This document shows, piece by piece, positions 1-64,000 of a stretch of DNA of 64,000 bases. A program made the position numbers and the translations under genes. The DNA is from Ruminococcus sp. YE71. Lineage in GTDB: Bacteria; Bacillota; Clostridia; Oscillospirales; Ruminococcaceae. The notes beneath the pieces are model-generated. The model did no database searches and had not been told where the DNA came from. It was given only the letters and a program-made list of their open reading frames with translations. Numbering within the stretch: the first letter of the stretch is position 1; the number at the start of each line of letters is the position of its first letter. Where the stretch lies: assembly GCF_900119155.1 (NCBI RefSeq), contig NZ_FPIR01000011.1, positions 1 through 64,000 of the forward strand. Reading direction: 5' to 3'.

Positions 1-2
1 AG

Positions 3-392
3 CTCTTAGCAGATAATCCCGACTATCTTGAACAGGTCAAGGAGCTGCCAAGAAAGATGTACAGCGGTAAAATGGCGTCAACACGGAAGGGATATTTCTT
101 CTGCTATGAACTGCCTACCAAGAGAGCTGACGGCTCATGGTCGGACGGCGACGGTATTTACCGTTGGTATGTGGTTGATCCGGAAACTAATCAGGTCACG
201 GAAGATCTGCATGAGATATGGACTGCTATCAAGTGCGAGCGTGAAGAGAGCAGAGCCTTTAACGCTAATGAGGAGCAGTTCTCCGAGATACGCAAAGTGA
301 TAGAGAATTACATTAAGAAGAATTATCTGAAAGCAATACAAGCGCCTATGGGCAAAAAAGCCAAGTTGGTTACATGGCTTCAGATGATATAA
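3..392 (+). CDS. C-terminal end of a probable SNF2/DEAD-type helicase (partial)
   Basis: The reading frame is open from the first bases of the window, so the gene starts upstream and only about 129 C-terminal residues are visible. The tail has a YFFCYELP stretch, a RWYVVDPET stretch and ends in KKAKLVTWLQMI. I recall similar tails on helicase-related proteins encoded before large adenine methyltransferases in type ISP-like or DISARM-like systems, but no helicase motif lies in the visible part, so this is an inference from context. The stop lies 12 bases before the methyltransferase start, suggesting one operon. The sequence upstream of the window would settle the identity. Confidence 0.5.
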   Translation, partial: LLADNPDYLEQVKELPRKMYSGKMASTRKGYFFCYELPTKRADGSWSDGDGIYRWYVVDPETNQVTEDLHEIWTAIKCEREESRAFNANEEQFSEIRKVIENYIKKNYLKAIQAPMGKKAKLVTWLQMI

Positions 393-404
393 GGGGTAAC
401 AGAT

Positions 405-3400
405 ATGGATATCAGAAATATAAAGAGCGTAGATGATCTTATCATATACTTCACCGAGGAACTGAACTGGAACATCGACCTTGATGATTTTGATGAGATC
501 GACGATATTACATACGATTTTGATGCTGCTGACATTGGTTTGAAACCTGATGCTTTTGCGAAAATCAAGAATCTCCGCCAGTTACAGCCGTTTTGCGACG
601 AGCAGAAATGGGGCATCTTCTGCGTAGAGTTCGACAGCAACAAGTTTGAAGTGTCGGCACTCCGTAAGATACTGTCAGGACTTATCCCAAAGAGAAGAAA
701 TGCCGCTGAACACGCTGTATGGTCGCAGAAAGACCTTCTGTTCCTTTGTTTCTGGGGGACGGATAATAACCGCACTATCGGTATCGCACATTTTGAGGAT
801 AAGATCGCAGGACTTCCGCAGATAAAAATGATCTCCTGTGCGCCTGCGGTTGAGGACTTCACGCAGATACGAACTTTTGAAGATCGCATCGGGCATTTGT
901 CATGGGTGAAAGATGTTACAGACACGCAGGCATGGTATGAACAGTGGTCATCGGCGTTTGTGACAGCATATCATCAGGTTATCAGGGACTCCGCTTCGCT
1001 TACTGTAAAGCTGGCGGCGGAGGCTCAGGCTATCCGTGACCGTATTCTTGACATTTACGCTGTCGAAACGCATGACGGATATGTGCATAAGCTGTTCAAG
1101 GATTTCAAGGACAATCTTATCCACGATATGACCAAGCAGCAGTTTGCAGATATGTACGCTCAGACCGTTGTTTACGGCTTGTTCTCGGCAAGGTGCATGG
1201 ATAAGACGCAGGACAGCTTCAACGTGAAAGAAGCTATCGCCTGCATTCCGAACACTAATCCGTTCCTGAAAAGACTCATGGAGGAATGTCTTGGCGAGAG
1301 CAGTGAGCGACACCTGACCTTTGACGAGCTGGAAGTTGCGAATGTTGTGGAGATACTCACGCACACTAACACCGACCTGATACTTGCCGACTTCAACCGT
1401 CAGACGGGCGGCGGTCGTGAAGACCCTGTTATCCATTTCTATGAGGAATTTCTGACCGCATACGACAAGGCACAGAAGGTGCAGAGGGGCGTTTACTATA
1501 CGCCGCAGCCTGTTGTCAATTTCATTGTCAGGGCGGTTGACAGTATTCTGAAAACGGAGTTCGGACTTGCAGACGGTCTGGCATCGGAAGAAACCAAGAC
1601 CGTGAAATATATGCGTGAAAAGATCAGAGGTCAGGGCATGACCGAAGACACAAAGGAAGTACCTGCCGTTCAGATACTTGATCCCGCAACAGGAACGGGA
1701 ACATTCCTGCGTCAGACCATTCTGCAAATATATGATAATTTCAGAGCCAAGCACAAGGGTGAGAGTGAGGAGCAGATCAAGAAGGCATGGAACGAGTATG
1801 TTCCAAAGCACCTGCTGCCACGTCTGAATGGCTTTGAGCTGATGATGGCTCCCTATGCCGTAGCTCACATGAAGCTCGCTATGGTGCTGAAAGATACGGG
1901 CTATGATTTCGGCGGTGACCACCGTCTGAATGTGTTCCTGACCAATTCGCTGGAAGAAGCGGGCAAGGACGATTTTCAGATGACGCTGTTTGATAACGAT
2001 CCGCTGGCGTTTGAGTCTATTGAAGCGAATCAGGCGAAGAAGAATAATGGCATTAACGTGATTATTGGTAATCCGCCATACTCCGGTATATCATCAAACA
2101 ATAATGAGTTTATCGCAAACCTGATAAATGATTATAAATACATAGACGGAGTATACTTTAATGAGCGTAAGCATTGGCTTAACGATGATTATGTAAAGTT
2201 TATAAGGCTGTGTGAGAAAATAATCTCTGAACATGGCAATGGCATTCTTGCATTCATCAATAATCACGCCTTTTTGGACAATCCAACATTTAGATGTATG
2301 AGACATCACTTATTGGAAACTTTTGATGTAATTTATATCGTTGATCTTCATGGCAATGTAATGCGTAAGGAAATCGCTCCAAATGGAGAAAGGGACGAAA
2401 ATGTATTTGATATTATGCAGGGAGTTTCAGTTAATATATTCATCAAGAAATCCACCTCAAAAAGGAATAGTACAGAAGTTTATCACAGTGATGTATTCGG
2501 CGCAAGAAACACAAAATACGAAATCCTAAGCAGTGGTAATGTGACATATTCAAAGATAGAACCAATCGAACCATATTACTTTTTTGTTCAAAAGGATAGC
2601 AGTAATTCGGAAACATATGAATTAGGATTTAGCCTTAGTGATTTATTTATCCATAATGTAACAGGCATTGTTTCAATGGGCGATAGTTTTGCTTATGATG
2701 AAAACGCAGATTTATTATGTGATAGATTGTCAAGATTATCGAAAATGGAATATAATGAGGAGTCGCTGAATGAGATTTTTCATTTAGGAAAGAACTATGC
2801 TGATTTCGTAATAAAGAATGCAAAGACCATTGAATTAACCAAAGAACTAATTTGCAAAATTTCTTATAGACCATTTGATGATAAGTATACATATTTTGAT
2901 AATAGGATATTGTGGAGACCAAGAACAGAAGTGATGAAACATATGTTAAAGGACAATATAGCTCTTATAATTCCACGTCAAGCTATTACAGATAATTGGT
3001 CTCATGTAAGTGTCAGCACTTGTTTAGTAGATAACCGTTTCCATTACAGCAACAAAGGCATACCTATTGTTTGTCCGATATTCTTATATGATACTGAATT
3101 TGGAAAAGAAACAAAGCAGCCTAATCTGAAAATGGACATTGTGCATCTGATTGAAGAAAAACTTGGTTTACCTTTTGCAACAGAATCACAAGATAAATCT
3201 GTTTTCACTCCGATTGATTTACTTGATTATATCTATGCTATTCTTCATTCGCCAAATTACCGTGAGAAATACAAAGAGTTCCTGAAAATCGACTTTCCCC
3301 GTGTGCCATACCCAACAGATCAGGAAACCTTCTGGAAACTGGTCGAGATCGGCGGCAAGCTGAGAAAATGCCACCTGATGCAGACCGAGTTCGATACCGA

Positions 3401-3677
3401 ACCGTACAGCTTTATCGGTGACGGCACAAACGAGGTCGTCAAGCCCGAATACAAAAACGGCAGGGTGTACATCAGCAAGACACAGTATTTCGACAACGTA
3501 CCGCAGGCACAGTGGGAGCAGTACATAGGCGGTTACCAGCCGTTGCAGAAGTGGCTCAAAGACCGCAAGAAGACTGCGCTCTCCGCTGAGGACATTGAGC
3601 ATTACAAGAAGATCATCGCAGCTCTCAGGCTCACCGAGGAGCTTATGGCGGAGATTGATCAGGTTGTGGAGTTCTGA
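405..3677 (+). CDS. Type ISP-like N6-adenine DNA methyltransferase with specificity domain
   Basis: A 1090-residue protein of a restriction-modification or related anti-phage system, expected to methylate adenine from S-adenosylmethionine. Seen in the sequence: an N-terminal region of about 170 residues, a helical linker, the SAM-binding motif ILDPATGTGTF starting near residue 424, the catalytic NPPY motif at residues 556-559, and a long C-terminal target-recognition part. No nuclease or helicase motif is evident in this chain, so cleavage or translocation would come from another subunit, perhaps the truncated upstream gene. Bases from about 2090 to 3230, covering the recognition part, are clearly richer in A+T than the two ends of the gene, which fits exchange of specificity modules. 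An AAGGGG site precedes the chosen ATG. The exact system (type ISP, DISARM-like or orphan) is not settled here. Confidence 0.8.
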   Translation: MDIRNIKSVDDLIIYFTEELNWNIDLDDFDEIDDITYDFDAADIGLKPDAFAKIKNLRQLQPFCDEQKWGIFCVEFDSNKFEVSALRKILSGLIPKRRNAAEHAVWSQKDLLFLCFWGTDNNRTIGIAHFEDKIAGLPQIKMISCAPAVEDFTQIRTFEDRIGHLSWVKDVTDTQAWYEQWSSAFVTAYHQVIRDSASLTVKLAAEAQAIRDRILDIYAVETHDGYVHKLFKDFKDNLIHDMTKQQFADMYAQTVVYGLFSARCMDKTQDSFNVKEAIACIPNTNPFLKRLMEECLGESSERHLTFDELEVANVVEILTHTNTDLILADFNRQTGGGREDPVIHFYEEFLTAYDKAQKVQRGVYYTPQPVVNFIVRAVDSILKTEFGLADGLASEETKTVKYMREKIRGQGMTEDTKEVPAVQILDPATGTGTFLRQTILQIYDNFRAKHKGESEEQIKKAWNEYVPKHLLPRLNGFELMMAPYAVAHMKLAMVLKDTGYDFGGDHRLNVFLTNSLEEAGKDDFQMTLFDNDPLAFESIEANQAKKNNGINVIIGNPPYSGISSNNNEFIANLINDYKYIDGVYFNERKHWLNDDYVKFIRLCEKIISEHGNGILAFINNHAFLDNPTFRCMRHHLLETFDVIYIVDLHGNVMRKEIAPNGERDENVFDIMQGVSVNIFIKKSTSKRNSTEVYHSDVFGARNTKYEILSSGNVTYSKIEPIEPYYFFVQKDSSNSETYELGFSLSDLFIHNVTGIVSMGDSFAYDENADLLCDRLSRLSKMEYNEESLNEIFHLGKNYADFVIKNAKTIELTKELICKISYRPFDDKYTYFDNRILWRPRTEVMKHMLKDNIALIIPRQAITDNWSHVSVSTCLVDNRFHYSNKGIPIVCPIFLYDTEFGKETKQPNLKMDIVHLIEEKLGLPFATESQDKSVFTPIDLLDYIYAILHSPNYREKYKEFLKIDFPRVPYPTDQETFWKLVEIGGKLRKCHLMQTEFDTEPYSFIGDGTNEVVKPEYKNGRVYISKTQYFDNVPQAQWEQYIGGYQPLQKWLKDRKKTALSAEDIEHYKKIIAALRLTEELMAEIDQVVEF

Positions 3678-3684
3678 ATAATGC

Positions 3685-3724
3685 AAAAAGTACAGATACC
3701 TCATGTGGAGTATCTGTACTTTTT
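3685..3724 (+). terminator. Rho-independent terminator after the methyltransferase
   Basis: A perfect 15-bp stem (3685-3699 with 3710-3724) with a 10-base loop, ending in a run of T. It begins 7 bases after the methyltransferase stop and separates that unit from the CBASS promoter. Confidence 0.9.
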
Positions 3725-3736
3725 ATATAACGACTA

Positions 3737-3765
3737 TTGACATTTTTCTCGATAAGTGCTATACT
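3737..3765 (+). promoter_or_regulatory. Sigma-A promoter of the CBASS operon
   Basis: TTGACA at 3737-3742, a 17-base spacer, and TATACT at 3760-3765. This is close to the vegetative consensus and would start transcription around 3772, inside the CIRCE element. Confidence 0.85.
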
Positions 3766-3769
3766 AAGA

Positions 3770-3796
3770 TTAGCACTCGACGCACAAGAGTGCTAA
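3770..3796 (+). promoter_or_regulatory. Perfect CIRCE operator (HrcA binding site) of the CBASS operon
   Basis: The left arm TTAGCACTC (3770-3778) and right arm GAGTGCTAA (3788-3796) are separated by exactly 9 bases. This is identical to the CIRCE consensus TTAGCACTC-N9-GAGTGCTAA bound by the heat-shock repressor HrcA, which usually controls groESL and dnaK in Firmicutes. It starts 5 bases after the -10 box and covers the expected transcription start, the classic position for repression. The next gene is the CD-NTase, with no chaperone gene between. Control by HrcA is inferred from the sequence match. Confidence 0.93.
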
Positions 3797-3817
3797 AATC
3801 TAATGGAGGATTCTATT

Positions 3818-5029
3818 ATGAACATTTCTGAACGTCAGAAGGATTTCCTGTCAGTTGTTGAAAAAATGGATATTTCGCCAACACTATTTAAGAATGCTCA
3901 AAGCAAATATGAAGCCCTTGCTGCGTTCTTAGATGAACATGGTATTGAGGCAACCATATATCCACAGGGCTCATTTGCATTAGGAACGGTTACTCGTCCT
4001 GCAAAGAAGGCTGATAGTCCAAGCTATGATCTTGATTGTATTTGTCAGGTTACTGGAACAAAGTCAGATTACACCCCGAGTGGTTTGAGAAACCTAATTG
4101 AAGACACACTGAAAGGTAATGATACTTATGGCGGAAAGCTTGTGAAGTGGGAGGAATGCTTTACTATTGAGTATGCTGATATCAATGGTGTTAGCTTTTC
4201 AATTGATTTAGTTCCGGCAGTAAGCGATACCGATTCTGAAAAAGCAGCACTCATTACAAAAGGGTTGAGTCCACAAATTGTTGATACAAGCATTGCAATT
4301 CCACGGCAGAATTCTGAAAAAAGCTATCGTTGGATTTCAAATAATCCCAAAGGCTTTAAAAAGTGGTTTGATGAAATTAACGCTCCGTTCTTAATGTATG
4401 CTCCCAAATACATAGAACGTGGCATATTTGAAAGTGCTACTGCTGAGGAATTACCAAATGAGATAAGACGCTCTGCTCTACAAAGGGTTATACAGATTTT
4501 GAAATATCAGCGCGATGCATATTATTCCAATCTTTCTGATGGTGACGAGATTAAACCGATTTCTGCATTGATAACGACAATGGCTACTCGAATCGCATCT
4601 AACTACGAAAAAAAGAATTGTTCTGTATTTGAGTTGCTGGAATATGTGCTGAATAGACTTGAGATGTGCATTCACCAAACCGAAATGACTTTTGAACAAT
4701 ATGCTTTGCGGTATGATAATTCTCCAGTATTATCCTATAAAAGCGGAAAATGGAGTGTCCCGAATCCCGCTGATCCCGATGATAATCTTGCGAATAAATG
4801 GAACGATGATGCAAGAATACCTAAGAGCTTTTTTAAATGGGTTACAGCTATTAAAACAGACCTTTTTGAAGTGCTGACTCAGAAAGACGACAATCAATTT
4901 GGTGTTGTCTTGGAGAATAGTTTTGCAAATTATGATCCTAACAATCCGATCATCAAAAAATACAGAAAGGCTCGTATTGCAACACCTATCAATGCTTCAA
5001 CAGCTTCAAAGCCTTATCATTGCTCATGA
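3818..5029 (+). CDS. CD-NTase (cGAS-like cyclic oligonucleotide synthase) of a CBASS system
   Basis: A 403-residue nucleotidyltransferase that, in this family, senses phage infection and makes a cyclic di- or trinucleotide alarm signal. The active site is intact: GS at residues 51-52 in the stretch PQGSFALGT, DLD at 71-73, and a third acidic residue, D130, in FSIDLVP. The C-terminal half is helical, as in SMODS-type synthases. The ATG at 3818 is chosen over one at 3803 because GGAGGA lies 7 bases upstream of it, while the first ATG overlaps that site. The stop overlaps the next start (ATGA). The C-terminus ends in KPYHCS; in E2-bearing CBASS the C-terminus of this enzyme is the piece conjugated to targets. 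I do not assign a clade or product. Confidence 0.9.
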   Translation: MNISERQKDFLSVVEKMDISPTLFKNAQSKYEALAAFLDEHGIEATIYPQGSFALGTVTRPAKKADSPSYDLDCICQVTGTKSDYTPSGLRNLIEDTLKGNDTYGGKLVKWEECFTIEYADINGVSFSIDLVPAVSDTDSEKAALITKGLSPQIVDTSIAIPRQNSEKSYRWISNNPKGFKKWFDEINAPFLMYAPKYIERGIFESATAEELPNEIRRSALQRVIQILKYQRDAYYSNLSDGDEIKPISALITTMATRIASNYEKKNCSVFELLEYVLNRLEMCIHQTEMTFEQYALRYDNSPVLSYKSGKWSVPNPADPDDNLANKWNDDARIPKSFFKWVTAIKTDLFEVLTQKDDNQFGVVLENSFANYDPNNPIIKKYRKARIATPINASTASKPYHCS

Positions 5030-5709
5030 GAATAGACTATAATCATATCAAACCGCAGATTGATGAACTTCTTACATCATATGGCGGCCTGAAGGAAGAA
5101 AATACTGATAAAAATACATCAATTATTCTTTCTGGAAAAGTACAAATTAATCGTTCCTACAATAATTTCACTGTAGATAATGAATATGAACTCAAAATTC
5201 TTATTCCGCTAAACAATGAAGAATTACCCGACGTGTGGGATATCGGGAATCATATTGATAAAACATATATTCACCGATATCCAGATGGCGAGCTTTGTTT
5301 AGAAACAGAAGCATACATAGCTTTGTGCTTCTATAATGGGTATAGTCTATTGCAATGGATGAAAAACATAGTTGAACCATACTACTTTTCTTATGAGTAT
5401 TACACTAGATTTGGAGAGTTCCCATTTGGAGATAGAGGACACGATCTTGATGGTGTAATAGAGACATATCAGCAAATTTTTCATGAGAATGATCTTGTCA
5501 AATGCGTTAAACTGCTTCATGCCATATCACAAAGGAAATACAAAGGTCATTTACCTTGCCCATGTGAATCAGGTTTGATTACAAGAAAGTGTCATGGAAG
5601 ATTTATATATCCATTTATAAGCGATGACTATATGTTTTCCATTGCACAAAAAGACTATTCGAGATTATGTGAGGCGATAAAAGAGTATGATAAACAGTCA
5701 AATCATTAG
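5026..5709 (+). CDS. E2-like conjugating protein with SEC-C motif (type II-short CBASS)
   Basis: A 227-residue protein. Residues 83-92 read HRYPDGELCL, the signature of bacterial E2-fold proteins, with C91 the likely catalytic cysteine that carries the CD-NTase C-terminus as a thioester. Residues 178-190 form a SEC-C-like zinc motif (C178, C180, C189, H190). No E1-like or JAB protease gene is present, matching the short type II CBASS layout with E2 alone. The start overlaps the CD-NTase stop by 4 bases, so translation is probably coupled. The role as a conjugase that primes the CD-NTase comes from the family and the context; the SEC-C module may bind a partner or a target. Confidence 0.8.
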   Translation: MRIDYNHIKPQIDELLTSYGGLKEENTDKNTSIILSGKVQINRSYNNFTVDNEYELKILIPLNNEELPDVWDIGNHIDKTYIHRYPDGELCLETEAYIALCFYNGYSLLQWMKNIVEPYYFSYEYYTRFGEFPFGDRGHDLDGVIETYQQIFHENDLVKCVKLLHAISQRKYKGHLPCPCESGLITRKCHGRFIYPFISDDYMFSIAQKDYSRLCEAIKEYDKQSNH

Positions 5710-6544
5710 CAATCGTCAAAATGAAGACCTGTTATTGAAGATTCAGTATGCTTCAAGAAGGTATTTCAATTCGGCGGAAAAGTTCAATTATTTGAGTTGG
5801 GTATTATGTATAGCGTCTGCTGCGATGATATTTGTTCCTGATTCAGCTCCAGAGCTTTTCAGTAACGGGATACCTGCGGTATTAGAAGTTTTTGCATTTG
5901 TAACTGCTTGCATTTTTAATAGTAAGCTAAAGAACGCTGCTTCTCTGCGCAATTATTTTGATTCTTATGTTTTAATGATAGACGAAGATAGTTATACAAA
6001 TATTCATAAACAGAAGCTTAGAGAAATCGCCTTAGCCACATATAATAGGTACAAAAAAGAAGCGGATATCCACATTCATAATACTGGTCGTGACAAACCA
6101 CCAGGTGTAAAGAACTGGTATGAGTTTAAAAATCCTGTAGCTGATCGTCAAGCTCAATTTGAATGTCAAAAACAGAATATTTGGTGGAATAAAAAGATGG
6201 TTAAAAATCGCATGATTCTTTTATCTATTATTTTGTTTATACTTATTTCGTTTTTTGTCACTATGTTTGCCTTATTCAAATCTGATGCACTAAGTATTAT
6301 TGTTTGTGCAATCGGAATAATACTGAAAGTTGTTGAAAGAATTATTGAACACTATTCTTATCACAAAACATCCATTAAGATAGAAGCTATCCAAAGTCAC
6401 GCTGAAAGAGAATTAACAGCTGAAACTGTAAAGGAGTTACAAGAACTAATTAATGGAAGACGAGAAATACCAGTTCTTGAAATAAACATTATTCATAAAC
6501 TAAAAGCTAAGCGATACTCTTCATCGTATGAAGAAACATCATAA
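5687..6544 (+). CDS. S-4TM family pore-forming effector of CBASS
   Basis: A 285-residue membrane protein with two N-terminal hydrophobic segments (about 34-50 and 60-77), a soluble middle part of about 95 residues, and two more segments (about 176-197 and 200-216), followed by a charged tail. This matches the S-4TM effector family, thought to breach the inner membrane when activated by the cyclic nucleotide, killing the infected cell. The start overlaps the E2 gene by 23 bases in another frame, and no better start exists, so the three genes form a tight operon. The AT-rich composition matches the other two CBASS genes and contrasts with ackA next door. Confidence 0.82.
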   Translation: MINSQIISNRQNEDLLLKIQYASRRYFNSAEKFNYLSWVLCIASAAMIFVPDSAPELFSNGIPAVLEVFAFVTACIFNSKLKNAASLRNYFDSYVLMIDEDSYTNIHKQKLREIALATYNRYKKEADIHIHNTGRDKPPGVKNWYEFKNPVADRQAQFECQKQNIWWNKKMVKNRMILLSIILFILISFFVTMFALFKSDALSIIVCAIGIILKVVERIIEHYSYHKTSIKIEAIQSHAERELTAETVKELQELINGRREIPVLEINIIHKLKAKRYSSSYEETS

Positions 6545-6546
6545 TG

Positions 6547-6590
6547 AAAACAGGCAGAACTTCGAAATAGAAGCTCTGCCTGTTTTGTTT
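6547..6590 (+). terminator. Terminator at the end of the CBASS operon
   Basis: A 12-bp perfect stem (6547-6558 with 6575-6586) flanked by A and T runs, 3 bases after the effector stop. It could also serve the convergent ackA gene. Confidence 0.85.
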
Positions 6591-6682
6591 AATAGCCTGC
6601 TGTAAAGGTCTTGCTTATAGTTGTTGGAATAAAACTTCTATATGAGCGCAATCCTTTTTCGTTCGGCTTTTGTTGGTATTTC

Positions 6683-7879
6683 TTACTTGGTTACCAGTGC
6701 GAGAGTGTCGCGTGCGATAAGCAGCTCTTCATTGGTCGGTACTACCCAAACCTCGACCTTGCTGTCGTCAGCGGAAATGCGGCAAGCCTCGCCTCTTACC
6801 TTATTGCGCTCCTTGTCCAGCTTGATGCCGAGGAACTCAAGTCCCTCACAAGCACGCTCTCTTGTCGGTGCATCGTTCTCGCCGATACCGCCTGTGAACA
6901 GAACAGCATCAACACCGCCCATAGCAGCAGCGTACGAACCGATGTACTTCTTGATCTGATAGCCGAACATCTCGTTTACGATAGCAGCTCTCTCGTTGCC
7001 CTCGGCAGCAGCCACGGTAACGTCTCTGTTGTCAGAGGAAACGCCCGAAACTCCGAGGAATCCCGACTTCTTGTTCATGTAGTTGGTCATCTCGTCAGGG
7101 TTCAGACCGCGCTTCTTCTGAACGAACTCGATAGCCGACGGGTCAACTGCGCCGCAGCGTGTGCCCATGGTCAGACCGTCAAGGGGAGTGAAGCCCATCG
7201 AGGTGTCAACGCTCTTGCCGCCGTCAACTGCGGTGATCGAAGAACCGTTGCCGAGGTGGCAGGATACGATCTTCAGATCCTCGGGCTTCTTGCCCAGCAG
7301 CTTAGCCAGCTCTGCCGAAACAAAACGGTGGGAAGTGCCGTGGAAACCGTACTTTCTTACGTGAAGCTCCTCATAGTCCTCGTAAGGCAGACCGAACAGG
7401 AAAGCCTTCTTCGGCATGGTAGCGTGGAATGCGGTGTCGAATACAACGACCTGCGGAACGCCCTCGGGCAGTACCTTCTTGCAGGCACGGAGTGCGAGAG
7501 CGTGGGGGTGGTTGTGTACGGGTGCGAGCTCTGCGAGGGCGTCGATCTTGTCGATAACTTCGTCGGTAGCAAGGCAGGTCTCCTTGAACACCTCAGCGCC
7601 CTGTACTATGCGGTGGCCGACTGCGCCGATCTCGCTCATGGAGTCGATGACCTTAGCGTCGCCTGTGGTGAGTACCTCAACGAGCTTCTCAAAAGCCTCG
7701 GTGTGGGTCGGGAATTCGCAGTCTGCTTCAAAAGCTCTGCCGTCGCCGGTCTTGTGAGCGATGTGTCCGCCGATACCGATGCGGTCAGCGTTGCCCTTTG
7801 CGATCACCTTTTCGCCGTCCATGTCGAGAAGCTGATACTTGAGCGAGGACGAACCTGCGTTTACAACCAGAATTTTCAT
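6683..7879 (-). CDS. ackA: Acetate kinase
   Basis: A 398-residue enzyme that makes ATP and acetate from acetyl phosphate, the last step of acetate fermentation. The N-terminal MKILVVNAGSSSLKYQL stretch is the first acetate kinase signature; the HLGNGSS and TRCGAVDP stretches and FTGGIGEN near the C-terminus are also family motifs, and the length is normal. No pta gene is adjacent. It converges on the CBASS operon and is divergent from tmcAL, sharing an intergenic region of about 175 bases. Confidence 0.97.
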   Translation of the reverse strand: MKILVVNAGSSSLKYQLLDMDGEKVIAKGNADRIGIGGHIAHKTGDGRAFEADCEFPTHTEAFEKLVEVLTTGDAKVIDSMSEIGAVGHRIVQGAEVFKETCLATDEVIDKIDALAELAPVHNHPHALALRACKKVLPEGVPQVVVFDTAFHATMPKKAFLFGLPYEDYEELHVRKYGFHGTSHRFVSAELAKLLGKKPEDLKIVSCHLGNGSSITAVDGGKSVDTSMGFTPLDGLTMGTRCGAVDPSAIEFVQKKRGLNPDEMTNYMNKKSGFLGVSGVSSDNRDVTVAAAEGNERAAIVNEMFGYQIKKYIGSYAAAMGGVDAVLFTGGIGENDAPTRERACEGLEFLGIKLDKERNKVRGEACRISADDSKVEVWVVPTNEELLIARDTLALVTK

Positions 7880-7947
7880 ATGTTAAACATCCTTTACATT
7901 AAGATTTGATCTCCCTTGACAAAGCGTCGGAAATCACATATACTATA

Positions 7948-7976
7948 ATTATATCAATAAACGGCGGTTTTGGCAA
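7948..7976 (-). promoter_or_regulatory. Probable ackA promoter
   Basis: Read on the minus strand: TTGCCA (7971-7976), a 17-base spacer, and TATAAT (7948-7953), about 70 bases before the ackA start. Confidence 0.6.
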
Positions 7977-8054
7977 GAGGTATTTGCAAATTTGAGGTTT
8001 TTGCACAATTGGCATACGTACCGCTCATGAATAATTTGGAGAGTAGGTGGAAAA

Positions 8055-9206
8055 ATGTACGTAGCAGGCATCGTAGCCGAGTTCGACCCGTTCCACAAGG
8101 GGCATGAATATCTGCTTCGGCGGACTCGTGAACTGGGGGCGACTCACATCGTCGTTGCCATGAGCGGTGATGTTGTTCAGCGCGGAGAAACGGCGGTCTG
8201 CCCGAAGCACGAGCGTGCGGAGATGGCTGTGAGACACGGCGCAGACCTCGTCATCGAGCTGCCTGCGCCCTATTCCTGTTCGATGGCGGCTTTTTTTGCC
8301 GACGCTGCGATAAGGCTGCTCGGTCGGGTGGGGATAGACGCCCTCGCATTCGGCAGCGAGACTGACAGCGCCGACCTTATCCGAATGGCGGCTTCGGCGG
8401 TGGATGAGCTTTCGGACAGCGAGGAAGTCCGCAGGCTGACGACGAAGGGCATGACCTACCCTGCGGCTCTGCACGCGGCTGCCGCCGAACGTTTCGGCGG
8501 GGAAGCGGCGGCGGTCATCGCGAGTCCGAACAGTACGCTGGCGGTGGAGTACGTCAGGGCGCTCGTGCGGAACGGCATTTCCGCGGAAATACTGCCCGTG
8601 CGCCGCGAGGGTGCGGCTCACGACAGCACGGAGGGCGCGAGCGGCAGCAATCTACGTCGGCTTCTGGCGGCGGGTGAGGACATCGCGGGGTTCGTGCCCG
8701 AGGGGTGCGTGCCGAGGGAGCTTTCGGAGCCGTCGGGGGCGGATGACATCCTGCTGTACGGGCTGCTGACCGCCGACAGGGATACGCTTCTGCGGCTGCC
8801 CGAGGTGAACGAACCGCTCGCAGACCGCATCATCAAGGCGAGGCGCGACCCGAAACCGACGCTTGGGGAGTTTTTGCAGGATGTAAAGTCGGCAAACTTT
8901 ACGCTTGCGAGGATAAGGCGAAGTGCGCTGCATCTGGCGCTGGGAGTCACGAGGGAAGATTTCATCGAGCCGCCGTATGTGAGGGTGCTTGCGTTCAATG
9001 ACAGGGGTGCGGAGGTACTGAGAAGAGTGGAAGGCGTGCCGAAGTCGGTGTCGCTGAGGGAGCTTGAAGGAAGTTCGGTGGAAGCAGCGAAGATAATAGC
9101 GATAGAGAACCGAGCGGTAAGATTGCAGCAAATGTGCAGAAAAAAGCGCAATTTCGATAACGAATACACAAGAAAAATAACAAAGACCCCCACCACCGAA
9201 GCGTGA
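8055..9206 (+). CDS. tmcAL: tRNA(Met) cytidine acetate ligase TmcAL
   Basis: A 383-residue protein of the YlbM/TmcAL family, which acetylates the wobble cytidine of elongator tRNA-Met using acetate and ATP through an acetyl-AMP intermediate. The N-terminal GIVAEFDPFHKGHEYLL stretch carries the HxGH-type nucleotidyltransferase signature, and MSGDVVQRGE and ASPNSTLAVEY fit the family. It is divergent from ackA, a producer of its acetate substrate; co-regulation is not shown. The C-terminal 30 residues, rich in basic and Asn/Thr residues, may be less conserved. Confidence 0.9.
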   Translation: MYVAGIVAEFDPFHKGHEYLLRRTRELGATHIVVAMSGDVVQRGETAVCPKHERAEMAVRHGADLVIELPAPYSCSMAAFFADAAIRLLGRVGIDALAFGSETDSADLIRMAASAVDELSDSEEVRRLTTKGMTYPAALHAAAAERFGGEAAAVIASPNSTLAVEYVRALVRNGISAEILPVRREGAAHDSTEGASGSNLRRLLAAGEDIAGFVPEGCVPRELSEPSGADDILLYGLLTADRDTLLRLPEVNEPLADRIIKARRDPKPTLGEFLQDVKSANFTLARIRRSALHLALGVTREDFIEPPYVRVLAFNDRGAEVLRRVEGVPKSVSLRELEGSSVEAAKIIAIENRAVRLQQMCRKKRNFDNEYTRKITKTPTTEA

Positions 9207-9216
9207 ACGCCAGAGA

Positions 9217-9305
9217 CTCAAAAAGTTTAGGAGGGGGTCTGGGGGAGACCCTTTTCAAAGGGTCCCCTCAGCAGGGGCGCGGGGACAGAGTCCCCGCCCC
9301 GAGAG
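9217..9305. repeat. GC-rich dispersed repeat, copy A
   Basis: The stretch begins AAAAAGTTTAGGAGGGGGTC and continues with GGGGGAGACCC, AAAGGGTCCCC and a GGGGAC/GTCCCC palindrome. It resembles, in inverted orientation, the stretch at about 21795-21865. It lies just after the tmcAL stop, where it could also fold as a terminator-like structure. Confidence 0.55.
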
Positions 9306-9345
9306 GTCGCTCAGAACCCAAAGCGCACAAACGAACAGTCCAAAC

Positions 9346-9439
9346 ATAAAATCGGCAAATCCCCAGAACAACGTCCAAAAAGGCGCCAAATGAAAAACCC
9401 ACTCAACACCACCAAGAACACCCGATTTGCCGATTTTAT
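9346..9439. repeat. Element bounded by perfect 16-bp inverted repeats
   Basis: ATAAAATCGGCAAATC at 9346-9361 is matched exactly by its reverse complement GATTTGCCGATTTTAT at 9424-9439. The 62-base interior has no open frame of note. It could be a small palindromic mobile element or a structured RNA. Confidence 0.7.
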
Positions 9440-9746
9440 TTTGACGAGAGAGCGAAGCGATTCGAGTCAAACCCCTAAGCTGCTCGTCAAGAGCGGCAAC
9501 CCCACCCCAACCCCCCCCAAAAAAAAAAACAATAACTCCCAAGAAACAGGCCAAAACCACCAAACCCCCCACCCGAAAATTGTGAATATGACCGAAAACC
9601 CTGTTCACAAATCGTACAAATCTACGAAAATTGCAGAAAAAATCAGCTAAATGATGATTTTAGGCGCAAAACTCTGTGAAAAACATACATATCACGCGAT
9701 ATAACGCAGAAACTTTTGTTATAAGATGTTACTGATTCACGAAATA

Positions 9747-9778
9747 TTGATGAAATATCGGTGATTTTGTGTTATAAT
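9747..9778 (+). promoter_or_regulatory. glgP promoter with extended -10
   Basis: TATAAT at 9773-9778 is preceded directly by TGT, giving an extended -10 (TGNTATAAT). The nearest -35-like hexamer is TTGATG at 9747-9752, with a long 20-base spacer that fits an extended -10 promoter. Confidence 0.6.
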
Positions 9779-9842
9779 ACAAAAAGTGTTTTGTCAAAAA
9801 ATGACTGTAAAATACATTGTTAGATTATTAGGAGGAACTTTC

Positions 9843-12263
9843 ATGGCAAAAGCAACCAAGGCGGCAGCGCCCAAGACTATCTCGAAAGAGGAGCTCAAAA
9901 AGAAGTTCGTGGACGTGCTGCACAACGATTTTCAGACTACGCCCGATGAGGCTACCGACCAGCAGGTCTATGAGGCTCTCACACGCATCGTAGTCGGCAT
10001 TCTGAAGGCGAAGAGAAGACACTTCACCGTAAAGAACCGCTCGGAAGGAAAGAAGAAGGTGTACTACCTCTCGATGGAATTCCTGATGGGCAGAAGCCTC
10101 AAGACCAGTATCTATAACCTCGAAATGGTGGATGAGACTGTAGGTATGCTCAAGGATTTCGGCATCTCCATCAACTCCATCTACGAGCAGGAGCCCGACG
10201 CAGGTCTCGGCAACGGCGGTCTCGGCAGACTCGCTGCCTGCTACCTCGACGCTCTGGCAGCTGACGGCTACCACGCAACAGGCTACTCCATCCTCTATGA
10301 GTACGGCATCTTCAAGCAGAAGCTCGAAGAGGGCTGGCAGACCGAGCTCCCCGATAACTGGCTGCCCGGCGGTTCCGCACTCCTCGTTGCTGTTCCTACC
10401 GAGGCTGTACAGGTACACTTCGACGGCAACCTCAGAGAGTCCTGGGAGAACGGCTTCCACACCGTTGAGCTCACCGACAGCACCGTTGTTACCGCTATCC
10501 CTTACGATATGTACGTTTCGGGCTACGGCAGCAGCGCTGTTTCAAAGCTCAGACTCTGGAAGGCTGACGTTGCTTCCTTCGGTATGGATGACTTCATCAA
10601 GGGTAACTACCTCAAGGCTCTCGGCAGAAATATCATGTCGCAGGCTATCACCAAGGTTCTCTACCCGAACGATAACCACGCAGAGGGCAAGAGCCTTCGT
10701 CTGCGTCAGCAGTACTTCATGTCCGCAGCGTCCATCGGCGATATCGTAAGAACTCACCTGAGCGTTTACGGTACCCTCGACAACCTCGCTGACAAGGTGG
10801 CTATCCACATCAACGATACTCACCCGACCCTCGCTATCCCCGAGCTCATGAGAATAATGCTCGATGAGTGCGGATACGACTGGGATACCGCTTGGGATAT
10901 CGTTACCAGAACTTTCGCTTACACCAACCACACCGTTATGCCCGAGGCTCTTGAGAAGTGGGAGTGCAACCTCCTGAAGAGCGTCGTTCCGCGTATCTAC
11001 TCCATCATCATCGAGATCAACGAGAGATACTGCCGCAAGCTCGACGAGATGTATCATGACTCCGCTAAGGTAACTCATATGTCCATCGTTGAGAACAACA
11101 TGGTCAAGATGGCTACCCTCTGCGTTCACGCAAGCCACCACGTAAACGGCGTTGCAAAGATCCACTCCGAGATCATCAAGCGCGAGACCTTCAAGGACGA
11201 GTACGCTTACACTCCCGAGAAGTTCACTAACGTTACCAACGGTATCGCTTACAGAAGATGGCTCTATCAGTCCAACGAGGGTCTGACTCAGCTGCTCCGC
11301 GATACTATCGGCGACGGCTTCCTCAGAGATGCTTCCGAGCTTGCGAAGTTCAGAGAGTTCGCTGACGATAAGGCAGTTCTCGAACAGCTCACAAAGATCA
11401 AGCATGACAATAAGGAGCGCTTCGCTAAGTACGTGAAGAACCGCTACGGCGTTGCTCTCAATACCGACTCCATCTTCGACGTTCAGGTAAAGAGACTCCA
11501 CGAGTACAAGCGTCAGCAGCTCAATGCACTCAACATCATCGCTGAGTACAACTACCTCAAGGCTAACCCCGATGCACCCTTCGTGCCCAAGACCTACATC
11601 TTCGCGGCAAAGGCTGCTCCGGGATACTATATGGCTAAGCAGATCATCAAGCTCATCTGGAACATCTCCCAGGAGCTCAAGAAGGATCCCAAGCTCAATG
11701 AGAAGCTGAACGTTATCTTCATGGAAGACTACTGCGTATCCCTGTCCGAGATCCTCATGCCCGCGGCTGATATCTCCGAGCAGATCTCGCTGGCTGGTAC
11801 CGAGGCTTCGGGTACAGGCAACATGAAGCTGATGATAAACGGTGCTGTTACCCTCGGTACTCTCGACGGCGCGAACGTTGAGATCTTCGAGCAGGTGGGC
11901 GCTGACAACATCCTGCTGTTCGGTATGAACGTTGAGGAAGTTGAGAGAGCTAAGCCCGGCTACAGACCTATCGACGTTTACAACTACAACGGCGTGCTCA
12001 AGGGTGCTGTTGATATGCTCACAAGCGGCATCAACGGCGAGCGCTTCATGGAGATCGCGAACTCCCTCAAGACTCAGGACACCTACATGGCGTTCGCAGA
12101 CTTCGACAGCTATCAGGCTGCACAGCGCAGAGCAAGCGAGTGCTACACCAACACAAGCGGCTGGGCAAAGATGAGCCTTGCGAACATCGCAGGCGCAGGC
12201 ATCTTCTCGGCAGACCGCTCGGTAGACGAGTATGCACGCTACATCTGGAAGCTCCAGAAGTGA
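9843..12263 (+). CDS. glgP: Glycogen/starch phosphorylase (GT35)
   Basis: An 806-residue enzyme that releases glucose 1-phosphate from alpha-1,4-glucans. Family hallmarks are present: EPDAGLGNGGLGRLAACYLD near the N-terminus, VTNGIAYRRWL in the middle, and the pyridoxal-phosphate site GTGNMKLMINGA near the C-terminus, whose lysine binds the cofactor. The length is normal. The start at 9843 is chosen because AGGAGGA lies just upstream; an in-frame ATG 57 bases earlier lacks a ribosome site. It stands alone, with its own promoter and terminator. Codon use is very regular, which suggests high expression. Confidence 0.95.
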   Translation: MAKATKAAAPKTISKEELKKKFVDVLHNDFQTTPDEATDQQVYEALTRIVVGILKAKRRHFTVKNRSEGKKKVYYLSMEFLMGRSLKTSIYNLEMVDETVGMLKDFGISINSIYEQEPDAGLGNGGLGRLAACYLDALAADGYHATGYSILYEYGIFKQKLEEGWQTELPDNWLPGGSALLVAVPTEAVQVHFDGNLRESWENGFHTVELTDSTVVTAIPYDMYVSGYGSSAVSKLRLWKADVASFGMDDFIKGNYLKALGRNIMSQAITKVLYPNDNHAEGKSLRLRQQYFMSAASIGDIVRTHLSVYGTLDNLADKVAIHINDTHPTLAIPELMRIMLDECGYDWDTAWDIVTRTFAYTNHTVMPEALEKWECNLLKSVVPRIYSIIIEINERYCRKLDEMYHDSAKVTHMSIVENNMVKMATLCVHASHHVNGVAKIHSEIIKRETFKDEYAYTPEKFTNVTNGIAYRRWLYQSNEGLTQLLRDTIGDGFLRDASELAKFREFADDKAVLEQLTKIKHDNKERFAKYVKNRYGVALNTDSIFDVQVKRLHEYKRQQLNALNIIAEYNYLKANPDAPFVPKTYIFAAKAAPGYYMAKQIIKLIWNISQELKKDPKLNEKLNVIFMEDYCVSLSEILMPAADISEQISLAGTEASGTGNMKLMINGAVTLGTLDGANVEIFEQVGADNILLFGMNVEEVERAKPGYRPIDVYNYNGVLKGAVDMLTSGINGERFMEIANSLKTQDTYMAFADFDSYQAAQRRASECYTNTSGWAKMSLANIAGAGIFSADRSVDEYARYIWKLQK

Positions 12264-12294
12264 TATTTGCGAAAATAGCATAACGATATAAAAA

Positions 12295-12328
12295 GCCGTC
12301 TGCTCCTTTTCGGGAGCAGGCGGCTCTT
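12295..12328 (+). terminator. glgP terminator, possibly bidirectional
   Basis: A GC-rich 12-bp stem (12295-12306 with 12313-12324, one wobble) with a short loop, followed by T-rich sequence. It sits between glgP and the convergent permease gene. Confidence 0.85.
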
Positions 12329-12332
12329 TATT

Positions 12333-13913
12333 TTAATCGATCACTACATCGTTAAGGTTAATTTCATTCAGATAGCCAAGGTCTCGAAGCTTCTGAGCTA
12401 ATTCCTTGCACTCTTCATTGCTAAATGTCATTGTCTGGCTGTGACGGATGTACTCGCAATACTTTACGCCGTTTTTGAAATCATAAGCGTGATCAGGATC
12501 ACCGGCTGTAGATTCAACGGTGCTGATACTCAGATAAACATCATGGGTATCATCATAGTTTACCCTGCTGTAAAAATCACCGTTCCAGAGCATATGCAGA
12601 TAATCATCGAAGCTCTTGGGCTTTGAAACGTAGGCGTCCTGTATCAGCCTTGAAGCCTCACGTATCTGAGCGTCAGAAAGAGTGGAGAGGTCAAGCAGTT
12701 CTTCACTGAGATTTTTCTCATTTCTATGGATCTCTGCCCATTTCTCACAGTCGTAGCTTACGAACTCAAAGCGTTGATATTCTCCATTTTCATTATAATA
12801 GACCGAAATATCAAGCAGAGCTTTATCAAGGTTTCTCATAGGAAGACTCTTAACAAGTCCGAAGCCGTTTGTTACATAAGCTATACCCATGAAGATAACG
12901 AACACCGCCGAGGTAGCCGCATATTTGAGCAGCCATACCATAAAGCTGCGGAGGGTGAGCTTTGCACGGGTGACGATGATGTGGATAACAATGTAGATTA
13001 TCGCCACAACAACAAGTCCGTAAACGCCGTCTAAATTGAACAGCACCATGCTGTAAACGGTGAACACGCCCATGACAAGCAGCAGCTCAAAGAAGAAGCG
13101 GCTTACTATCGGAGCGCCTACCGAGCTTGCGTCACGCCTGCGGTAGATAAACACCGTTGCTGCCATTACTGCGACAGAAACAAGACTGTTTATAACTGTG
13201 TAGAATATAAAGCTTGAATCTTCTGCAAGTGCTACGAACGAGTATGTCCATATACCGACAAAGTGCGGAATATCGAACATATCAAGTCCTGCAAAATTTT
13301 CTACAAGCAGGTGGAAAATGAATATCGGAAGAACCGAGGTGCAGAACATCATTATCACAGTGAAGTAAATGCTTTCTGCAAACGCACCGCAGCAGCAGGT
13401 GCAGACTATCGTGATAGCGTCAGTGAATAATGCAGCTGTAAGAGCTCCCATGAATATTTGCAGGTTCACGCTGCCGTCAACACCGTGTGTAGCGCAAAGT
13501 ATGCCGCCGTAAAGCATTGCGATGCCTGTGTAAACTATGACGGGAAGAATATGTGAATAGCACATAGCCAAAAGCTTTGAGAAGTAGCGCTGATTCGCAC
13601 TCATAGGAAGCGAGTGCTGAACGTCGCAGATCTGCTGATTCGTCATGTCACGGAAAATGCCTACCGCTCCGAAAATGCCCATGAGCGAGCCTGCCGCTAT
13701 AAGTGCAAAGCCGAACCACGAGGGCGAGAACCCTTCTGCCACCTGATTTTCCAGCTGGTCAAGGTAGTCATACTGCGAATAAAAGCCGCTCATCAGAGCA
13801 TACATCAAAGCTCCCGTTGCAAGCAGTATATTTGTTACAATAAAGAATTTCTTGTGCGTCCGCACCTCAGCTAAAGCCGCCTTATTTATCGTTTGGAACA
13901 CATTCGCTGCCAT
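12333..13913 (-). CDS. ABC transporter permease (ABC-2 type)
   Basis: A 526-residue polytopic protein with about nine hydrophobic segments between residues 24 and 370 and a hydrophilic C-terminal domain of about 150 residues. It is encoded just after the ATPase, overlapping it by 32 bases, so it is the membrane partner of that ATPase. The layout GntR, ATPase, permease matches YtrA/BcrA-type exporters linked to cell-envelope stress and antimicrobial peptides. The substrate is unknown. The large soluble tail is unusual for a plain ABC-2 permease and may face the outside. Confidence 0.8.
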   Translation of the reverse strand: MAANVFQTINKAALAEVRTHKKFFIVTNILLATGALMYALMSGFYSQYDYLDQLENQVAEGFSPSWFGFALIAAGSLMGIFGAVGIFRDMTNQQICDVQHSLPMSANQRYFSKLLAMCYSHILPVIVYTGIAMLYGGILCATHGVDGSVNLQIFMGALTAALFTDAITIVCTCCCGAFAESIYFTVIMMFCTSVLPIFIFHLLVENFAGLDMFDIPHFVGIWTYSFVALAEDSSFIFYTVINSLVSVAVMAATVFIYRRRDASSVGAPIVSRFFFELLLVMGVFTVYSMVLFNLDGVYGLVVVAIIYIVIHIIVTRAKLTLRSFMVWLLKYAATSAVFVIFMGIAYVTNGFGLVKSLPMRNLDKALLDISVYYNENGEYQRFEFVSYDCEKWAEIHRNEKNLSEELLDLSTLSDAQIREASRLIQDAYVSKPKSFDDYLHMLWNGDFYSRVNYDDTHDVYLSISTVESTAGDPDHAYDFKNGVKYCEYIRHSQTMTFSNEECKELAQKLRDLGYLNEINLNDVVID

Positions 13914-14823
13914 AGCCTCTCGCCTCCAGTTCGTATATGAAAATCTCCTCTAACGTAAGCGGTATTATCTCTGTAAGGTCTGTCTTTATCCCTTTGAGCT
14001 TACGCATTATTTCTTCTTCTGTTCCCTTTATGACCGCCTGTGTAACGCTGCCTGAAACGCTGCACTGCATTACAGTAACGCCGCTCGCTTCAAGCTCCTC
14101 TCTCGTTACAGGCAGGTTCTTTCTTGCAAGCTGCACCTTTCTGAATCCGCCCGAGATCTCGTCAAGCTCGCCCGAGAAGATTAGCTGTCCCTTGTGTATC
14201 AGCATCGCGCGGTCGCAGAGCTCGTTTATCTCGGCGATATTGTGGCTCGACACGATGAGCGTAGCGTCGCGGTCGAGCATCTCGTCAACTATCATGTTCT
14301 TGACCACCTTGCGCATAGCGGGGTCAAGTCCGTCAAAGGCTTCGTCCAGCATCAGGTACTTTGTCATGCAGCTGAGTCCGATGATGACGACAGCCTGACG
14401 CTTCATGCCCTTCGAGAATTCGCTGAGCCGCTTGTCGAGTGGAAGGTTCAGCTTTGCCGAGAGCCTTCCGAACACCTCGTCCGAGAAGGTTGGGTAGTAG
14501 CTCTTGTAGTATCTCGCGAGCCCGTTGAGTGTGAAGGGGGTGTACTGCACCGTTTCGTCGTTTACGAAGAATATGTTCGATTTTGCCTGGGGGTCGTCGT
14601 AGACCTCTCTGCCATCGAGCTTTATGCTGCCCTCGTTCATTTTATAAACGCCGCACATCATTCTCATCAGAGTCGATTTGCCTGCGCCGTTCGAGCCGAG
14701 AAAGCCGTATACGCAGCCGTCGGGTATCGTTATCGAGACCTTATCCACCGCGCGGAAGGGTTCGCCCTTAGCCATCAGACCCTTGTTTTGGAACAGCATC
14801 GAAGCGTTCTCAATCTCTATCAT
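13882..14823 (-). CDS. ABC transporter ATP-binding protein
   Basis: A 313-residue ATPase. Walker A is GSNGAGKST near residue 44, the signature region is LSEFSKGMKRQ, Walker B is YLMLDEAFDGLD, and the switch histidine lies in SSHN. The signature reads FSKGM rather than LSGGQ, as is common in the exporter subgroup CcmA/BcrA. It overlaps the GntR stop by 4 bases (ATGA), so the two are translationally coupled. A C-terminal extension of about 80 residues follows the ATPase core. Confidence 0.9.
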   Translation of the reverse strand: MIEIENASMLFQNKGLMAKGEPFRAVDKVSITIPDGCVYGFLGSNGAGKSTLMRMMCGVYKMNEGSIKLDGREVYDDPQAKSNIFFVNDETVQYTPFTLNGLARYYKSYYPTFSDEVFGRLSAKLNLPLDKRLSEFSKGMKRQAVVIIGLSCMTKYLMLDEAFDGLDPAMRKVVKNMIVDEMLDRDATLIVSSHNIAEINELCDRAMLIHKGQLIFSGELDEISGGFRKVQLARKNLPVTREELEASGVTVMQCSVSGSVTQAVIKGTEEEIMRKLKGIKTDLTEIIPLTLEEIFIYELEARGYGSECVPNDK

Positions 14824-15197
14824 TGTTCGTTACCTCCTTTTTCGGCTTCTGCCGCTGCGCTCTCTACTATATCTATGAGCGTCTGTTTTGGAACGCCTGC
14901 CGACAGAGCTTCTTTTGTTTTTCTCTCGAAGTCTTCTGTCAGGCGTTTGTCCGCCTTGCCCTCGTGCTTCGCAACGAAGCAGCCCTTACCTGCCACGGAA
15001 TATATTATCCCGTCGCGTTCAAGGATGCTGTAGGCTTTGGCGACTGTATTCGGGTTAAGTCCGAGTTCTTTGGCGAGTGCGCGTGCTGCGGGGATGCGGT
15101 CGTTTTCTTTATACACGCCCCGTGCTATCTCGCCGCACACCGATTTGCATATCTGTTCGTATATGGGTGTGCGACCCGTAATATCTATGGTTATCAA
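14820..15197 (-). CDS. GntR-family regulator, YtrA type
   Basis: A 125-residue repressor with an N-terminal winged helix (residues 5-70; core PIYEQICKSVCGEIARGVY and LGLNPNTVAKAY) and a short C-terminal helical tail, as in the YtrA subfamily that controls its own ABC transporter operon. The operator at 15959-15981 is its likely target. It lies between the broken lipoprotein gene and the ATPase gene. Confidence 0.9.
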   Translation of the reverse strand: MITIDITGRTPIYEQICKSVCGEIARGVYKENDRIPAARALAKELGLNPNTVAKAYSILERDGIIYSVAGKGCFVAKHEGKADKRLTEDFERKTKEALSAGVPKQTLIDIVESAAAEAEKGGNEQ

Positions 15198-15281
15198 GTA
15201 ATATCGCTCCTTTCGTCCGTTTTTTTGTTGCTGCCTCTTTTCTTTTGTCCTGTCTTAAATATCGAGGATCTCCTTTCGTTC

Positions 15282-15881
15282 TCAGGCCATGCTTTTCGCG
15301 CCGACCTGTGTGTCTCCGAGTACCTCTTTTTCAAAATCGGTTTTCAGCTGCAAGATCTTGTCTTTGTTTTTCTCTGCGCTTTCGACCGCGTCCTGCCTGA
15401 AATCGTCCGTGTACCTGAAATTTCCTTTTTTGTCTATCTCGAAATCCACAGGGTTGTTCCCGCTTGCGGTGCTCATGAAGCAGGTGTAGCGTTTTTCGCC
15501 TTTTGTGTTTATGGCGCAGCACAGTTCGAGGTAATAATCGTCAGTGCCTGCGCCGATGTAGCGGTACAGCCCTGAGCGGTCCTGACCTTCGGGAGCAAGA
15601 TCGCCGCGGAAATCAATGATGACCTCATTCTCTTTTTCGTGGGGACGTATCTCTATCTGACCCGTGAGAAGTTCGGTCTTTTCGATGTCGTAATAATCAC
15701 CGAAAGAATTGCCGTTATCTGTTTTGGAATATTTCTCGGTGACAGGCGTTACCGTCTAATCGTAGAACTGCATATACTGTTCGTGTTTTGTATTTTTGTA
15801 CGAAATGTAGCCTGCGCAGCCTGCTATCGCCGCTGCGGTCAGTGCCGCCGCGATGGTTATTTTTGTTTTTCTTGCTGTCAT
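15282..15881 (-). pseudogene. Lipoprotein gene interrupted by one in-frame amber codon
   Basis: The minus strand encodes an otherwise intact 199-codon frame from ATG (15879-15881, with AGGAGG just upstream) to TGA (15282-15284). It starts MTARKTKITIAAALTAAAIA followed by GC, a signal peptide with a plausible lipidated cysteine at residue 22. Codon 42 is TAG (15756-15758). The frame before and after the stop is clean, with no other stop or shift, so this is a single point change from CAG, AAG or a similar codon, or a recoded stop. Downstream the protein is acidic and secreted-looking, with no family I recognise. It is the first gene of the GntR-ABC operon. Confidence 0.8.
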
Positions 15882-15958
15882 TTTCTCTATCCTCCTTTCG
15901 TAATGGTATCTCCTTTGTTTTGTCTTACACATAACTCTGTATGTATCGTATGTGTTAA

Positions 15959-15981
15959 GTGTACTATGTGTTGTAGTACAC
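15959..15981. promoter_or_regulatory. Probable operator of the GntR (YtrA-type) regulator
   Basis: Perfect 7-bp inverted repeat, GTGTACT (15959-15965) and AGTACAC (15975-15981), covering the expected transcription start of the minus-strand promoter. A second, imperfect palindrome (CTTACACATA / TATGTGTTAAG, 15924-15959) lies next to it. Confidence 0.65.
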
Positions 15982-15985
15982 TTAC

Positions 15986-16014
15986 AGTATACGACTTCAT
16001 GTCGGATTTGTCAA
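15986..16014 (-). promoter_or_regulatory. Promoter of the lipoprotein-GntR-ABC operon
   Basis: Minus strand: TTGACA (16009-16014), a 17-base spacer, and TATACT (15986-15991). Near-consensus vegetative promoter. Confidence 0.8.
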
Positions 16015-16116
16015 TGGGGTATCAAAAATTTCGGCATTTAGCACAAAAATCCACTCTTTGATAAGATGATTTTACCAAAGAAAATTGTACGTTCTGTAAC
16101 AAAATATCGCACCTTA

Positions 16117-16145
16117 TTGACTTGATGGGTAAAAAGTATTATAAT
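16117..16145 (+). promoter_or_regulatory. Promoter of the cohesin-like protein gene
   Basis: TTGACT (16117-16122), a 17-base spacer, and TATAAT (16140-16145), divergent from the ABC operon promoter. Confidence 0.75.
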
Positions 16146-16213
16146 TACAGAGTAAACATTTTTTCGCACCGCACGTCGGAAAAGGCGTGCTGCTTTAAAA
16201 AAGGATTAATGAT

Positions 16214-17272
16214 ATGACTGATCTGAGTAATGGCATAAAACGCGGTATAGCGTTTTTTGTGATGGCGGCGGCGCTGATAATCTTCGGGCTTCCGCTGTGC
16301 GCTCATGCCGATGCTTACGCCCTGCTTTCTGTCCCCGACAGTATCGGCAGGGGCGGCGAGTTCACGGTAGAGGTGACATTTTCGGCTGACGGGAATATCG
16401 GTACGATACACGGCACCCTCGGCTATTCCGAACAGGATATCGAGTTCGTGAGATCGCAGTACGCAAGCGGGGGCGGCGGTATCGTCACGCTCACGGCTTT
16501 TCCGCAGTCACCGTCTTCGGAGCTGACCGTTACGCTGACCTTCAGGGCTCTGCGCCCAGGCAGTTCGCAGATTACGCTGACCAACGGTTCGGTGATGTCT
16601 CCCGACGGCATAATGCTGGGCGGAGGTATCTCGGCGAGCGCCGCCGCTGAGGTTTCGGGCGTTGCCGATGACAGCGATGTGAGTCAGGTCGCGGATGACA
16701 GCTCGCTGCCCGACGCGCTCAAAGCTACCCTTGCAACGCTGACCGTGAGCGAGGGACAGCTTGTACCCGCGTTTTCGCCGGGCATATACGATTATACCGT
16801 GACGCTGCCGCATGAGGTGGATTACGTCGGCATCGATGCCGAGCCTCTCGGAAAGTACGATACTATATGGTTCGAGGGTTCGGAGTATCTGGCTGACGGC
16901 AGCACCCTCAGGACTATCACCGTGACTACCCCTGACGGGGCTGTTTCAAACGTGTACACCGTCAACATCATCAGACTGTCCGAAAACGGCAGCGTGGAGA
17001 GCGAAACCGAAGCTCTGACCGACAGCACTGACGGGTCGGAGGCTGAGACCGTGTCCCTTACGGGCTCGGGAAACGAAGCGGCTATACAGTCGGCGGCGAA
17101 TTCCGTGTCGCCCCGTCCAAAGGGTCGGAACACCTCGTCGGAGGCTCAGGAGCCCGAGACCATGCACGACAAGCTGATGCCCATACTCATCGCGGCGATG
17201 GCGGTCATCGTGCTGCTGGCGGCACTTCTGGCAGTACGCATCCGCACACGCTCGAAGAACAAACTGAAATAA
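16214..17272 (+). CDS. Membrane-anchored surface protein with cohesin-like and cadherin-like domains
   Basis: A 352-residue protein with a signal peptide (residues 1-33, cleavage after CAHADA), a beta domain at about 34-135 that starts VPDSIGRGGEFTVEVTF and resembles cohesin folds, a linker, a cadherin-like beta-sandwich at about 175-255 (LATLTVSEGQLVPAFSPGIY), a Ser/Thr/Glu-rich stretch, and one C-terminal membrane helix (about 323-343) followed by a basic tail. It is therefore outside the cell and anchored. Cohesins bind dockerins in cellulosomes, but a cohesin-like fold alone does not prove this. No other adhesion gene is adjacent. Confidence 0.7.
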   Translation: MTDLSNGIKRGIAFFVMAAALIIFGLPLCAHADAYALLSVPDSIGRGGEFTVEVTFSADGNIGTIHGTLGYSEQDIEFVRSQYASGGGGIVTLTAFPQSPSSELTVTLTFRALRPGSSQITLTNGSVMSPDGIMLGGGISASAAAEVSGVADDSDVSQVADDSSLPDALKATLATLTVSEGQLVPAFSPGIYDYTVTLPHEVDYVGIDAEPLGKYDTIWFEGSEYLADGSTLRTITVTTPDGAVSNVYTVNIIRLSENGSVESETEALTDSTDGSEAETVSLTGSGNEAAIQSAANSVSPRPKGRNTSSEAQEPETMHDKLMPILIAAMAVIVLLAALLAVRIRTRSKNKLK

Positions 17273-17326
17273 CCATACACCGCAGGGTCTGAGGCTCATG
17301 CGGTGTTTTGCTGAGGGAGTGGACTT

Positions 17327-17770
17327 ATGAATGGATATATGAAGGCGGCGGTCGAAGAGGCAAGGTACGGCATCCGCGAGGGTCACGGCGGTCCTTTCGG
17401 GTGCGTCATCGTGAAGGACGGACGCATCGTCGGCAGGGGTCACAACGAGGTCATAAGGCAGAACGACCCCACCTGCCACGGCGAGATAATGGCGATAAAG
17501 GAAGCCTGCAAGACCCTCGGGACTTTCGACCTGACGGGCTGCGAGCTGTACACGACGGCTCAGCCCTGCCCGATGTGCGCGGGTGCGGTGCTGTGGGCGA
17601 ACATCTCGAAGGTGTACTACGGCTGCAATATCTCGGACACAGAGGAGATCGGCTTTCGGGACAAGAAGTTTTTCAGCGAGCCCTTCGATATCTCCGAGGA
17701 GCTTGACCGTGCGGAGTGCCTTGAGCTTTTCCGCGAGTACGCGTCCCTGCCCGAAAAAAAGAATTACTGA
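17327..17770 (+). CDS. Nucleoside/guanine deaminase family protein
   Basis: A 147-residue zinc-dependent deaminase of the cytidine/deoxycytidylate deaminase fold. The zinc site is intact: HGEIMAI (His and catalytic Glu) and PCPMCAG (two Cys). The N-terminal MKAAVEEARYGI followed by GGPFGCVIVKDG and the EIGFRDKKFF stretch fit guanine deaminases of the GuaD type better than tRNA adenosine deaminase TadA, which would convert guanine to xanthine. Substrate assignment is by resemblance only. Confidence 0.85.
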   Translation: MNGYMKAAVEEARYGIREGHGGPFGCVIVKDGRIVGRGHNEVIRQNDPTCHGEIMAIKEACKTLGTFDLTGCELYTTAQPCPMCAGAVLWANISKVYYGCNISDTEEIGFRDKKFFSEPFDISEELDRAECLELFREYASLPEKKNY

Positions 17771-17815
17771 AAAAATCCCGAAAGAGCATTCAGCACTCTT
17801 TCGGGATTTTTTTTA
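17771..17815. terminator. Bidirectional terminator between deaminase and LCP genes
   Basis: A perfect 16-bp stem (17771-17786 with 17796-17811), A-rich on one side and T-rich on the other, between two convergent genes. Confidence 0.9.
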
Positions 17816-19405
17816 TCACTCGATATTCTGCTTCTTTTCCTTGCTGCTGTCGTCAAGTTCGATGGAGCCGTAAACAAGCTTCTTGAACATCTGCGCATTG
17901 GTCGGGAAGTCAACGCTCAGAACGTCCATTCCGTTGATTACCTGATTGGTGTAGGTATCGTCGGCGGGAACTCTGAGCTCCTGTATCTTGTAGTTGCGGT
18001 AGTCCAGCATATCTATGAGCAGCTGTGCCATTTCCGTACTGGTGACATCTGTTTTTATCTGGGGGAATATCTTGTTTGCGAGTCTGTCCATATCCACCAG
18101 CGACATCGAGCGCGATTTCTTTATCATCTCTGCGATGACCTTGCGCTGACGTTCGGTACGCTCCCAGTCGGAGTTGCCGACGTGTCTGAGTCTCGCGTAA
18201 GCGAGAGCCTGGTTGCCGTTGAGGTGGAGATCTCCGCCCTTCTTGATGTAGTCGGTACCCTTCTTGTTGTGCAGGTACTTGTTCTGCTCGTCGAGAGGGT
18301 TCTGCATACCGCGTGTATTGTCGCCGTTGGGGTCAGCGTCGGGGTAGCCGTTCGCTTCATCATCGGAAACGTACATATCCAAGCCGCCCAGCGTGTCAAC
18401 GATGTCGATGAACACGTTGAAGTTCACGAGCACATATCTGTCTATCTTGACGTTGAGGTAGTTCTCGATGGTGGATCTGGTCAGCTTTATGCCGCCGTAA
18501 TGATACGCCGCATTGATGCGCGAGTACCACCAGTAGCCGTTTTCGTCCTCGAAGCCCACATAGCAGTCTCTCATGACCGAGGTCTGTGTGATGGTCTTAT
18601 CCTTGGTATTGACGGATATTATCATCATAACGTCGGTATTTCCCGTACTCTCCTCGGCGGTATCTCTCAGGTCTTCGCCTATCAGCAGGATATTCATAAC
18701 ATCCTTGTTGGAGATTTTCTCAGCCTGAGCGGTCAGTTCCTTGAGCTTCTGGTCCTCGGAGACCTTATCGAGAGTATCGGGGCGTGAGAAATCAACATCT
18801 GAGTAAACCATAGCCTCGGAGGTCGTTCTGTCCTTATGATCTCGGTCGAACAGTCCGAAGTAGTGCCACAGTATCAGCACCACGACGAGTGCGAGTATCA
18901 GCAGCAGGATAAGTATCAGTGCCGCGACTGTCAGCGCCTGCTTCTTGGTGAAGCCGCCTTTCTTGCCGCTATTTTGGGTCTCGGGCTGAGTTTTTTTGTC
19001 TGTGGAGTGTTTTCCGAAGTCAAGGTCGTTCTTTGGCTTGTTCTGTTTTGGATTGTCGCTGTGATGAGCGGCGGAGCCTGTTCTGTGATGCGTCTGATGA
19101 CCGCTCTGCGGGGGTCTTTTCTTTACGGGAGCGCCGTCCTTGCTTCTGTGGTGCGACGAGTGTGACGAACCGCTGCTGTGGGGACGCTGACCGCTGTGAG
19201 GTCTGCCGCTGCTGTCTGAGCCCGACGGTCTTTTCTGCGGCGGACGCTTTTGTACGTTCGGCGAAGACTGACCGTTCCCTGACGCAGACCGTTTTTCGCC
19301 TGAGGGCTGCGGAGAGCGTTTGGGCTTTGTACTGTCCGCGGCTTCGGGAGCAGGCTTTTTCGGGCTGCTGCCTTCGTTCGCGGGCAGGTCATTTCTTTCT
19401 GACAA
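17816..19405 (-). CDS. LytR-CpsA-Psr (LCP) family cell-wall ligase
   Basis: A 529-residue membrane protein. Residues 1-150 are a low-complexity cytoplasmic region rich in Ser, Pro, Lys, His and Gln; one membrane helix follows (about 155-185); the rest is the extracellular LCP domain, with NILLIGEDLRD, the conserved arginine in SVMRDCYV, and LAYARLRH followed by DWERTERQR. LCP enzymes attach teichoic acid or polysaccharide from a lipid carrier to peptidoglycan. Translation starts at TTG (19403-19405), since AGGAGG lies 8 bases upstream and the nearby ATG is in another frame. The disordered N-tail is unusually long for the family. Confidence 0.9.
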   Translation of the reverse strand: MSERNDLPANEGSSPKKPAPEAADSTKPKRSPQPSGEKRSASGNGQSSPNVQKRPPQKRPSGSDSSGRPHSGQRPHSSGSSHSSHHRSKDGAPVKKRPPQSGHQTHHRTGSAAHHSDNPKQNKPKNDLDFGKHSTDKKTQPETQNSGKKGGFTKKQALTVAALILILLLILALVVVLILWHYFGLFDRDHKDRTTSEAMVYSDVDFSRPDTLDKVSEDQKLKELTAQAEKISNKDVMNILLIGEDLRDTAEESTGNTDVMMIISVNTKDKTITQTSVMRDCYVGFEDENGYWWYSRINAAYHYGGIKLTRSTIENYLNVKIDRYVLVNFNVFIDIVDTLGGLDMYVSDDEANGYPDADPNGDNTRGMQNPLDEQNKYLHNKKGTDYIKKGGDLHLNGNQALAYARLRHVGNSDWERTERQRKVIAEMIKKSRSMSLVDMDRLANKIFPQIKTDVTSTEMAQLLIDMLDYRNYKIQELRVPADDTYTNQVINGMDVLSVDFPTNAQMFKKLVYGSIELDDSSKEKKQNIE

Positions 19406-19495
19406 GCTGCCATCCTCCTTTCGGATGTGTATTATATATATTATATGTGATATATTCTAATGTATATACTGCATCATTATAGCAGTAGTATTAAT

Positions 19496-19524
19496 ATTAT
19501 ACCCCAATTTGTCCAAAAAAACAA
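19496..19524 (-). promoter_or_regulatory. Possible LCP gene promoter
   Basis: Minus strand: TTGTTT (19519-19524), a 17-base spacer, TATAAT (19496-19501). The -35 box is weak, and a second TATAAT lies nearer the gene. Confidence 0.4.
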
Positions 19525-19597
19525 CTTGCAATTTCGACAAATTTGAAAACATTTATCGTCAGCTTTTTATTTATTTCCCAGTTTTACGCAGAAAACG

Positions 19598-19630
19598 GGC
19601 ATTCGGGTGCGATATTCGTTCCCGAATGCC
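19598..19630. repeat. Perfect 10-bp inverted repeat in the LCP/LysR intergenic region
   Basis: GGCATTCGGG (19598-19607) and CCCGAATGCC (19621-19630) with a 13-base loop. It is not followed by a T-run on either strand and lies upstream of both flanking genes, so a terminator role is unlikely. Confidence 0.6.
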
Positions 19631-19647
19631 GAGGGGCTCCTGCCCAC

Positions 19648-19676
19648 TTGATTTATGGGACGCGATGTGTTACAAT
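19648..19676 (+). promoter_or_regulatory. Promoter of the small ORF-LysR unit
   Basis: TTGATT (19648-19653), a 17-base spacer, and TACAAT (19671-19676). Confidence 0.6.
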
Positions 19677-19718
19677 AATATCATCGGCGGACTTTTTCGG
19701 GGAAAAGGAGATGACATC

Positions 19719-19862
19719 ATGCGAAAGTGCGAGGTATATATGCACGGTCAGGTGCCGCAGACGCATTCGTTCCTGCTGAGGGACGGCTTTCTCGGACCCG
19801 CCGAAGCTGAGCGAGGTAAATGCCCTGTTCGGCAGATGATTTCAGGAGATGGGGACCTATGA
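19719..19862 (+). CDS. Small 47-residue protein translationally coupled to LysR
   Basis: The ATG follows an AAGGAG site by 8 bases, and the stop overlaps the LysR start as ATGA. The peptide begins MRKCEVYMHGQVPQTHSF and contains two cysteines and no membrane segment. I do not recognise it. The good ribosome site and the overlap argue that it is translated, either as a small protein or as a device to couple translation into the regulator gene. Confidence 0.5.
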   Translation: MRKCEVYMHGQVPQTHSFLLRDGFLGPAEAERGKCPVRQMISGDGDL

Positions 19863-20770
19863 CATTACAGCAGTTGAGATACATTATCGAGATAGCCGAG
19901 ACGGGCTCGATAACCATGGCGGCACAGAGACTTTTCATCGCTCAGCCGAGCCTTTCAAAGTCTGTCGCCGAGCTTGAAAAGGAGATGGGCATAACCATCT
20001 TCAACCGAAGCAACAGGGGCGTGTACCTGTCGGAGGACGGCACGAAGTTCCTTTCCTATGCGCGGCAGATAGTCGAGCAGACCGAGCTTCTCGAGAACGA
20101 GTACAAGTCCGCGCCGCCGCCGAGACGGGTGTTCGCGGTGTCCGCACAGCACTACGCCTTCGTGGTCAACGCCTTTGTTGAGCTTGTGCGTGAGTACGGC
20201 AGGAGCAGGTATGAGTTCACTCTGCGCGAGCTCAAGACCGCCGAGATAATCGAGGACATCCGCACCCACCGAAGCGACATCGGCATACTGTTCCTGAGCA
20301 GTTTCAACCGCGAGGTCATCAGGCACATCCTGCAAAGTGAGGACATCCGCTTCGAGAAGCTGTTCACCGCACTGCCCCACGTTTTCGTGAGCAAGGACAA
20401 TCCCCTCGTCGGGAAAAAGAGCGTCACCCTCAGCGACCTGCGTGACTTCCCGCGGCTGACCTACGACCAGGGTGTGAAGAATTCCTTCTATTTCGCGGAG
20501 GAGCTGCACATCACCGAGGAGAGCCCGAAGAACATCGTGGTCTCCGACCGTGCGACCCTGTTCAATCTGCTGATAGGACTTGACGGCTACACCATCTCGT
20601 CGGGCATACTCAGCGCCGACCTCAACGGCGAGAACATCGTGGCTATCCCTCTCGAAAGCGATGAGCGCATGGACATCGGCTACATAACCACCACCGACCG
20701 CCCCATGAACGCCATGACACGCCGCTACCTCGAACACCTGACCGAGTACATCGAAAATTACAGTTCGTGA
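19859..20770 (+). CDS. LysR-family transcriptional regulator
   Basis: A 303-residue regulator with an N-terminal helix-turn-helix (MTLQQLRYIIEIAETGSI through about residue 60) and a periplasmic-binding-like effector domain. The ATG at 19859 is chosen because AGGAG lies about 10 bases upstream and an earlier in-frame ATG has none. The effector half (AVSAQHYAFVVNAFVEL) is closely similar in plan to the LysR at 23738, suggesting paralogs. It precedes metF and may control methionine or sulfur genes, but the target is not shown by the sequence. Confidence 0.9.
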   Translation: MTLQQLRYIIEIAETGSITMAAQRLFIAQPSLSKSVAELEKEMGITIFNRSNRGVYLSEDGTKFLSYARQIVEQTELLENEYKSAPPPRRVFAVSAQHYAFVVNAFVELVREYGRSRYEFTLRELKTAEIIEDIRTHRSDIGILFLSSFNREVIRHILQSEDIRFEKLFTALPHVFVSKDNPLVGKKSVTLSDLRDFPRLTYDQGVKNSFYFAEELHITEESPKNIVVSDRATLFNLLIGLDGYTISSGILSADLNGENIVAIPLESDERMDIGYITTTDRPMNAMTRRYLEHLTEYIENYSS

Positions 20771-20808
20771 TATAGCTTCAGGCTATGGCAGATCATGAAA
20801 AATCGGTA

Positions 20809-20838
20809 TTAACACATTCACGGAAGATATGTTATAAT
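20809..20838 (+). promoter_or_regulatory. metF promoter
   Basis: TTAACA (20809-20814), an 18-base spacer, and a perfect TATAAT (20833-20838), 33 bases before the metF start. Confidence 0.7.
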
Positions 20839-20871
20839 AATAAGGCACAAAACATATCGGAGGAATGGGAA

Positions 20872-21729
20872 ATGAAAACGGCTGATATCTTCAACAGAAA
20901 AAAGGTCTTTTCACTGGAAATATTTCCGCCTAAGCCAAGCGCGGATGAGAGCGTTATCTACGATACTCTCGATAAGCTGACGGATATCGAGCCCGATTTC
21001 ATCAGCGTGACCTACGGCGCAGGCGGCGGAAAGAACGGAAGCAAGACCATAAGCATAGCGTCTGACATAGTTTCAAAGTACAGTACCACGAGCGTTGCGC
21101 ATCTGCCCTGCATCGACCTGACAAAGGATGAGGCGGCGGAGATACTCGACAGCATCACCGAGAACGGCATCGAGAACGTGCTGGCACTCAGGGGCGACAT
21201 CCCGGAGGGCGCCGAGGTGAAGGGAGATTTCCGTCACGCGGATGAGCTCGTGACCTTTATCCGCGAGAATTACGACCTGAACATCGTGGGGGCGTGCTAC
21301 CCCGAAGTGCATCCCGAAAGCAGGAACGCCGTTGACGATATACGGCACCTGAAACATAAGGTCGAGTGCGGAGTTGACCACCTGATAACTCAGCTTTTTC
21401 TCGACAACAGGCACTTCTACGACTTCCGCGAGAAAACACAGCTCGCAGGCATAAACATCCCCATCGAAGCAGGCATCATGCCCGTCACCAACAAACGTCA
21501 GATCGAACGCATGGTGAAACTCTGCGGAGTCGAACTGCCGAAAAAGTTCGTGAAGGTGCTCGACCGCTACGGCGACGACCGCCTTGCACTCCGCGACGCA
21601 GGCATAGCTTACGCAGTCGATCAGATAAACGACCTCGCAGCTGAGGGCGTGGACGGCATACACCTATATACAATGAATGACCCCTTCATAGCTCACAGGA
21701 TCTTCGACGCCGTCCACAACCTTATATAA
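20872..21729 (+). CDS. metF: Methylenetetrahydrofolate reductase
   Basis: A 285-residue TIM-barrel flavoenzyme that reduces 5,10-methylene-THF to 5-methyl-THF, the methyl donor for methionine synthesis. The N-terminal FSLEIFPPK, the DFISVTYGAGG stretch with the catalytic-region residues, LALRGD and the C-terminal GIHLYTMN are family motifs. The start at 20872 follows CGGAGGAA by a normal distance and directly gives the family N-terminus. It has its own promoter and terminator and follows a LysR gene in a methionine-related neighbourhood. Confidence 0.95.
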   Translation: MKTADIFNRKKVFSLEIFPPKPSADESVIYDTLDKLTDIEPDFISVTYGAGGGKNGSKTISIASDIVSKYSTTSVAHLPCIDLTKDEAAEILDSITENGIENVLALRGDIPEGAEVKGDFRHADELVTFIRENYDLNIVGACYPEVHPESRNAVDDIRHLKHKVECGVDHLITQLFLDNRHFYDFREKTQLAGINIPIEAGIMPVTNKRQIERMVKLCGVELPKKFVKVLDRYGDDRLALRDAGIAYAVDQINDLAAEGVDGIHLYTMNDPFIAHRIFDAVHNLI

Positions 21730-21732
21730 CAA

Positions 21733-21770
21733 AAAGGCACTCCGTCATCCCGACGCGAGTGCCTTTCTTT
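21733..21770 (+). terminator. metF terminator
   Basis: A perfect 10-bp stem (21733-21742 with 21757-21766) followed by CTTTCTTTTATTTT. Confidence 0.85.
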
Positions 21771-21794
21771 CTTTTATTTTATGAGTACGGGTCT

Positions 21795-21865
21795 TGAACG
21801 GGGGAAACTTTTCTGAAGAAAGGTTCTCCCCTGGACCCCCTTCCAAAGACTTTTAATACTTTTTG
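21795..21865. repeat. Dispersed repeat, copy B
   Basis: A stretch with GGGGGAAACTTTTCTGAAG, GGTTCTCCCC and GACCCCCTTCC, then AAAGACTTTT. Its reverse complement resembles the stretch after tmcAL. Such sequences are common between genes in ruminococci and relatives. It contains a self-complementary core (ACTTTTCTGAAGAAAGGT). Confidence 0.55.
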
Positions 21866-21960
21866 GCTTGTGGGTGTTTCTTCCTTAATTTGTGCAGGTA
21901 GGGAAGTTTGTAATTCTTCTTATTGGTGCGCTCCTTGCCAAAAAGACGTTCGATGGTGGT

Positions 21961-22163
21961 TTACGCTTCATTTTCGTTGTATGAGGACTCGCAGAGTTCC
22001 GAGAGGTCCCTTAAAAAATTCACGTCATCTGTCGAGAACATCAGACAGGATTCGGGTCTGCACTCGATTTACGGGTAGAGCTGTTCGGCGGCGGAACGGT
22101 TGATGAAGATGTACACACCGTCTGTATGACTCTTCGGTGAATTTTAAAGTGACGGTTTTGACA
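21961..22163 (-). pseudogene. Possible decayed gene remnant
   Basis: On the minus strand, two short frames read as protein-like sequence, joined by a frameshift and broken by a TAA: a first part with KTVTLKFTEESY, then DGVYIFINRSAAEQLYP, a stop, and IECRPESCLMFSTDDVNFL up to a final stop at 21961-21963. Composition and codon use look coding-like, but no start or family is recognised. The rest of 21770-22230 holds only the repeat above. Confidence 0.35.
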
Positions 22164-22230
22164 TTTTTGAGAAAAAGCAAAGGCACTTCTGTCTGCAAAT
22201 GACAAAAGTGCCTTGATAGGTTTAATGGAT

Positions 22231-23271
22231 TCAGCGGTGACGGCGGTCATGCCCTCTCTGTTTGTAGAAAGCGGTCTTGTCCTCGTACATGAACTTGTCG
22301 GCTGCCTGATAGAGACCCTCGGGGGTCAGGCTGCCGAAATCCGCACGGCAGGCAGTTCCCGCGGAGATGAATACTTCATTTATCAGCTCGCCTTTGTGTT
22401 TTTCGGCGTATTCTTTCATCTTCTTTATCTTGTCTGCGACCTTGTCCTTTTTGCCGTAGGTGAGTATAGCGAACTCGTCGCCGCCCATACGTGCGATAGT
22501 CACGTCCTTGCCGAATGCCTTTCTCGCAAATTCGGGAACGGAACATATCATCTCATCGCCTGCCGCGTGACCGAGGGTGTCATTAGTGCCTTTCAGCCCG
22601 TTCACGTCGATGACCGAAATGCAGAGGTCTTCCTTCACGACCTTCGGGTCTTCCAGCAGTTCGATGAAGTACTTTCGGTTGAAAGCGCCTGTCATGTCGT
22701 CCATGTAGACCTGCCGCCGCGTTACCTTGTAGTAGTACTCGGTGCTGAGCGCCATATACTGTGCCGTCACCGAATCGGCGATGAACAGTATCGGAAAACG
22801 GTGGATGAAATTGTCGGTGTAAAGGTCGGCGATATTCGAGCTGAGCGGTGAATAGAACAGCACCAGCACGAGTATCGTGAAATACAGGTTCATTCCGACG
22901 CCTATACTGAGACCGAAGAGACTAATGCTGAACAGCGGTATGAGCAGCACCCATAAAACGGCAAAGCCCTCATTTCCGCCCGAAATGGGGAAGACGGTGA
23001 AAACTCCCGTCAGCAGAAGCGCCATGATGATGGTAGAGGCGCGGATCTTTTTCAGAACGCCTGCCAGTATGCCCGTGAACGCAAAACCTGTCACAAGTAT
23101 TATTGAGGTAATGGTCATGAGCGTTGAATGCTTAATTATGTTCATCACAAGCATGATGCCTGCGGAAATGCAGACAATGACCGACATCGCGATATTCTTG
23201 TGGCGCTGACGCTTGCTGTCGTCATTGATCTTCATTGTGAGGACCGATATCATGTCAAGTATTCTTTTCAT
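22231..23271 (-). CDS. Membrane-bound diguanylate cyclase (GGDEF)
   Basis: A 346-residue protein with about five to six hydrophobic segments in residues 27-170 and a C-terminal GGDEF domain (about 185-340). The active-site loop reads MGGDEFAI, the canonical form, and MDDMTGAFNRKYF matches the domain start, so it is expected to make cyclic di-GMP from GTP at the membrane. No EAL domain is present and no inhibitory RxxD site is obvious. AAAGGTGT precedes the ATG. The membrane part probably senses an unknown signal. Confidence 0.88.
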   Translation of the reverse strand: MKRILDMISVLTMKINDDSKRQRHKNIAMSVIVCISAGIMLVMNIIKHSTLMTITSIILVTGFAFTGILAGVLKKIRASTIIMALLLTGVFTVFPISGGNEGFAVLWVLLIPLFSISLFGLSIGVGMNLYFTILVLVLFYSPLSSNIADLYTDNFIHRFPILFIADSVTAQYMALSTEYYYKVTRRQVYMDDMTGAFNRKYFIELLEDPKVVKEDLCISVIDVNGLKGTNDTLGHAAGDEMICSVPEFARKAFGKDVTIARMGGDEFAILTYGKKDKVADKIKKMKEYAEKHKGELINEVFISAGTACRADFGSLTPEGLYQAADKFMYEDKTAFYKQRGHDRRHR

Positions 23272-23509
23272 AGCACACCTTTAAATATGGTTTTTACTTA
23301 TACTTTATACAGCGTGGAGAAATTGCGTGAGTCCATGCGGCAGCATGGGCTATAATGTTATTATACCACATTTTAACATAACAGTCAATCGGATTTTGAG
23401 ATATTTTGTTCAAAAATTGCGAATGTGAGGCTTCTTTTTGGTAAAAAACACGAGTGGGGTATCGGGATCGGCTATTGATGGCGCTAATCAAAAACGATAA
23501 CCGAGATGC

Positions 23510-23538
23510 TTGACAATTCATATATGATATGTTACAAT
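23510..23538 (+). promoter_or_regulatory. Promoter of the leader-LysR-metA operon
   Basis: TTGACA (23510-23515), a 17-base spacer, and TACAAT (23533-23538), followed by a leader of about 190 bases. Confidence 0.8.
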
Positions 23539-23566
23539 TAGAAAAAAGCTATAGGAGCGTATTGTT

Positions 23567-23656
23567 ATGAAAAACATATCTGCTGAAAACAGAATAATGC
23601 TTATGCGCATGGTAAAACGCTTCTTGTCTGCTTTATCCTGCGCTGTTTTCACATGA
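23567..23656 (+). CDS. Met-rich leader peptide (29 residues)
   Basis: ATG at 23567 follows GGAG by 9 bases. The peptide reads MKNISAENRIMLMRMVKRFL and then SALSCAVFT. Three methionines at positions 11, 13 and 15 lie within five codons. The TGA stop sits in the loop of a perfect 8-bp hairpin (23645-23652 with 23657-23664), and an intrinsic terminator lies 31 bases downstream, before the LysR-metA genes. This is the layout of ribosome-mediated attenuation sensing charged tRNA-Met; the mechanism is inferred. Confidence 0.6.
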   Translation: MKNISAENRIMLMRMVKRFLSALSCAVFT

Positions 23657-23687
23657 GTGAAAACGCTAAACATCGATAATAACAGGC

Positions 23688-23723
23688 AGCGGAAGTGATG
23701 AGTATGGTCGCTTCCGCTTTTTT
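23688..23723 (+). terminator. Leader terminator (putative attenuator) before LysR-metA
   Basis: AGCGGAAG (23688-23695) pairs with CTTCCGCT (23711-23718), followed by TTTTT. It lies between the promoter and the LysR gene, so it would stop most transcripts unless antitermination occurs. Confidence 0.75.
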
Positions 23724-23737
23724 AACGGAGTGATAAA

Positions 23738-24670
23738 ATGACGATACAGCAGCTCTGCTATGCGATAACTATCGCGGAGTGCGGTTCGATGAACAAGGCT
23801 TCTGAGAAGCTGTTCATATCGCAGCCGACCCTCACGGGGGCGATAAAAGACCTTGAATCGGAGATAGGCATCAGCATCTTCCTGCGCACCCACAAGGGCG
23901 TGATACCCACAGCCGAGGGCGGCGATTTCATCGAACGCGCAAAAGGCATCTACGACCAGCTGAGGCTGTTGCAGGAGAGCTATGCGGATAAATCCACGCT
24001 GCGCCGCAGGTTCAGCGTCTCGACACAGCACTACTCCTTTGCGGTCAAGGCGTTCGTCGAGATGGCGAAGCGGTTCGATATCTCGGAGTACGAGTTCGCC
24101 ATCTTCGAGACCGAGACCATGAACGTCATCAACGACGTGGCTCGTCTCAGGAGCGAGATAGGCATACTCTACATGAACAACCTCAACCGCCGCGCGATTA
24201 CGAAACTGCTCGGCGAGCACGAGCTCATCTTTCACGAGCTGATAAAATGCCGTGCCTACGTTTACCTCTGGAAAGAGCATCCCCTCGCGCACGAAAGTTC
24301 CATCAGCCTTGCACAGCTTGAGCCGTATCCCTGCCTTTCGTTCAGGCAGAGCGGCGGTGACGGCAGTTTTTTCGCGGAGGAGATACTCAGTGAGAACATC
24401 TACCCCCGTACCATCAAGGCCAGCGACCGCGCAACGATGCTGAACCTGATGATAGGTCTGAACGGCTACACCCTCTGTTCGGGGATAATCTCGGAGGAGC
24501 TCAACGGCGAGAGCTGTGTGGTGGTGCCCTTCCGCGACGACGACGAAAACCCCAACAGCATAATGGAGATAGGCTACATAACCAAGAAATACAGCGTGCT
24601 CAGCGAAATGGGCGGGCACTATATAGATGAGATAAAAAAATATCTCAGCACTGTGAAGGAGGAATCATAA
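23738..24670 (+). CDS. LysR-family regulator, likely of methionine/sulfur genes
   Basis: A 310-residue LysR protein: winged helix at residues 1-60 (MTIQQLCYAITIAECGSM) and effector-binding domain beyond residue 90 (SVSTQHYSFAVKAFVEM). It shares the QHY-F-V stretch with the LysR at 19859. Its stop codon overlaps the metA start by one base (TAATG), so the two are co-translated from one mRNA. Context suggests control of metA and of the convergent cysK-nitrogenase-like operon, with a sulfur metabolite as the effector; this is inference. Confidence 0.9.
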   Translation: MTIQQLCYAITIAECGSMNKASEKLFISQPTLTGAIKDLESEIGISIFLRTHKGVIPTAEGGDFIERAKGIYDQLRLLQESYADKSTLRRRFSVSTQHYSFAVKAFVEMAKRFDISEYEFAIFETETMNVINDVARLRSEIGILYMNNLNRRAITKLLGEHELIFHELIKCRAYVYLWKEHPLAHESSISLAQLEPYPCLSFRQSGGDGSFFAEEILSENIYPRTIKASDRATMLNLMIGLNGYTLCSGIISEELNGESCVVVPFRDDDENPNSIMEIGYITKKYSVLSEMGGHYIDEIKKYLSTVKEES

Positions 24671-25572
24671 TGCCGATAAGACTGAAAGAATCGCTTCCCG
24701 TGATAGAGAAGCTGAAAAAAGAGAACATATTCGCGATGACCGAAGAACGCGCATCGCATCAGGACATCCGCGAGCTGAAAATAGCGGTGCTGAACCTCAT
24801 GCCCAAAAAGCAGGAGACCGAGCATCAGCTCCTTCGCCTGCTCTCAAACTCGCCTTTGCAGATAGAGGTGACCTTCATACGGCTCGTGACCCATCAGTAC
24901 AAGAACACCTCGATGAGCTACCTTCTGAAAAACTACCAGCCCTTCTATCAGATAGAGAACAAGTATTTTGACGGGCTGATAATCACGGGCGCACCCGTCG
25001 AAAAGCTGGAATATGAGGACGTGGATTACTGGAACGAGTTCACTTCCATCCTCGAATGGAGCAGGATACACGTCACCTCGACGCTGTATCTGTGCTGGGC
25101 AGCGCAGGCAGGGCTGTACTATCACTACGGCGTGCCGAAGTACGAGCTTGACAGAAAACTGTCGGGCATCTACAGACACAAAGTGAATGATGTGAACAAC
25201 GAGCTCGTGAGAGGTTTCGACAGGTATTTCTTCGCGCCCCATTCGCGTCACACGGGCGTCAGGAGGGAGGATATTCTCATCGCCGACGGGCTCACGATAA
25301 TCGCGGAGTCGGAGGAGGCAGGGCCGTATCTCGTCACCGATGACGGCAAGAACATCTTCGTCAACGGCCATCCCGAGTACGACCTTCACAGGCTTGCGGA
25401 GGAATACGAACGCGACCTCGGAAAAGGGCTCGCCCCTGAGATACCCGCGAATTATTTCCCCGATGACGACCCTTCGCAGGAACCTGTGAGCAGGTGGATC
25501 TCGGCATCGGGTCTGCTGTTCTCGAACTGGCTGAATTACTTCGTATATCAGGTCACACCTTACGAATTCTGA
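24670..25572 (+). CDS. metA: Homoserine O-acetyltransferase (MetA family)
   Basis: A 300-residue enzyme that activates homoserine for methionine synthesis. The catalytic cysteine is C142 in LCWAAQAG, and the HPEYD stretch (about 235) carries the His and Glu of the triad. Residue 111 is Glu (GAPVEKLE); in this family Glu at 111 marks acetyl-CoA use and Gly marks succinyl-CoA use, so acetyltransferase activity is predicted despite the usual succinyltransferase name. The length is normal. It lies in an operon with LysR behind the Met-rich leader. Confidence 0.93.
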   Translation: MPIRLKESLPVIEKLKKENIFAMTEERASHQDIRELKIAVLNLMPKKQETEHQLLRLLSNSPLQIEVTFIRLVTHQYKNTSMSYLLKNYQPFYQIENKYFDGLIITGAPVEKLEYEDVDYWNEFTSILEWSRIHVTSTLYLCWAAQAGLYYHYGVPKYELDRKLSGIYRHKVNDVNNELVRGFDRYFFAPHSRHTGVRREDILIADGLTIIAESEEAGPYLVTDDGKNIFVNGHPEYDLHRLAEEYERDLGKGLAPEIPANYFPDDDPSQEPVSRWISASGLLFSNWLNYFVYQVTPYEF

Positions 25573-25586
25573 GAATATACACCACG

Positions 25587-25638
25587 AAAAAAGATCGGGC
25601 AGTACCGAACCTGTGTATGGTACTGCCCGACCTTTTTT
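25587..25638. terminator. Bidirectional terminator between metA and the sulfur operon
   Basis: A 12-bp GC-rich stem (25595-25606 with 25619-25630) extended by A/T pairs on both sides, placed between convergent genes. Confidence 0.9.
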
Positions 25639-25658
25639 CTGTATTGATCTGAGAGCGA

Positions 25659-26735
25659 TCAGCTCACATCAACTTTGTAGTACAGCTCTTTGGCGAAGTC
25701 CTTCGGGTCGCTTTGCAGGTAGCCTATCTGCGAAAGTCCGTTCACGAAGTACTGAACGTTCTCCTGCACCTTTGCATCCCATTCAGACCCGTGCTCGGAT
25801 GCGGAGGGGTAGCCGTAGCTCTTTATCAGCTGGACTGCCAGCTCCTTGTCCTCGATAGCCGAATGCTTCTTTTCGGTAATGATGTCCACCGCTTCCTCGG
25901 GGTTCTCGTAGATCCATTCCTGAGCCTTTCTGTAGGCTTTCAGAAGGTCTGCAATCTGCTGCGGATCTTCCTTTATCAGCTTGTTGGAAGCGTAGAGGAA
26001 GCAGCAGAAGTGATCCTTGAAGAAATCATCGGTGCTGAGGTCGAAAATGATCCTTACCTCGCCTGCCTTTTCCTTGACCGAACCGAGGGGATCCCATACG
26101 GCTGCCACATCAACTTCGCCGTTCTGGAGGGCCTCGAACTCAAGGTTGCCGTCCGAGTAGGGCAGGAAAGTCACCTCGCCGTCGGCAGGGTCTGCCGAGA
26201 TGCCCGCGTTTTCGAGCCAGAGGCTCGCAGTCTGGTGAGGGGTTCCGCCTATCTCGTCAACGGCAATCTTCTTGCCCTTAAGGTCGTTGACGGTGTAGAT
26301 GTCCGAATCGGGTCTGACGGCGAACTTGATGCATCCCTCGTGAAGACCGTCCACCACCTTTACGTCGATGCCGTTCTCGATGGACGGGAAGAACTGGAAG
26401 TCGCCGTTTACTATCGGGATGGTGCCGTTGTTCAGACCGATCTTTCGTGTCTCGAAATCCGCCGAGATAAGCTCAACGTCAAAGCCCTGCTCCGCAAAGA
26501 AGCCCTTTTCGTAGGCGATGTAGATAGGCGCACTGCAAAGCGAGCCGTCCTTGCCGGGTATCTGGATGTGACCGTACTTGAAGTCGCCGTTCGAAGCGGA
26601 AGTGCCCTTCGGGCTGTCTTTTGCTGCCCCGCCGCTGCTGTTTTCATCGGCAGTCGAAGCCGAGCATGATGCCATTATGCTCACCGCACATACAAGCGCC
26701 GTAAATGCTCCTATTATCCTGTTTTTCCTTTTCAT
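25659..26735 (-). CDS. ABC transporter substrate-binding lipoprotein, NitT/TauT type
   Basis: A 358-residue lipoprotein with a lipobox ending ASC near residue 23 and the NMT1/SsuA-like binding fold: APIYIAYEKGFFAEQGFDVEL near the N-terminus, DLKGKKIAVDEIGGTPH in the middle. Relatives bind aliphatic sulfonates, taurine, nitrate or other small compounds. The start at 26735 is chosen because GGGAGG precedes it by a normal distance. It is the last gene of the cysK-nitrogenase-like operon; no permease or ATPase gene is adjacent, so these must lie elsewhere. A sulfur compound as ligand is inferred from context. Confidence 0.88.
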   Translation of the reverse strand: MKRKNRIIGAFTALVCAVSIMASCSASTADENSSGGAAKDSPKGTSASNGDFKYGHIQIPGKDGSLCSAPIYIAYEKGFFAEQGFDVELISADFETRKIGLNNGTIPIVNGDFQFFPSIENGIDVKVVDGLHEGCIKFAVRPDSDIYTVNDLKGKKIAVDEIGGTPHQTASLWLENAGISADPADGEVTFLPYSDGNLEFEALQNGEVDVAAVWDPLGSVKEKAGEVRIIFDLSTDDFFKDHFCCFLYASNKLIKEDPQQIADLLKAYRKAQEWIYENPEEAVDIITEKKHSAIEDKELAVQLIKSYGYPSASEHGSEWDAKVQENVQYFVNGLSQIGYLQSDPKDFAKELYYKVDVS

Positions 26736-26778
26736 GATTATTCCTCCCATATTTTAGTCTCGCATACGGGGCGGCGTT

Positions 26779-27153
26779 TCAGACCCTTCGGTGAAACTCC
26801 ACCCTTTCAAGGTATGCGGTTATCTTTTTCAGTGCTGTTTCGATATCGCACTCGATGTCAAAGGCGTAGATGCCGTTTCGTTCAAGGTACTTTATGACCT
26901 TTCTGCCGAAGCTCTTGCAGAGCACGCATTTGCAGTCGCTCACGGGCTCCGTGCCTGTGTGTTCGGAGCATCCGCCGCCGTTTCCGCTGCATCCTTCGTG
27001 GGGATGCGGCGTGCTTTTCACTTCCGCGGGGCGTATCTCGGCGAGGGTGATGCCTGCGTCGTCCACCTCGTAGATGCGGAACTGTTCAGCCTGTCCGTAG
27101 GCGGTATCTATGCGGATACCGTCCGAGGACGCAGCTGCTATCCTGTATGACAT
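26779..27153 (-). CDS. NifX/NafY-like cofactor-binding protein with Cys/His-rich insert
   Basis: A 124-residue protein of the dinitrogenase iron-molybdenum cofactor-binding family, whose members carry metal-sulfur clusters to nitrogenase-type enzymes. The start YRIAAASSDGIRIDTAYGQAE and the GQAEQFRIYEV stretch are typical. Residues about 50-80 form an unusual insert with His at 50 and 52 and Cys at 55, 62, 74, 76 and 79, which could bind a cluster or metal directly. It lies 14 bases after the D-like gene and is probably its maturation partner. Confidence 0.8.
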   Translation of the reverse strand: MSYRIAAASSDGIRIDTAYGQAEQFRIYEVDDAGITLAEIRPAEVKSTPHPHEGCSGNGGGCSEHTGTEPVSDCKCVLCKSFGRKVIKYLERNGIYAFDIECDIETALKKITAYLERVEFHRRV

Positions 27154-27167
27154 ACCTCACCTCCGCT

Positions 27168-28688
27168 TCATTTTTTGTGGTAGCTGAACGGGTCGCGATC
27201 GTACCATCCGCGCTTGTAGGGCGATTCGTAATTCTCGCCGAGATGCTTGAAGAACGAGCCGCTGTCCAGTGCGAATGCGAGTTTTTTCGCGACCTGATAC
27301 ACGCCGCTGAACCCGAAATATGAGCTACCCACATCAAACTCTGGTATGGTGTTGAAGCCCAGCTTCGAGGGGACGGCGTTGTAGCCTGCATGGACGAGCA
27401 CGATGTCGGGATCGAGCTTTCGTATCTGGTTGACATACTCGAAGGGCTGGTCGCTGACGATGACCGACAGCTCGGGCAGTCTGTCCGAGAGCTCGTCAAA
27501 GACGGGGTCGGCGTTGGTGTCGTACAGGTATCCAACCAGCCCGACTATCTCAAGCCCCAGCTCCTGTAAGAGATACGCTTCGTTAGCCGACCTCACGCTG
27601 CCGCCCGTTATCAGGATGCGCTTGCCCTTTATCTTCTCTTTCAGCGGCTCAAGGGCTTTGAGGAGTAGCTGTTCCTCGCTGTCGGCAAGGCGCTTCGCAC
27701 GTTCTTCCAGTCCGAAATGCGCGCCGATTCCGATGAGCCATTCCTTCGTCGCCCTGATGCCGAGGGGCATCTTCACGAAAGAGGGGATGCCGTACTTGTC
27801 GCGCAGATAGCTGAGTATGTAGTCATCGTGCATCTCGCAGAGGCTGACGTTCAGCGCCGCCTCCGAGAAGAACCTTATCTTGTCGCTGTTGGCGTACTCC
27901 GCCATGACGTTCACGTTAAGGTCGAGCAGGTTCAGCAGACGGGTCAGCTCCTGTTCGTCGGGAGCGCCCGAGGACTCCAGCGACATCAGGTTAACGTTGT
28001 GGGCGCGTTTGTACTCGTAGGCGTCGGCGCGGATGAGCGAGAGCCCGTCGGCCTCGCTTGCGGGAACGTAGTCCTTGTAGGGTATAGGCTCAAACTTGAT
28101 GTGCCTGAACAGCGAGTGGTAGAACGCGTCGTAGGCGCTCGACACCACCCTCGAACGGAATCCGGGACAGTGTACGGCGGTCAGCTGTGAGGAGACCACC
28201 TTCTGCTCGTCGTTGATTATCTGTTCGATGTCGTCGCCCATGATGTTCGGCGCACAGGTGGAGATCACGAAGATGATCTCGGGACGGAAGGTGCGGTCGG
28301 CATACTCGATGGTCTCTTTCAGCTTCTTTTCGCTGCCCGTGATTATCTCTGTGTCGGTGAGGTTGGTGGAGAGCCAGTTGAAGGGCTTTACAGGGAGCCC
28401 TCTTGCCGACTTGCCGAAATTGGTCGAAGGGATGAGGGTGTGCAGGGCGGTGCCGCAGCCGATGGGGCCGTGCATGATGATGACGGAGTTCTCTATCGTG
28501 CTGCTCATGATTATCGACAGGGACATCTGACAGGCGCTGCTGGACTGCCAGAATCGTCTGTCCTTGCCTTTCAGACAGCCGCAGCGTGAGCAGTCAACAA
28601 GCTCACAGCTCGAACCGTGAAAGGCGTCGGAAGTCTCCATGCGCTCCTCTCTTGTGGGTGGGATACTGCTTTTAAAATAGTTTTCCAT
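27168..28688 (-). CDS. Nitrogenase-like component, NifD-like subunit
   Basis: A 506-residue nitrogenase component 1-type oxidoreductase. The three P-cluster-type cysteines are present (C53 in SACQMS, C78 in HGPIGCG, C145 in STCAPNIMGDD). C284 in LNVSLCEMHDDY aligns with the NifD cysteine that holds the active-site cofactor, but the position of the NifD cofactor histidine (near residue 449, NTIPEFDVG) has no His by my alignment. An extra N-terminal cysteine group (C28, C33, C36, C38) is seen. It follows the K-like gene with AAGGAGGG before its ATG. Context with cysK and a TauT-type binding protein suggests reductive sulfur release, as for methylthio-alkane reductase, not N2 fixation. Confidence 0.85.
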   Translation of the reverse strand: MENYFKSSIPPTREERMETSDAFHGSSCELVDCSRCGCLKGKDRRFWQSSSACQMSLSIIMSSTIENSVIIMHGPIGCGTALHTLIPSTNFGKSARGLPVKPFNWLSTNLTDTEIITGSEKKLKETIEYADRTFRPEIIFVISTCAPNIMGDDIEQIINDEQKVVSSQLTAVHCPGFRSRVVSSAYDAFYHSLFRHIKFEPIPYKDYVPASEADGLSLIRADAYEYKRAHNVNLMSLESSGAPDEQELTRLLNLLDLNVNVMAEYANSDKIRFFSEAALNVSLCEMHDDYILSYLRDKYGIPSFVKMPLGIRATKEWLIGIGAHFGLEERAKRLADSEEQLLLKALEPLKEKIKGKRILITGGSVRSANEAYLLQELGLEIVGLVGYLYDTNADPVFDELSDRLPELSVIVSDQPFEYVNQIRKLDPDIVLVHAGYNAVPSKLGFNTIPEFDVGSSYFGFSGVYQVAKKLAFALDSGSFFKHLGENYESPYKRGWYDRDPFSYHKK

Positions 28689-28703
28689 GCTGTTTATCCC
28701 TCC

Positions 28704-30038
28704 TTATCTTCCCGAAAGGGGAACGCTGATGAGGTCTTCGAGCAGCGTCAGTCCGCCGCGGAAGCCTGCATAGCCCCTGTTTGCGATGAGCCTGCTGCGC
28801 ACGGGATAGCTGACAGCAAGAGTCAGCGCCCCCAGCGTGTCGGCGGCGTATTTGTCGATGCTGCTGCCCACCAGGTAGAACGGCGAATGTGCGTCGAAAT
28901 ATCTGTCGCCGCGGTCGCGGAAATGCTTTTTCGAGAGGTGCCATTCTATATTCTTTGCGTTCGGCTCGAACAGCAGTTCGGCGCCGAGACCTGTGCTGCG
29001 AAAAGCCTCCTCGGCTGCGGCTTTCCTGTTTTTCGAGAGGATGTCGGTGATGATGACATCCTCAACGTGCCAGCCCAGCTCCTCCGACAGGAACCCTGCG
29101 AGGGGAAGCGCGTAGTTGGAATTCGCGACCACCGCCGAGTAGTAGAAAAACTGCGAATTCGTGATGACATCCACTGTTTTCGCGAAGTAGCGGTAGTAGC
29201 TCTCCTTCTCCTCCTCGATGACCTTATCGAGCAGTTTCTTGCTTATCTTGATGTGCTTTGCCAGCCCGCGCAGGAACTTTTCCGTGGCGTATGCGCCTAT
29301 CGGCAGGTCGGCAGTGAAGTACGGCGTGCCGAACTTCTTCTCGAAATTCTTCACGAAGCCCGTGCCCCATACGTGCGAGAAGTGTATGTTCAGCGACGCT
29401 GCCGAGGAACTGCGCACGTTCTCGAAGGTCTGGTCGGGGGTGAAGAAGGTGTTGACCTTCAGCCCCAGCCGTTCCAGCAGGCGTTTTATCTCGGTCAGGT
29501 CGCCCCTGAAAAAGGGGTCGAAGTTCGGAACGATGCCGAAGATATTCACGAGCTTCGGGTCTTTTTTCTCGGCAGGCTGAACGAAGCCGTTGAAGATGCC
29601 GTCAAGGACTATCTCGTAGCCCGCGTAGGCGTCGCCGCTGAAACTCGGGGTGTTGACCGCCGTCACGGGGGTCTCCGCGTCCTCGAATTCCCTCACGACC
29701 GCCTGAACGTCGTCGCCTATCATCTCGGTCATACATCCTGTCGTCACCACGAAAAGCTCGGCGTCGAGAAGTTCCTGTGCGGATTTTATCTCCTCTCTGA
29801 GCCTGTCGGCACCGCCGAAAACGACGTGCTTTTCGCGGATGGCGCTGGTGGGTATCTGAGTGCCGCCGCAGTAGCCCTCGCCGTTGTAGCCCGAACAGAA
29901 CGAGATGGGGTTGGTGAGGTTTCCCGCGCAGCCCTCAGCCGCATGGGAAATGGCTATCACATGGGGGAGCGCGTTAATCGTCGCGAGAGCACCGCCCTGC
30001 GCACAGGTCGTGCGGGGCTGTTCAATTTGTTCTGACAT
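28704..30038 (-). CDS. Nitrogenase-like component, NifK-like subunit
   Basis: A 444-residue partner of the D-like subunit. C12 (TTCAQGGA), C37 (HAAEGCAGN) and C102 (TTGCMTEMIGDD) match the three NifK P-cluster ligands, and NTPSF matches the NifK TPSF stretch. It lacks the long N-terminal extension of true NifK. It is encoded before the D-like gene, the reverse of nifDK order. It starts 17 bases after the cysK stop and clearly belongs to the same operon. No nifH-, nifB-, nifE- or nifN-like gene is in the window. Confidence 0.85.
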   Translation of the reverse strand: MSEQIEQPRTTCAQGGALATINALPHVIAISHAAEGCAGNLTNPISFCSGYNGEGYCGGTQIPTSAIREKHVVFGGADRLREEIKSAQELLDAELFVVTTGCMTEMIGDDVQAVVREFEDAETPVTAVNTPSFSGDAYAGYEIVLDGIFNGFVQPAEKKDPKLVNIFGIVPNFDPFFRGDLTEIKRLLERLGLKVNTFFTPDQTFENVRSSSAASLNIHFSHVWGTGFVKNFEKKFGTPYFTADLPIGAYATEKFLRGLAKHIKISKKLLDKVIEEEKESYYRYFAKTVDVITNSQFFYYSAVVANSNYALPLAGFLSEELGWHVEDVIITDILSKNRKAAAEEAFRSTGLGAELLFEPNAKNIEWHLSKKHFRDRGDRYFDAHSPFYLVGSSIDKYAADTLGALTLAVSYPVRSRLIANRGYAGFRGGLTLLEDLISVPLSGR

Positions 30039-30054
30039 TCTGACTCAGCTCCCT

Positions 30055-31032
30055 TCATGCTTTTTCGGCGGCGGACTTCTTCTCGAAGTGCGTCTCGTCG
30101 GGGTATCTGTACAGCTCGGTGGAGAGGTATCTTTCGCCCGTGTCGGGAAGCACCGCGACTATGACCTTGCCCTTGTTTTCGGGGCGCTTAGCCAGCTGAA
30201 CTGCCGCATATGCCGCCGCTCCCGAGGAGATCCCCACGAGCAGACCTTCCTTTCTGCCGAGCAGACGCGAGGTGTCTATCGCCTCGTCGCTGCGTATCCT
30301 GATGACCTCGTCTATCACGCTCTCGTCCAGCACCTTCGGGACGAATCCCGGACCGATGCCCTGTATCTTGTGGGGTCCCGACTTTCCGCCCGAGAGGACT
30401 GCCGACTCGTTCGGCTCAACTGCCGCCGCGTAGACCGAGGGCTTCTTCGCCTTCAGACCTCTTGCAAGACCCGTGACGGTACCGCCCGTGCCTGCGCCTG
30501 CGACGATTATATCCACCTGACCGTCGGTGTCGCGCCATATCTCATCAGCGGTGGTGAGTTCGTGAGCCCTCGCGTTGGCAGGGTTCTCAAACTGCTGGAG
30601 GATCACGCTGTTCTCTATCTGAGCGTTCAGCGCTTCGGCTTTTCTGACGGCACCTTTCATGCCTGCCGCACCCGGGGTCAGGATGACCTGTGCGCCGAGG
30701 GCGGTCACGAGGGTGCGCCTTTCGATGCTCATGGTGTCGGGCATGGTCAGTATCACATTATATCCTCTCGATGCGCCTACGAAAGCGAGTCCCACGCCCG
30801 TGTTTCCCGATGTGGGTTCGATTATTGTCGAGCCTTCTTTCAGCACGCCCTTTTCCTCGGCGTCGATTATCATTGCGTATGCTATCCTGTCCTTGACAGA
30901 ACCTGCGGGATTGAAGTACTCCAGTTTAAAGTAAAGCTCGGCTTCAAGTCCCTGTTCCGCAAGGAAACGGTTTGCTTTCAGAAGCGGTGTGTTTCCGATT
31001 AGGTCGGTAAGTATCTGTGCCGCTTTTATCAT
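30055..31032 (-). CDS. cysK: Cysteine synthase (O-acetylserine sulfhydrylase)
   Basis: A 325-residue pyridoxal-phosphate enzyme that makes cysteine from O-acetylserine and sulfide. The cofactor lysine is K47 in NPAGSVKDR, with EPTSGNTG and GAGTGGTVTG phosphate-binding loops and GISSGAAAYA. It is the first gene of the operon with the nitrogenase-like genes, which would supply it with sulfide or a thiol if they release sulfur. The last 20 residues are charged and probably flexible. Confidence 0.95.
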   Translation of the reverse strand: MIKAAQILTDLIGNTPLLKANRFLAEQGLEAELYFKLEYFNPAGSVKDRIAYAMIIDAEEKGVLKEGSTIIEPTSGNTGVGLAFVGASRGYNVILTMPDTMSIERRTLVTALGAQVILTPGAAGMKGAVRKAEALNAQIENSVILQQFENPANARAHELTTADEIWRDTDGQVDIIVAGAGTGGTVTGLARGLKAKKPSVYAAAVEPNESAVLSGGKSGPHKIQGIGPGFVPKVLDESVIDEVIRIRSDEAIDTSRLLGRKEGLLVGISSGAAAYAAVQLAKRPENKGKVIVAVLPDTGERYLSTELYRYPDETHFEKKSAAEKA

Positions 31033-31072
31033 AGCTTTTCACTCCTTGTACATTTGATTTAAGTACTACTAT

Positions 31073-31101
31073 ATTATATAATATCGGCAGATGGTTGTCT
31101 A
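31073..31101 (-). promoter_or_regulatory. Promoter of the cysK-nitrogenase-like operon
   Basis: Minus strand: TAGACA (31096-31101), a 17-base spacer, TATAAT (31073-31078). An AT-rich palindromic stretch (ATATTATATAATAT) overlaps the -10 region and may hold a regulator site. Confidence 0.6.
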
Positions 31102-31288
31102 ATTCATTTTTATTAGAGTTGATTATCTGCAAAACCTATAACTGAACGCTGAAGGTAAAGAAAAAAGCTATAAAGCGCCCCGGCCTTGTGATGCGTACAA
31201 AGCAGGGGCATGACGGCTGTCAGGTCTTTATCCGTAACGAGCCGCATATGATGACAGTATGCGAAAAAAACAACTGTGGGGTGATGAT

Positions 31289-31996
31289 ATGTTCGGACTT
31301 CTGATAAAGCTCCTGACCGAAAATCTTCTGCCGTTCGCGCTTCATTTCGAGAGTGCGGGGAAGTTCCCGAAGCCGCTGTCGGCGAAGGAGGAGCGTGAGT
31401 GCTTTGAGCGTATGGCGGCAGGCGACAGCAAGGCTCGCGACAAGCTCATCAGCCACAATCTAAGGCTTGTGGCTCACATCGTGAAAAAGTACACTCCGAA
31501 CGGCTCGGACGACGCCGATGACCTTATCTCCATCGGCACGATAGGGCTGATAAAGGCGGTGGGGACGTTCGACTATTCAAAGGGGTGCAGGTTCGCGACC
31601 TACGGGGCGAGGTGCGTTTCAAACGAGATACTCATGCACTTCCGCGCCACGAAAAAGCTCGCGGCAGAGGTCAGCATCGACGAGTCGGTGGACGTTGACA
31701 AGAACGGCAACTGCCTGACTCTAATCGACATCCTTGCCGACGACAGTATGCCCGTGGACGAGAAGGTGGGGCTTGAGACCGCTATTCGGACGATGCTCGG
31801 GAAGGTGGAGACCGTCCTTGACGAGCGTGAGCGCGAGGTGATACGTATGCGCTACGGACTGGACGGGAAAGCGCCTCTGCCCCAGCGCGAGACCGCAGAA
31901 CATCTCGGCATCTCGCGTTCGTATGTCTCGCGGATAGAGAAACGCGCCCTCGAAAAGCTGCGCAGCGAACTCGGCGAGGGGCTTTTCGGACTGTAA
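31289..31996 (+). CDS. sigK: RNA polymerase sporulation sigma factor SigK
   Basis: A 235-residue sigma-70 family factor. The N-terminal FPKPLS stretch, HNLRLVAHIVKKY, DLISIGTIGLIKAV (region 2), the NEILMHFRA stretch, and GISRSYVSRIEKRALEKL (region 4) match SigK closely. SigK drives late mother-cell genes in sporulation. The frame is intact, with no skin-type interruption. The ATG at 31289 is preceded by GGGGTGAT; an in-frame ATG at 31259 would add ten residues, and the choice is not certain. Confidence 0.88.
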   Translation: MFGLLIKLLTENLLPFALHFESAGKFPKPLSAKEERECFERMAAGDSKARDKLISHNLRLVAHIVKKYTPNGSDDADDLISIGTIGLIKAVGTFDYSKGCRFATYGARCVSNEILMHFRATKKLAAEVSIDESVDVDKNGNCLTLIDILADDSMPVDEKVGLETAIRTMLGKVETVLDEREREVIRMRYGLDGKAPLPQRETAEHLGISRSYVSRIEKRALEKLRSELGEGLFGL

Positions 31997-32003
31997 ATGA
32001 CAA

Positions 32004-32030
32004 CGCCGTACAGGGTGTTCCTGTACGGCG
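32004..32030. terminator. Hairpin between sigK and the hydrogenase operon
   Basis: A perfect 11-bp stem (32004-32014 with 32020-32030) between convergent genes. There is no good T-run on the plus side, so efficiency is uncertain. Confidence 0.6.
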
Positions 32031-32054
32031 AGTCTTAAGTATGTCTTATCGCAG

Positions 32055-33491
32055 TCACTTTAAATTCAGGATAGCGACCGCTTCGGAGATTGTTTTTTCA
32101 AGGGCTTCTCTGCCATAGCTGTCTACCTGCGACTTGTTTTTCTCCTCGTGGGTGAGACAGCCCGCTCCGCCGATACATCCGCCTGTGCAGGCCATTCCCT
32201 CGATGAAATTCTCGGCGAGAACTCCGCGCTTTTTCTTCATCAGGGCGGTACGGCATTCCTCGATGCCGCTGCAAACGCTCGGGTTCACTTCCGGCACGAG
32301 ACCCTGTTCTGCGACAGCTTCCGCCACCGCGTCCGACAGTCCGCCGCTTCGTGCGAATATCCTGCCGAAGTAGGAAGCGTTGTCGAGCACGTCCTCTTCA
32401 AGGGAGGTCAGCTCGATGTCCCTGCTGTCGAACAGCGCCTGCAATTCCTCGAAGGTCAGCACCGCGTCAACGTAGGGGCGTACTTCCTTGCGCTGTATCT
32501 CGGCTTTCTTTGCCGTGCAGGGCCCGATGAAAACTATCTTTGCGTTCTCGTGGGTGTCCTTTATGTACTTTGCGAGAGCCGCCATAGGCGAGGGGTTGTG
32601 GGAGATGTGCTCTTCAAGCTCGGGGAAAGCCGACTTAATATATGCCACGAAGGCGGGGCAGCACGAACTGGTCAGGAAGTCTTTTTCGGCAAGTTCCTTC
32701 GACTCTTCGAGTGCGACCATATCGGCGCCGAGAGCCGCTTCGACCACCGCGTGGAAGCCGAGCTGTTTCAGTCCGCTGACCACCTGACCGAGCTTTGCAT
32801 AAGTGAACTGGCTCGATATCGAGGGGGCGACCACGGCGTATATCCTGCTGCCGTTCTCGCGGCTTTTCTTGATAAGGTCGATAACGTCGAGTATGAAAGA
32901 CTTGTCGGTTATCGCGCCGAAGGGGCACTGGTAAACGCAGGCGCCGCAGGAAATGCACTTGTCGCGGTCGATGGCGGCGGTCTGTTCCTCGTTGATGGTG
33001 ATAGCCTTGACCTTGCAGGCGTTCTGACAGGGACGCTTGCGGTTGACTATCGCCGAGTAGGGGCAGACCTTCGAGCAGCGTCCGCATTCAACGCACTTGC
33101 TCTTGTCGATATGCGCCCTGTGGTCGTGTCCGAAGGAGATAGCCCCTCTCGGACAGACATCCTCACAGCGGTGTGCAAGGCAGCCGCGGCAGGAGTCGGT
33201 CACTTCGTAGCCTGCGGCAGGACATTCGTCGCAGGCGATGTCGATGACCTCGATAATGCTCTGTTCCGACTTGCCGATACCCATCGCGAGCTTCACCCTC
33301 TCCGCGAGGATGGCACGCTCCTTGTAGACACAGCACCGCATAGAGGGGGTCTTGCCGGGCACTATGGTCTTTGGGATATCGAGCAGGCTTTCGAGCAGGG
33401 TGTCGTCCCATGCCCGTCTTGCGACCTCACGAAGTACCTTGTATTTCAGATACTGCACCTTGGTATCGAAAACTCGTTTATTCTTCATCAT
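32055..33491 (-). CDS. Monomeric [FeFe]-hydrogenase (group B-like)
   Basis: A 478-residue enzyme with several [4Fe-4S] motifs in the N-terminal half (including CVECGRCSKVCP and CISCGACVYQCP) and an H-cluster domain. The three H-cluster motifs are present: SSCCPAF, GPCTAKKAE and EGMACTGGCIGG, giving all four cluster cysteines. It probably evolves H2 with reduced ferredoxin. The start at 33491 lies 6 bases after the phosphatase stop, with GAGGTG upstream. In R. albus a hydrogenase of this kind shares an operon with the sensory hydrogenase, as here. Confidence 0.9.
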   Translation of the reverse strand: MMKNKRVFDTKVQYLKYKVLREVARRAWDDTLLESLLDIPKTIVPGKTPSMRCCVYKERAILAERVKLAMGIGKSEQSIIEVIDIACDECPAAGYEVTDSCRGCLAHRCEDVCPRGAISFGHDHRAHIDKSKCVECGRCSKVCPYSAIVNRKRPCQNACKVKAITINEEQTAAIDRDKCISCGACVYQCPFGAITDKSFILDVIDLIKKSRENGSRIYAVVAPSISSQFTYAKLGQVVSGLKQLGFHAVVEAALGADMVALEESKELAEKDFLTSSCCPAFVAYIKSAFPELEEHISHNPSPMAALAKYIKDTHENAKIVFIGPCTAKKAEIQRKEVRPYVDAVLTFEELQALFDSRDIELTSLEEDVLDNASYFGRIFARSGGLSDAVAEAVAEQGLVPEVNPSVCSGIEECRTALMKKKRGVLAENFIEGMACTGGCIGGAGCLTHEEKNKSQVDSYGREALEKTISEAVAILNLK

Positions 33492-33496
33492 ACACC

Positions 33497-34672
33497 TCAG
33501 AAATAGCTGACCTTTATTCGTTTTCCCATATTTTTCAGACATTTGGAAAGCTCCTCGACGAGATTCATCTTTATCGAGAAGTTTATCGGCAGTTCGGGGT
33601 TCTGGTGAGCGGGGTTGACCGCTCTGCCGACGTAGAAATTTATATCGGTGGCTTCCTCGAACAGCAGTCTGCTGATGAGGGAAGCGCCGTCGCGCTGGTA
33701 GTTCCACTCCTCGTAGAACCTGTTTTCGCCGAGATAGTCGTTGGCGTATTCGAGCACCTTGTTGACCGTGATAACGCCCTCGGTCACAAGGTCAACGCCG
33801 TCGATGTAGGCGATAGGCGGAACATCGCTCCGCGTGAAGTCAAGGCTTGCGGTCACGGTGGTGCCGAGCCATTTGGCGGCTATCGAAGAAGTCGTTCCGC
33901 CGCAGATTATGTGCTTGCCCTCCTTCGAGAAGAACAGGCTCATCATTCTTGAACAGTCGTCCTTGTTTGCGGGAGGACCGAAGAGGATGTTCATCGGCTC
34001 GCGCTTGCGTATCTTGACCACGCAGGATGTGGCGTCATCGCCGGGTTCGCCGCCGTAAAGCCTGCTGCACTCGTCGATGAGCATGGTGGCGAGGTTCTTG
34101 GCGGTATATCCGCCTGCCGCCGCCGCTTCCATGAACTCCGCGATATCCTCACGCTTCCAGCCGAAGTTGTACACACGGCCGAGACCTGCGTGGGGGCATC
34201 CGTCGCTCATCGCCACGAACACGTCGTTCTCACGCAGTTTCAGCACGGTCTTGAATATCCGCTTGCCGCCGATGGTCATTTCGGTTTTTGGGTAATCGGT
34301 CACGGCAAGGTCTCTGATGAAGATGATGTGGGGGTTGTCGTACTGTATCAGCTCGGCAGACTCGTTGTTCATCAGATGGATGATGGTGAATGTCGAATAC
34401 GCCACACCTCGTTCATGGCAGATGGGAAGCGTAGCCGCGATGGTCTCGACGCATTCCTCCAGCGGGAGACCTGCCGCGAGCATGGTAGAGATTATCTTCG
34501 AGGTGAGGGTCGAGAGGATGCTCGCCTTAACGCCGCTGCCCAGTCCGTCGGCAAGCACGATGACCGACGAGCCGTCGTCCTGTTCCACAACGTCCACATG
34601 GTCGCCGCAGAGCTGTTCGCCGAAATGTGAGATGCTTTTGTAGCCTATATCTGCGCAGAGGTCATTCATCAC
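33497..34672 (-). CDS. SpoIIE-type PP2C phosphatase of the hydrogenase operon
   Basis: A 391-residue protein with a PP2C/SpoIIE fold: the metal-binding VLADGLGSGVKAS near residue 42, VFAMSDGCPHA-like stretch (residues 150-165), and GDDATSCVV. A further C-terminal domain of about 170 residues is not recognised. It overlaps the HydS stop by 11 bases. The chosen start is GTG with AAGGAG 7 bases upstream; the following codon is ATG. Such phosphatases next to HydS are proposed to pass the H2 signal on, perhaps through an anti-anti-sigma factor. Confidence 0.85.
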   Translation of the reverse strand: MMNDLCADIGYKSISHFGEQLCGDHVDVVEQDDGSSVIVLADGLGSGVKASILSTLTSKIISTMLAAGLPLEECVETIAATLPICHERGVAYSTFTIIHLMNNESAELIQYDNPHIIFIRDLAVTDYPKTEMTIGGKRIFKTVLKLRENDVFVAMSDGCPHAGLGRVYNFGWKREDIAEFMEAAAAGGYTAKNLATMLIDECSRLYGGEPGDDATSCVVKIRKREPMNILFGPPANKDDCSRMMSLFFSKEGKHIICGGTTSSIAAKWLGTTVTASLDFTRSDVPPIAYIDGVDLVTEGVITVNKVLEYANDYLGENRFYEEWNYQRDGASLISRLLFEEATDINFYVGRAVNPAHQNPELPINFSIKMNLVEELSKCLKNMGKRIKVSYF

Positions 34673-36338
34673 TTATCGACTCCTTGAGCTTTGTGAGTGC
34701 TATCTTTGTCTCGGCGGCAGTCTCACCGAGGAGCGAAGCTATCTCCTGAACTATCCGCATCTGTTTATCGACCACCTTGTCGGCGATCTCGACGGTGCGG
34801 CGGCTTATCTCTTCCTTGCGTTCGCGGCTACGTTCCTCATCGGTAACGTCGCGCATGATGCAGATGAGCATCCTGCTCTCCTTATCGGGAACGACCGTCT
34901 GCTCGACGTACTTCTGATACTCGGCGAGGAAGGTCTTGCTGTTGTACACGCCCACCCCCGATTTCTGCACCTTGATGAAGATGGCGGGGTCGAGTATGCG
35001 CACCACCTGATCGCCCAGAATATCCGAGCCGTGGCGGAGATTCATTATCTTCATGGCGGCTGAATTGATCTGCTGGACTTCCAGCTTGTCGTTGAGCACG
35101 ATGAGTGCGTTGGGGGTGTTCCTTACGATTGTGTCGGAGAAGCTCTCCGCCTTGTCCTTCAGGAACGGCAGGCACATGGAAACTTCCGCCTTGCCCTGGA
35201 ATATCGCCGCCGCCTTTTCTCGGCAGGTATTGTAGCCGCAGGTACCGCAGTTGAGCTCCTGCTCGGGCTTGAATTTTCCCATCTGGTGGAGTATCTCTAT
35301 CAGCTCGTACTCGGTGGGCTGAGCGGCGCGGCGTTCTATAAAGGTATAGCTCTTGTGCAGTTCAACGCTGTCGTGCTCCGCTGTGTCGAAGTCCTTCACG
35401 CCCGCGTAGCCCGTAACGGCGATGATGTCTCGGACGGTGCTCTTGCGGTACTTCTCCATCGCAGGGCCGCCGACACAGCTCCCGGCGCAGGCGGACATCT
35501 CGATAAAGCACTTGTGGATGCCGCCGTTCTCGATGTCGCGGAGTGCGCTTATGCAGTTGTCGATGCCGTCCGCCGCGATATATGAATACCCCTGCTCGTC
35601 AAGCGACATGGACCTGAGTATGCCGCCTGCGGTGGGGAAGAGCCTTGTGCGGCTCTTTTCTTTCGGTATTATTTCTTTCTGCGGTTCAATGCCTTCGGAT
35701 GCGAGCCATCTTGACAGCTGTTCAAAGGTCAGCACCGCGTCTATGTAGCCTTCATAGTGTTCCGCCTCGTCCATTTTCGAGATGCAGGGTCCTATGAACA
35801 CCACCTTCGCATTCGGTATGCGTTTCTTTATCTCCATGCTGTGCGCCTGCATCGGTGACACCACATCCGCAAGATACGGGAGCGCTTTCGGGAAGTACTT
35901 CTGTATCAGCAGATTTACCGAATGACAGCAGGAGGAGATGAGTATGTCACGCTGTTCTTCGTGCAGGATACGCTCATATTCGTTCTTGACTATCGCCGCG
36001 CCCACCGCAGTTTCCTCAGCCGAGTGAAAGCCGAGCTTTTTCAGAGCAGAGTCGATGGCTTCGATGCCGATACCGCTGTAATTTGCGATGAAAGAGGGGG
36101 CAATACTCGCGACTACGGGGTCTCCGCGCTGTATCAGCACCTTAGCCTTCTCGGTCTGGTCTTTTATCTCTTTTGCATTCTGGGGACAGACTACGAAGCA
36201 CTGACCGCAGAGTATGCACTCGTTGCCGATGATGTGCGCCTGATTCGCCGAAAAACGTATCGACTTCACGGGGCACTGCCTTATGCACTTGTAGCAGTTC
36301 TTGCAGTTCGATTTTTTGAGCGTGAGAAAATCCGACAT
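34662..36338 (-). CDS. hydS: Sensory [FeFe]-hydrogenase HydS with PAS domain
   Basis: A 558-residue protein. Two [4Fe-4S] motifs lie at residues 12-22 and 41-51. The H-cluster domain follows with SSCCHSV (C137, C138), GPCISK (C185) and EMSACAGSCVGG (C284, C288). Then come a further cluster motif (CGTCGYNTC) and a PAS domain at about 415-510. This order defines the putative H2-sensing hydrogenases (group C). The L1 motif has HS in place of PA and the L2 motif lacks TAK, changes seen in sensory rather than catalytic enzymes. It likely tunes hydrogenase expression to H2. Confidence 0.92.
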   Translation of the reverse strand: MSDFLTLKKSNCKNCYKCIRQCPVKSIRFSANQAHIIGNECILCGQCFVVCPQNAKEIKDQTEKAKVLIQRGDPVVASIAPSFIANYSGIGIEAIDSALKKLGFHSAEETAVGAAIVKNEYERILHEEQRDILISSCCHSVNLLIQKYFPKALPYLADVVSPMQAHSMEIKKRIPNAKVVFIGPCISKMDEAEHYEGYIDAVLTFEQLSRWLASEGIEPQKEIIPKEKSRTRLFPTAGGILRSMSLDEQGYSYIAADGIDNCISALRDIENGGIHKCFIEMSACAGSCVGGPAMEKYRKSTVRDIIAVTGYAGVKDFDTAEHDSVELHKSYTFIERRAAQPTEYELIEILHQMGKFKPEQELNCGTCGYNTCREKAAAIFQGKAEVSMCLPFLKDKAESFSDTIVRNTPNALIVLNDKLEVQQINSAAMKIMNLRHGSDILGDQVVRILDPAIFIKVQKSGVGVYNSKTFLAEYQKYVEQTVVPDKESRMLICIMRDVTDEERSRERKEEISRRTVEIADKVVDKQMRIVQEIASLLGETAAETKIALTKLKESISDE

Positions 36339-36599
36339 TTAAATACCTGCCTTTGCTTTCGACAAAACTCTCTCCTTGAAAAACTCACTGAAATTCTGTT
36401 CGGTCACGCCCGTGAACACATCCTCATCGACCTTGACCGTAACGCCCTCGCGGTTGCATTTCCCGAGGCAGAAGCCGCCCGTTATCAGCACCTCATCCTC
36501 AAGACCGTGAGCGGCGATCTCGGCCTCGATCCTTTTTACCAGCTCCTCAGAGCCTTTGAGGTGGCAGGACGAACCGACGCATATCTGTACGACGGTCAT
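36339..36599 (-). CDS. Thioredoxin-like [2Fe-2S] ferredoxin
   Basis: An 86-residue protein with the NuoE/HydC-type fold: QICVGSSCHLKGS near the N-terminus and GGFCLGKC, giving four cysteines for one [2Fe-2S] cluster. It directly abuts HydS and overlaps the upstream ferredoxin gene by 4 bases. It probably carries electrons to or from the hydrogenases. Confidence 0.88.
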   Translation of the reverse strand: MTVVQICVGSSCHLKGSEELVKRIEAEIAAHGLEDEVLITGGFCLGKCNREGVTVKVDEDVFTGVTEQNFSEFFKERVLSKAKAGI

Positions 36600-36841
36600 T
36601 TGCGTGCTCCCGTAAGGATCACCGTCTCGAAGAATTCGCGTGCGCTTTCGGGGGTGACAGAGTAGAACTCGCCGTCAACAGTGACGCACACGCCCTCCTG
36701 GCATCTGCCCATGCAGAATGTTCCGCCGAGAGAAACGAGGTCGCCCAGCTCATACTTTGCGATGAGATTCTGGAACTCGCTGACGATGTTTCTCGAACCC
36801 TTCAGGTGACATGACGAACCAATACAAACTACGACTTTCAT
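36596..36841 (-). CDS. Thioredoxin-like [2Fe-2S] ferredoxin
   Basis: An 81-residue paralog of the next gene with the same cysteine pattern (VCIGSSCHLKGS and GTFCMGRC). The two overlap by 4 bases and probably arose by tandem duplication. It follows the kinase-like gene by 19 bases, so all six genes are likely on one transcript. Confidence 0.88.
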   Translation of the reverse strand: MKVVVCIGSSCHLKGSRNIVSEFQNLIAKYELGDLVSLGGTFCMGRCQEGVCVTVDGEFYSVTPESAREFFETVILTGARK

Positions 36842-36860
36842 TTTCGTGCCCTCCTTGTTA

Positions 36861-37607
36861 TCACTGATCGACTACGTTTACCCAGCCCAGCAGGAACTCG
36901 CGCTCCTTGGCGTTGCCCTTGACCGACTGCGAAGCCGCAACTATCGGCATCCAGGACTGAACGTACTTCATGTCGGTGCCGCTCATCGAGCAGAACAGGT
37001 CGAGGTAGATGTCAGCGCCGCCGATATCGCCGTCCAGCCAGAAGCAGAGGTACGATCTTGCCGCGTCAGCCGAAGCGTTGCCCTGAGTTGCGTGTGCCCA
37101 GTCGATGATGAAGGGGGTGCCGTCCTCGGCGATGATGACGTTCGAGGTGTTGAAGTCGCCGTGGCAGAGCTTGTTGTGCTTGGGCATACCCTCAAGACGG
37201 GTGTGAAGGTCGTAGCGGACGGTAGCCGCAAGCTCGGCCTGTGAGATCTTCGAGTTCATTTTGTCCTTGAGCTTGCTCAGCATGGGGCAGGTCTTGGAGT
37301 GGATGATGAGCTGCTGCTCTACGAAGAATTTGATCCATTTCTCGGCGTTCTCGGGCTCTTCCGAAATGATCTGCGCAAGGGTCTTGCCCTTGATGTAGTC
37401 GGATACGATCGCCCACTTGCCGTCGATGGTGGTGACCTCGTGGATCTTCGGCATCGAAAGTCCTGTCTCTTCGACCCTTGCCTGATTGAGCGCCTCGTTG
37501 AGCACCATAGCCTTCGAGAAGTTCTCGTTGAACACCTTGATGCATTTGTCACCGTCACGGTAAACGGTCTTGTTGTTTCTGACTGCTATCACTCTGTCGA
37601 GCTTCAT
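36861..37607 (-). CDS. Aminoglycoside phosphotransferase/choline kinase-like protein
   Basis: A 248-residue protein with the phosphotransferase fold: catalytic LCHGDFNTSNVI followed by FIIDWAHATQG, and a lysine-bearing N-lobe (KCIKVF). It resembles the TIGR02172 group known from Fibrobacter and ruminococci; the substrate is unknown. The start at 37607 follows GGAGGTAGG. It lies just upstream of the hydrogenase operon and may be its first gene. A TATAAT on the minus strand (37657-37662) could be the -10 box; no good -35 box is seen. Confidence 0.8.
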   Translation of the reverse strand: MKLDRVIAVRNNKTVYRDGDKCIKVFNENFSKAMVLNEALNQARVEETGLSMPKIHEVTTIDGKWAIVSDYIKGKTLAQIISEEPENAEKWIKFFVEQQLIIHSKTCPMLSKLKDKMNSKISQAELAATVRYDLHTRLEGMPKHNKLCHGDFNTSNVIIAEDGTPFIIDWAHATQGNASADAARSYLCFWLDGDIGGADIYLDLFCSMSGTDMKYVQSWMPIVAASQSVKGNAKEREFLLGWVNVVDQ

Positions 37608-37738
37608 AATCTTCCTACCTCCTGAAAGTATCGTGTAAGTTGTTTTTCCGATAACAATTATACCACAATCGTCCATAACATGGAATTATAAATTTTATAT
37701 ATAGTATTATCAATGGCTATATATGAAATTGCAATAAA

Positions 37739-37763
37739 AAAACCGCACATATCGTGCGGTTTT
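37739..37763 (-). terminator. Terminator of the third LysR gene
   Basis: A perfect 10-bp stem (37739-37748 with 37754-37763). Read on the minus strand it is followed by a T-run. Confidence 0.85.
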
Positions 37764-37773
37764 GATAAATTTA

Positions 37774-38694
37774 TCAGAGATATTTGCGCTTGCTCATGCA
37801 CACCTCGGTGATGAACAGCTTTTCGAGCTTTGAGAGATTGTGGTCGTTGCGGTGGATCAAAACGTCGCGGTATAGCTTGTCGTTATCGGCGCAGGGTTTT
37901 TCCACAAGGTCGTAGCGTTCGAGCATTTTGTCGGTCAGGGGGGACACCCACATGAAGGTCTCCTCATTGTCGGTGAGCAGGTCGAACTGACTTCCGCGCT
38001 CGAACACGAATATCCTGCGGCGGATATTGTCGGGCAGCTCCTCCCGTCTGACCTCGGCCATTGACATGAATGGCACATAGGGGTCGGCGTGGGCTATCTC
38101 GATGTATTTTTCAAGGTCGGTGAAGTGTATCTCGTCAAGCTCTGCGAGGGGGCTTCTCCTGCTCATGACCAGCATGAACCTGAACTCCGAGATGAGCTCA
38201 TACTCCAGCCCCTTGTCGGTGAACATCGACTTGAAGTACTTGTCGAAGTGGGAAGCATACCTGACGATACCGAGCTTGTATTCCGAGGACAGGACGTTCT
38301 TTATGGTGTTCGAGGCGTTGGTCTCGCGGTAGAATATCTCCACGGGGTCGCTGCCTATCTTCTGCGTGAAATTCGCGAACCCCTCGGAGATATAGGTAGC
38401 CCTCGGCACGCACACCGAAAAGCGCTGTTTCTGCACGAAACTGCCCTTGTAGATATTCTCGACCTCGTCTATCTGCTTCTGGATATTGGCGGCGTAATTG
38501 AGGAAAGCCTCGCCCTCGGGGGTCGGGGTCATCCCTCGGGTCGTCCGCTCGAAGATGGTTATCCCGAGACTGCCTTCAAGCTCTTTGATAGCGCGGCTGA
38601 GGTTCGGCTGAGCGATGAGGAGCGTCTCTGCCGCCTTGTTTATCGAGCCCGACCGTGCGACCTCAAGTGCGTATTTCATGTGAAGAACGTTCAT
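37774..38694 (-). CDS. LysR-family transcriptional regulator
   Basis: A 306-residue regulator with an N-terminal winged helix (HMKYALEVARSGSINKAAETL to about residue 62) and an effector domain. It is less similar to the other two LysR proteins in the window in its effector half, lacking the QHY stretch. It is divergent from the GH44 gene with 160 bases between, so it may control that gene or itself; this is only positional inference. Confidence 0.9.
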   Translation of the reverse strand: MNVLHMKYALEVARSGSINKAAETLLIAQPNLSRAIKELEGSLGITIFERTTRGMTPTPEGEAFLNYAANIQKQIDEVENIYKGSFVQKQRFSVCVPRATYISEGFANFTQKIGSDPVEIFYRETNASNTIKNVLSSEYKLGIVRYASHFDKYFKSMFTDKGLEYELISEFRFMLVMSRRSPLAELDEIHFTDLEKYIEIAHADPYVPFMSMAEVRREELPDNIRRRIFVFERGSQFDLLTDNEETFMWVSPLTDKMLERYDLVEKPCADNDKLYRDVLIHRNDHNLSKLEKLFITEVCMSKRKYL

Positions 38695-38772
38695 CCCGTC
38701 ATCCCCCTATATTATGATTGTATACATTATAACATATTAATCACTTTTTTTCAATATCTGTGACCATTATTC

Positions 38773-38801
38773 TTGAAAAAAAGACAGCTGTGTGTTATAA
38801 T
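38773..38801 (+). promoter_or_regulatory. GH44 gene promoter
   Basis: TTGAAA (38773-38778), a 17-base spacer, and TATAAT (38796-38801). Confidence 0.7.
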
Positions 38802-38854
38802 TGACTCGGGACAGGAAGGCTGTCCGCGATACTTTGGGACAAGGAAGAATTATC

Positions 38855-40627
38855 ATGTTAAACAGAAAACTTGCCGCTGTGGCTGCGGCACTCATAGCCG
38901 TTTCGCTGTTCGCTTTTCAGGCGAGCGCAGACACTTCGGGCAGCACGGTCAACATCACCGTCGATGCCTCGAAAGACCGCAAGGCCATCTCGCCGTACAT
39001 CTACGGCACGAACGCCGAGCTCATGAACAACGACACCCTGATGAAGTCGGTGCGTGCGGGCGGCAACCGCTACACCGCCTACAACTGGGAGAACAACGCT
39101 TCAAACGCTGGCTCTGACTGGAAGAATAACTCCGACGGGTATTTTCAGCAGAGTGTGGACGAGTCGCTGAGGGACAAGCCGGGATGCATAGCCCTTCAGC
39201 TGGCGGACGTCTGCAAGAAAAAGGGCGCGTATCCGCTGATGACCCTACAGCTGGCAGGATACGTGGCGGCGGACACGAACGGCGAGGTATCGGCTTCCGA
39301 GAAAGCACCTTCCGACAGGTGGAACAAGGTGGAGATGGTCAAGGGCTCGGATTTCACTCTGACTCCCGACCTGAACGACGGCACTGTCTACATGGATGAG
39401 TTCGTAAACTATCTGGTGCAGACGCTTGGCGACTCGCAGAACGGCGGTATCAGGGGCTATTCCCTCGACAACGAGCCAGGTTTGTGGAGCACTACCCATT
39501 CGCGCATCCACCCCGACAGGACTTCCTGCGCGGAGATAGTCGAGAAATCGGTCACCATGTCAAAGGCGGTCAAGGCCATCGACCCGAACGCCGATATCTT
39601 CGGGCCTGCGCTGTTCGGCTACGGTGCCTTCACGAACTTCGCGGGGGCTGAGGACTGGAACATCATCCGCGCCGACCACCCCGAATACCGCTGGTTCATC
39701 GACTACTATCTGGAAGAGATGAAGAAGGCGGAGGACGAGTGCGGCACACGCCTGCTCGACGTTCTCGACGTGCATTTCTATACCGAGGCGAAGGGCGCCT
39801 GCGGTGAGCGCTACTGCCAGCACTACAACGACCCCGACTGCGTGAAAAACAAGCTCAATGCCACACGCAGTATGTGGGACGACACCTACACCGAGGACAG
39901 CTGGATAACCGACACGGGCGCGGAGTTCCTGCCGATACTTCCTGCGCTGAAACAGTCGGTGGACACCTACTATCCCGGTACGAAGATAGCCATAACCGAG
40001 TATGATTTTCAGGGCGCTTACGACGTGACGGGCGCTGTTATGGAGGCCGACGCGCTGGGTATTTTTGCGCAGAACGAAGTCTACTGTGCGAACCTGTTCT
40101 CGATGGACGCGCAGTATCAGCTGGCAGGCATCGACCTCTACACCAACTACGACGGGCAGGGGAGCGGCTTCGGCGACACCCTCGTTTCCTGCGTCAGTGA
40201 CGATATTGAGACTTCGACTGCCTATGCCGCGATAGACGGCGACAACACCGATGTTCTGCGCGTGGTGGTCACAAACAAGTCCTTTGCCGAAACGACTACC
40301 GCCAACATCAGCCTCGGCGAAGAGTACGGCTATGTGCATCTCTACGGCATCAACGACATGGCGGCGAAGGTGTTCGATATGTCCGACACGAATCCTGCCG
40401 TGAAGCTGGACGGCAGCAGCGTCACCCTCGAAATGCAGCCGAGGACTGTTTCGCTGCTCGTCATCGCGAAGAACAAGGATGCGCTGACATCCGCTTCGGA
40501 GAGCGTTCCCGCAGGGCAGGCAGAGACAAAGGAGGTAAAGCGCAACTTTACGCCCGTGCTGGCAGGCGCAGGTGCTCTTGCAGTTGCCGCCGCCGCAGTA
40601 TTCGCGGTCAGAAAGCGCAAAAAGTAA
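38855..40627 (+). CDS. GH44 glycoside hydrolase, membrane-anchored
   Basis: A 590-residue secreted enzyme with a signal peptide (cleavage near QASA-DT, residue 26) and a GH44 catalytic domain. E207 in YSLDNEPGLW is the expected acid/base and E382 in ITEYDF the expected nucleophile. GH44 enzymes cut beta-1,4-glucan and xyloglucan. Unlike cellulosomal enzymes it has no dockerin or carbohydrate-binding module; instead it ends in a hydrophobic helix (about 566-585) and RKRKK, which should hold it to the cell membrane. The start at 38855 follows AAGGAAG and gives a good signal peptide. Confidence 0.9.
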   Translation: MLNRKLAAVAAALIAVSLFAFQASADTSGSTVNITVDASKDRKAISPYIYGTNAELMNNDTLMKSVRAGGNRYTAYNWENNASNAGSDWKNNSDGYFQQSVDESLRDKPGCIALQLADVCKKKGAYPLMTLQLAGYVAADTNGEVSASEKAPSDRWNKVEMVKGSDFTLTPDLNDGTVYMDEFVNYLVQTLGDSQNGGIRGYSLDNEPGLWSTTHSRIHPDRTSCAEIVEKSVTMSKAVKAIDPNADIFGPALFGYGAFTNFAGAEDWNIIRADHPEYRWFIDYYLEEMKKAEDECGTRLLDVLDVHFYTEAKGACGERYCQHYNDPDCVKNKLNATRSMWDDTYTEDSWITDTGAEFLPILPALKQSVDTYYPGTKIAITEYDFQGAYDVTGAVMEADALGIFAQNEVYCANLFSMDAQYQLAGIDLYTNYDGQGSGFGDTLVSCVSDDIETSTAYAAIDGDNTDVLRVVVTNKSFAETTTANISLGEEYGYVHLYGINDMAAKVFDMSDTNPAVKLDGSSVTLEMQPRTVSLLVIAKNKDALTSASESVPAGQAETKEVKRNFTPVLAGAGALAVAAAAVFAVRKRKK

Positions 40628-40666
40628 AAAGACATCGGCAGTTTCGGAAAGGGGAGCGGACAGGGT

Positions 40667-41530
40667 ATGCACTATGTAAAAGCAAAGTCGCTTCTGACGG
40701 CTCACAACGGTATGAATATCTACCGCGGCTGCACCCATGGCTGTATCTACTGCGACAGCAGGAGCAGGTGCTATAATTTCGAGCATGATTTTGAAGATGT
40801 GGGCGTGAAGGTCAACGCTCCCGAACTGCTTGAGGAGATACTGCGCACAAAGCGCCGAAAGATCGTCATCGGCACGGGCTCGATGTGCGACCCTTACCAG
40901 CCCTGCGAGGAAAAGCTGATGCTGATGCGAAGGTGTCTTGAGCTCATCGACAGGTACGAGTTCGGGGCGGCGGTCATCACCAAGTCAGACCGCGTGCTGC
41001 GTGACATCGACCTGTTCGACAGCATCAACAGCAAGGGGAAAAGTGTTCTGCAAATGACTCTGACCATCGCCGACGATGACCTGAGCCGTATCATCGAACC
41101 GAACGTCTGCCCGACGAGCAGGCGTTACGAGGTGCTCAAAGCGTTCCAAAAGCGTGGGATTCCGACGGTGGTGTGGATGAGCCCCTTCCTGCCGTTCCTC
41201 ACCGATACCGACGGGAATTTCGACAGGCTGATGGAGTACTGCCTTGACGTGGGGGTGAAGGGCATCGTCTGCTTCGGGATAGGCATGACCCTGCGTGAGG
41301 GGAGCAGGGAGTACTTCTATCGGGCGCTCGACAGGCATTTTCAGGGGCTGAGCAGGCAGTATATGATGCGGTACGGCGACTCATACGAGGTCGCGAGCGG
41401 CAACAGCTACAGGCTGATGCGCAGGTTCCATGAGACCTGCGACAGGTACGGCATCATCCATTCCCCCGAGGAATGCTTTGCCTACATCTCCGACCTGCCC
41501 GACAGATACGAACAGCTGAGCTTTTTCTGA
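40667..41530 (+). CDS. SPL-family radical SAM protein
   Basis: A 287-residue protein with the radical SAM cluster motif CTHGCIYC near residues 22-29 and GTGSMCDPYQPCE near residue 68, typical of spore photoproduct lyase-like (Rv2578c/SPL-related) proteins. True spore photoproduct lyase has a different C-terminal part with a catalytic cysteine that I do not see clearly, so a DNA repair role is uncertain. It follows the GH44 gene by 39 bases and may be co-transcribed, with no evident functional link. Confidence 0.8.
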   Translation: MHYVKAKSLLTAHNGMNIYRGCTHGCIYCDSRSRCYNFEHDFEDVGVKVNAPELLEEILRTKRRKIVIGTGSMCDPYQPCEEKLMLMRRCLELIDRYEFGAAVITKSDRVLRDIDLFDSINSKGKSVLQMTLTIADDDLSRIIEPNVCPTSRRYEVLKAFQKRGIPTVVWMSPFLPFLTDTDGNFDRLMEYCLDVGVKGIVCFGIGMTLREGSREYFYRALDRHFQGLSRQYMMRYGDSYEVASGNSYRLMRRFHETCDRYGIIHSPEECFAYISDLPDRYEQLSFF

Positions 41531-41589
41531 ATGACATTTGTCACTGCATCTGCATGACAAACGTCTGCGAAAAAATTACATACGGCATC

Positions 41590-41618
41590 TTGAAACCGAC
41601 GCGGATATATGTTATAAT
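41590..41618 (+). promoter_or_regulatory. Promoter of the giant membrane protein gene
   Basis: TTGAAA (41590-41595), a 17-base spacer, and TATAAT (41613-41618). Confidence 0.7.
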
Positions 41619-41680
41619 TTATTTAACAAATCAAAGACCGCGGTATTACGCTGCCGCGTGACGGAAGGAGATGCTGAGGT

Positions 41681-44600
41681 ATGACTGTACTATTAGCTGT
41701 TGCATGGGTCATTTCGCCCCTGATACTTATACCTCTTCTGATAAGCCGCTCGGCTAAGCTGAAAAAATACAAGCTGTTCGTTGACCAGCTTTTCGCTCAG
41801 GGAAGGATAGACCGCTACGAGCTGATGACGCTTGTCGCGGCGATGCGCGGCGAACCCGTTCAGCCGAACAGGCAGATGCAGGGCGCCGAAGGCTACCGCC
41901 CAGAACAGGGCAGACGTTCGGTGCTGATAGGACCGCCTGTCGCTCCGAAGCCTTCCGACCTTTACGGTCCGCCCGTTCCCGACAGGCTGAGAAACGACGG
42001 CGTTCAGAGGGTAGCCGCTCAGAGAGCAGTGCCGCCTGCACCTCAGACCGCACCGCAGTCCGCACCCGTTCCGCCGTTCCCTCAGAGACCGCAGAACGCC
42101 CCCGTTCAGAACGTTCCTCCGCAGGCGTATCAGCCTGCCGCTGCTCAGACGGCAGGAGCCGCTCAGCAGCCCGCATATGTTCCTGTACGTCCCGTACAGT
42201 CTGTTCAGCCCCCGAAGCCGAAAAAGGAACGCAACCCTGCGTCTGTGCTTCTCGGCATAGGCGCTGCCCTTGTCATCCTCGCGGGAATGGTATTCTCGAA
42301 GGCGGCATGGCTCGATATGAACAACTGGGGCAGAGTCGGAGTGATAGCGCTCATGAGTCTGTTCTTCTTCGGCTGCTGTGCCTTCGCACACAAGAAACTT
42401 AAACTCAGGAACACCTCGATGGCTTTCTACCTGCTGGGTTCGGTATTCGTCGGCGTTACTTTCGTGACGATGGGATACTTCGGGCTCGTGGGCGAATGGC
42501 TGTCGGTCAGCGGTGACGGCTTCTGGCTGCTGTACAGCCTTGCCACCCTGCTGATAACGCTGTTCCTCGCACACGCCGCGAAGCTGTATAAGATGGGCGG
42601 CTTCGTACACGCGGCTCTTTACAGCGGACTTGTCTCGTTCACCCTCATGAGCGTTCAGGTCATCGAGGACAGGCGCTGGTGGGCGTTCGCGCTCAACGTT
42701 ATCGCGGCAGTCCCGATATACCTGCTCTACAGCGAGAACACGAAGTTCGCCAAGGAAAAAGGCGACCCGTTGAGGATATTCACCGTCGTGACTGCAAGCG
42801 TCTACGCTATGACGGCTCTGCCTTTCATGATGGTCGATCTGGCAGGCAGATGGGAACTCCCCGAACTGCTGACCGCACTGGTGTGGTTCGCACAGGCGAT
42901 GTACTACGGCAGTGTGCTCGACAATATCTACCTCAAGGCTGCACACGCAGTCGGACGAATCATCATCATCGCAGAGATGACCTGCATGATAGTTGACACA
43001 GGCGCAAACGACCGCACGATGATGTTCGCATTTATCATGTTCGTGATGGCGCTTGTTTGGCGGTACATCCCCGTCATCCGTTCGGGCTTCTCCGACTGGG
43101 GCGATATTCTCGCGCTGTTTACGGCGCTTATCGTATACCGTACCAACGACAAGTTCACGAGCTTCCTGTGCGATATGGCTATCGCGCTGATGCTCACCGC
43201 ACTTTTCACGGTACACACCTTCGGGCGCAAGGAGAGCGCGGCCTCGAAGATCGCAAAGCACCTGCTCCCGCTGAGTGCCCTCCTCTCGGCATGGACTGTT
43301 TCGGCAGCCATCGTGAAGTCGCTCGATTATCCCGACACACAGAGCAGAGTGCTCGGGGCACTGCTCCCGATGATGCTCATAAGCTTCGCTATGTCCTTCG
43401 CCTTTGCGAATGTCGGCAGACTGCGCACGGCGGTTTCCGACGCCGTGTTCCCCGTAAGCCTTTTCTCCTGCGGTCTTGCCGCACTCATGGCAGGCGGTAC
43501 GAAGGGCTATATCATCTCCGCCTGTGCGTTCCTTCTCACGGCGGTGCTTATGCTGATGCTCTCGCAGAACGGGAACACTATGGCTAAGGTCATGAAACAC
43601 CTGCTTATAGTGCCTTTCACGGCTTTTGCGCTGAGTATGAGCGCAGTCCCCGATCTGTCGGCGGTATCCGAAATTAGCAGAGAGCTTTCCATGCTCATTT
43701 TCGCGGGTATCATCTTCGTGATGGCACTCGGCTTCAGATTCGCGGGTCTGCTGGGTGCAGACATCCGCACGGTGGTATCCGACTTCGGATTCACCATCCT
43801 GATATTCCTGACAGGCTTGGGACTCATCGACAGCGAATGCATGGCGGCGGCTCCGTTCCTCATGTCGGGTATCGCGGCGCTGACATTCATCTTTGAATAC
43901 AAGCCGAAGCGCAGACGTCAGATACTGCTGATGCGCCTGTTCTTCCCCGTGACGATATGCTTCGCGGCAGGTTCGCTGTTCGGGAACCTCGACCTTGCTA
44001 TCGGCTCGGCGATCGGACAGATACTCTACATCACCTTCGCGCTGGCAGTCATCCTTATCGGCTTCGACCGCGTACACAGACTGCGCACCCGATTCTCCGA
44101 CTTTCTGCTGCCGATCATGGCCTTCGGTTCCGTGATGTACAGATGTGCGCTTTTGGAATCCGAAAGCTACAGCGAGCTTTTCACCGCACTTCTCGCAACG
44201 CTGCTGCTGACGGCTATGCTGGTATGGCAGGGCTGTCAGAAGAACGAGGGCAGACACCTTATCGTACACAGGATCGCGGCGCCTTTCACGCTGCTTATGT
44301 CTGTCAGCTTCCTCGATGATATTTTCCGCATCACCCACAGCTACAGCGAATCCATGTCCCTCTCGATGCTGACCGCTTCGGTAGTCGTGCTTATCGCGGC
44401 GGCGGCATTCACCTGCCTCGCAAAGCACTCCGAGGACTTTAAGGGTTACGCTCATTCCCAGTACGCCTGGAGTCTGGCGGCGGGACTGTTCATGCAGTGG
44501 TCGCTTACCGACAAGTACAGCTCCGCAGCGCTTCTCGCGGCTGTATGCGTGATGGCTATGGCGGTCGGGCTGTACATCCTCTGCCAGAACCAGAACAACG

Positions 44601-45469
44601 TGCTCATTTCCATATTCCCGATAGCGGCGTTCCTGCGTTCGGGCGTGTCGCTGGGCAGCTATATCTCCGCCGACACGGGCGCAAATTACGACCTGGTTAT
44701 CCTGATAATCACCTGCTGCATGGCGGCTGTGCTCGCCTGCGGACGTCTGCTCTACCGTGAGCAGCTCTATCCGAGCGGCGAAAAGGGCAGACTCAGGCTC
44801 GACACGGCTTCCCTCGGCATTATGATAACTCCGTTCATGGCGCTTTCCTGCGCATCGGGCGTGAACGAACGCGCAGTTTACAGCATCTCGCTGATGCTTG
44901 CGGCGGCGTTCTTTGGGAACTTCATCCGTTCGGGTCACACCGACAAGACTAACCGCGTTATGATGACGATAGCTTCGGGATTGCTCTGCTGTCTCGTCTA
45001 CACAAGACCTTTCCTCATCTCCGACGAAGCGGCGGTCAACGCGAAGATAAACCTCCTTCCGATGCTTGCATTCGGCGTCATCGTCCGCTTCATCTGGCGC
45101 GAGAACGAGAGCTTCGCATCCAGGCTGACCTTTGCGGCGCACGTTTCGGCGTTCGGCTTCCTGCTGCTCGACGCGCTGATGAATCAGAGCCTTGCGAACA
45201 CCCTGTTCGTGCTGATAACCACTCTCATCATCCTGCTTGTCTCCTTCGCAAAGAAGAACGGCAAGTGGTTCGCGGTATCGGGTTCGGCATTCCTCGGGCT
45301 CACGCTCTACATCACCCAGTCGTTCTTCGGCAGGGCTGAATGGTGGGTATATCTGCTCGTGGCAGGTATCATCCTCATCGTGGTGGCGGCTGTCAACGAG
45401 TACCTCAAGAGCAACGGCACCTCCATCAAGAACGAAGCGGAGCGCTTCAAGAACCGTTGGGAGAAGTGA
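41681..45469 (+). CDS. Very large polytopic membrane protein of unknown function
   Basis: A 1262-residue protein. One N-terminal helix (about 3-22) is followed by a Pro/Gln/Ala-rich soluble stretch (about 60-190) and then about 30 hydrophobic segments to near the C-terminus, mostly in pairs separated by short charged loops. The layout resembles DUF2157/DUF2339- or SCO7613-type membrane proteins of unknown role; I do not recognise a catalytic motif. It starts at an ATG with GGAG upstream and is followed within 20 bases by a small membrane protein gene. Confidence 0.75.
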   Translation: MTVLLAVAWVISPLILIPLLISRSAKLKKYKLFVDQLFAQGRIDRYELMTLVAAMRGEPVQPNRQMQGAEGYRPEQGRRSVLIGPPVAPKPSDLYGPPVPDRLRNDGVQRVAAQRAVPPAPQTAPQSAPVPPFPQRPQNAPVQNVPPQAYQPAAAQTAGAAQQPAYVPVRPVQSVQPPKPKKERNPASVLLGIGAALVILAGMVFSKAAWLDMNNWGRVGVIALMSLFFFGCCAFAHKKLKLRNTSMAFYLLGSVFVGVTFVTMGYFGLVGEWLSVSGDGFWLLYSLATLLITLFLAHAAKLYKMGGFVHAALYSGLVSFTLMSVQVIEDRRWWAFALNVIAAVPIYLLYSENTKFAKEKGDPLRIFTVVTASVYAMTALPFMMVDLAGRWELPELLTALVWFAQAMYYGSVLDNIYLKAAHAVGRIIIIAEMTCMIVDTGANDRTMMFAFIMFVMALVWRYIPVIRSGFSDWGDILALFTALIVYRTNDKFTSFLCDMAIALMLTALFTVHTFGRKESAASKIAKHLLPLSALLSAWTVSAAIVKSLDYPDTQSRVLGALLPMMLISFAMSFAFANVGRLRTAVSDAVFPVSLFSCGLAALMAGGTKGYIISACAFLLTAVLMLMLSQNGNTMAKVMKHLLIVPFTAFALSMSAVPDLSAVSEISRELSMLIFAGIIFVMALGFRFAGLLGADIRTVVSDFGFTILIFLTGLGLIDSECMAAAPFLMSGIAALTFIFEYKPKRRRQILLMRLFFPVTICFAAGSLFGNLDLAIGSAIGQILYITFALAVILIGFDRVHRLRTRFSDFLLPIMAFGSVMYRCALLESESYSELFTALLATLLLTAMLVWQGCQKNEGRHLIVHRIAAPFTLLMSVSFLDDIFRITHSYSESMSLSMLTASVVVLIAAAAFTCLAKHSEDFKGYAHSQYAWSLAAGLFMQWSLTDKYSSAALLAAVCVMAMAVGLYILCQNQNNVLISIFPIAAFLRSGVSLGSYISADTGANYDLVILIITCCMAAVLACGRLLYREQLYPSGEKGRLRLDTASLGIMITPFMALSCASGVNERAVYSISLMLAAAFFGNFIRSGHTDKTNRVMMTIASGLLCCLVYTRPFLISDEAAVNAKINLLPMLAFGVIVRFIWRENESFASRLTFAAHVSAFGFLLLDALMNQSLANTLFVLITTLIILLVSFAKKNGKWFAVSGSAFLGLTLYITQSFFGRAEWWVYLLVAGIILIVVAAVNEYLKSNGTSIKNEAERFKNRWEK

Positions 45470-45489
45470 GAAAGAGAAAGGAGCGCAAT

Positions 45490-45837
45490 ATGAAACAAAA
45501 AAGAGTTATTTTCACGATGGCCGATGTCATCGCCGCGCTGATGCTGCATTACTGGTGTTTCTGGCTGATGTTCTATTACAGCGCGAGCATCGACGGGGCG
45601 ATATATATCAGCAGCAGCTACGCCATCTGGGAGCGGAACTACCTCGTTCCCTTACAGCTGATAGGCATCCCGATAGCCGCGACTCTGGTCTCTGTGACGC
45701 TGTTCCGCAGGCTTCGCCGCCGCGGGCTGATAGGCAAGGGGTACATCGGGCTCGTGCTGTTCAATGTACTGCCGCTGTTTGCGATATGTGTGTGTTTCCT
45801 CACCGACTTTGCGTACTATTTCCACAGGCTGTACTGA
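45490..45837 (+). CDS. Small membrane protein of unknown function
   Basis: A 115-residue protein with three hydrophobic segments (about 8-30, 50-70 and 82-104) and a basic RRLRRRG loop. The ATG at 45490 follows AAAGGAG. It lies 20 bases after the giant membrane protein and is probably co-expressed with it. No family recognised. Confidence 0.7.
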   Translation: MKQKRVIFTMADVIAALMLHYWCFWLMFYYSASIDGAIYISSSYAIWERNYLVPLQLIGIPIAATLVSVTLFRRLRRRGLIGKGYIGLVLFNVLPLFAICVCFLTDFAYYFHRLY

Positions 45838-45867
45838 AACGGGACGGCTGCACTGTTTTGAGCAATT

Positions 45868-45908
45868 AAAAAAGCTGTCGGAGCTTTTCGCTTCGGCAGC
45901 TTTTTTCG
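45868..45908. terminator. Bidirectional terminator
   Basis: A stem of about 17 bp with two mismatches or wobbles (45868-45884 with 45890-45906), A-run on the left and T-run on the right, between convergent genes. Confidence 0.85.
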
Positions 45909-45913
45909 GCTTA

Positions 45914-46165
45914 TTACTTTGTACCGCGCTTAGCGATGATGGATGCCATCTCGCCAACGTTTTTCATGCCCGATACCTCGCCCATCTTGAAGCGGAGCCC
46001 GAACTCGTTCTCCACCGCGCCGATGAGATTGATGTGCTCCATCGAATCCCAGTCCTCGATGTCGTCGGCGGTCGTGTCGGGAGTCACACGGATGCTGTCG
46101 TCATCGAAAACGTCCTGAAAAACCTCGTTCAGTCTCTTGTAAATGTCCTTTGTGTTCAGTGCCAT
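45914..46165 (-). CDS. Acyl carrier protein of the MBOAT/FkbH operon
   Basis: An 83-residue acidic helical protein. S41 in the WDSMEHINL stretch is the expected 4'-phosphopantetheine site. It is encoded 3 bases after the FkbH-like gene, as is typical of glyceryl-ACP systems, and is not near fatty-acid genes, so it is probably dedicated to this operon. Confidence 0.9.
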   Translation of the reverse strand: MALNTKDIYKRLNEVFQDVFDDDSIRVTPDTTADDIEDWDSMEHINLIGAVENEFGLRFKMGEVSGMKNVGEMASIIAKRGTK

Positions 46166-46168
46166 TGT

Positions 46169-47938
46169 TCAGTCCTCCGTTATGTCAATGTATTTGGTTT
46201 TATATTCGTAGCCCTCGGTGAGGAGCTCGTACCTGCCCTCGCCCAGCTCGCTGAACCCGAACACGTCGGGGTAGAGCCGCTCGACCATCTTGTTCTTCGC
46301 GGTCGGCAGGTACACGCCCACGATGCGCTTTACGCCCTTTTCCTTGGCGCGGCGCACCAGCACGTCGAGCATCGCAAGCTCCATCTCGCGCTTCAGCACG
46401 CGGCAGCTCATAAGCCACAGGGTTATCTCCATCGTGTCGCCCTCGATCTCGCCCACGACCACCGAGACCACGCCGTTGTCGCCGCAGTTGTCGGTCAGCT
46501 TGCCGTAGAGGGTGATGTGGCTGTCGGACGCGGCGAAGCCTTCGAGCTGTTCGGCTGTGAAGCGGCGGGTGGTCAGGTTGAACTGATTCGACTTGTTGGT
46601 CAGCTGTGCGATGCGTTTGAGGTACAGGTCTTTGAACGCGCATATCTCCGCCTTCATCTCAAGGCTTGCGAGGTATTCGCCGTAGTCGCCTGCGTTTGCG
46701 GCGAGTGCGGCGCGTTTGGCGTTGCGCTTGTACATCTCGTTGCGGGCAAGGTCGTCGGCGCTGATGGCGGTGGGCTCGAAGTGACCGCCTGCGCTGATGG
46801 TCTGGATGTAGCTCTCGGGTCGGTCGCCGTCAAGTTCGGGAACAGCCGCTTCGGGGATGGTGCGGCGGACTATCGCACGCTCGGCAGGGTTGTCGTCCGC
46901 GAAAACTATCGCCGAGGGCAGCAGGTCGAGCTGCTGAACGGTCTCCAGCAGGTTGCGGTCTTTCGGCTCCCAGTTCGCCTTGATGAGCGCGAAATCCGCA
47001 GGTGTCACGGCGCCCTCGGGGTGGCTCAGACCCGCGATGGCGTTCTCCTCCTCGTTCTTCGAGCAGACGGTCAGCACCGCTCCCAGCTTCGCGAGGTCCT
47101 TGACGTACTGCTGGAACTCGTAGTAGCTCTGTGCCGTGCCCGTTTCCTGACCTATCTCCAGTCCGTCCACGCCGTCGTCGCCGACGATGCCGCCCCACAT
47201 GGTGTTGTCGAGGTCGAGCGCCATCAGCTTGCGGTTCTTGCCGAAGATGGATTTGATGATGAGCGCCAGCTTGTAGGCGATGTTCGGCATGGCGTCGCGT
47301 GCGCACATATATTTGAACATATAGTAGCTGCTCCTGTCGTACCAGCGGTCGAGACCGTACTCGGCGGCGGTGCGGTTCAGGTCGAGCAGCAGGATGTCGC
47401 CGTTCTGAGCGGCTTCCGCGAAGCCCATGTTGAGGGCGTTGACGGCGTAGCCTGCGCCGCGGACATCCCAGCTGTCCATGCTGCCCATCAGCGCGTAGAA
47501 CGGCGCGTCGAAATTGTTCTGGATTATCGGGCAGCCGAAGCGTTTCAGCTTGTCCCACAGCAGTCTGTAGCGGTCAAGCTCGGCTGCGATGCGGCTCTTG
47601 GCCTCGTCTGCGGAAAGGGAAGGGTCGGAGCGGAGTTTGAGGTTCACCGAGGAAGTGCAGACCCACACGATGTCGGGCTTGAACTCGTCAAGTTCGGGGT
47701 TGCCGAACACGCCGTCCTCGTAGTATTTGTTGTACTCGCTCACCCAGAATTCGGTCTCGATGCCGTAGTTCAGCAGGAAAAGCTCTGCCGCCGACACGAT
47801 GTCGTCAGCCGTCGAGCCGCCAAGCACCGCGATGCGCTTTTTGATGCGCTCGCTGCCGTCCGCAAGAAGCTCACGCTTCAGGCTGCGGCGTTTTTTCAGT
47901 ATAAACTGCGCGTCAAAGGGGTATTCAAGCTCTTTCAT
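46169..47938 (-). CDS. FkbH-like HAD-IIIC protein (likely glyceryl-ACP synthase)
   Basis: A 589-residue protein in three parts: an N-terminal SGNH-like region (about 30-200, with VLGGSTADDIVS), a HAD domain (LALDLDNTMWGG near residue 235 and FADDNPAER), and a C-terminal GNAT-like domain (about 430-575, with LSCRVLKREMELAML). FkbH proteins take the glyceryl unit from 1,3-bisphosphoglycerate, dephosphorylate it and load it on an acyl carrier protein, which is encoded next. The DxDxT active site is intact. Placed between a DHHW protein and an ACP, it likely supplies the acyl group for the MBOAT protein. Confidence 0.82.
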   Translation of the reverse strand: MKELEYPFDAQFILKKRRSLKRELLADGSERIKKRIAVLGGSTADDIVSAAELFLLNYGIETEFWVSEYNKYYEDGVFGNPELDEFKPDIVWVCTSSVNLKLRSDPSLSADEAKSRIAAELDRYRLLWDKLKRFGCPIIQNNFDAPFYALMGSMDSWDVRGAGYAVNALNMGFAEAAQNGDILLLDLNRTAAEYGLDRWYDRSSYYMFKYMCARDAMPNIAYKLALIIKSIFGKNRKLMALDLDNTMWGGIVGDDGVDGLEIGQETGTAQSYYEFQQYVKDLAKLGAVLTVCSKNEEENAIAGLSHPEGAVTPADFALIKANWEPKDRNLLETVQQLDLLPSAIVFADDNPAERAIVRRTIPEAAVPELDGDRPESYIQTISAGGHFEPTAISADDLARNEMYKRNAKRAALAANAGDYGEYLASLEMKAEICAFKDLYLKRIAQLTNKSNQFNLTTRRFTAEQLEGFAASDSHITLYGKLTDNCGDNGVVSVVVGEIEGDTMEITLWLMSCRVLKREMELAMLDVLVRRAKEKGVKRIVGVYLPTAKNKMVERLYPDVFGFSELGEGRYELLTEGYEYKTKYIDITED

Positions 47939-48027
47939 TCGTTTCTCTCCTTATGGGAAAATATCGCCTTTTCAGCAAGCATAGCCTATCCGCAAAAGAA
48001 CTTCACGGATAGGCTAAAAATGTCATT

Positions 48028-50790
48028 TTACCAGGTGTTGTAGTCGTTGTATCCGCCGTCATCGTAGCCGTAGCCGCCGTCGTAATTTTCGGAGGTCTCT
48101 TCGGGCTGCTGTTCGGTCTCTGCGGCCGTTGTGGTGGTGGTCGGGTCGCCCTGATCGGGAACGATCACCTCGGGTTCGCCCTGTGAGGATGTGGTATCGG
48201 CAGGGTCGGAATAATTCTGGATGCGGATGTTTCCGATCATGTTGATGTGGCTCTCGGTGTGAGCCGCGCCGATGGATACCGCGAACAGCAGGTCGGTGCA
48301 GTCAACGTCCTCGATGAAGTTGATGGCGTTGAGCTGGAAGTAGCGGAAGTCGATAACGTAGATCTTCTCGAAGCCGTGTGTCAGGTACGGTACGAGCGCG
48401 TTTCCGAAGCTGTCCTTGATGATGACAAGGTTTCTGCCGTTGTGGATGTTGGTGTCGATCTCGACGATAACGTCATCCGAGCCGAGTATGCAGGAGTAGC
48501 AGTTCACGCCCGAAGCATACTCGTGGAACATCATGCCGCCCACCTTGCTGCCGAACCACTCGTCGTAGTTGTAGATGTCCAGCGAGCCGAGGTTGTTGGG
48601 CTTGTGGTAGATGAAGGTATCGGGATTCTGGTTCAGTTCCTCGTCGTAGTCGCTGTAGGCGTACATGGTGCCGACGAAGTTCTCTATCCTGCACTCCTCG
48701 TAGGAGGTTATCTCGGGGAAGTCGAACTTCGCCTTCTCAGCGAACACCTGTGCCGCGTAGTAAGCGCCAAGTGGCTGCCAGTGGTGGTCGGTGCGCGAGT
48801 AGATATACTCCTTCGAGTGTTTTTCCAGCGCGTCGTAGACGTCAACGTTCACGATGCCGTTCAGGTTGTTGCCGATGTTGGTGATGCAGTCGTGCTGCGA
48901 GGTGAACTGGTCGGCAAGGTTCTTCGGCATATAGTAGGCGCCTGCGGAGGGCATATTCATGGTGTAGACGTTGACCGAATTGCCGAGCTGCGCCTTGTAC
49001 TTGTTGATGGTCTGCGCGTAGAACTCGCCCGAGCTGAACATTCCGTTGAATGCGCTCATGGCTCTTACGTCCTTGCCCTTGCCCGTTACGACAACGCTGC
49101 CTATCCACTCGCCGTCGTCAAGGTTCTCGGGAACTTCCGCGAGCTTTTCGGTGGTGGTCTTCTTGTCCTTTTTCTTTGTGGTGGTGGTCTTGTCCTTCTT
49201 GTTGGAGAAGTCGGTATTAATCGTGACTTCGGTGGTGGTGACCGCCTTTTCGGGGTCAAGTGTCTCCTTCTTGGTGGGAGCAAGACCGCCGTTTGAGATC
49301 TTTACGTCGCCCAGATGGATGCCGAACAGGTTGGTGAATTTCGACGATACGGGCTTTAAGTCCTCACGTCCGGGGATGGTGTCGGTGTACCATTTGGTGA
49401 TGTCGGTGAAGTAGCTGCCGTCGAGCACCGACTCAAGTGTGAGCTTCGGCTTTTCGGCGAGGTTGCGGTTTTCCGAGCTGATGAATCCCGACTCTCTGTT
49501 GCAGAAGAGCAGGAATATCCCGAGCCCGAAGAATATAGTGCAGCACACGATAACATTCACTATCGAGAGCTGTTTGCGTCTGATCTCATCTGAGGAGAGT
49601 GCCGCTTCGGAAGCCTTTGGCTGTTCTGCCTGAACGGGCTTTTCGGGCTGTCTGCGAGCGGGCTGTGAAGGCTTGCGGGTGCTGTTCGGTCTTGCCGCAG
49701 CCTGACCGATGACAGCTGCCGAAGCAGGTACTGCCGCACGTTTTGCCGCTGATGCGGTTTTTTCCGCCGCCGCTGCCGTTCCTGCTGCTGCCGCAGTTCC
49801 TGCCGCCGCGCCTATCGCAGCCCATGACGCTGCCCCGTCGGGAGCGTTCGGCCTTACGGGAGGACGTTTGCCGCCCTGAGGAGCGTTCTGTGCAGGTCTT
49901 TTCGGCGGTCTGTTCTGCGGAGCGGGAGCAGATGCGTTTTTGGGCGCAGCAGGTCTGCCCCCCGAACGGGCAGCCATCTGGACTTCCGTTCTTTGCTGGG
50001 GGGTCAGTTTCGGCATCTCCAGCGTTTTGGGCTCAACGGCAGGAGTTTCATCGGCTGCCTGTCTTTGTACGGCAGTCGCGGCTTCCTTAGTCTTGCCCTG
50101 ATTATACGCTTCGGGAGGAATGGTGATGCGTATCTGCTTGCGTTCTTCTGTCTTGATGTTGAGCTCCATTCTGCCGCCGTCGCTGAGCTGAGGATCTCTC
50201 CACATCTGAGCGATCTTCTCGATCATCTTTGCCTCACGCTCGGCGCGTTCCTTTTCGATAGCCGCCATGCGTCTGCGTTCTTCGGCTTCGGCGCGTTCTT
50301 TCATCTCGCGCTGGAAATTCTTGCGTGAGCGTTCCTCGTCGTTGCGGCGGGGTCTGTGAGCCGCGTGATGTTCCTGCGGCTGTTTCTGCTGAGTTTCTTC
50401 GGGGGGCAGGGGAGTGCCGTTCTCGGAGAGGGCGCTTGTCAGCCCGTCGAAAACGGGTTCATACTCGGTAGTCTGCTCCAGTGGCTTCGGAAATTCCCGA
50501 GCCGTGGTCTCTGCCTCTTCCGAGGTTTTTTCCGAGGTCTCCTGCGCAGTTTCCGCAGTCTCGGCCACGGGCGCCTCTTCGGGAGCAGTCTCGGGCTCCG
50601 TCTCGGGCTCGGCTGCGGTCTCTTCCACAGGTTCAGGCTCGGGACGGGGGCGGGGGATATAGGTCTCGCCGTTGAGTTCGGCAAGCATTCTTTCAAAATC
50701 GTCGTCAGCGCGGTGATCTTTCAGCTCCATTTCGACCTCGGTGACCGAATCGAGCAGCTCATCGGCTGAGATGTTATTCTTTTCGTCCAT
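48028..50790 (-). CDS. DHHW-family (AlgJ/AlgX-like) protein with long disordered N-region
   Basis: A 920-residue protein. Residues 1-405 are cytoplasmic low-complexity sequence: a Glu/Pro/Thr-rich part, a Glu/Arg-rich helix near 150-200, and an Ala/Pro/Lys-rich part. One membrane helix (about 412-433) leads to an extracellular SGNH-like domain with the SRTDHHWQP motif near residue 668, followed by a Thr/Glu/Gly/Tyr-rich tail. AlgJ/AlgX-like proteins transfer acyl groups to polysaccharide outside the cell after an MBOAT moves them across. The gene lies 12 bases after the MBOAT gene. The long N-region is unusual and may bind cytoplasmic partners. Confidence 0.82.
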   Translation of the reverse strand: MDEKNNISADELLDSVTEVEMELKDHRADDDFERMLAELNGETYIPRPRPEPEPVEETAAEPETEPETAPEEAPVAETAETAQETSEKTSEEAETTAREFPKPLEQTTEYEPVFDGLTSALSENGTPLPPEETQQKQPQEHHAAHRPRRNDEERSRKNFQREMKERAEAEERRRMAAIEKERAEREAKMIEKIAQMWRDPQLSDGGRMELNIKTEERKQIRITIPPEAYNQGKTKEAATAVQRQAADETPAVEPKTLEMPKLTPQQRTEVQMAARSGGRPAAPKNASAPAPQNRPPKRPAQNAPQGGKRPPVRPNAPDGAASWAAIGAAAGTAAAAGTAAAAEKTASAAKRAAVPASAAVIGQAAARPNSTRKPSQPARRQPEKPVQAEQPKASEAALSSDEIRRKQLSIVNVIVCCTIFFGLGIFLLFCNRESGFISSENRNLAEKPKLTLESVLDGSYFTDITKWYTDTIPGREDLKPVSSKFTNLFGIHLGDVKISNGGLAPTKKETLDPEKAVTTTEVTINTDFSNKKDKTTTTKKKDKKTTTEKLAEVPENLDDGEWIGSVVVTGKGKDVRAMSAFNGMFSSGEFYAQTINKYKAQLGNSVNVYTMNMPSAGAYYMPKNLADQFTSQHDCITNIGNNLNGIVNVDVYDALEKHSKEYIYSRTDHHWQPLGAYYAAQVFAEKAKFDFPEITSYEECRIENFVGTMYAYSDYDEELNQNPDTFIYHKPNNLGSLDIYNYDEWFGSKVGGMMFHEYASGVNCYSCILGSDDVIVEIDTNIHNGRNLVIIKDSFGNALVPYLTHGFEKIYVIDFRYFQLNAINFIEDVDCTDLLFAVSIGAAHTESHINMIGNIRIQNYSDPADTTSSQGEPEVIVPDQGDPTTTTTAAETEQQPEETSENYDGGYGYDDGGYNDYNTW

Positions 50791-50802
50791 AAAGTCACCT
50801 CG

Positions 50803-52218
50803 TCAGAATCTGAAGTAAAGGAAGGGATTGTTCGTGGTATTGAGCAGCAGCACGGTGGAGAGCAGCAGCAGTGCGGCGTTGCACACGATGCCCACAGCCG
50901 CGACCGCAGTCTCGCGCGAGGGGTTGCCCTCGACCTGCTTCTGTACAATCTGCCTTATCGGGAAGGTGAAGAGCACCGCCGCCGCGAACAGGAAGATATA
51001 CTGCATGAAGATGCGGTTGGTAACGGAGTTTGAAACGCCGCCGATACCCACCAGCGCTTTGAAGAACTTGCCCATGGCAGGCATATTCTCGAAGTAGAAG
51101 ATACCGAAGCCCACCACGATGACCAGCTTGGTGTAGATATGCGCGGCGACTTTCGGCATTTTCTTGAGCTTTTTCTTGCCGATGAGCGTCTCGATGAATA
51201 CGAACATACCGTAGTAGAGACCCCACAGCACGAAATTCCAGCTGGCGCCGTGCCAGAGACCCGTGCAGAACCATACCAGGAACAGTCCGCCGTACTTTCT
51301 GCGCTTGCCGAATATCGGCACGTAGAGCAGGTAGTCGCGGAAGAAGGAACCCAGCGAGATGTGCCATCTCTGCCAGAATTCGCCGATGGTGCGGCAGACG
51401 AACGGGTAGTTGAAGTTCTCGTCGAAATGGAAGCCGAAGATGCGTCCCATGCCTATCGCGATGTCGGAGTAGCCCGAGAAGTCGAAGTAGTACCACAGCG
51501 CAACGAGGGTCGCACCGTACCATGCGCCGAGCAGAGTCAGGCTGTCAGCAGCCTTGTAGCCGTCGGAAGCCTGACCGAAGCAGGCGGTAACGGCGGAGTT
51601 GATGTTGTTCGCGATTATGACCTTCTTGGCTATGCCGAGGATAAGGCGCGAGAAGCCTGCCGAGATGTCCTCGGTGGTGGCGTGTCTGTTGTCTATCTCC
51701 TCCGCGATGACCGAATAGCGGACGATAGGTCCTGCCACCAGCTGAGGGAACATGGAGATGTACAGCAGGTATTTTCTGAAGCTCCTCTGGGCGGGGGTCT
51801 TGTCCCACCAGCAGTCGAGAGTGTAGGATATATTCTGGAAGGTGAAGAAGGATATGCCTATCGGCATATGCATTTTCGGCACGGGGAGGTTCACGAACGG
51901 GATGAGGTTCAGGTTCTCGGCGATGAATCCCGAATACTTGAACGCCGCGAGCAGTCCGATGTTTACCACGAGGGAGAGCGCGAGATATTGCTTGCCCGTT
52001 TTCGTGTCGCGGTGCTTTGCGAGTGCAAGACCTGCCGCGTAGTTTATCAGCGAGCTTGCCAGCAGAAGCAGTACATAAAGCTGTTCGCCCCATGCGTAGA
52101 ACAGCAGTGAAAATATGATAAGCACATTGTTTTTCATCTGTATTTTCGGACAGATGAAGTACAGTGCAAGACATAACGGTAAAAACAGATATAAGAATAA
52201 GTTGTCAGCAAAAACCAT
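50803..52218 (-). CDS. MBOAT-family O-acyltransferase
   Basis: A 471-residue polytopic membrane protein of the AlgI/DltB family. The invariant histidine is in LWHGASWNF, and FWQRWHISLGSFFRDYLLYVP is a family signature. AlgI-type proteins pass an acyl group across the membrane for attachment to a surface polymer. It is the first gene of a four-gene operon with the DHHW protein, FkbH-like protein and ACP; this set suggests an ACP-bound donor such as glyceryl, similar in logic to the Dlt system, rather than plain acetyl-CoA. Confidence 0.92.
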   Translation of the reverse strand: MVFADNLFLYLFLPLCLALYFICPKIQMKNNVLIIFSLLFYAWGEQLYVLLLLASSLINYAAGLALAKHRDTKTGKQYLALSLVVNIGLLAAFKYSGFIAENLNLIPFVNLPVPKMHMPIGISFFTFQNISYTLDCWWDKTPAQRSFRKYLLYISMFPQLVAGPIVRYSVIAEEIDNRHATTEDISAGFSRLILGIAKKVIIANNINSAVTACFGQASDGYKAADSLTLLGAWYGATLVALWYYFDFSGYSDIAIGMGRIFGFHFDENFNYPFVCRTIGEFWQRWHISLGSFFRDYLLYVPIFGKRRKYGGLFLVWFCTGLWHGASWNFVLWGLYYGMFVFIETLIGKKKLKKMPKVAAHIYTKLVIVVGFGIFYFENMPAMGKFFKALVGIGGVSNSVTNRIFMQYIFLFAAAVLFTFPIRQIVQKQVEGNPSRETAVAAVGIVCNAALLLLSTVLLLNTTNNPFLYFRF

Positions 52219-52284
52219 TCGTAGTATGCCCCTTACATTAAAAATTCATACTTCCCTATATTTCTCTATAAAGATACATTATAT

Positions 52285-52313
52285 AGTATATCACTAAGGG
52301 CATATTTTGTCAA
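52285..52313 (-). promoter_or_regulatory. Promoter of the MBOAT operon
   Basis: Minus strand: TTGACA (52308-52313), a 17-base spacer, and TATACT (52285-52290); near-consensus. Confidence 0.8.
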
Positions 52314-52372
52314 TCTACTTTTTGTACAAAAAAAATCCCTCACTGTTTATGACTGATACCCATACAGAAGTT

Positions 52373-52407
52373 TTGCCCCGAAGCATTTCATAATTGCTTC
52401 GGGGCAA
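52373..52407. repeat. Perfect 13-bp hairpin downstream of the GNAT gene
   Basis: TTGCCCCGAAGCA (52373-52385) and TGCTTCGGGGCAA (52395-52407) with a 9-base loop. It lies past the end of the minus-strand GNAT gene and could end its transcription, although the T-run is poor on that strand. Confidence 0.65.
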
Positions 52408-52444
52408 TGTATTTATTTGACTGCTTAGGTAAATCAGAATTTAC

Positions 52445-53023
52445 CTAACTATTTATACCTTGCAAGCCCTCATAATCTTCTCTAAGCATACCATAAATAT
52501 TATAATCGCAATAAACAGAAACCATTTTTCCTTGGCGAACGGTTCCTTCTTTTATAAAACCACATTTTTCCATAACCTTATTTGAGGCAATGTTTCTTAC
52601 ATCCGCACGCCCATTCAAACGGTCTATTTCCGTGTTCTCAAATATAAACCGTACCACTTCCTTTAAAGCTTCTGTAGTAATTCCTATATTCCAGTACTCC
52701 GGATTAACTCTGTATCCTATATCACCCATTCTGGCATTTTGGATATTAAATACTGCAATCATGCCTACCACTTTATTGGATCCCTTCAATACGATTCCCC
52801 AATCAAAATCAGGAGAAGGTTTTCTTTTTACCCAGGGGCGGGCATCAATAAACATAAGCTCGGGATTTTTCTCATTCTTGCTTGCTTTTCTGCCCCAATA
52901 TGTATAGATCTCATCTCTCCCAAGCCACTCTTTTAAATCAGGCACATCGTTTTCGTTAAGTGTACGAATAATCAGTCTATCAGTTTCAAGAATTGGTTTA
53001 TCTATCTCATAATCTTTTAACAT
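52445..53023 (-). CDS. GNAT-family N-acetyltransferase (RimJ/RimL type)
   Basis: A 192-residue acetyltransferase: ILETDRLIIRTLNENDVPDL near the N-terminus, IGYRVNPEYWNIGITTEALKE in the acetyl-CoA region, and SNKVMEKCGFIKEG near the C-terminus. It may modify a protein N-terminus or a small molecule. The start at 53023 follows CGGAGGAA. The gene is clearly AT-rich relative to neighbours and has hairpins on both sides, consistent with recent acquisition. Confidence 0.88.
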   Translation of the reverse strand: MLKDYEIDKPILETDRLIIRTLNENDVPDLKEWLGRDEIYTYWGRKASKNEKNPELMFIDARPWVKRKPSPDFDWGIVLKGSNKVVGMIAVFNIQNARMGDIGYRVNPEYWNIGITTEALKEVVRFIFENTEIDRLNGRADVRNIASNKVMEKCGFIKEGTVRQGKMVSVYCDYNIYGMLREDYEGLQGINS

Positions 53024-53096
53024 AGTTTCCTCCGTCATATTCCTATTTATGTTATTAACAATTATATCACCCCATTGTCGCGTTGTCAATAGAAAC

Positions 53097-53135
53097 GCCA
53101 TAGTACTTCTGACTTTCAATCAGAAATACTATGGC
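53097..53135 (-). terminator. Hairpin terminator after the small conserved gene
   Basis: A 16-bp stem with one mismatch (53097-53112 with 53120-53135) and a 7-base loop. It lies downstream of the 53201-53464 gene on the minus strand and is followed there by GTTTCTATT. Confidence 0.55.
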
Positions 53136-53200
53136 TTAATGCTTCTATATGAGTACCGGCTTTAACACAGAGAGGGAAAATTTTTTCTCAGTTGCTTTAA

Positions 53201-53464
53201 TTATGCCTTGAGCCATGCGCACGCGATGTCGAGAGCCTCGTAAAGGCTGGTCACATCAGCGGTCTTGTCGATCTTGGGGGGCATGGTGGTCGCCATGCGG
53301 CGGAGCTTGAGCTTATCCGCCACCTCGAGCTTGCCCTGCTTCGATGTGCTCTTGATCTCGATCATTACCACATAGTCATCGTACATATTGCCGAAATAGA
53401 TGGTATTATCCTTTCTTACGAGGGGCTTGCCCTTGTAAGTGAAAAACTTCATTTCTTCTGCCAT
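53201..53464 (-). CDS. Small protein of unknown function
   Basis: An 87-residue soluble protein beginning MAEEMKFFTYKGKPLVRKDN, with a beta-rich first half and a C-terminal helix ending ACAWLKA. No cysteine pair or catalytic motif apart from one Cys. AGAGGC lies upstream of the ATG; a possible minus-strand -10 (53557-53562) is seen. I do not recognise the family; codon use matches its neighbours, so it is likely a real gene. Confidence 0.65.
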   Translation of the reverse strand: MAEEMKFFTYKGKPLVRKDNTIYFGNMYDDYVVMIEIKSTSKQGKLEVADKLKLRRMATTMPPKIDKTADVTSLYEALDIACAWLKA

Positions 53465-53702
53465 CGTGTAATGCCTCTTTTCTTCGCTGATATATATTCC
53501 TTCTGAGCGGCAGTGCAGCGATCACCGCCGTAGATCGTTCAATATCCGATAAAACAATTATAACATATTATTTGGCGTTTGAAAAGCCTTTTTTATAAAT
53601 TATCGCTAAATTTTCATTTTTTGTGTGTTTTACCGAACAAATTCATTATAACACCTTTATTGTGCGGAAAATGTCGGAATGAGACGTGCCATTTCAAAAA
53701 AA

Positions 53703-55205
53703 TCAGTAATCCTCTTCTACGGTGCCGCCTGTTTTTACCGCCTCGATGTTCTTGATAAGTCTGTCAGCCCACTTGGACTGGATGCGGTAGGAAACTCTGC
53801 CGTTGAGCTTGACTACCGAGCGTCTTTCGGTATCCTTGAAGAGCTCTATCTTGTCGGTGTAGTTTCCGCAGTTTATCTCGATGGTGAGATACGGGTCGCC
53901 GCTGACATCCTTGAAGTATATCTCCTGATTGGTCGGGCAGGTGAGCAGGTACTGATACAGCGACTTGAACAGATCGACGCTCACGTCCTTGCCGTCGCAG
54001 GTCACAGCGGTCAGTTCCCGGCTGTCGCCCTCGCCCGAGGAAGTGAGTTTGAAGTCCGCGCCGCCGTCGCCCGTTATCTTCACCTCGTTCACGTCAACGA
54101 CCATATTCCAGGTCATGAGCGTGGTGATGACATTGATGGGGTCAAGATCTACCCAGGGAAGCGCAGTCGCGTCTATCTTCCAGATGCAGTCCTTGCCCTC
54201 GACGCCCTCGAAGGTGCAGTAGTAAGCCGCCGCGGCGGACTGTTCGCTGCCCTCTTCGTTCACGTCGTGGTATTCGTTTCCGATGCAGAGCTTGTAGTCG
54301 TAGCCCTCGCCCGTGAAAGTCACGACTGTGGAGGGGGCGTCAAGACCGTACTCTGCCTTCTGCTCGTCGGTGGGGAATATCACGGTCGCTTCCATAGCGG
54401 TCAGACCGTAGAGCGAGTAGATGACATCCGTGGAAGTGGTGCCGTTGAGGTAGGAGAAGATGGGCTCGGTCATGACCTGAGCCGAAGGCATATTGCTGTT
54501 GGAGCGTTCGCTCTTGCCGTCGTCGTTCTCGAACACGATGTCGTAGTCGAGGTCTTTTCTGTGGACGGTCAGCTTGCCGAAGGTGTCCTCCTCATTTGAA
54601 GCCTCGGGCTTGACCAGCAGGGTAGTATTGAGCAGGTCTTCCTTGCGGCCGAGGAATGCGGAGATGGTGGATTCCATCACCATGTAGACGTCGTCCGAAC
54701 CCTTCTCGCAGAGATAGCGGTAGCGGTTCTGGTGGGCGTTGATGCCGATGAGGAAGGTGCGCTCGGTGCCGTCTGCGAACTTCACGAGGAACTCCGCTTC
54801 GGGCTCTGCGAGACCGTACTTTCCGAGGTCGGATGCGCCGCTCTCCACCAGCTTGTAGGCGGTGAGCTGAGCGGTGTCTTCGCCGATATCGCTGACCTTG
54901 CGGGCAGCGGCTTCAAGGCCTTTCAGCTCGGTTATCGAAGCCGAGGTCTTTCCGCTCTCGGAGGGTCCCATGTAGGTGAAAGTGCCGTTTGTGTTGGTAA
55001 CGTCTATCTCGGCTATGTCGGTGCTTGCCACGTTTATGAGCTGAACGCTCTCGTCAACGTGCGAACTGGTGGTTGCCGCCTTGGACGAGGAGCTGTCGTC
55101 GGCAGGGACCTTGTCTGCACCCGTGAGTTTCAGGATGCCGAGGGTGCCGCCGAGTGCCGCCAGCACGACAGTGCCGATGACGAGTCCCTTTACTTTTTCG
55201 TTCAT
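53703..55205 (-). CDS. DUF4340-type membrane-anchored protein
   Basis: A 500-residue protein with one N-terminal membrane helix (about 8-27), a Ser/Lys-rich linker, and a long extracellular beta-rich region with repeated KYGL and YLC-type strands that fits DUF4340. It follows the GldG-like gene by 7 bases and ends the operon. DUF4340 proteins accompany Gld-type ABC exporters in many bacteria; the function is unknown. Confidence 0.8.
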   Translation of the reverse strand: MNEKVKGLVIGTVVLAALGGTLGILKLTGADKVPADDSSSSKAATTSSHVDESVQLINVASTDIAEIDVTNTNGTFTYMGPSESGKTSASITELKGLEAAARKVSDIGEDTAQLTAYKLVESGASDLGKYGLAEPEAEFLVKFADGTERTFLIGINAHQNRYRYLCEKGSDDVYMVMESTISAFLGRKEDLLNTTLLVKPEASNEEDTFGKLTVHRKDLDYDIVFENDDGKSERSNSNMPSAQVMTEPIFSYLNGTTSTDVIYSLYGLTAMEATVIFPTDEQKAEYGLDAPSTVVTFTGEGYDYKLCIGNEYHDVNEEGSEQSAAAAYYCTFEGVEGKDCIWKIDATALPWVDLDPINVITTLMTWNMVVDVNEVKITGDGGADFKLTSSGEGDSRELTAVTCDGKDVSVDLFKSLYQYLLTCPTNQEIYFKDVSGDPYLTIEINCGNYTDKIELFKDTERRSVVKLNGRVSYRIQSKWADRLIKNIEAVKTGGTVEEDY

Positions 55206-55212
55206 GCGCCGA

Positions 55213-56862
55213 TCACCTGTTCTTTCTTCTCAGCCAGATAACAAGACCCGTGATGAGCGTCACCGCAGGGATAACGCCGATGAAGATGATCTTCAGGTTG
55301 CGTATCTGCTCGGCTGTGATGTCGAAGATGTTGGCGCTGATGACCTTCGGTTCGATGGTCATGCCTGTGCTGGTCTTGCCTGTCATGCCGTTGATAAGGC
55401 TGAGGATGTAGGTGCGGTTCTGGAACTGGTTGAACATGAGGAACTGGTCGGATACCATTTCGGAAGAGCCCAGCACAAGAATGTTCGAGTACACAGCTCC
55501 GCCGTCCTCAAAGCTCGCCTTCGAGGAAAGTGCCGCGAAGGTCTGCTTGCCGTTTTCGAGCGCCTTGCCCGTTTCGGTGTCCATGATGCAGCCCTGATCG
55601 GTAGAGGTGACGAGCGCTTCGACCTTCTGCTTGCCGCTTTCTTCGGAGATTATCTTGATAGGTCTCGGATAAGCGAGCAGCAGCTGGGACTTTTTGGTGT
55701 CGATGCCGTCTGCAAATGTTCCCGAGATGTTGTCGGCGATGGTGTAGATCTGGCCCGAACCGCTCATGGTGAAGTGGCTCTGGTCTGTTTCAAAGGCAAC
55801 GCCCTTGTCGAATTTGATGTAGTATTCCTCCAGGAATTCGTCGATATTCGGGGTCTCCTGCTGAGCGTAGTTCGCGATGTAGATGAGCTGCTTGCCCATC
55901 TTTCCGTCGTTTGCCACGAAGTCATCGACCTTCTTTATCTCGGACTCCATGTAGTCGTTCTGCGGAGCGGGTATGATGCACATATCCGCGTTTGCGGGGA
56001 TGTCGTCGGTGGTGATGTTGATCTCGGTGACCGTGTAGCCGTTAGCCTGGAGCAGCTTTTTAAGGTAGCTGAGCGGTGCAAGCTCGCTTCTGCCCGTGAG
56101 GACGCATACGGTCATAGGGTTGGGATCGGTAACTGCCATCAGTGCCGAAACGAACGCCTGATCTGCGGTCGAAGCCTGAACGACGTTGTTCTGCACTGCC
56201 AGCATAAAGGCGGTAGTCTCGTCGCCGCCCGCGTACTGGGTGAGGTAGTCGCTGCCGCTCATGCCGTAGCCCTGAGTCTGCTGCTCAAATTCATCTGTGA
56301 GGGTGATGAGGTCGAGCAGGGATACCTGACGTATCTTTTTGAGGGGCTTGTCATTGTCGTCATACATCTGATTGCCGTTGTCGTCGAGAGAGGGCGATTC
56401 AACAATGATGCTGTAGTTGCCGATGGTGTAATCGGAGTACTCGCTGACGATGTCGGGGTTGGAGTCGATGTCGATGTACTCTGCCTTGATGCGGCTGTTG
56501 TACTCGCAGTAGCGCTTTATTACCTCGTTCGCCTGCTTGGTGTAGTCGTTGACGGCGGTGAAATTCTCTTCCTTCGCGAATACCTTGATGGTAACGTCAG
56601 CGCTGATGTCTTTTACATACTTCTCCGACTCTTCGGAGATGCTGTACTTCGAGTTCTTTGTAAGGTCAAGGCTCAGGGGGTATTTCTTGAAGATGATACC
56701 TGCGATGATGTTCACGAGAACGACTGCCGCCACGAAAATGATGGTGGTGACTGTCGCCATAGTGCCGTGCCTGAGCTTCTTGTGGTCTTTCTTAGCTTTT
56801 TGGGTGTCGGGAGAAACAGTCTCCTCCGCTTCGGAAAGCTTATCCTTTTCCTTTTCTTCCAT
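55213..56862 (-). CDS. GldG-like ABC transporter auxiliary protein
   Basis: A 549-residue protein with a charged cytoplasmic start, a membrane helix (about 36-57), a large extracellular region (YPLSLDLTKNSKYSISEES and VTIKVFAKEENF mark its start, DDIPANADMCIIPAPQ lies in the middle), and a C-terminal helix (about 520-543) ending in RRKNR. This matches the GldG/ABC-transporter auxiliary family, which works with a GldF-type permease. It lies 21 bases after that permease gene. Confidence 0.85.
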   Translation of the reverse strand: MEEKEKDKLSEAEETVSPDTQKAKKDHKKLRHGTMATVTTIIFVAAVVLVNIIAGIIFKKYPLSLDLTKNSKYSISEESEKYVKDISADVTIKVFAKEENFTAVNDYTKQANEVIKRYCEYNSRIKAEYIDIDSNPDIVSEYSDYTIGNYSIIVESPSLDDNGNQMYDDNDKPLKKIRQVSLLDLITLTDEFEQQTQGYGMSGSDYLTQYAGGDETTAFMLAVQNNVVQASTADQAFVSALMAVTDPNPMTVCVLTGRSELAPLSYLKKLLQANGYTVTEINITTDDIPANADMCIIPAPQNDYMESEIKKVDDFVANDGKMGKQLIYIANYAQQETPNIDEFLEEYYIKFDKGVAFETDQSHFTMSGSGQIYTIADNISGTFADGIDTKKSQLLLAYPRPIKIISEESGKQKVEALVTSTDQGCIMDTETGKALENGKQTFAALSSKASFEDGGAVYSNILVLGSSEMVSDQFLMFNQFQNRTYILSLINGMTGKTSTGMTIEPKVISANIFDITAEQIRNLKIIFIGVIPAVTLITGLVIWLRRKNR

Positions 56863-56883
56863 TGGATATCAGCCTCCTTTGCG

Positions 56884-57588
56884 TTATGCCCAGCGGCGTT
56901 TGTCGAGGACACGCACCGCAAGGAACAGGAATATTACACACGCGCTGATGAAGAACAGCACGTTGGAAAGGTCGAACAGGCCGTATGTGAAGCCCGTGTA
57001 TCTCTCGTAGAAGGAGAGGGTGTTCAGCAGCTTCTGTACGGGTGCCCACGGAAGGAGCGAACCGATAACGGAAAGGATGTTCACGGCGAGAATCGTGATG
57101 AAGCTCACAACTGCCGCTACGACCTGGCTTTCGGTAAGGCTGCTGCAAAAGATGCCTATGGCGATGAACGCCGCGCCGTAAAGTTCAAGTCCGAGTATGT
57201 TTCCGATGATGACCATCCACTCGACTTCGCCGAAGCCTGCAACGATGACCGCATAGACCACGGTCACTGCGACTGCGCAGGTGAATACCAGCAGAGCCGC
57301 GAGAAATTTGCCCGCAACGATGCCGCCGAGACTTACGGGGGCGGTCAGCAGGCACTGGTCGGTCTTGGTGCGCTTGTCGTCAGCCATCGTGCGCATGGTG
57401 AGTATCGGTATGAGCACGACGAGTATCATCATCAGGTTGCCGAACATACCTTTCATGTCTGTGCTGCCCGACTGTATGGATGTGCTTGTGAAGAAAAATG
57501 CCGAGAACAGATAGAAAGCGGCAAGAAAAATGTAACCTATCGGCGAGGTGAAATAGCTCTGTACCTCGCGCCTGAAAATCGCGCCCAT
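56884..57588 (-). CDS. ABC transporter permease, GldF-like
   Basis: A 234-residue protein with six hydrophobic segments and an N-terminal IFRREVQSYFTSPIGYIF motif typical of ABC-2 permeases of the GldF type. The stretch MRTMADDKRTKTDQCLLTAPVS is the usual cytoplasmic loop. Its start overlaps the ATPase stop by one base. In ordinary Firmicutes this set is not linked to gliding; the substrate is unknown. Confidence 0.88.
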   Translation of the reverse strand: MGAIFRREVQSYFTSPIGYIFLAAFYLFSAFFFTSTSIQSGSTDMKGMFGNLMMILVVLIPILTMRTMADDKRTKTDQCLLTAPVSLGGIVAGKFLAALLVFTCAVAVTVVYAVIVAGFGEVEWMVIIGNILGLELYGAAFIAIGIFCSSLTESQVVAAVVSFITILAVNILSVIGSLLPWAPVQKLLNTLSFYERYTGFTYGLFDLSNVLFFISACVIFLFLAVRVLDKRRWA

Positions 57589-58538
57589 TATTTTGCCTCC
57601 TCTGGTTCCGTACTGCCGAGAGTGAGCTTCAGGAATATATCCTCAAGGCTCAGCTCGGCGCTCTTCAGTTCGAGTATCGGGCAGTCCAGCTTGGACATCT
57701 CCCTGAAAAGCTCGCGGCGGATGTCAACGCCCTCTTCGCTCTCGATGCGGTATTCGATAACGCCTTCGCGTTCGTTCACCTGCTTGCAGAGCTCGACGCC
57801 CTCGATATTCAGAACAGCCTTTGCGACCTTCTCATACTCTCCCTCGATCTTCGCGGTGAGTATATGCGAACCCTGTAACTTGTCTGAAAGAGCGGTCTCG
57901 GTATCATCCGCGACTATCTTTCCCTCGTTGATAACGATGATCTTGTCGCAGACCGCCTGCACCTCGCTCAGGATATGTGAGGAGAGGATGACGGTGTGGT
58001 TCTTGCCGAGGCGCTTTATCAGCGTGCGTATCTCGATTATCTGCTTGGGGTCAAGACCTACGGTAGGCTCGTCGAGGATGAGCACGGGGGGATTTCCCAC
58101 CAGCGCCTGTGCAAGCCCGACACGCTGTCTGTAACCCTTCGACAGGTTGCCGATGATGCGTCCGTAAACGTGGTCTATCTTCACAAGATTGCAGATGTCC
58201 TTGAGGTGTGAGACTCTCGGCAGCTTGCATTTCTTGAGGTCGTATATGAAGTTTAAGTACTCCTTGACCGTCATGTCCATGTAAAGCGGCGGCAGTTCTG
58301 GCAGGTAGCCGATGTTTTTCTTCGCCTTGAGCGGATTTTCAAGGATGTCCACTCCGTCGATGAGTGCCTTTCCGCCTGTCGAGGAAATGTAGCCCGTGAG
58401 CATATTCATGGTAGTGGACTTTCCCGCGCCGTTCGGTCCGAGAAAGCCCAGTATCTCGCCGTCATTTGCGGTGAACGAGATGCCGTCAACGGCGTGTTTG
58501 TCACCGTAATGCTTGGACAGATTCTGTACCTCTATCAA
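57588..58538 (-). CDS. ABC transporter ATP-binding protein, GldA-like
   Basis: A 316-residue ATPase: Walker A GPNGAGKST near residue 38, signature LSKGYRQRVGLAQ near 135, Walker B VLILDEPTVGLDP near 156, switch His in LSSHILSE. It is the first gene of the operon with GldF-like, GldG-like and DUF4340 proteins. The C-terminal 90 residues form the regulatory extension common in this group. Confidence 0.92.
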   Translation of the reverse strand: MIEVQNLSKHYGDKHAVDGISFTANDGEILGFLGPNGAGKSTTMNMLTGYISSTGGKALIDGVDILENPLKAKKNIGYLPELPPLYMDMTVKEYLNFIYDLKKCKLPRVSHLKDICNLVKIDHVYGRIIGNLSKGYRQRVGLAQALVGNPPVLILDEPTVGLDPKQIIEIRTLIKRLGKNHTVILSSHILSEVQAVCDKIIVINEGKIVADDTETALSDKLQGSHILTAKIEGEYEKVAKAVLNIEGVELCKQVNEREGVIEYRIESEEGVDIRRELFREMSKLDCPILELKSAELSLEDIFLKLTLGSTEPEEAK

Positions 58539-58561
58539 AGTGTATCACTTCCCAAAATAGA

Positions 58562-58589
58562 ATTATCAAACAACAGTAACTATTGTAAA
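58562..58589 (-). promoter_or_regulatory. Possible promoter of the Gld-type ABC operon
   Basis: Minus strand: TTTACA (58584-58589), a 16-base spacer, GATAAT (58562-58567), 23 bases before the ATPase start. Confidence 0.5.
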
Positions 58590-58635
58590 GCCCTGCTGTG
58601 ATAGAAAAATGACAGTATAACGAAAGATGTTCGGC

Positions 58636-59268
58636 TCAGAACATCTTGATGAGCAGAAATATTCCGACGCTGAGCAGGACCGCGGCGATCATGGCCGCGA
58701 TCTTTATGACAGTTTCGGCTTTTTCGTTCGCTTCGATGTCGCGCTCGACGCTGATGTTGCATTTTTCGAGCCATGATGCGAGCTTGTCGGCGTTTTCGTA
58801 TTCCGCAAGCGAGACCTGCACCAGCTTTTCCTCGCCGTGATACAGCTTCAGCGAACTCAGAGCACCGAGTTTTGCGGAAGTGATGTCCGAACAATGGTAT
58901 TCTCTGCCGTTTATCGTTATCGAAGTGCCGTTTACTGCTATCCTTTTCTTGCAGTAGTGGAGCAGACCAAATATCAGAAAAGCGATTGCTGCCGCCAGAA
59001 TAACTGCGCCCGCTATGATATATCCGCGGTCGTATTCCCTGTGCATCAGCATCTGCACAAAGTCCTTAACGCCTATCTTGATCGTTGCGCCGAGCATAAA
59101 AACGCAGATGGACAATACGCCTATCTTCGTTTCGCCCGAAGCCCTGACCTCGAACTGCGTGCCGTTAATATCCTCGCCGTCGAGAGCGTGACCTAAGTTT
59201 TCAAGCTGTTCCTTCACGTTTTCGTTCTGTTCTTTGGCGATATCCGAAAACATTTTGAAATCTGCCAT
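58636..59268 (-). CDS. Membrane protein of unknown function
   Basis: A 210-residue protein with a charged N-terminus, two central hydrophobic segments (about 48-66 and 84-106), a soluble PH-like beta region (about 110-170, with ITINGREYHCSDITSAKL), and a C-terminal helix (about 188-208). No family motif recognised. It follows ribF by 9 bases and may be the tail of the translation operon. Confidence 0.65.
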   Translation of the reverse strand: MADFKMFSDIAKEQNENVKEQLENLGHALDGEDINGTQFEVRASGETKIGVLSICVFMLGATIKIGVKDFVQMLMHREYDRGYIIAGAVILAAAIAFLIFGLLHYCKKRIAVNGTSITINGREYHCSDITSAKLGALSSLKLYHGEEKLVQVSLAEYENADKLASWLEKCNISVERDIEANEKAETVIKIAAMIAAVLLSVGIFLLIKMF

Positions 59269-59277
59269 TTTTATTCC

Positions 59278-60192
59278 TCATTTTACTGTCTCAAAATATC
59301 TCTTTGTATGATCCGTATTTCTGCCGATCTCCTCGCGAAGGTCGGAGAAGCTGGCAAAACGCTGTTCGGGCCGCACGAATTCATACAGCTCGGTAGTCAG
59401 CACCCTGCCGTAAAGGTCGCCGTCGTAGTCGAGTATGAATGTCTCGGCAAGAGGTCTTTCCCTGCTTCCGACGGTGGGTTTGACGCCTATGTTCGTCACA
59501 CCTGCCAGCCATTTGCCGTCCACGCAGACCTTTGAGCAGTACACGCCGAAACGCGGGACTGCAAGACCATCGGGGATGGGCTGATTTATGGTGGGAAAGT
59601 TCCACGTCCGTCCGAGTTCGGCGCCGTGTTCCACCTTAGCGGTGATCTGCCAGCGTGAACCCAGCAGAGCGTTCGCGTGGGCGATCTCGCCGTTTCGGAT
59701 AAGCTCGCGGATGCGCGTCGAGGACACAGCTTCGCCGCCGATAGACAGCTGGCTGACCGTCAGCGCTTCGATACCGCGCTCCTTGCAGAGCCTTTCCAGG
59801 TCGGCGGCGTTTGCGCAGCCGCCTTTCCCGAAGGTGAAGTCGTAGCCGCAGACTGCGCAGACGCAGTGCATCCGTCCGATAAGGATATCCTCGACGAATT
59901 CTTCGGGAGACTGTTCCTTCAGTGCGCCGAAATCCGCTTCGCAGACGTATTCCATGCCGAGTTCTTCAAACCTTGCGATCTTGTCGTCATTTGTGAGCAG
60001 AGCGTCGAGCCTGCCCTTGGATGTGACGGAAAGTGTATCAAAGGTGAATACCGCAGGCAGAGCGTGAAGCTCGCGTGCGCGTTTTTTCGCCGCCGCCAGC
60101 ACTCTCCTGTGACCGAGATGCACTCCGTCGAATAATCCGAGCGCCGCCACGGTATTCGCGCCGATACGCTCGTTCTGATCTATCACTATCAT
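59278..60192 (-). CDS. ribF: Bifunctional riboflavin kinase/FAD synthetase
   Basis: A 304-residue enzyme that turns riboflavin into FMN and FAD. The N-terminal nucleotidyltransferase has LGLFDGVHLGHRRVL and the SSTRIRELI stretch; the C-terminal kinase has RTWNFPTINQP and GVTNIGVKPTVG. The length is normal. It follows truB by 7 bases in the usual rbfA-truB-ribF order. Confidence 0.95.
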   Translation of the reverse strand: MIVIDQNERIGANTVAALGLFDGVHLGHRRVLAAAKKRARELHALPAVFTFDTLSVTSKGRLDALLTNDDKIARFEELGMEYVCEADFGALKEQSPEEFVEDILIGRMHCVCAVCGYDFTFGKGGCANAADLERLCKERGIEALTVSQLSIGGEAVSSTRIRELIRNGEIAHANALLGSRWQITAKVEHGAELGRTWNFPTINQPIPDGLAVPRFGVYCSKVCVDGKWLAGVTNIGVKPTVGSRERPLAETFILDYDGDLYGRVLTTELYEFVRPEQRFASFSDLREEIGRNTDHTKRYFETVK

Positions 60193-60199
60193 GTTTTTC

Positions 60200-61105
60200 T
60201 CAATAAAAGTTAGTTTTCCGTCTTAGCCCGCCGTCAACGAAGCCGCCCAGTCCGAGCAGTACCCCGTCAAAGCCGTAGATGCGGTAGATCTCCGCAGTTT
60301 CGGACATCTGCACCTGATGTGTGCCGAGCTTGACGCCGTTTTTGTACAGAGCCGTTTCGCGTTCGCCTAGCCGTATCACGGGGTAGGGCGAGAACACGCT
60401 GTCAACGGGGCAGAGCAGTCCCTCGGGGATGCCCTCCGCGCACAGCTCCGCGATCTCCTCTATCGTGCGGCATTTTTCGAGAGTGAGCCCGTTTGAGCGG
60501 GTGCGAACGAGCGAAGTCATAGCTCCGCCGCAGCCCAGCGCCTGTCCGAGGTCGTCTATCACAGTGCGAACGTAAGTTCCGCTGCCGCAGTCTATTTCGA
60601 GCCTGCCCTCACGGGTCTGCTCGTCGTAATCGGTCAGTGTGAGCCTGTCGATGTGAACGGGTCTTGCCTGACGCTCAACGGTCTTGCCTTCACGGGCGAG
60701 TTCGTAGAGTTTTTTTCCGCCCACCTTGACAGCCGAATACATGGGCGGCAGCTGCATTATGTCGCCCGTGAGGGACGGCAGCCGCGCTTCGATATCGGCT
60801 CTTGTCACAGCCATGTCGCTGGTGCCGAGCGTTTCGCCCGTAGTGTCCTGCGTGTCGGTGGTGATGCCGAGCCTGAAACCCGCGATGTAGCTTTTTCCGC
60901 TGTCGGGCATTATCCCGAAGCACTTTGTCGCCTTTCCGACGAGTACGGGCAGTACGCCCGTCGCCATCGGGTCGAGGGTGCCGCCGTGACCGAGGCGCTT
61001 CATGTGAAGCACTCCGCGCAGCTTGCCCACCACGTCAAAGCTCGTCCAGCCTTCGGGCTTGTTGACCGCGAGTATGCCGATCGGTTCGTTTTTTATGTCA
61101 GCCAT
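60200..61105 (-). CDS. truB: tRNA pseudouridine(55) synthase
   Basis: A 301-residue enzyme that makes pseudouridine 55 in the T-loop of tRNAs. The catalytic aspartate is in GHGGTLDPMATGVLPV, with GWTSFDVVGKLR before it and YVRTVIDDLG later. A PUA-like C-terminal part is present. It overlaps the nrnA stop by 8 bases. Confidence 0.95.
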   Translation of the reverse strand: MADIKNEPIGILAVNKPEGWTSFDVVGKLRGVLHMKRLGHGGTLDPMATGVLPVLVGKATKCFGIMPDSGKSYIAGFRLGITTDTQDTTGETLGTSDMAVTRADIEARLPSLTGDIMQLPPMYSAVKVGGKKLYELAREGKTVERQARPVHIDRLTLTDYDEQTREGRLEIDCGSGTYVRTVIDDLGQALGCGGAMTSLVRTRSNGLTLEKCRTIEEIAELCAEGIPEGLLCPVDSVFSPYPVIRLGERETALYKNGVKLGTHQVQMSETAEIYRIYGFDGVLLGLGGFVDGGLRRKTNFY

Positions 61106-62042
61106 CCAGCACCTCTTTGACAGCCGCCTTGACCTGAGCCTTCACTTCTTCGAGAGTACCCTTGATCTCGCAGCCTGCGGCACGGATGTGACCGCCGCCG
61201 CCGAACCGCTTGCAGAACGCCGAAGCGTCCGCTTCCTCGGTGGTACGCACGCTGAGCTTGAACCGATCCTCGTGACGCTGCTTTATCGTGATGCCCATCA
61301 CCGCACCCTCAACAGAGAGGGGCAGCTGAGCAAGTCCGTCGAATTCGGCAGGGTCTGCGCCGCTTTTTTCCATCAGTTCGGTGGTGAGAGTGATGACGGT
61401 GCATCTGCCGCCGAACCAGAATTCCATATCCTTCGTCATCATCTGTTCGATGTGCATCCTTGCGCGGCTCTTTAGGTCGAACATCTTGCGGTTTATCAGC
61501 GCAAAGTCGAAGTCGTAGCCCATGAGCTTAGCCGCGGCGATGTGTGTGTCGGGGGTGGTGTTGCTGAATTTGAAGCAGCCCGTGTCGGTAGCGATGCCCG
61601 TGTAAAGGCACATAGCTTCGATATCGTTCAGCTCTATCCCCTGATCCTCCGCGAAGGCGAAGATTATCTGTGCGGCAGCCGCAGCAGACGCATCGAGCAC
61701 CGTTTCCTTTGCGAACATCTTGTTCGAGATGTGGTGGTCGATGCAGAGGTCTATCCTGCCTGCATACTGCGACAGTCCCGAACCCAGCAGCTGTTCGTCG
61801 GCGATGTCCACCGCGATTATCGTTTGGGGCTCGAAGTCCTGCGTATAGTAGCCCTCGTACAGAAAGCTGTATCTGTCGGGGAACGGCTCACTGTTTGTGA
61901 CGTTTGCCTGTTTGCCCATGCGTCTGAGCATACTGCACAGTCCGAAGCCGCAGCCCACGGTGTCGCCGTCGGGGCTTTTGTGTGTGAGAATAAGATACCT
62001 GTCATGTTCATCCAGGTATTTTTTCAGTTCTGCAAATTCCAC
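61098..62042 (-). CDS. nrnA: DHH/DHHA1 phosphoesterase (nanoRNase NrnA-like)
   Basis: A 314-residue enzyme that degrades short oligonucleotides and pAp. The DHH-family motifs are seen: THKSPDGDTVG near the N-terminus, AVDIAD, CIDHHISN, and the DHHA1 motif GGGGHIRAAGC near the C-terminus. pAp is a by-product of sulfate assimilation, though no such genes are here. It follows rbfA by 3 bases, as in many Firmicutes. If CBASS or RNA turnover make short oligonucleotides it could affect them, but nothing shows a link. Confidence 0.9.
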   Translation of the reverse strand: MEFAELKKYLDEHDRYLILTHKSPDGDTVGCGFGLCSMLRRMGKQANVTNSEPFPDRYSFLYEGYYTQDFEPQTIIAVDIADEQLLGSGLSQYAGRIDLCIDHHISNKMFAKETVLDASAAAAAQIIFAFAEDQGIELNDIEAMCLYTGIATDTGCFKFSNTTPDTHIAAAKLMGYDFDFALINRKMFDLKSRARMHIEQMMTKDMEFWFGGRCTVITLTTELMEKSGADPAEFDGLAQLPLSVEGAVMGITIKQRHEDRFKLSVRTTEEADASAFCKRFGGGGHIRAAGCEIKGTLEEVKAQVKAAVKEVLDG

Positions 62043-62045
62043 GAA

Positions 62046-62435
62046 TTACTCCTCTTCCGTGTCGCCTGCATCCTCTCGTTCGTCAAGCTCTTTTGATATC
62101 GCCTTGAGCTTATCGAAGATGCGCTGCGAGCTTTCGCCCGAGTTGTCGGCGATGAATTTCAGGTCGGGGCACTTGCGGAGCCCCAGTACGTTCGAGATCT
62201 CGCGCTTGATGATGCCTGTTGCCGAGGTGAGTCCCTTTACAGCGTCAGCGGTCTGTTTCTCGCCGCCGAAGCCCGAGATATACACCTTGCAGTAGCTGCC
62301 GTCGTGGGACACTTCGCAGCGTGTAACGGTGAGCTGTTCACCTCCGCCGATACGGGGGTCTTTCAGCTCTCTCATCTTCGCGAATACGATGCGGCGGATA
62401 TCCTCCGCCATTCTTCCTGCTTTGTAGCTTGGCAT
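62046..62435 (-). CDS. rbfA: 30S ribosome-binding factor A
   Basis: A 129-residue KH-type factor needed for maturation of the small ribosomal subunit. The start MPSYKAGRMAEDIRRIVFAKMRELKDPRI and the ISGFGGEKQ region fit the family; the tail is acidic. It lies 113 bases after infB. Confidence 0.93.
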   Translation of the reverse strand: MPSYKAGRMAEDIRRIVFAKMRELKDPRIGGGEQLTVTRCEVSHDGSYCKVYISGFGGEKQTADAVKGLTSATGIIKREISNVLGLRKCPDLKFIADNSGESSQRIFDKLKAISKELDEREDAGDTEEE

Positions 62436-62489
62436 TTGGTTCTCCTTGGTCTGTATATTTCTGTAGCTTGATAAAACAGATCAAAGAGA

Positions 62490-62528
62490 CAAGAGCAGGG
62501 ATGAAGCGTCATCCTGTTTCTCTTATCT
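62490..62528. other. Imperfect hairpin between infB and rbfA
   Basis: AGGGATGA and TCATCCTG-type arms flank AGCG, with partly matching GAGAC/TCTCTT sequence outside. It may slow or partly end transcription between infB and rbfA; weak evidence. Confidence 0.35.
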
Positions 62529-62548
62529 CTCATCTGTCGTCTGTGACT

Positions 62549-64000
62549 TTAGTCGCGGTACTCTTCCATCACGTAAGCCTCGAAGATGTCGCCTTCCTTG
62601 AAGTCAGCGAACTTCTCAAGGGTGATGCCGCACTCGAAGCTCTCCGCAACTTCCTTGACGTCGTCCTTGAAGCGCTTGAGGGAGCTCATCTTGTCGTCTG
62701 CGATGATGATACCGTCGCGGACTACGCGGATAAGATCGTTCCTGCCGATCTTGCCGCTCTGTACGTATGCGCCCGCAACAGCGCCGACGCCTGTGATCTT
62801 GTATACCTGACGAACCTCGACGCGGGCAGTATCCACCTCGCGGAACTTGGGAGCGAGCATACCCTTCATAGCGGTCTCGATCTCCTCGATCGCGTCGTAG
62901 ATTATGCGGTAGAGGCGGATGTCAACGCCTGCCTGCTCCGCGCTCTCCTTGGCAACGGGGTCGGGACGAACGTTGAAGCCTACGATGATAGCGTTGGAAG
63001 CGTTTGCGAGCATAACGTCGCTCTCGCTTACGGCACCTACGGCGCCGTGGATAACGCGTACTCTTACCTCATCGTTCGAGAGCTTCTCCAGCGACTGGCG
63101 TACAGCCTCTACGGAGCCCTGAACGTCTGCCTTTACGATGATGGGCAGTTCCTTCATCTCGCCCTCGCTGATCTGGCTGAACAGGTTGTCGAGGGTTACC
63201 TTTGTGAACTTGCTGAACTGCTCTTCCTTAGCCTGCTGCTTGCGCTGTTCAACGAGCTCTCTTGCGAGCTTTTCGTCCTGTACGGCGTTGAACTGGTCGC
63301 CTGCGCCCGGAACTTCCGCGAGACCCGTGATCTCAACAGGAGTGGACGGACCTGCCTTGTCGATGGAGCGTCCCTTGTCGTTGGTCATGGTGCGGACTCT
63401 GCCGACAGACATACCTGCGATGATGACATCGCCCTTGTGCAGTGTGCCCTGCTGAACGAGCAGGGTAGCAACAGGGCCCTTGCCCTTGTCGAGACGAGCT
63501 TCGATAACTGCGCCCTTAGCCAGCTTGTCGGGGTTAGCCTTCAGCTCCTGAACGTCAGCCACAAGGAGGATGCTTTCGAGCAGATCCTCGATGCCCTCGC
63601 CTGTCTTGGCCGAAACGGGCACGCAGATAACGTCGCCGCCCCACTCCTCGACAACGAGGTCGTGCTCGGTGAGCTGCTGCTTGATGCGGTCGGGGTTAGC
63701 GCCCTCCTTATCCATCTTGTTGATGGCGACGATGACCTGAACGCCCGCAGCCTTTGCGTGGTTGATAGACTCTATGGTCTGGGGCATGATACCGTCGTCG
63801 GCAGCTACAACGAGCACCGCGATATCGGTGATGTCGGCACCTCTTGCACGCATGGAAGTGAATGCCTCATGTCCGGGAGTATCGAGGAAGGTGATCTTGC
63901 GGTTGTCGTGGTATACCTGATAAGCACCGATGTGCTGGGTGATACCGCCTGCCTCGCCGTCAGCGATATGTGCGTTTCTGATCCTGTCGAGGATAGAGGT
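62549..64000 (-). CDS. infB: Translation initiation factor IF-2 (partial, start lies outside the window)
   Basis: The frame stays open to the right edge of the window, so only the C-terminal 483 residues are seen. The visible part starts inside the G domain: [10 protein letters not shown], the G3 motif DTPGHEAF, the G4 motif NKMD, then domains II to IV ([32 protein letters not shown]) and the C-terminal initiator-tRNA-binding domain ending in MEEYRD. IF-2 places fMet-tRNA on the 30S subunit. It heads the cluster with rbfA, nrnA, truB and ribF. Confidence 0.97.

Follow-up and report, generated by a model that had tools for sequence, protein, structure and literature searches.

A CBASS operon of Ruminococcus sp. 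YE71 behind a perfect CIRCE operator and its predicted membership of the host HrcA regulon

A CBASS operon of Ruminococcus sp. YE71 lies directly behind a perfect copy of CIRCE, the operator of the heat-shock repressor HrcA, and, judging from the sequence, the operon probably belongs to the HrcA regulon of its host and would be de-repressed on GroEL overload. Gabija, an unrelated defence operon of the same genome, appears to be wired in the same way. The window analysed here is a stretch of 64,000 nucleotides that begins at the start of its contig in a draft assembly of 43 contigs; the parts of the CBASS locus given below with window positions lie on its forward strand. An earlier note on this DNA had placed the CBASS operon behind a CIRCE/HrcA operator, and this proposal is strongly supported at the level of sequence by the exact operator, by the spacing of the promoter, by the presence of hrcA, by both intact close relatives of the operon (2/2) and by Gabija. 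That note had not noticed the Gabija operon behind CIRCE, nor the junctions or the htpG promoter duplicate that are described below.

The promoter is of the sigma-A type (TTGACA-17-TATACT, 3737-3765, with TTGACA at 3737-3742 and TATACT at 3760-3765) and is followed, after the four bases AAGA, by CIRCE at 3770-3796, which reads TTAGCACTC-GACGCACAA-GAGTGCTAA and has no mismatches to the consensus TTAGCACTC-N9-GAGTGCTAA. Being only four bases 3' of the -10 box, the operator sits at the promoter or the transcription start, and it is predicted to span the transcription start, whose position is itself a prediction. The ribosome-binding site GGAGG (3805-3809) and the ATG start codon of the CD-NTase gene (3818) come next. 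The promoter and the ribosome site behind CIRCE are as they had been read before, and the gap between TATACT and CIRCE, formerly given as five bases, is corrected to four. The claim of a perfect CIRCE stands as well: under a dinucleotide model trained on the window together with six other YE71 loci, approximately 5e-5 exact sites are expected by chance per genome of 4.07 Mb. The site at 3770-3796 is the sole CIRCE without mismatches in the window, where two matches with at most three mismatches are present and 0.04 are expected from shuffles; the second of them (13594-13620, two mismatches) was set aside, as it lies inside a coding frame. The reversed CIRCE pattern has no match in the YE71 genome at up to three mismatches and none in 46 genomes at up to one mismatch, and at up to two mismatches it was matched in one of 13 genomes, at one site. 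Inverted repeats that are perfect over a 9-9-9 layout, whatever their sequence, are no rarity, as six occur in the window, and the evidence therefore consists in the exact CIRCE sequence and its placement and not in palindromy.

The operon behind this promoter encodes a CD-NTase, or oligonucleotide cyclase (3818-5029; Pfam SMODS, 9.8e-11; PADLOC Cyclase, 7.4e-86), an E2-like CBASS ancillary protein (5026-5709; PADLOC E2, 8.2e-104) and a 4TM membrane effector (5687-6544; Pfam S_4TM, 3.5e-16; PADLOC 4TM, 1.3e-14), and a hairpin followed by a T run (6547-6586) is read as its terminator. The CD-NTase is related to the PDB sequences 9woo, 8hsb and 7ljn and has a PHROGs match to one family of unknown function, while the E2-like protein has no Pfam match at a cut-off of 0.01 and no match in the PDB. 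The gene content, as predicted from sequence, is that of what we take to be a short type II CBASS: the operon contains no separate E1 gene, and the E2 gene is followed by the effector gene and then by acetate kinase on the opposite strand. The gaps on the two sides of the operon, 140 bases separating the CD-NTase gene from the Type ISP gene and 138 bases separating the effector and acetate kinase genes, are of a size into which no gene for a CapW-type WYL repressor fits. The Type ISP restriction-modification gene (405-3677; a methylase with a C-terminal specificity part; Pfam Type_ISP_C, Eco57I and N6_Mtase) is the upstream neighbour and is outside the regulated operon. A hairpin and a T run after it (3685-3724), read as a terminator, would set it apart from the CBASS promoter, and the 3' ends of the Type ISP genes at three other loci (L029, L030 and L031) also carry a similar hairpin.

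A host that lacks the repressor is excluded, since an hrcA gene was found in the genome (one match, PF01628, 1.4e-45), the product of which matches the HrcA protein of Thermotoga maritima (1stz) across residues 2-185. The hrcA gene is itself preceded by one exact CIRCE and one with three mismatches, and groES, htpG and hsp20 of the same genome (Pfam Cpn10, HSP90 and HSP20) are each located behind a perfect CIRCE. How unusual the position before CBASS is can be seen from a survey of CIRCE sites with at most one mismatch in 43 genomes of the family: 136 of the 138 sites precede hrcA (35), groES (34), htpG (28), hsp20 (26) or clpB (13), and the two exceptions, both in Ruminococcus sp. YE71, are the sites before CBASS and before Gabija. 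The surveyed sites come from 13 genomes of the genus (52 sites), 18 genomes of the family (74 of 75 sites) and 12 more genomes (one site each); 14 of the 46 scanned genomes were outside the survey, one of these being without any site, and an uncounted site (G069:C6:30271) precedes the ClpB-like gene that was used as the clpB reference (L037). A site was counted as being before a gene when a reference match in the correct direction started from -40 to 450 bases from CIRCE; the reference proteins were drawn from the same family and were checked with Pfam. In a crude promoter scan, the -10 box was found four bases before CIRCE at 29 of 35 hrcA, 7 of 34 groES and 3 of 13 clpB sites, and the spacing was scattered for htpG and hsp20, which makes four bases typical of hrcA promoters and not of chaperone promoters at large; the same scan gave four bases for all four defence promoters (those of the window, of its two relatives L064 and L065, and of Gabija).

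In the two genomes that were chosen for holding CBASS relatives, 11 sites with up to two mismatches were found, eight before chaperone genes, two before CBASS and one before neither. Outside the survey, an exact CIRCE in genome G1151 (L292:1501-1527, contig G1151:C8) is not followed by any chaperone or defence gene; it has A and T runs on either side, like a terminator, and its neighbours are presumably smpB and a gene for a TVP38-type membrane protein. Exact CIRCE sites are also present in viral DNA: 104 viral contigs of IMG/VR (L067-L170) carry 114 of them, with 33 located before hsp20, groES or htpG according to reference matches and 81 not, a loose promoter match being present at 14 of these 81. 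At least two of the 81 (L127 and L146) resemble, by their first residues, missed hsp20 and htpG genes. Nine viral loci have two or three CIRCE sites, including three in L091 and two near each other in L102. No close relatives of the CD-NTase were found in the viral contigs.

The second exception, with one mismatch (G000:C18:187211-187237), is the last remaining site of the YE71 genome at up to one mismatch, and it is flanked on one side by the 3' end of a further Type ISP gene and on the other by a GajA-GajB pair (2.7e-213 and 5.6e-171). The pair has the makeup of Gabija, in which GajA, with AAA and TOPRIM parts, adjoins the UvrD-like GajB, and its promoter (TTGACA-17-TATAAT) again has CIRCE four bases downstream. 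The window and the Gabija locus have in common the Type ISP 3' end, the hairpin, the promoter and CIRCE (87% over 3306-3796). The two sites are not independent because this upstream block is common to both, and we infer from the alignment that they go back to one acquisition or to two, the latter not being clear. The Type ISP loci of YE71 (window 1-3796 and L026 in G000:C18) are also 94% alike over 1-2083 and have no match between 2083 and 3306 at the BLAST setting used, a pattern that fits an exchange of the specificity region.

A scan of a collection of 84,980 species genomes, the reach of which is limited to close relatives, gave two intact relatives of the CD-NTase (L064 and L065, both on MAG contigs) and one remnant (L066). 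The L065 CBASS, at 85% protein identity, has a perfect CIRCE before it; in L064, at 94% identity, the operator is TTAGCGCTC-N9-GAGTGCCAA, with two mismatches and a palindrome that is no longer perfect, and in that genome a CIRCE before hsp20 also has A replaced by G at the corresponding place in the arm. Both genomes contain hrcA. No CIRCE with up to three mismatches was found at the remnant, and none with up to four in the stretches fetched for six more distant relatives, several of which have an upstream frame that may place the promoter beyond the stretch: two relatives of the CD-NTase at 30-33% (L059 and L060), two of the E2 protein (L172 and L173) and two of GajA at 70-77% (L062 and L063). 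The CD-NTase was found in 394 genomes of the order only in YE71 and, at 30-33%, in two others, and of 398 genomes of the phylum three had a match to the E2 family, YE71 and two without CIRCE in the fetched stretch. The expectation that relatives' CBASS promoters would also carry CIRCE thus holds for both intact close relatives, one of them with two mismatches, and does not extend to the more distant ones in the stretches fetched for them. Since CIRCE is found only in close relatives and before one Gabija, the wiring is, as far as seen, that of one CBASS lineage and one Gabija and not of whole system families. The idea of CIRCE as a general feature of CBASS was dropped for the same lack in the fetched stretches of more distant relatives, and so was that of a CIRCE inherent to Gabija, as GajA relatives at 70 and 77% are without it in the fetched stretch.

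GroE-dependent control by HrcA is established in Bacillus subtilis and other bacteria (PMC6032397, in its available part): HrcA requires GroE for binding to CIRCE, and the repression is relieved once GroE is titrated by unfolded protein (available parts of PMC6032397 and PMC3828012). Applied to the operon described here, HrcA dimers on CIRCE, over the predicted transcription start, would hold CBASS low as long as the cell is not stressed, and Gabija would be held low by HrcA as well. Once heat, unfolded protein or possibly phage proteins keep GroEL occupied, HrcA would lose its activity, and the CD-NTase, the E2-like protein and the effector would rise alongside the chaperones. A higher level of the proteins is not the same as triggering, as the CD-NTase presumably still requires a phage cue. 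The control would have been acquired when a chaperone-type promoter became fused, at CIRCE or just past it, to defence cargo, so that the cassette would borrow a repressor already present in its hosts, and indeed no regulator gene fits beside the operon. That HrcA binds, represses and permits induction, that events took this order and that the cell benefits are inferences, and the adaptive tie of chaperone load to immunity is no more than plausible.

How the control may have been acquired is suggested by the junctions. In G400, the genome of L065, the region upstream of CBASS is a duplicate of the region upstream of the genome's own htpG: the two promoters differ at 0 of 34, 2 of 80 and 5 of 120 bases before CIRCE, the CIRCE spacer is identical, and the likeness, which is made of five aligned pieces, those further upstream including pieces of 96.5, 93.0 and 88.8%, stops 6 bases 3' of CIRCE. 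The duplicated block (G400:C2:60-1133 and G400:C2:146826-147674; L302 and L303) is found near both extremities of a single contig, the copies being inverted relative to each other. The likeness that BLAST sees between the regions upstream of CBASS and of Gabija stops at 3796, the final base of CIRCE. The window and L064 have the promoter, CIRCE and the start of the gene in common (80% over 98 bases). From these two junctions in draft assemblies it would appear that the CBASS lineage carried the CIRCE promoter and that upstream parts and cargo were later swapped at CIRCE. It had been considered that differing spacers beside identical arms prove purifying selection on the arms, and this argument is weakened because in G400 the sequence upstream is htpG promoter sequence.

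A Type ISP origin of the operator was dropped, as the 3' ends of the Type ISP genes in G007, G398 and G006 keep the hairpin without CIRCE, with the caveat that the G007 and G398 copies are remnants with internal deletions, and as the L065 CBASS carries CIRCE without a preceding Type ISP gene. The deletions in the G398 and G007 remnants (L306 and L308) are large and spare the 3' end and the hairpin. Behind the CBASS terminator, a conserved sequence (6592-6654) with matches at other loci probably marks where a mobile, putatively integrating, element has its right end. It is also present after the Gabija operon (L026:7159-7221), after the L065 CBASS and near the CD-NTase remnant L066; in G007 it comes after the Type ISP remnant, in G306 after a different gene and in G006, in part, after the Type ISP end. 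A 126-base query that included the hairpin had matches in 25 of 332 family genomes, YE71 among them, several of which were to the hairpin half only. The conserved end of about 60 bases, mostly 3' of a hairpin, trails different genes, transporter-like and other frames among them, at loci that include L308, L036 and L310-L339. Upstream of a Type ISP remnant, G398 encodes part of a tyrosine integrase, together with a serine recombinase and a NikA-like mobilisation-like protein (below the Pfam cut-off). The left end of the putative element was not found, and both YE71 copies are near contig ends. A further possibility, in our view less likely than not, is that CIRCE serves mobile defence cassettes as a joint for docking and at the same time supplies them with an off-switch, by which CBASS and Gabija would be silent on arrival and would rise when phage or stress loads GroEL.

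Other explanations of the same arrangement have to be weighed. One is that HrcA does regulate CBASS but to no benefit, the promoter having come along as an accident of landing that will decay. The duplication of the htpG promoter in G400 speaks for such hitch-hiking, as do the drifted operator of L064 with its two mismatches and the six more distant relatives that have no CIRCE in the fetched stretches; however, three CBASS copies and one Gabija have a CIRCE with zero to two mismatches at the four-base spacing, and the promoter, operator and gene start common to the window and L064 suggest retention through transfer, so that we consider a purely accidental promoter rather unlikely. It may also be that CIRCE acts chiefly as a recombination joint, repeated and nearly identical sites of 27 bases allowing modules to be swapped, with regulation being secondary. 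The end of the CBASS/Gabija likeness exactly at 3796 and of the G400 htpG/CBASS likeness 6 bases past CIRCE would be accounted for in this way, but there are only two such junctions, in draft or MAG assemblies where alignment ends are estimates, and no recombinase acting on CIRCE was identified; a chiefly recombinational role is accordingly somewhat improbable in our judgment. It is very unlikely that the palindrome is an RNA hairpin or a terminator-like element and not an operator: the exact CIRCE of G1151 is indeed intergenic with A/T runs on both sides, but the window site has no 3' T run, lies four bases past a promoter and before a ribosome site, and the region 3650-3830 gave 15 weak Rfam matches, none at its gathering score. 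A chance palindrome or an assembly artefact, for which one could invoke the draft state of the 43-contig genome and the location of the window at a contig start, is strongly disfavoured to the point of being negligible by the approximately 5e-5 exact sites expected per genome and by two other assemblies with CIRCE before CBASS, one perfect and one with two mismatches.

Membership of the CBASS operon in the HrcA regulon would bear on the open question of how lethal immune systems stay quiet and which cue raises them. If it is true, the folding capacity of the cell would be an immune cue. Many phages require GroEL, and a cue of chaperone load would therefore be relevant. Heat or GroEL overload would prime immunity, phages with chaperonin parts of their own may escape triggering, and a simple scan would find further defence operons under CIRCE. 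The operon also illustrates concretely how a defence cassette can come to stand behind a stress promoter of its host, and if the docking reading is true, unrelated suicide systems would enter the HrcA regulon of any host with HrcA and would need no travelling regulator gene.

Deletion of hrcA in Lactobacillus plantarum raised groES by only about 2-fold at 28 C, and at 40 C there was hardly any rise (PMC3842655, available part), which suggests that the effect of HrcA on CBASS may be modest. A rise in CBASS expression was unnecessary for protection in the CapW-controlled system (PMC9122588, available part), and the main role of HrcA control may thus be the silencing of the operon. In one study of a Campylobacter phage carrier state, lower expression of hrcA and phage-encoded chaperones were reported (PMC4534711, available part), so phages may also drive the HrcA circuit in the opposite direction.

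The closest known system is the class I heat-shock regulon of HrcA and CIRCE, with which the CBASS operon shares the operator, a chaperone-type promoter and the presence of hrcA in the genome. The known members of that regulon include groES-groEL, hrcA-grpE-dnaK-dnaJ and htpG, and outlying ones have been described: in Clostridium acetobutylicum, CAC2705, a gene for an unknown membrane protein, belongs to it (PMC3828012), and in L. plantarum weaker CIRCE sites were predicted before sorbitol, catalase, bacteriocin, integrase and other genes (PMC3842655). The difference is that CBASS and Gabija are absent among the members described in the available parts of these sources. The open PubMed Central library (preprints and most subscription papers being outside it) contained no paper with both HrcA and CBASS or with both HrcA and Gabija, and neither system appeared under HrcA among the matches listed in wider open-access literature searches.

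The regulators that PMC9122588 and PMC13373217 describe for CBASS and other immune operons (available parts) are associated with the system itself, and their cue is a suggested ligand or DNA damage. In CBASS controlled by CapW, as in the case proposed here, a repressor on a promoter palindrome keeps the system low and phage infection raises expression (PMC9122588); CapW, however, is a WYL protein associated with CBASS with a suggested ligand switch, whereas here the presumed sensor is the host's HrcA together with GroEL. CapK-CapS is alike in that a stress signal relieves the repression of varied immune operons and differs in its signal, DNA damage, and in having genes for its regulators just ahead of the operon (PMC13373217, available part). 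A link between heat shock and defence is known from Streptococcus thermophilus, where hsdR1, hsdS1 and hsdM1 of a restriction-modification system are up on heat shock, but the available part of that report gives only two CIRCE sites, those of the dnaK and groESL operons, and shows no direct control of defence by HrcA (PMC3192767). With short type II CBASS, the operon of Ruminococcus sp. YE71 shares the gene content and order, and what sets it apart is the control of its promoter.
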